Source: Actinomycetes bacterium (GTDB lineage: Bacteria > Actinomycetota > Actinomycetes > Mycobacteriales > Micromonosporaceae). Taken from it: a stretch of DNA of 11,209 nt. Location: assembly GCA_023437285.1 (NCBI GenBank), contig JAEZGP010000204.1, positions 1 through 11,209 on the forward strand, in the 5' to 3' direction. How positions within the stretch are numbered: position 1 is the stretch's first letter; the number at the start of each line of letters is the position of its first letter. This document shows positions 1 through 11,209 of this stretch, piece by piece. Below the pieces are notes generated by a model that made no database searches, was not told where the DNA came from, and worked only from the letters and a program-made list of their open reading frames with translations. The position numbers and the translations under genes were made by a program.

Positions 1-1
1 G

Positions 2-688
2 GCTGGCGCCGGAGCCCGACCCGGAGCCGGCGCGCGGCGCGGCGGCGGCCCGGGTCCCGGTCCGGACGTCTGGTTCGAGACGGGTCCGGGCGACAACATC
101 GATCTCGATGACCTGCTCGGTGGCATCTTCGGCAGCCGCGGCCGCCGAAGCTGGGGCCCGATAGCGGGAGCCGACCAGGAGGCGGAGCTTCCCCTCACGG
201 TCGACGAGGCATACCGGGGCGGACGCCGGCGGATCTCGCTCGACGGGCGCGACATCGACGTCACGATCCCGGCCGGGGTCGCTGACGGCCAGCGGATCCG
301 TCTGGCGGGCCAGGGTGGACAGGGCACCGACGGCGCCGCGCCGGGCGACCTCTACCTCGTCGTCCGCCTCGCGCCACACCCGCGGTACCGGGTCGACGGC
401 CGGGACATCACCGTCGACCTGCCCCTGGCGCCCTGGGAGGCGGCGCTCGGCGCGTCGGTCGCGATCGACACCCCGGGCGGCGAGGCCAAGGTGAAGGTAC
501 CGGCAGGCACGTCGTCCGGGCGGCGGCTGCGGCTGCGCGGACGGGGCCTTCCGCACCCCCGGGGTAAGCCCGGGGACCTGTACGCCGAAGCCAGGATCAT
601 CGTGCCCGCCACGCCGTCCGACGACGAGCGGCGGTTGTTCGAGCAGCTCGCGGCGGTGTCCACGTTCGACCCCAGGAGGCAGCGGTGA
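2..688 (+). CDS. dnaJ: DnaJ/CbpA-type J-protein, C-terminal part (5' end outside window)
   Basis: Co-chaperone that delivers unfolded clients to DnaK and stimulates its ATPase in the cytoplasm. The frame is open from base 2 and gives 228 visible residues; the J domain with its HPD motif would lie upstream. Residues 1-30 are a Gly/Pro-rich linker like the G/F region. Residues 60-125 form the first substrate-binding beta domain (LTVDEAYRGG, then VTIPAGVADGQRIRLAGQG). Residues 126-202 form the second (DITVDLPLAPWEAALG, VKVPAGTSSGRRLRLRGRG, then KPGDLYAEARI). There is no CxxCxGxG zinc-finger repeat, so it is the class B/CbpA kind rather than canonical zinc-binding DnaJ. The stop overlaps the GTG start of the next gene (GTGA, 685-688), indicating translational coupling. 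Whether dnaK and grpE lie upstream cannot be seen. Confidence 0.93.
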   Translation, partial: AGAGARPGAGARRGGGPGPGPDVWFETGPGDNIDLDDLLGGIFGSRGRRSWGPIAGADQEAELPLTVDEAYRGGRRRISLDGRDIDVTIPAGVADGQRIRLAGQGGQGTDGAAPGDLYLVVRLAPHPRYRVDGRDITVDLPLAPWEAALGASVAIDTPGGEAKVKVPAGTSSGRRLRLRGRGLPHPRGKPGDLYAEARIIVPATPSDDERRLFEQLAAVSTFDPRRQR

Positions 689-1026
689 GCTATCCCCTCG
701 TCCCGTCGCCCACGGCCGGCCACGGCGCGGATCTCGGGTGGCGCGACGTCGAGTCGTTCGCCCGCGCGACCCGGCTCCATCCGGACATGGTCCGCCGCCT
801 CGTGGTACTCGGGCTGCTCGAACCGCAGCGCGACCGGGCCGGCCGGCTCTGGTTCCCGCCGGCGCAGCTCGCACTGGCGGCCCGGATCCAGCGCCTGCGT
901 AGCGCGTTCGCCCTCAACTACGCCGCCGTCGGGGTCGTCCTCGACCTGCTCGATCGCGTTACCGAGCTGGAACGCGAGCTGCGGATGGCGCCACCAAGAC
1001 CCGCCGGAGGCCGGCAATGGACATGA
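685..1026 (+). CDS. cbpM: MerR-like chaperone modulator, CbpM type
   Basis: A 113-aa protein starting with GTG at 685, preceded by a strong Shine-Dalgarno AGGAGG at 674-679. Residues about 12-50 have the MerR/CbpM helix-turn-helix form ([21 protein letters not shown], then [15 protein letters not shown]). A helical tail follows in which the segment around [16 protein letters not shown] and the heptad-like ELERELR match the CbpM pattern. In E. coli CbpM binds the J domain of CbpA and inhibits it. In many actinobacteria the same operon slot, after dnaJ, holds the repressor HspR, a relative with a similar fold. The lack of the usual HspR recognition-helix wording (TLRQYD) and the LDLL tail favour CbpM, but a DNA-binding role is not excluded. 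The stop codon lies 10 nt inside the clpB start. Confidence 0.75.
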
Positions 1027-3641
1027 ACCGCCTGACCCAGAAGTCGCAGGAGGCCCTGCACGACGCGCAGACCAAGGCGCTGCGCTACGGGCACACCGAG
1101 GTCGACGGGGAACATCTGTTGCTGGCGCTGCTCGACCAGCCCGAGGGCCTGGTCCCCCGGCTGCTCGACACGGCCGGCACCGATCCCGACAAGCTGCGCG
1201 CGCGGCTGGAGGACGAGCTGGGCCGCCGCCCCCGGGTCAGCGGACCGGGTGCCGCACCCGGCCAGGTCTACGTGACCCAGCGCCTGTCCCGGTTGTTCGA
1301 CGCCGCCGAGCGGGAAGCGAAGCGACTCAAGGACGAGTACGTGTCGGTTGAGCACCTGGTGATGGCATTGCTCGAGGAGGGCTCGGCAACGGCCGCCGGG
1401 CGGCTGCTGCAGGAGGACCAGGAGCTGAACCGCCAGCGTTTCCTGGAGGCGTTGACCGGGATCCGCGGCAACCAGCGGGTCACGTCCGCGATGCCGGAGG
1501 TCGCGTACGAGGCGCTGTCCAAGTACGGCCGGGACCTGGTCGCCGACGCGGCCGCCGGAAAGCTGGACCCGGTCATCGGGCGCGACAGCGAGATCCGGCG
1601 GGTGGTGCAGCTGCTGTCCCGCAAGACGAAGAACAACCCGGTCCTCATCGGCGATCCGGGCGTCGGTAAGACCGCGATCGTGGAAGGGCTGGCCCAGCGG
1701 ATCACCCGCGGCGACGTGCCCGAGGGCCTGCGCGACAAGGTCATCTTCGCGCTGGACATGGGTTCGTTGGTGGCCGGGGCCAAGTACCGGGGCGAGTTCG
1801 AGGAACGGCTCAAGGCGGTACTGGCCGAGGTGCGCGCCGCCGAGGGTCGGATCCTGCTGTTCGTGGATGAGCTGCACACCGTCGTCGGCGCCGGGGCGAC
1901 CGAGGGCTCGATGGACGCGGGCAACATGCTCAAGCCGATGCTCGCCCGAGGCGAGCTGCACATGATCGGCGCGACGACCATCGACGAGTACCGCAAGAAC
2001 ATCGAGAAGGACGCCGCGCTGGAGCGGCGGTTCCAACCGGTGCTCGTGGAGGAGCCGTCCGAGGAGGACGCCATCTCGATCCTGCGCGGGCTGCGGGAAC
2101 GCCTGGAGGTCTTCCACGGCGTGAAGATCATCGACAACGCGCTCGTGTCCGCTGTAGTGCTCAGCCACCGGTACATCTCCGACCGATTCCTGCCCGACAA
2201 AGCCATCGACCTGGTCGACGAGGCATGCGCGATGCTGCGCACCGAGATCGACTCGATGCCGTCCGAGCTGGACGAGCTGAGCCGGCGGGTGACCCGGCTG
2301 GAGATCGAGGACGCCGCGCTCTCCAAAGAGGACGACCCGGCGTCGAAGGAGCGGCTGGACCAACTGCGCCGGGAACTGGCCGACCTGCGCGCGGAGGCCG
2401 ACGCGCTGCGTGCCCAATGGGACGCCGAACGCCAGGCACTCAAGCGGGTGCAGGAGCTGCGCCAGGAGATCGAGCAGGTCCGCCACGAGGCGGAGGAGGC
2501 GCAGCACCGGTACGACCTCAACCAGGCCGCGGAACTGCGCCACGGCCGGCTGCCCGAGCTGGAACGCCGGCTGGAATCCGAGGAGCAACGACTGTCGGCC
2601 AAGCAGGGCGGCCAGCGGCTGCTGCGTGAGGTGGTCACCGAGGAGGAGATCGCCGACGTCGTGTCCCGCTGGACCGGCATCCCGGTCGCCCGCCTCACGG
2701 AGGGCGAGCGGGAGAAGCTGCTGCGGCTGGACGAGATCCTCCACGAGCGCGTGATCGGCCAGGACGAGGCCGTGCAACTGGTGGCCGACGCCATCATCCG
2801 CGCCCGGTCCGGCATCAAGGACCCGCGCCGACCGATCGGATCGTTCATCTTCCTCGGGCCGACCGGGGTCGGCAAGACCGAACTGGCCAGAACGCTGGCC
2901 GCGGCGCTGTTCGACACCGAGGAGAACATCGTTCGCCTCGACATGAGCGAATACCAGGAGCGGCACACGGTCAGCCGGCTCGTCGGGGCGCCGCCCGGCT
3001 ACGTCGGATACGAGGAGGGCGGGCAGCTCACCGAGGCGGTACGCCGCAAGCCGTACTCGGTCGTGCTGTTCGACGAGATCGAAAAGGCGCACGCGGACGT
3101 GTTCAACACCCTGCTCCAGGTCCTCGACGACGGCCGCCTCACCGACGCACAGGGCCGCACCGTCAACTTCCGCAACACCGTGATCATCATGACCTCGAAC
3201 ATCGGGTCGGCGTACCTCCTTGACGGCGTCACCGCCGACGGCGAGATCACGGAGGAGGCCCGCGGCGCGGTGCTGGGCGAGCTGCGCGCGCAGTTCCGCC
3301 CCGAGTTCCTCAACCGCGTCGACGACACCGTGCTCTTCAAGCCGCTGACCGAGGCCGAGATCGAGCTCATCGTCGAGCTCATGTTCGCCGACGTCCGCGC
3401 TCGCCTGGCCGAGCGGCGGATGCGGCTGGAGCTGACCCCGGAGGCCGGCCGGTTCATCGCCAAGCGCGGCTACGACCCGGTGTACGGCGCGCGGCCGCTG
3501 CGCCGCTTCATCGCCCGCGAGGTCGAGACGCGCATCGGCCGGGCACTGCTGGAGGGAGAGGTCCTCGACGGCGCGCTGATCCGGGTCGACGTCGTGGGTG
3601 ATGAGCTGACGGTCACCTACGAGAACTCCCCCGAGGCGTGA
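1017..3641 (+). CDS. clpB: ATP-dependent disaggregase ClpB
   Basis: Hexameric AAA+ unfoldase that works with DnaK/DnaJ to pull polypeptides out of aggregates through its central pore. It has 874 aa, near the usual 850-880. Residues 1-145 hold two Clp_N repeats. NBD1 has Walker A GDPGVGKT at 212-219, Walker B ending D284-E285, and an ERRF arginine-finger segment at 336-339. Residues about 405-525 are the long charged coiled coil (M domain) that separates ClpB from ClpA and ClpC. NBD2 has Walker A GPTGVGKT at 614-621 and Walker B LFDEIEKA with D686-E687, then the C-terminal D2-small domain. All key ATPase residues are present. ATG 1017 is preferred over ATG 1023 because GGAGG at 1006-1010 lies 6 nt from it. 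The start overlaps the cbpM stop, so the genes are co-transcribed and coupled. Any heat-shock promoter must lie upstream of the window. Confidence 0.98.
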
Positions 3642-3673
3642 CGTGGCGAGGCGAGATCGTGCATGTGTTGGTC

Positions 3674-3707
3674 GCGGTGCGGGCAGCACAACGGCCGCCC
3701 GCACCGC
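3674..3707. terminator. Strong hairpin between convergent operons, likely bidirectional terminator
   Basis: GCGGTGCGGGC (3674-3684) pairs perfectly over 11 bp with GCCCGCACCGC (3697-3707) around a 12-nt loop. It sits 33 nt after the clpB stop and 47 nt past the end of the minus-strand micro-peptide operon, so it can end both transcripts. Neither side has a clear U-run, which is common for terminators in high-GC actinobacteria. Confidence 0.7.
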
Positions 3708-3753
3708 CTGTCGACACGAAGGGATCAGCCATTCCGATCGTGCACCGCGCTAC

Positions 3754-3837
3754 TCAGCCCCCGTGCTCGTGCGGTGCGCCGATCGTGTAGAGCAGGGTGG
3801 CCAACGAGGTCAGCGCCAGCAGGATGCGGACTCTCAT
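3754..3837 (-). CDS. Micro-ORF 2: 27-aa hydrophobic peptide with LLYTIGAP motif
   Basis: A 27-codon ORF on the minus strand that starts with ATG at 3837. It begins MRVRILLALTS, continues SLATLLYTIGAP and ends HEHGG: two arginines near the N-terminus, a hydrophobic core of about 15 residues, then a short polar histidine-rich tail. This is the shape of a very small secreted or membrane-inserted peptide. GGAGGG (3850-3855 on the plus strand, read as complement) lies 12 nt upstream, and the start is 5 nt after the stop of micro-ORF 1. Its last two thirds closely match micro-ORF 1, including LLYTIGAP. A longer frame beginning with GTG at 3957 exists, but it would overlap micro-ORF 1 throughout. 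I know of no named family. It could be a signalling peptide precursor or a single-span membrane micro-protein. Confidence 0.6.
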   Translation of the reverse strand: MRVRILLALTSLATLLYTIGAPHEHGG

Positions 3838-3884
3838 GATGGTTAGCTTCCCTCCGTCATAGGTGCGCCGATGGTGTAGAGCAG
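3773..3884. repeat. Imperfect 23-bp direct repeat inside the two micro-ORFs
   Basis: The 23-bp copies at 3773-3795 and 3862-3884 differ at one base. On the minus strand each encodes the end of the hydrophobic core and YTIGAP. The one difference falls in the third position of the Thr codon (ACC versus ACG) and is silent. The copies are 89 bp apart, so they are read in different frames, each in the frame of its own micro-ORF. Confidence 0.85.
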
Positions 3885-3950
3885 CAGGGCCAGCGACGCC
3901 AACATGAGCATCGCGTGGGCGGCCCGCCGCGAGATAACGGCCAGGGTCAT
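3843..3950 (-). CDS. Micro-ORF 1: 35-aa hydrophobic peptide with LLYTIGAP motif
   Basis: A 35-codon ORF on the minus strand starting with ATG at 3950. It begins MTLAVISRRAAHAMLM, continues LASLALLLYTIGAP and ends MTEGS. Two arginines at positions 8-9 precede a hydrophobic core of about 18 residues, so it resembles an uncleaved or barely cleavable signal sequence with a tiny tail. Its ribosome site is near-perfect: GGAGGTG (complement of 3955-3961), within the last codons of the DUF5317 gene. Its ATG overlaps that gene's TGA (ATGA, 3947-3950), so the two are translationally coupled. The sequence is related to micro-ORF 2 just downstream, so the pair looks like a tandem duplication kept as two coding units. 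No family is recognised. A pheromone-like or membrane-regulatory role is possible and untested. Confidence 0.7.
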   Translation of the reverse strand: MTLAVISRRAAHAMLMLASLALLLYTIGAPMTEGS

Positions 3951-4528
3951 GTTTCACCTCCTTTGCTGGGCTGGAGTTGCGGATCGGGCTGGTCGCGGCG
4001 GCGGCGCATCGCGAGCGCCGTCAAGGCGACCGTCCCGGCGCCGATGAGCACGTCGCCGGTACTGACGACCTTCTGCAGCGGTGCGACCGGGATCGTGTCG
4101 CCGAGCAGCGCCAGCCGGGTGTCACCGTGCGCGGGTTCGTTCTTGGGCGTGGTGAGGTCCGGCCGCAGTCCGACGGCTTCGGCCACGGCCGGCTCGTACG
4201 GCATGCGGCCGTTGAGAGCTATGGTCAGTCCGTTGGCCAGCGCACCCACGGTGATCGCGACGCCGGCGATACGGATCGCGGCCGGCCAGGCGGCCAGGTT
4301 TACGGCCAACCACCACAGGACCAGGCCGAACACGATGACCAATGTGGCTGGCTGCCGCAGCGCGGCCACGTAGTACTGGCCCGCCTGCACGATGGCGGCC
4401 AGCCACAGCAGCCACAGCTTCGACAGTCGGACGTTGCGCAGCCCGGCCAGTCGACCTCCGCAGGCATAGCCGGCTGCGACACCCACCACCGGCGGTGCGA
4501 CGAGCAGGATCAGACTGTTGATTGACAT
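3947..4528 (-). CDS. DUF5317 family integral membrane protein
   Basis: A 193-aa membrane protein of unknown function. Segments at about residues 4-25, 36-58, 61-82, 84-106 and 156-175 are hydrophobic enough to span the membrane. Features I associate with DUF5317 are the NGLTIALNGRMP block at about 99-110 and LLGDTIPV followed by VVSTGDVLIGAG at about 141-165. The C-terminus is RRRR followed by a hydrophilic tail. I chose ATG 4528, just after a GGTGGTGG purine-rich site. An in-frame ATG at 4552 would add eight residues (MERSHGGG) but has a poor site. The longer open frame up to 4852 runs into the divergent regulator gene and is spurious. The final codons carry the ribosome site of micro-ORF 1. 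Its place at the head of an operon with two hydrophobic micro-peptides suggests a role in their insertion, processing, export or sensing; this is inference. Confidence 0.85.
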   Translation of the reverse strand: MSINSLILLVAPPVVGVAAGYACGGRLAGLRNVRLSKLWLLWLAAIVQAGQYYVAALRQPATLVIVFGLVLWWLAVNLAAWPAAIRIAGVAITVGALANGLTIALNGRMPYEPAVAEAVGLRPDLTTPKNEPAHGDTRLALLGDTIPVAPLQKVVSTGDVLIGAGTVALTALAMRRRRDQPDPQLQPSKGGET

Positions 4529-4648
4529 TCCACCACCGTGGGACCGCTCCATCCTTTGCGTACGTCGATGTTGCGCCCCGGCGCTATGTCGCAGGCTTGT
4601 GGTTTTCTTAGCGAGCACCGACGGCTGTCCTGATGCATGGGGGCGGGG
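4529..4648. promoter_or_regulatory. Divergent promoter region with 26-bp imperfect palindrome (4566-4591)
   Basis: These 120 bp separate the DUF5317 operon from the regulator gene and must hold both promoters. A palindrome at 4566-4591 has arms CGATGTTGCGCC and GGCGCTATGTCG around CC; 9 of 12 positions pair, with a perfect GCGCC-CC-GGCGC core at 4573-4584. It lies close to the midpoint (about 4588), as expected for one operator controlling both directions. No convincing -35/-10 pair stands out on either strand, and I did not find the 11- or 22-bp-spaced heptamers typical of SARP targets. Confidence 0.5.
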
Positions 4649-7423
4649 ATGGAGATTAGGCTGCTCGGGCCGGTCGAGCTGTGGGCCGCGGGGAGTCGGG
4701 TGGACCTCGGCCCGCCGCAGCGCCACGCGGTGCTCGCCGCGCTGGCCGTCGACGCGGGGCAGCCGGTGCCGACCGAGACGTTGATTGACCGCGTCTGGGG
4801 TGAGCGACCTCCGGCTCAGGTGCGCTCGGCCGTGCACGCCAACGTCACCCACCTACGTCGACTGCTCATGTTGGCCGGAGGGACGACGGGCGGGCGTCCC
4901 CTGGTACGCGAATCCGGCGGCTACCTGCTGCGACTTGATCCGCATCAGACTGATCTGCACCGGTTCCGGACCCTGGCGTCGCGTGCCCGGGACCGCCGGT
5001 GCCCCGATGAGGAACGGGCGTCCATGCTGCGCCAGGCACTCGAGCTGTGGCGGGGCCCGGCCCTGACCGGAGTGGCCGGGGACTGGCCGGCTCGCACCCG
5101 GGTCCGGTGGAGCGTGGAGCGGCTGGACGCGGCTGTCGCCTGGGCCGACGCTGAGCTGGTTCTCGGCCGGTACGACCAGATCATCAGCGCGATGCGGGCG
5201 TTGCTGCCCGAGTTCCCGTTGGCGGAGCCCCTCGCGGTCGTGTTGATGCGAGCGCTCTGCGCCGCCGGCCGCAATGCGGAGGCTCTCGAGTGCTATGCGG
5301 CGACCCGGGCCCGGCTTGCCGACGAGCTGGGTGCCGAACCCGGCCCCGAACTCCGCGCGGCGCACGTGGCGATCCTGCGCGGCGAGGTGGGTCCGACGGT
5401 GCCGCGGCCCGCGCCGGTCACGGTGCCCGCCCTGCTGCCGATGGACGTTCGCGGCTTCACCGGCCGTGGTCGGGAGCTCGCCGCGCTCGATGCGACGCGC
5501 GCCCTGACCAGTGCGCACCCGACCGCCGTGATCGTCTCGGTCGTGTCGGGTCCGCCGGGAGTGGGCAAGACGGCACTGGCTCTGCACTGGGCTCACCGGG
5601 TTGTCGACCGCTTCCCGGACGGCCAGCTGTATGTCAACCTGCGCGGCTTCGATCCCGGTGCCGCACCGAGGACTCCCACCGATGCGGTGCGGGCGTTCCT
5701 GGACGCGTTGGGTGTCGCGCCGCAGGCGGTGCCGGGCGACCCCACGGCGCGCATCGGCCTGTACCGCAGCCTGCTCGCTGGTAGACGAATGCTGTTGGTG
5801 CTGGACAACGCCCGCGATGCCGAGCAGGTCCGTCCGCTGCTGCCCGGCGCGCCGGGCTGCTTCGCCGTGGTCACCAGCCGCAGCGGGCTGTCCAGCCTGG
5901 TGGCCGCGGACGGCGCCTACCCGCTCGCCGTCGAGGCACTCAGCCATGACGACGCGCGGGAACTCCTGGCTCACCGCATCGGATCGGCCCGCACCGCGCG
6001 CGAACCCGACGCGGTCGCCGAGATCGTCGACCGGTGCGCCGGGCTCCCGCTCGCGTTGGCCATCATCGCCGCCCGGGCCGCTACCCAGCCGGGCCTGTCC
6101 CTCGCCGACCTGGCCAGCGACCTGCGCGACGGGGACCGGCTGGGCGTCCTGTCCACCGGCGACGCGAGTACGGATGTGCGTTCGGTCTTCTCCTGGTCGT
6201 ACCGGGCGCTGAGCCCGACCGCAGCGCGGCTGTTCCGCCTGCTGGGGCGCCACCCCGTGCCCGAGTTCTCCACGGCTGCGGCCGCAAGCCTGCTGGGCAT
6301 CGCACCGGCGCGGGTCGGCCCGGTCCTGACCGAACTGACCCGGACGCATCTGGTGAGCGAGTACACCCGCGGCCGGTACCAGATGCATGACCTTCTCCAC
6401 GAGTACGCCTTCCACCTGGCGCTCGACGACGAGGAGGCGGACACCGCGACCCGCCGGATGCTGGATCACTACCTGCACACCGCCCGCGCCGCGGACCGCC
6501 TGCTCGACCCGGCCCGCGACCCGGACCCCCTCGACCCCCCGCCCGCGGAAGTCACCGTCGATCCGCCCGCCGACCACGCCGCGGCGCTGCGGTGGTTCAC
6601 CGCCGAGCATCGCGTGCTACTCGCCGCCGTCGACCTCGCGGCCCGCGCGGGCTTCGACGCCCACGTCCGGCAGCTCGCCGACGCGGTGGCGACGTTCATG
6701 TACCGGCAGGGAATGTGGCACGACCAGATCACGGCCCAGCGCCACGCGCTGCGCGTGGCGCAGCGGTCCGCCGACATGCCCGGGCGGGGGTCCGCCCACG
6801 TCCACCTCGCCCGTACCCTCATCCGGCTCAGCGAGTACGACGAGGCCGAGACCCACCTGCGCGCGGCGATGGAGTTGTATCGACAACAGGGTGACCTTGC
6901 CGGGCAGGCCCAGACGCACCACTACCTCGGTTCGCTGCGCCAGCACCAGGGCCGCTGCTGTGAAGCGCTTGACCATGCGCGACGGGCGGTGGCCATCTGC
7001 CGGGCGAACGGGATGCGGTTCGGGCTGGGCCACGCGCTGAACGCCGTGAGCTGGTTCCACGTCCTGCTGGGCGACCACCACGACGCGCTCGCCCCTGGCC
7101 GGGAGGCGATCGAGGTGTCCCAGGACCTCGGCGACCGGGCCGGGCAGGCCAACGCCTGGGACACCGTCGGGTACGCCCATCACCACCTCGGCGACGACGC
7201 GGCCGCGGTGGAGGGCTTCCAACGGGCCATCGGCCTGTACCACGACCTGGGCGAGCGGTACTACGGATCGATTGCGTTGACCCACCTCGCCGAGCGGCAC
7301 CGTGCCGCGGGCCGCCCGGCCGACGCCCGCGACGCGTACCGACGGGCCCTTGTCCTCCTCGATGAACTCGCCCATCCGGACAGCGACCGGGTCCGCACCG
7401 AACTGCTCAACCTCGGTGTATGA
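4649..7423 (+). CDS. BTAD/NB-ARC/TPR transcriptional regulator (large SARP, AfsR-like)
   Basis: A 924-aa cytoplasmic regulator of the AfsR type. Residues 1-95 are an OmpR-type winged helix (MEIRLLGPVELW, then LIDRVWGERPP and ANVTHLRRLL). Residues about 100-245 are the bacterial transcriptional activator domain (BTAD) ending in ADELGAEPGPELR. The NB-ARC ATPase follows from about 268: FTGRGREL, Walker A GPPGVGKTA at 301-309, Walker B MLLVLDN with D386, GLPLALAI near 465 and the MHD motif at 579-581 (MHDLLHEYA). Residues about 664-920 contain five or six TPR repeats with a period near 40. NB-ARC proteins of this class act as nucleotide switches whose TPRs sense a ligand or partner. I start it at ATG 4649, after GGGGG at 4639-4643, not at ATG 4637, which lacks a ribosome site. 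There is no biosynthetic cluster beside it; the divergent DUF5317/micro-peptide operon is the obvious candidate target. Confidence 0.95.
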   Translation: MEIRLLGPVELWAAGSRVDLGPPQRHAVLAALAVDAGQPVPTETLIDRVWGERPPAQVRSAVHANVTHLRRLLMLAGGTTGGRPLVRESGGYLLRLDPHQTDLHRFRTLASRARDRRCPDEERASMLRQALELWRGPALTGVAGDWPARTRVRWSVERLDAAVAWADAELVLGRYDQIISAMRALLPEFPLAEPLAVVLMRALCAAGRNAEALECYAATRARLADELGAEPGPELRAAHVAILRGEVGPTVPRPAPVTVPALLPMDVRGFTGRGRELAALDATRALTSAHPTAVIVSVVSGPPGVGKTALALHWAHRVVDRFPDGQLYVNLRGFDPGAAPRTPTDAVRAFLDALGVAPQAVPGDPTARIGLYRSLLAGRRMLLVLDNARDAEQVRPLLPGAPGCFAVVTSRSGLSSLVAADGAYPLAVEALSHDDARELLAHRIGSARTAREPDAVAEIVDRCAGLPLALAIIAARAATQPGLSLADLASDLRDGDRLGVLSTGDASTDVRSVFSWSYRALSPTAARLFRLLGRHPVPEFSTAAAASLLGIAPARVGPVLTELTRTHLVSEYTRGRYQMHDLLHEYAFHLALDDEEADTATRRMLDHYLHTARAADRLLDPARDPDPLDPPPAEVTVDPPADHAAALRWFTAEHRVLLAAVDLAARAGFDAHVRQLADAVATFMYRQGMWHDQITAQRHALRVAQRSADMPGRGSAHVHLARTLIRLSEYDEAETHLRAAMELYRQQGDLAGQAQTHHYLGSLRQHQGRCCEALDHARRAVAICRANGMRFGLGHALNAVSWFHVLLGDHHDALAPGREAIEVSQDLGDRAGQANAWDTVGYAHHHLGDDAAAVEGFQRAIGLYHDLGERYYGSIALTHLAERHRAAGRPADARDAYRRALVLLDELAHPDSDRVRTELLNLGV

Positions 7424-7437
7424 GCCATGCGTCAATT

Positions 7438-7475
7438 AGCGGTGGGTGCCCCGCTGGCCACGTCGTCAAGCGACG
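7438..7475 (+). terminator. Two small hairpins after the regulator gene, possible terminator
   Basis: Fifteen nt after the stop, AGCGG (7438-7442) can pair with CCGCT (7451-7455). Just beyond it, CGTCG (7461-7465) can pair with CGACG (7471-7475) around a 5-nt loop. The stems are only 5 bp and no U-run follows, so this is a weak candidate. Confidence 0.3.
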
Positions 7476-7560
7476 CGGAAATGGTCGAGATCGGGTGGCA
7501 GGCTCATGCCGTGGCCGGGCGGTCGATACCCCGCGTTTCGGCCCGACCACCGGGGCAGCA

Positions 7561-7612
7561 GGCATTAAGTAAGTCAATGCATCATGAATCAGTAACAATA
7601 TGAATATTAGAC
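7561..7612. promoter_or_regulatory. AT-rich leader upstream of darTG
   Basis: The stretch 7424-7729 has no convincing gene. Within it, 7561-7610 is only about 30 percent G+C (15 of 50 bases), against roughly 70 percent around it. It contains an AATAT-GA-ATATT inverted repeat at 7597-7608 and the short palindromes ATGCAT and TCATGA. It lies about 120 nt before the darT start, a plausible place for the darTG promoter and for autoregulation, or it is a trace of transferred DNA. I could not pick a firm -35/-10 pair. Confidence 0.45.
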
Positions 7613-7729
7613 CAGAACGGCACCACCGGCTCCTGCGCGCCTTGGCATGACCCGTCGCTGGAGTCTGCGACACTATGCGCCGAGCGCAGCGCCGCCAGGG
7701 CGCTTTGACGGCAGGTCCGAGGAGCGGCG

Positions 7730-8413
7730 ATGGCGTCACAGCTTCGCCCACCCAACCGGGCGCTGATCATGCATTTCACGCACATCGACAACATGCCGTC
7801 GATCCTGGCTGCGGGCCAACTGGTCGCCGACACCGAGGCTCAGACGGCCGGGCTGGCCACCGACGTCGGGGACGCCGGGGTCAAGGCCAGGCGACGGACC
7901 ATTTCCGTCAACTGCGGGCCGGGCGGGTACGTGGCCGACTACGTACCGTTCTACTTCGCGGAGCGATCGCCCATGATGTACCGGATCGCCTGTGATCACC
8001 GAGACGGCGTTCCGGGTCGCTATCCGGACGGCGACGACCCGCTTGTCTATCTGGTCAGTTCAGTCGACCAGGTGATGTCGGCCGGGCTTGCCTGGGTGGC
8101 GAGCGACGGCAACTGCGCGACGGCAGTGACCCGGTTCCTGGCTGAGCCTGCCGAACTGGCTGCAAGCATCGACTGGCAGCTCATGCGCCAGACCATGTGG
8201 AAGGACACACCCGAGGACCCTGATCGGACGAGACGGCGCATGGCTGAGTTCCTCATCTACCGCCGGTGTCCGCTGTCGGTCATGCTCGGGTACGTCGTGC
8301 GCACGCAGGAGCGACGCGACCAGCTGCTGGGGGCGCTGTCCGAGGCAGGCGTGGTCGGGGCATATGTTGATGTCAGACCGTCCTGGTACTACGGGGACAT
8401 GAGGCGGGGGTGA
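7730..8413 (+). CDS. darT: DarT toxin, ssDNA thymidine ADP-ribosyltransferase (DUF4433)
   Basis: Toxin that transfers ADP-ribose from NAD+ onto thymidine in single-stranded DNA, blocking replication; DarT homologues act in toxin-antitoxin modules and phage defence. It has 227 aa, close to the usual size. The family pattern runs the full length: HFTHIDNMPSILAAGQL at residues 15-31, an Arg-rich segment 54-56 where the family's catalytic Arg lies, DYVPFYFAERSPMMY at 70-84, PLVYLVSS at 104-111 and AEFLIYRRCP at 172-181 with the catalytic Glu expected at E173. A terminal SWYY completes the pattern. GAGGAG at 7719-7724 is 5 nt before ATG 7730; an in-frame ATG lies just before the HFTH motif but has no such site. 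No inactivating change is visible. The antitoxin follows 6 nt after the stop. Confidence 0.93.
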   Translation: MASQLRPPNRALIMHFTHIDNMPSILAAGQLVADTEAQTAGLATDVGDAGVKARRRTISVNCGPGGYVADYVPFYFAERSPMMYRIACDHRDGVPGRYPDGDDPLVYLVSSVDQVMSAGLAWVASDGNCATAVTRFLAEPAELAASIDWQLMRQTMWKDTPEDPDRTRRRMAEFLIYRRCPLSVMLGYVVRTQERRDQLLGALSEAGVVGAYVDVRPSWYYGDMRRG

Positions 8414-8419
8414 GGTTCC

Positions 8420-9523
8420 ATGATCATTGAAAGTGACGGGAATCTTCTTACCGCCGAGGTCGACGCCCTGGTCAACACCGTCAACACCGTCGGCGTAATG
8501 GGTAAGGGGATCGCGCTGCAGTTCAAGCGCGCCTATCCGGCCAATTACGCGTTCTACCGTGCGGCCTGCAAGGCAGGCGACGTCCGGCTCGGCGAAATGC
8601 TCCTGTTCGACACGGGTCGGCTCGGTCCGCGCCGTTTCGTGATTAATTTTCCGACCAAGGGTCACTGGAAGGCACGATCGCGACTTGACGACATCCGCAG
8701 CGGGTTGGCAGACCTGATCCGCGTCATCCGCGCCAAGAAGATTGACTCGGTGGCGGTTCCCGCCCTCGGGTGCGGCAACGGCGGGTTGGACTGGGGCGTG
8801 GTCCGCCCGATGATCGTTCAGGCGTTCGCCGAACTCCCCGAGGTTCGGGTGTTGCTCTATCCGCCTGCCGGCGCCCCCGCGCCGGAAAGCATGCCGGTAG
8901 GCACTGCTCCGCCCAGCCTGACCCGGGGCCGGGCCGTGCTGCTCGCCGCAATGCAGCGGTATCTGCAGAGCGCCTCCGCGATCGACCCGCGAGACGGGGT
9001 CAGCGAACTTGAGATCCAGAAGATCGCCTACTTCCTGCAGGTTCTCGGGCAGCCGTTGAAGCTGTCGTTCCGTCGCGCCCTGTACGGGCCGTACGCGGAG
9101 CAACTTCAGCACGTCCTACAACAGCTGGAAGGCCATTACATGGTCGGGTACGGCGACCGGTCAGGTCGCGTCCAGGATCTGCGGCCGATCCGCCTCAAGC
9201 CCGCAACGGGTGCGCAAGCAACGGCGTGGCTCGATGCCCACGACGCGGCGGCGCACGACCGAATCGATGCTCTCCTTCGGCTCGTCGACGGCTACGAGAC
9301 CCCGTACAGCATGGAATTGCTGGCCACCGTGCATTTCGCCGTGGCGTCGGACCCGGGCTCCGACGAAGACCGCCTTGTAGAGCTCGTTCGCGGGTGGAGC
9401 GGCCGAAAGGCACGGCTCTTCACAGCGGACCACATCCGACTGGCCCACGAGCGACTGCGCGCGGAGGGCCTGCTCGCTACGGATCGCTTCACGGACGTCC
9501 AACCCGGCGACTCGGCCAGGTAA
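8420..9523 (+). CDS. darG: DarG antitoxin, macrodomain ADP-ribosyl glycohydrolase
   Basis: Antitoxin that removes ADP-ribose from thymidine in DNA through its N-terminal macrodomain and blocks DarT through its C-terminal domain. It has 367 aa, full length. Residues 1-150 are the macrodomain: ALVNTVNTVGVMGKGIALQF at 16-35, NFPTKGHW at 76-83 with K80 in the position of the family's catalytic lysine, and the ADP-ribose loop GCGNGGLDW at 117-125. Residues about 170-350 form a helical domain (ELEIQKIAYFLQVLG, then RALYGPYAEQLQ) typical of the DarG toxin-binding half. NTVNT replaces the more common NTVNC, so a loop Cys is Thr here. The ribosome site overlaps the end of darT (purine run 8406-8415), giving coupled translation so that toxin and antidote are made together. 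Confidence 0.94.
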   Translation: MIIESDGNLLTAEVDALVNTVNTVGVMGKGIALQFKRAYPANYAFYRAACKAGDVRLGEMLLFDTGRLGPRRFVINFPTKGHWKARSRLDDIRSGLADLIRVIRAKKIDSVAVPALGCGNGGLDWGVVRPMIVQAFAELPEVRVLLYPPAGAPAPESMPVGTAPPSLTRGRAVLLAAMQRYLQSASAIDPRDGVSELEIQKIAYFLQVLGQPLKLSFRRALYGPYAEQLQHVLQQLEGHYMVGYGDRSGRVQDLRPIRLKPATGAQATAWLDAHDAAAHDRIDALLRLVDGYETPYSMELLATVHFAVASDPGSDEDRLVELVRGWSGRKARLFTADHIRLAHERLRAEGLLATDRFTDVQPGDSAR

Positions 9524-9543
9524 GCCGACCACAGCCGTCCCGC

Positions 9544-9588
9544 CCCGACCGCGGCCGTGCCGAATTCACGGCGGCGCCGAAGGTCGGG
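9544..9588. terminator. Nested hairpin downstream of darG
   Basis: CCCGACC (9544-9550) pairs over 7 bp with GGTCGGG (9582-9588). Inside it GCCGTG (9554-9559) pairs over 6 bp with CACGGC (9567-9572) around a 7-nt loop. It lies 20 nt after the darG stop and just beyond the end of the minus-strand GH65 remnant. It may terminate darTG transcription. No U-run is present. Confidence 0.5.
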
Positions 9589-9598
9589 TGGGGTTCGG

Positions 9599-9880
9599 TC
9601 AACGCGGACGGGGCGTTTCTGAGTACGCGGACTCGCTGGCCGCGCCTGCGAACGGCAAGTCGAAGTCGAGGTGCTGCCCGGCGGCCAGCGACCGCACGAC
9701 ACCGCCGACGTGGATGTTGATGGGCGGTGCCTGGCAGGGGCGAAGGCCGACCCGTAGCCGATGATGGTCGACGTCGATGACGACCCAGTGCTGGCGGTAG
9801 AGCACTTCGACGTGCAGGGCGCGCAGTTCGCGCGGTACAAGCGGGTGCGGGTAGAGCACGTCTGCCCGGGTCTCCAGGCC
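9599..9880 (-). pseudogene. C-terminal remnant of a GH65 family sugar phosphorylase/hydrolase
   Basis: The minus-strand frame ending at TGA 9599-9601 resembles only the small C-terminal beta domain of GH65 enzymes (maltose, trehalose or kojibiose phosphorylases and relatives). The match starts near 9880 with GLETRADVLYPHPLVPRELR, continues HVEVLYRQHWVVIDVDHHRL, then PCQAPPINIHV and SLAAGQHLDFDLP, which is where such proteins normally finish. The catalytic barrel, over 600 residues in an intact enzyme, is absent. Upstream in this frame the sequence is just the shifted frame of the hydrogenase fragment, so there is no start of its own. It looks like the 3' end of a deleted gene. A fast-evolving short gene is less likely, because the match begins abruptly at the junction. 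Confidence 0.65.
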
Positions 9881-9891
9881 GCGATCACCTC

Positions 9892-10221
9892 GCCGGTCGC
9901 GCGGTCCGCCGACCACATGCGGCTGCGTGCCGGGTGCAGCACGCTCTTCCACGACTGCGGGCCGGCGGAGTGCGCGAACGCCGCCCGGTCGGCCCGCTCG
10001 CGCAGCCGGTAGTGACCCGCCTCGGTCGCCACGCCCCAGCCGTACGGCAACTCGGCCGCCGAGCCAAGCTCAGCGAGCACGATCGCACCGTCGCGTACGG
10101 TCGGCCCCAGCACGGTGAACCCGTCGGCCCGAAGAACGTTCACCAGGGCGTCCAAGCCCGAAAGGCCCGTGACGATGGGTCGCGGTTCGACCGTCACGGC
10201 CCCCACCTCTGCGGTCGCCAT
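9892..10221 (-). pseudogene. N-terminal remnant of hydrogenase/sulfite-reductase-type iron-sulfur subunit
   Basis: From ATG 10221 (or ATG 10248) about 110 residues match the N-terminal domain of the 4Fe-4S beta subunit found in group 3b-type hydrogenase/sulfhydrogenase and anaerobic sulfite reductase complexes. The signature is GLDALVNVLRADGFTVLGPT, VRDGAIVLAELGSAAELPYG, GHYRLRERADRAAF and GPQSWKSVLHPARSRMW. Intact proteins run about 330-370 aa and carry Cys-rich ferredoxin motifs, none of which are present. After residue 110 the frame turns into low-complexity Ser/Thr/Arg sequence and then antisense of darG, while homology resumes in another frame as GH65. The gene was therefore truncated by a deletion that fused it to another gene. 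No hydrogenase catalytic subunit is nearby. Confidence 0.65.
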
Positions 10222-10248
10222 CCCCTCATCGGAGGTCGACCCCGTCAT

Positions 10249-10434
10249 GCGACATGGCGCCTTCGGCGGTGACGGCCCCGAACTCCAACAGCGAACCGCC
10301 CAGGCCCCCACGCGAGGGCTGGGTGCAGATCCGCATATTTTGAGCGTATTACCCCGATCCGACCTCCGCAGGCAAACCGGAAGCGTCACAGAGCGCAGAA
10401 GCCATCACCAACTCAGTGACGACACGGTTGGCGG
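10249..10434. other. Short non-coding stretch with AT-rich patch
   Basis: No gene is supported between the hydrogenase remnant and the small minus-strand gene. An AT-richer patch at about 10334-10356 could be the old promoter of the remnant, but no clear promoter elements can be assigned. Confidence 0.3.
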
Positions 10435-10668
10435 TCAGGGCCGCGGCGGAAGCCCCATGATCTCGTTGGCCCGAGCGTGGAACCGGTCCTGCTCGGCGGC
10501 GGATGCCTCCATGTCCGCGAAGTGTTGGTTGTAGTCGCTGGGCCCGTCCCGGTCTGGTGGCGTGGGACCGGTGACGCCGGCGGCGATCTGATCGGCAACC
10601 CATTCGTCGTGCCACTTGGCCAGTGCGCGCAGGCGTTCACGCAACTCGGGATCAATGTCGTCCGGCAT
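10435..10668 (-). CDS. Small acidic protein of unknown function (77 aa)
   Basis: A 77-aa hydrophilic protein with ATG at 10668. It opens with a charged helix-like segment (MPDDIDPELRERLRALAKWH), has a Pro/Gly-rich middle (VTGPTPPDRDGP), then a second helix rich in Ala, Glu and His and the ending GLPPRP. The amino acid mix and codon use are those of a real high-GC gene: third positions are mostly G or C, and the overlapping frames give poorer proteins. There is no Cys, membrane segment or signal peptide. The ribosome site is weak. I recognise no family. It stands alone, between the decayed gene region and the divergent P-type ATPase gene, with about 200 bp separating it from the latter. Confidence 0.6.
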   Translation of the reverse strand: MPDDIDPELRERLRALAKWHDEWVADQIAAGVTGPTPPDRDGPSDYNQHFADMEASAAEQDRFHARANEIMGLPPRP

Positions 10669-10743
10669 GCGGCGAGACTACTGCCCTGGCCCGACCGAAA
10701 TGGTCACGGTTTCGCACGCCTTCAGGACCTTAGCCTCGCCTGT

Positions 10744-10765
10744 CCGGGACGTCGGCCGCTCCCGG
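10744..10765. promoter_or_regulatory. Inverted repeat upstream of the P-type ATPase gene
   Basis: CCGGGA (10744-10749) and TCCCGG (10760-10765) form a perfect 6-bp inverted repeat around a 10-nt centre, about 105 nt before the ATPase start and 76 nt before the divergent small gene. The GGGAC plus GGCC arrangement inside it is loosely like DosR/DevR-type sites, but does not match that consensus well. It could be an operator for the divergent pair. Confidence 0.3.
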
Positions 10766-10869
10766 CGCCAAGGGAATGCGGTCGAACCTGGGGGCGGCGA
10801 CGGCAGCAGGGGGCGCGGACCAGCCCGTACGCCCGAAGTCTGCGCGATGATGGGGACGAGGTGAGTCCG

Positions 10870-11209
10870 ATGCCTGAAAGTACGGACCGGCGGCGTCGCC
10901 CACCATGGCTGCACCGCCTCGCCGACGTCGCGGTCCCGGTGCTGTTCTGGGCGTGCACGCTGCTGCTGCTCGCCGGCGTCGCGGCGTTCGCTGTGGGCGC
11001 CCGTCCGGTCGCGGTCGGGCTGTGGGTGTCGGCGACGGCGCTGGGTCTGCTCTATTCGACGGTCACGCTCGCGGACGCGGTCCGCCATCGCCGCCCGAGC
11101 GTGGATGTGATCGCCTGGCTGGCGCTCGTTGGCGCGCTCGCGGTCGGCGAGACGTTCGCCGGTGCGGTCATCGCGGTGATGCTGGCCAGCGGCGTACTGC
11201 TGGAGAACA
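10870..11209 (+). CDS. Heavy-metal P-type ATPase, N-terminal part (3' end outside window)
   Basis: The first 113 residues of an integral membrane cation pump. A short basic leader (PESTDRRRRPPWLHRL) precedes hydrophobic segments at about residues 20-42 and 47-70. Then comes RRPSVDVIAWLALVGALAVG followed by AGAVIAVMLASGVLLEN, the hallmark of the A/B helix region just before the actuator domain in heavy-metal (P1B) ATPases. There is no N-terminal CxxC metal-binding domain. The ion-binding CPx motif and phosphorylated DKTG lie beyond the window, so the metal cannot be named. I use ATG 10870 because AGGTG at 10859-10863 is 6 nt upstream; GTG 10861 is in frame but would overlap that site. Confidence 0.88.
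   Translation, partial: MPESTDRRRRPPWLHRLADVAVPVLFWACTLLLLAGVAAFAVGARPVAVGLWVSATALGLLYSTVTLADAVRHRRPSVDVIAWLALVGALAVGETFAGAVIAVMLASGVLLEN

Follow-up and report, generated by a model that had tools for sequence, protein, structure and literature searches.

The locus studied here raises the question whether two very short open reading frames behind the gene of a DUF5317 membrane protein are genuine genes and, if so, whether their products belong to this membrane protein or to the large regulator encoded next to it. The window, i.e., the whole analyzed stretch of 11,209 nucleotides from a Micromonosporaceae genome, carries the DUF5317 gene on the minus strand (3947..4528; 193 amino acids from the start common to the homologs, five long helices predicted), followed on the same strand by micro-ORF 1 (3843..3950; 35 codons, C-terminus MTEGS) and micro-ORF 2 (3754..3837; 27 codons, C-terminus HEHGG). 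The ATG of micro-ORF 1 shares bases with the DUF5317 stop codon in an ATGA overlap, and five bases separate the end of micro-ORF 1 from the start of micro-ORF 2. Both ribosome-site runs are located on the minus strand within the final codons of the preceding gene, AAAGGAGGTGA for micro-ORF 1 (3954..3964) in DUF5317 and GGAGGGA for micro-ORF 2 (3849..3855) in micro-ORF 1. Each of the two peptides contains LLYTIGAP followed by a five-residue tail. Divergent from DUF5317, the plus strand encodes a large SARP-type regulator with matches to Trans_reg_C, BTAD, NB-ARC and TPR (4637..7423), which comprises 928 amino acids, or 924 if the second ATG (4649) is used. Also on the plus strand, the end of dnaJ, an HspR-like gene and clpB come first in the window, all three named by reading the sequence and not by a scan, and DarT and DarG follow the regulator. 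Direct reading of the DNA bore out the layout of DUF5317, two tandem micro-ORFs and a divergent regulator that a sequence-only reading had described.

Micro-ORFs at DUF5317 loci

DUF5317 homologs were collected, and the first 20 loci were picked by DUF5317 alone. Using a motif regular expression together with the printed reading frames we found at least one micro-ORF at all 20, and the first micro-ORF is located after DUF5317 in 19 of them and before it in L020. The regular expression listed 52 micro-ORFs across these loci, the two of the window included; as it requires G[AS]P, the constancy of GAP among the 52 is partly built in. A motif-blind criterion, namely a ribosome site plus a hydrophobic ORF of 20-50 amino acids, recovered micro-ORFs at 15 of 16 loci chosen from the first 20 (the miss is L019) versus none of 38 loci whose DUF5317 does not belong to the clade described below. 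Furthermore, a ribosome-site match of at least four bases is present just upstream of 45 of the 52 micro-ORFs. Among close orthologs the pooled pN/pS was 0.50 for micro-ORF 1 (seven loci) and 0.22 for micro-ORF 2 (eight loci); these values ignore relatedness and multiple hits, and they understate the variation of the motif, which the underlying regular expressions demand. Taken together, the sequence comparisons indicate that the micro-ORFs are genuine genes under protein-level selection, translationally closely linked to DUF5317. That they are genes and go with DUF5317 had been proposed from the window alone. The micropeptide family gave no match to any NCBIfam model, and an Rfam scan of the window gave no match.

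Distribution across genomes and the DUF5317 tree

A peptide profile built from 50 peptides was run over genomes, in which DUF5317 was scored by PF17248. In 200 Micromonosporaceae genomes the profile was found in 19 and PF17248 in 22, and the 19 are all within the 22 (Fisher 8.6e-24). Without the 11 genomes used for building the profile, the peptide was present in 8 of 11 DUF5317-positive genomes versus 0 of 178 others (4.7e-12). Reading the 27 DUF5317 places in the 22 genomes individually, we found a micro-ORF at every one. Motif or arrangement departs at seven of them (L053 and L066-L071), with motifs such as LYTIAAP, VYVAVAP or LLTVGAP, and at five of these (L066, L067, L068, L070 and L071) the micro-ORF is located upstream of DUF5317. 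At L067, L068, L069 and L071 it was recognized only afterwards, by a loosened motif, the list of hydrophobic ORFs or by eye, L069 being the least certain. DUF5317 is present in five of 150 Streptomycetaceae genomes, and the strong profile matches, in three genomes, are all among these five; two further weak matches, both within long frames, were disregarded. The remaining two DUF5317 sequences, one on a long branch outside the clade and one split between frames, are both without a micro-ORF. Across 396 genomes of the phylum, DUF5317 was found in 108 and the peptide profile in five, four of which are weak. The tie of the micropeptide to DUF5317 spans many soil bacteria. A mobile origin of this cassette was considered and rejected, as one scan of viral contigs found no relative and a plasmid collection yielded a single record, a Nonomuraea replicon of 11.85 Mb, which is chromosome-sized and carries a micro-ORF after DUF5317. 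Micro-ORFs away from any DUF5317 in the fetched stretch were observed at L054, L055 and L074, where a DUF5317 gene in another part of the genome is possible.

A tree was built from 79 DUF5317 rows (midpoint root for drawing only), and in it a 99/96 branch separates the peptide-bearing rows from the rest. The peptide-bearing side comprises 40 rows, which are 39 distinct loci because L068 and L124 are one locus entered twice, with its micro-ORF present; a micro-ORF was found at all of them, and at G144, an apparent exception, it lies upstream. No micro-ORF was found at the 39 rows across the branch in the 450-800 bases examined, some of these loci being cut by contig ends, and one match in this search, at L118, is not membrane-like. 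L123 was omitted from the tree because its DUF5317 is split between frames. As the micro-ORF occurs on one side of the branch only, one DUF5317 lineage probably gained the micropeptide partner once and kept it. The basic function of DUF5317 does not need a peptide, since the proteins outside the clade are without one (0/38). The expectation that ORFs of 25-40 codons with a YTIGAP-like motif accompany DUF5317 was thus strongly confirmed in one clade and failed outside it.

The neighboring regulator

The sequence-only reading had also suggested a tie between the regulator and the cassette. According to the available sections of PMC10972967, large SARP regulators combine an N-terminal SARP, a central NB-ARC and a C-terminal TPR domain in about 1000 residues. 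The regulator of the window has this plan and in that respect resembles AfsR-type large SARPs, but with 497 of the 1430 bits needed it is below the cut-off of the NCBIfam AfsR model, and it is not tied to the cassette. The genes flanking the cassette are mostly unrelated between 20 related loci (30 flanking proteins scanned). Homologs of the regulator are located within 8 kb at four of the 20 loci, in three arrangements, none of them divergent like in the window. At least 621 homolog matches in 19 genomes (about 176 Mb) correspond to at least about 1.1 loci expected by chance, and the four observed yield a nominal, uncorrected P of 0.028, so a weak excess of regulators near cassettes remains. 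Besides DUF5317, only two clusters recur in three or more loci, that of the regulator (five with the window) and one of ABC-type ATPases, which are very common in general (five loci). Among the 30 flanking proteins, three DNA-binding regulators belong to other families, namely the DUF2089-HTH (L003), PucR (L013) and HTH_20 (L005) types.

A full module, in which the adjacent BTAD/NB-ARC/TPR regulator senses the micropeptides, could draw on the divergent position in the window, on the weak excess and on NosP, a SARP that responds to peptidyl ligands according to a reference title in PMC10972967. However, arrangements differ elsewhere, the best regulator homologs among the matches listed are on contigs other than that of the cassette, and the region upstream of DUF5317 in the window gave no match to sister loci in an upstream alignment, so that we regard such a module as very improbable. 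Because its neighborhood is not conserved, the regulator is probably a bystander of the cassette, with the reservation of the weak excess, and the proposed link was not supported.

Peptide plan and tandem arrays

The micropeptides share a plan of basic N-terminus, membrane helix and YTxGAP, followed by three variable tail residues and, in most peptides, a final GG (among the 52, GG in 37, GS in nine and other ends in six). The N-terminal side is the more positive one in 51 of 52 peptides, and Cys is present in two. The copy number ranges from 1 to 11, the latter in Actinacidiphila bryophytorum (nine by regular expression, 11 by profile), and reaches 15 in Paractinoplanes durhamensis, at a second DUF5317 locus of its genome (L051), where 15 ORFs were also counted by eye and GAP is present in all 15. 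In the arrays L051, L018, L078, L002, L005 and L004 the pN/pS is 0.12-0.22 for the motif and 0.19-0.68 for the preceding helix, and for the three tail residues it is 0.65, 2.06, 0.90, 1.16, 3.45 and 1.46, respectively. As for the orthologs, the regular expression used here demands the motif, so that its variation is understated. The N-terminal side is also high (0.51-1.86), to which the joint alignment of peptides of two lengths contributed. The L010 set was excluded, as one of its members is a chance match, and L014 and L017 have two usable copies each. The tail values can mean either weak constraint or diversification, the copies being few and related.

That the copies follow each other in tandem, at repeat periods of about 136 and 105 bp, might also suggest that the conserved stretch is a non-coding DNA or RNA element. 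We consider this hardly credible, as pN/pS is below 1, in the 15-copy array of L051 the motif positions T, G, A and P show synonymous changes but no amino-acid change, most micro-ORFs are preceded by a ribosome site and the window is without an Rfam match.

The DUF5317 protein

The membrane protein of the window is a clear member of PF17248, with 59 bits versus a Pfam cut-off of 25 (E 7e-16, for a slightly longer frame), and all 29 family members scanned are above this cut-off; the micropeptide is a feature of the clade and not of the members outside it. The structure model reached a pLDDT of 92 and a pTM of 0.84. Residues specific to the clade (P12, W42 and A45) are located in helices 1 and 2, and N106, M109, P110, D144, S156 and D159 are older conserved polar loop residues. 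Two Asp are near-invariant and equally conserved in DUF5317 proteins without peptides. The invariant SxGD and GD resemble FNxAD and D, the motif residues of signal peptidase II. An identity as LspA-like protease was retained as no more than a lead: a comparison by hhalign with four LspA rows, caught by regular expression from 10 fetched loci, was weak, with a probability of 6.9% (E 0.005), 29 DUF5317 members matched 16 families at E up to 10, PF01252 (LspA/Peptidase_A8) not being one of them, and LspA is not among the structure-search matches listed. The family scan and the structure searches yielded no match to a protease fold or family. All eight long DUF5317 proteins scanned are fused to an MFS transporter, three of them being in the tree outside the clade, and these fusions hint at transport.

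Proposed function and alternatives

We propose, with a probability of roughly 0.58, that the micro-ORFs encode single-span membrane micropeptides which are dedicated partners of the five-helix DUF5317 protein and expose their tail, and that the regulator is incidental. The micropeptide would be placed N-in/C-out, and its helix would pack on DUF5317 helices 1 and 2, where P12, W42 and A45 sit. YTxGAP would come to lie next to the older polar loop, on the outer face of the membrane, and the short tail would face outward and differ between copies, so that arrays would give one partner many tails. DUF5317 may hold, activate or deliver the micropeptide. The presence at all of the first 20 loci and all 27 places, the co-occurrence in genomes, the restriction to one side of the tree, the selection, the clade-specific residues and the N-side charge count for a partnership, although kinship alone may account for the three residues. 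Up to 15 copies are odd for a plain subunit and count against it, as do the DUF5317 proteins without peptide outside the clade, the solo micro-ORFs and the four of 27 places that were only recognized with a loosened motif.

AgrB/AgrD likewise combines a polytopic membrane protein with an adjacent tiny peptide gene, whose product contributes a Cys for the thiolactone. DUF5317 loci share this arrangement, but AgrB is absent among the same 16 families for 29 members, and nearly all micropeptides are without Cys. KdpF and CydX are small membrane subunits in which, as in the micropeptides, one short helix is tied to a larger membrane protein; the micropeptides differ by their tandem arrays, their varying tails and the conserved C-terminal YTxGAP end.

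Release of the micropeptide as a signal or competition peptide is possible. As precursors of an extracellular signal, the micropeptides would be cleaved or exported by DUF5317, and the tail or the YTxGAP end would be a linear pheromone sensed elsewhere, which we think possible but unlikely. In the part of PMC10075063 available to us, RRNPP systems are described by a propeptide of 10-100 amino acids, which is exported by Sec or PptAB and matured, and by a receptor of 250-500 amino acids with TPRs, whose gene is directly adjacent to the propeptide gene. As far as this description goes, the window peptides of 35 and 27 amino acids have the size and, with a hydrophobic core between a basic end and a short tail at the C-terminus, the shape of such propeptides, and the nearby regulator contains TPRs (TPR_12 and others). 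In contrast, its length of 924 or 928 amino acids is outside the receptor range, DUF5317 lies between it and the micro-ORFs, and the conserved partner is the membrane protein, not the regulator. A signal precursor is also consistent with the tail pN/pS of 0.65-3.45 in six arrays, the two near-invariant Asp, the MFS fusions and the patchy spread of DUF5317 (22/200 Micromonosporaceae and 5/150 Streptomycetaceae). However, there is no conserved receptor or exporter near the cassettes, and the Asp pair, equally conserved in peptide-less proteins, comes without a protease match.

Small, hydrophobic peptides in tandem copies adjoining a membrane protein, together with the patchy spread, would also fit membrane-active competition peptides from which DUF5317 protects the producer. 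We regard this as improbable, because the core is strongly conserved and the copies at L054, L055 and L074 have no DUF5317 in the fetched stretch, though perhaps elsewhere in the genome. Only tentatively we consider a peptide display or signaling unit in Actinomycetota, in which DUF5317 would hold or process peptides of about 27-36 amino acids with constant helix and YTxGAP, a fast-changing exposed tripeptide and usually GG, and arrays of up to 15 copies would enable one cell to present or release many different tails.

The cassette gives an uncharacterized family a testable partner, making it one half of a two-part system, and adds a conserved micropeptide family outside the NCBIfam models. 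As the micropeptide was apparently gained once, with no loss observed, and as the arrays combine a constant body with a variable tail, it represents a good case of micropeptides becoming bound to a larger membrane protein. Literature searches for DUF5317, PF17248 and the motif strings, with supplements and most subscription papers outside their scope, revealed no relevant paper, and in the searches made the cassette matched neither a known fold nor a peptide family nor a published account; the available part of PMC10654065, on Streptomyces smORFs, contains no DUF5317. According to the introduction of PMC10075063, signals in this phylum are typically enzyme-made small molecules, and tails that are displayed or released would form a genetically encoded linear-peptide channel there.

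Codon use at the peptide C-terminus

Where the terminal GG doubles as the next ribosome site, its codons are often GGA GGC. An origin purely as a by-product of this site was rejected as the sole cause, as GGC GGC is used in 17 of 18 listed copies in which the site is separate (L010, L014, L017 and L018). This codon use points to a role at the protein level, though L051 varies there, with a pN/pS of 0.98 at the last two positions; this value and the six of 52 peptides with ends other than GG or GS argue against a strict GG constraint.

Micro-ORFs and DUF5317 in other arrangements

Micro-ORFs of the family were also located at 9180-9290 in L054, 9544-9654 in L055 and 4277-4137 in L074, three loci fetched from other genomes, and DUF5317 was not found within the fetched stretches around them. 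The L055 locus also carries an NB-ARC/TPR regulator homolog (11513-13435). A solitary look-alike peptide with the C-terminal end LVATLGAPFKW lies on the minus strand of L109 at about 1748-1831, with no DUF5317 within the 4.5 kb fetched. In a Streptomycetaceae genome (L123, 1969-2547, plus strand) DUF5317 is broken across two frames, and the micro-ORF is absent at this locus.

In eight proteins (L089, L095, L096, L125, L128, L129, L132, L134) DUF5317 is joined to the N-terminal side of an MFS transporter, whose transporter part matches MFS_1 and in most cases MFS_3 as well. At seven loci (L001-L005, L072, L081) DUF5317 is preceded by a short out-of-frame ORF of 11-19 aa, which has its own upstream ribosome site and is separated from the start of DUF5317 by 32 or 41 bases; the window lacks this ORF.

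The immediate downstream neighbour of the window regulator is a DarT/DarG toxin-antitoxin pair (7730-9523, plus strand), which scores above the NCBIfam cut-offs.
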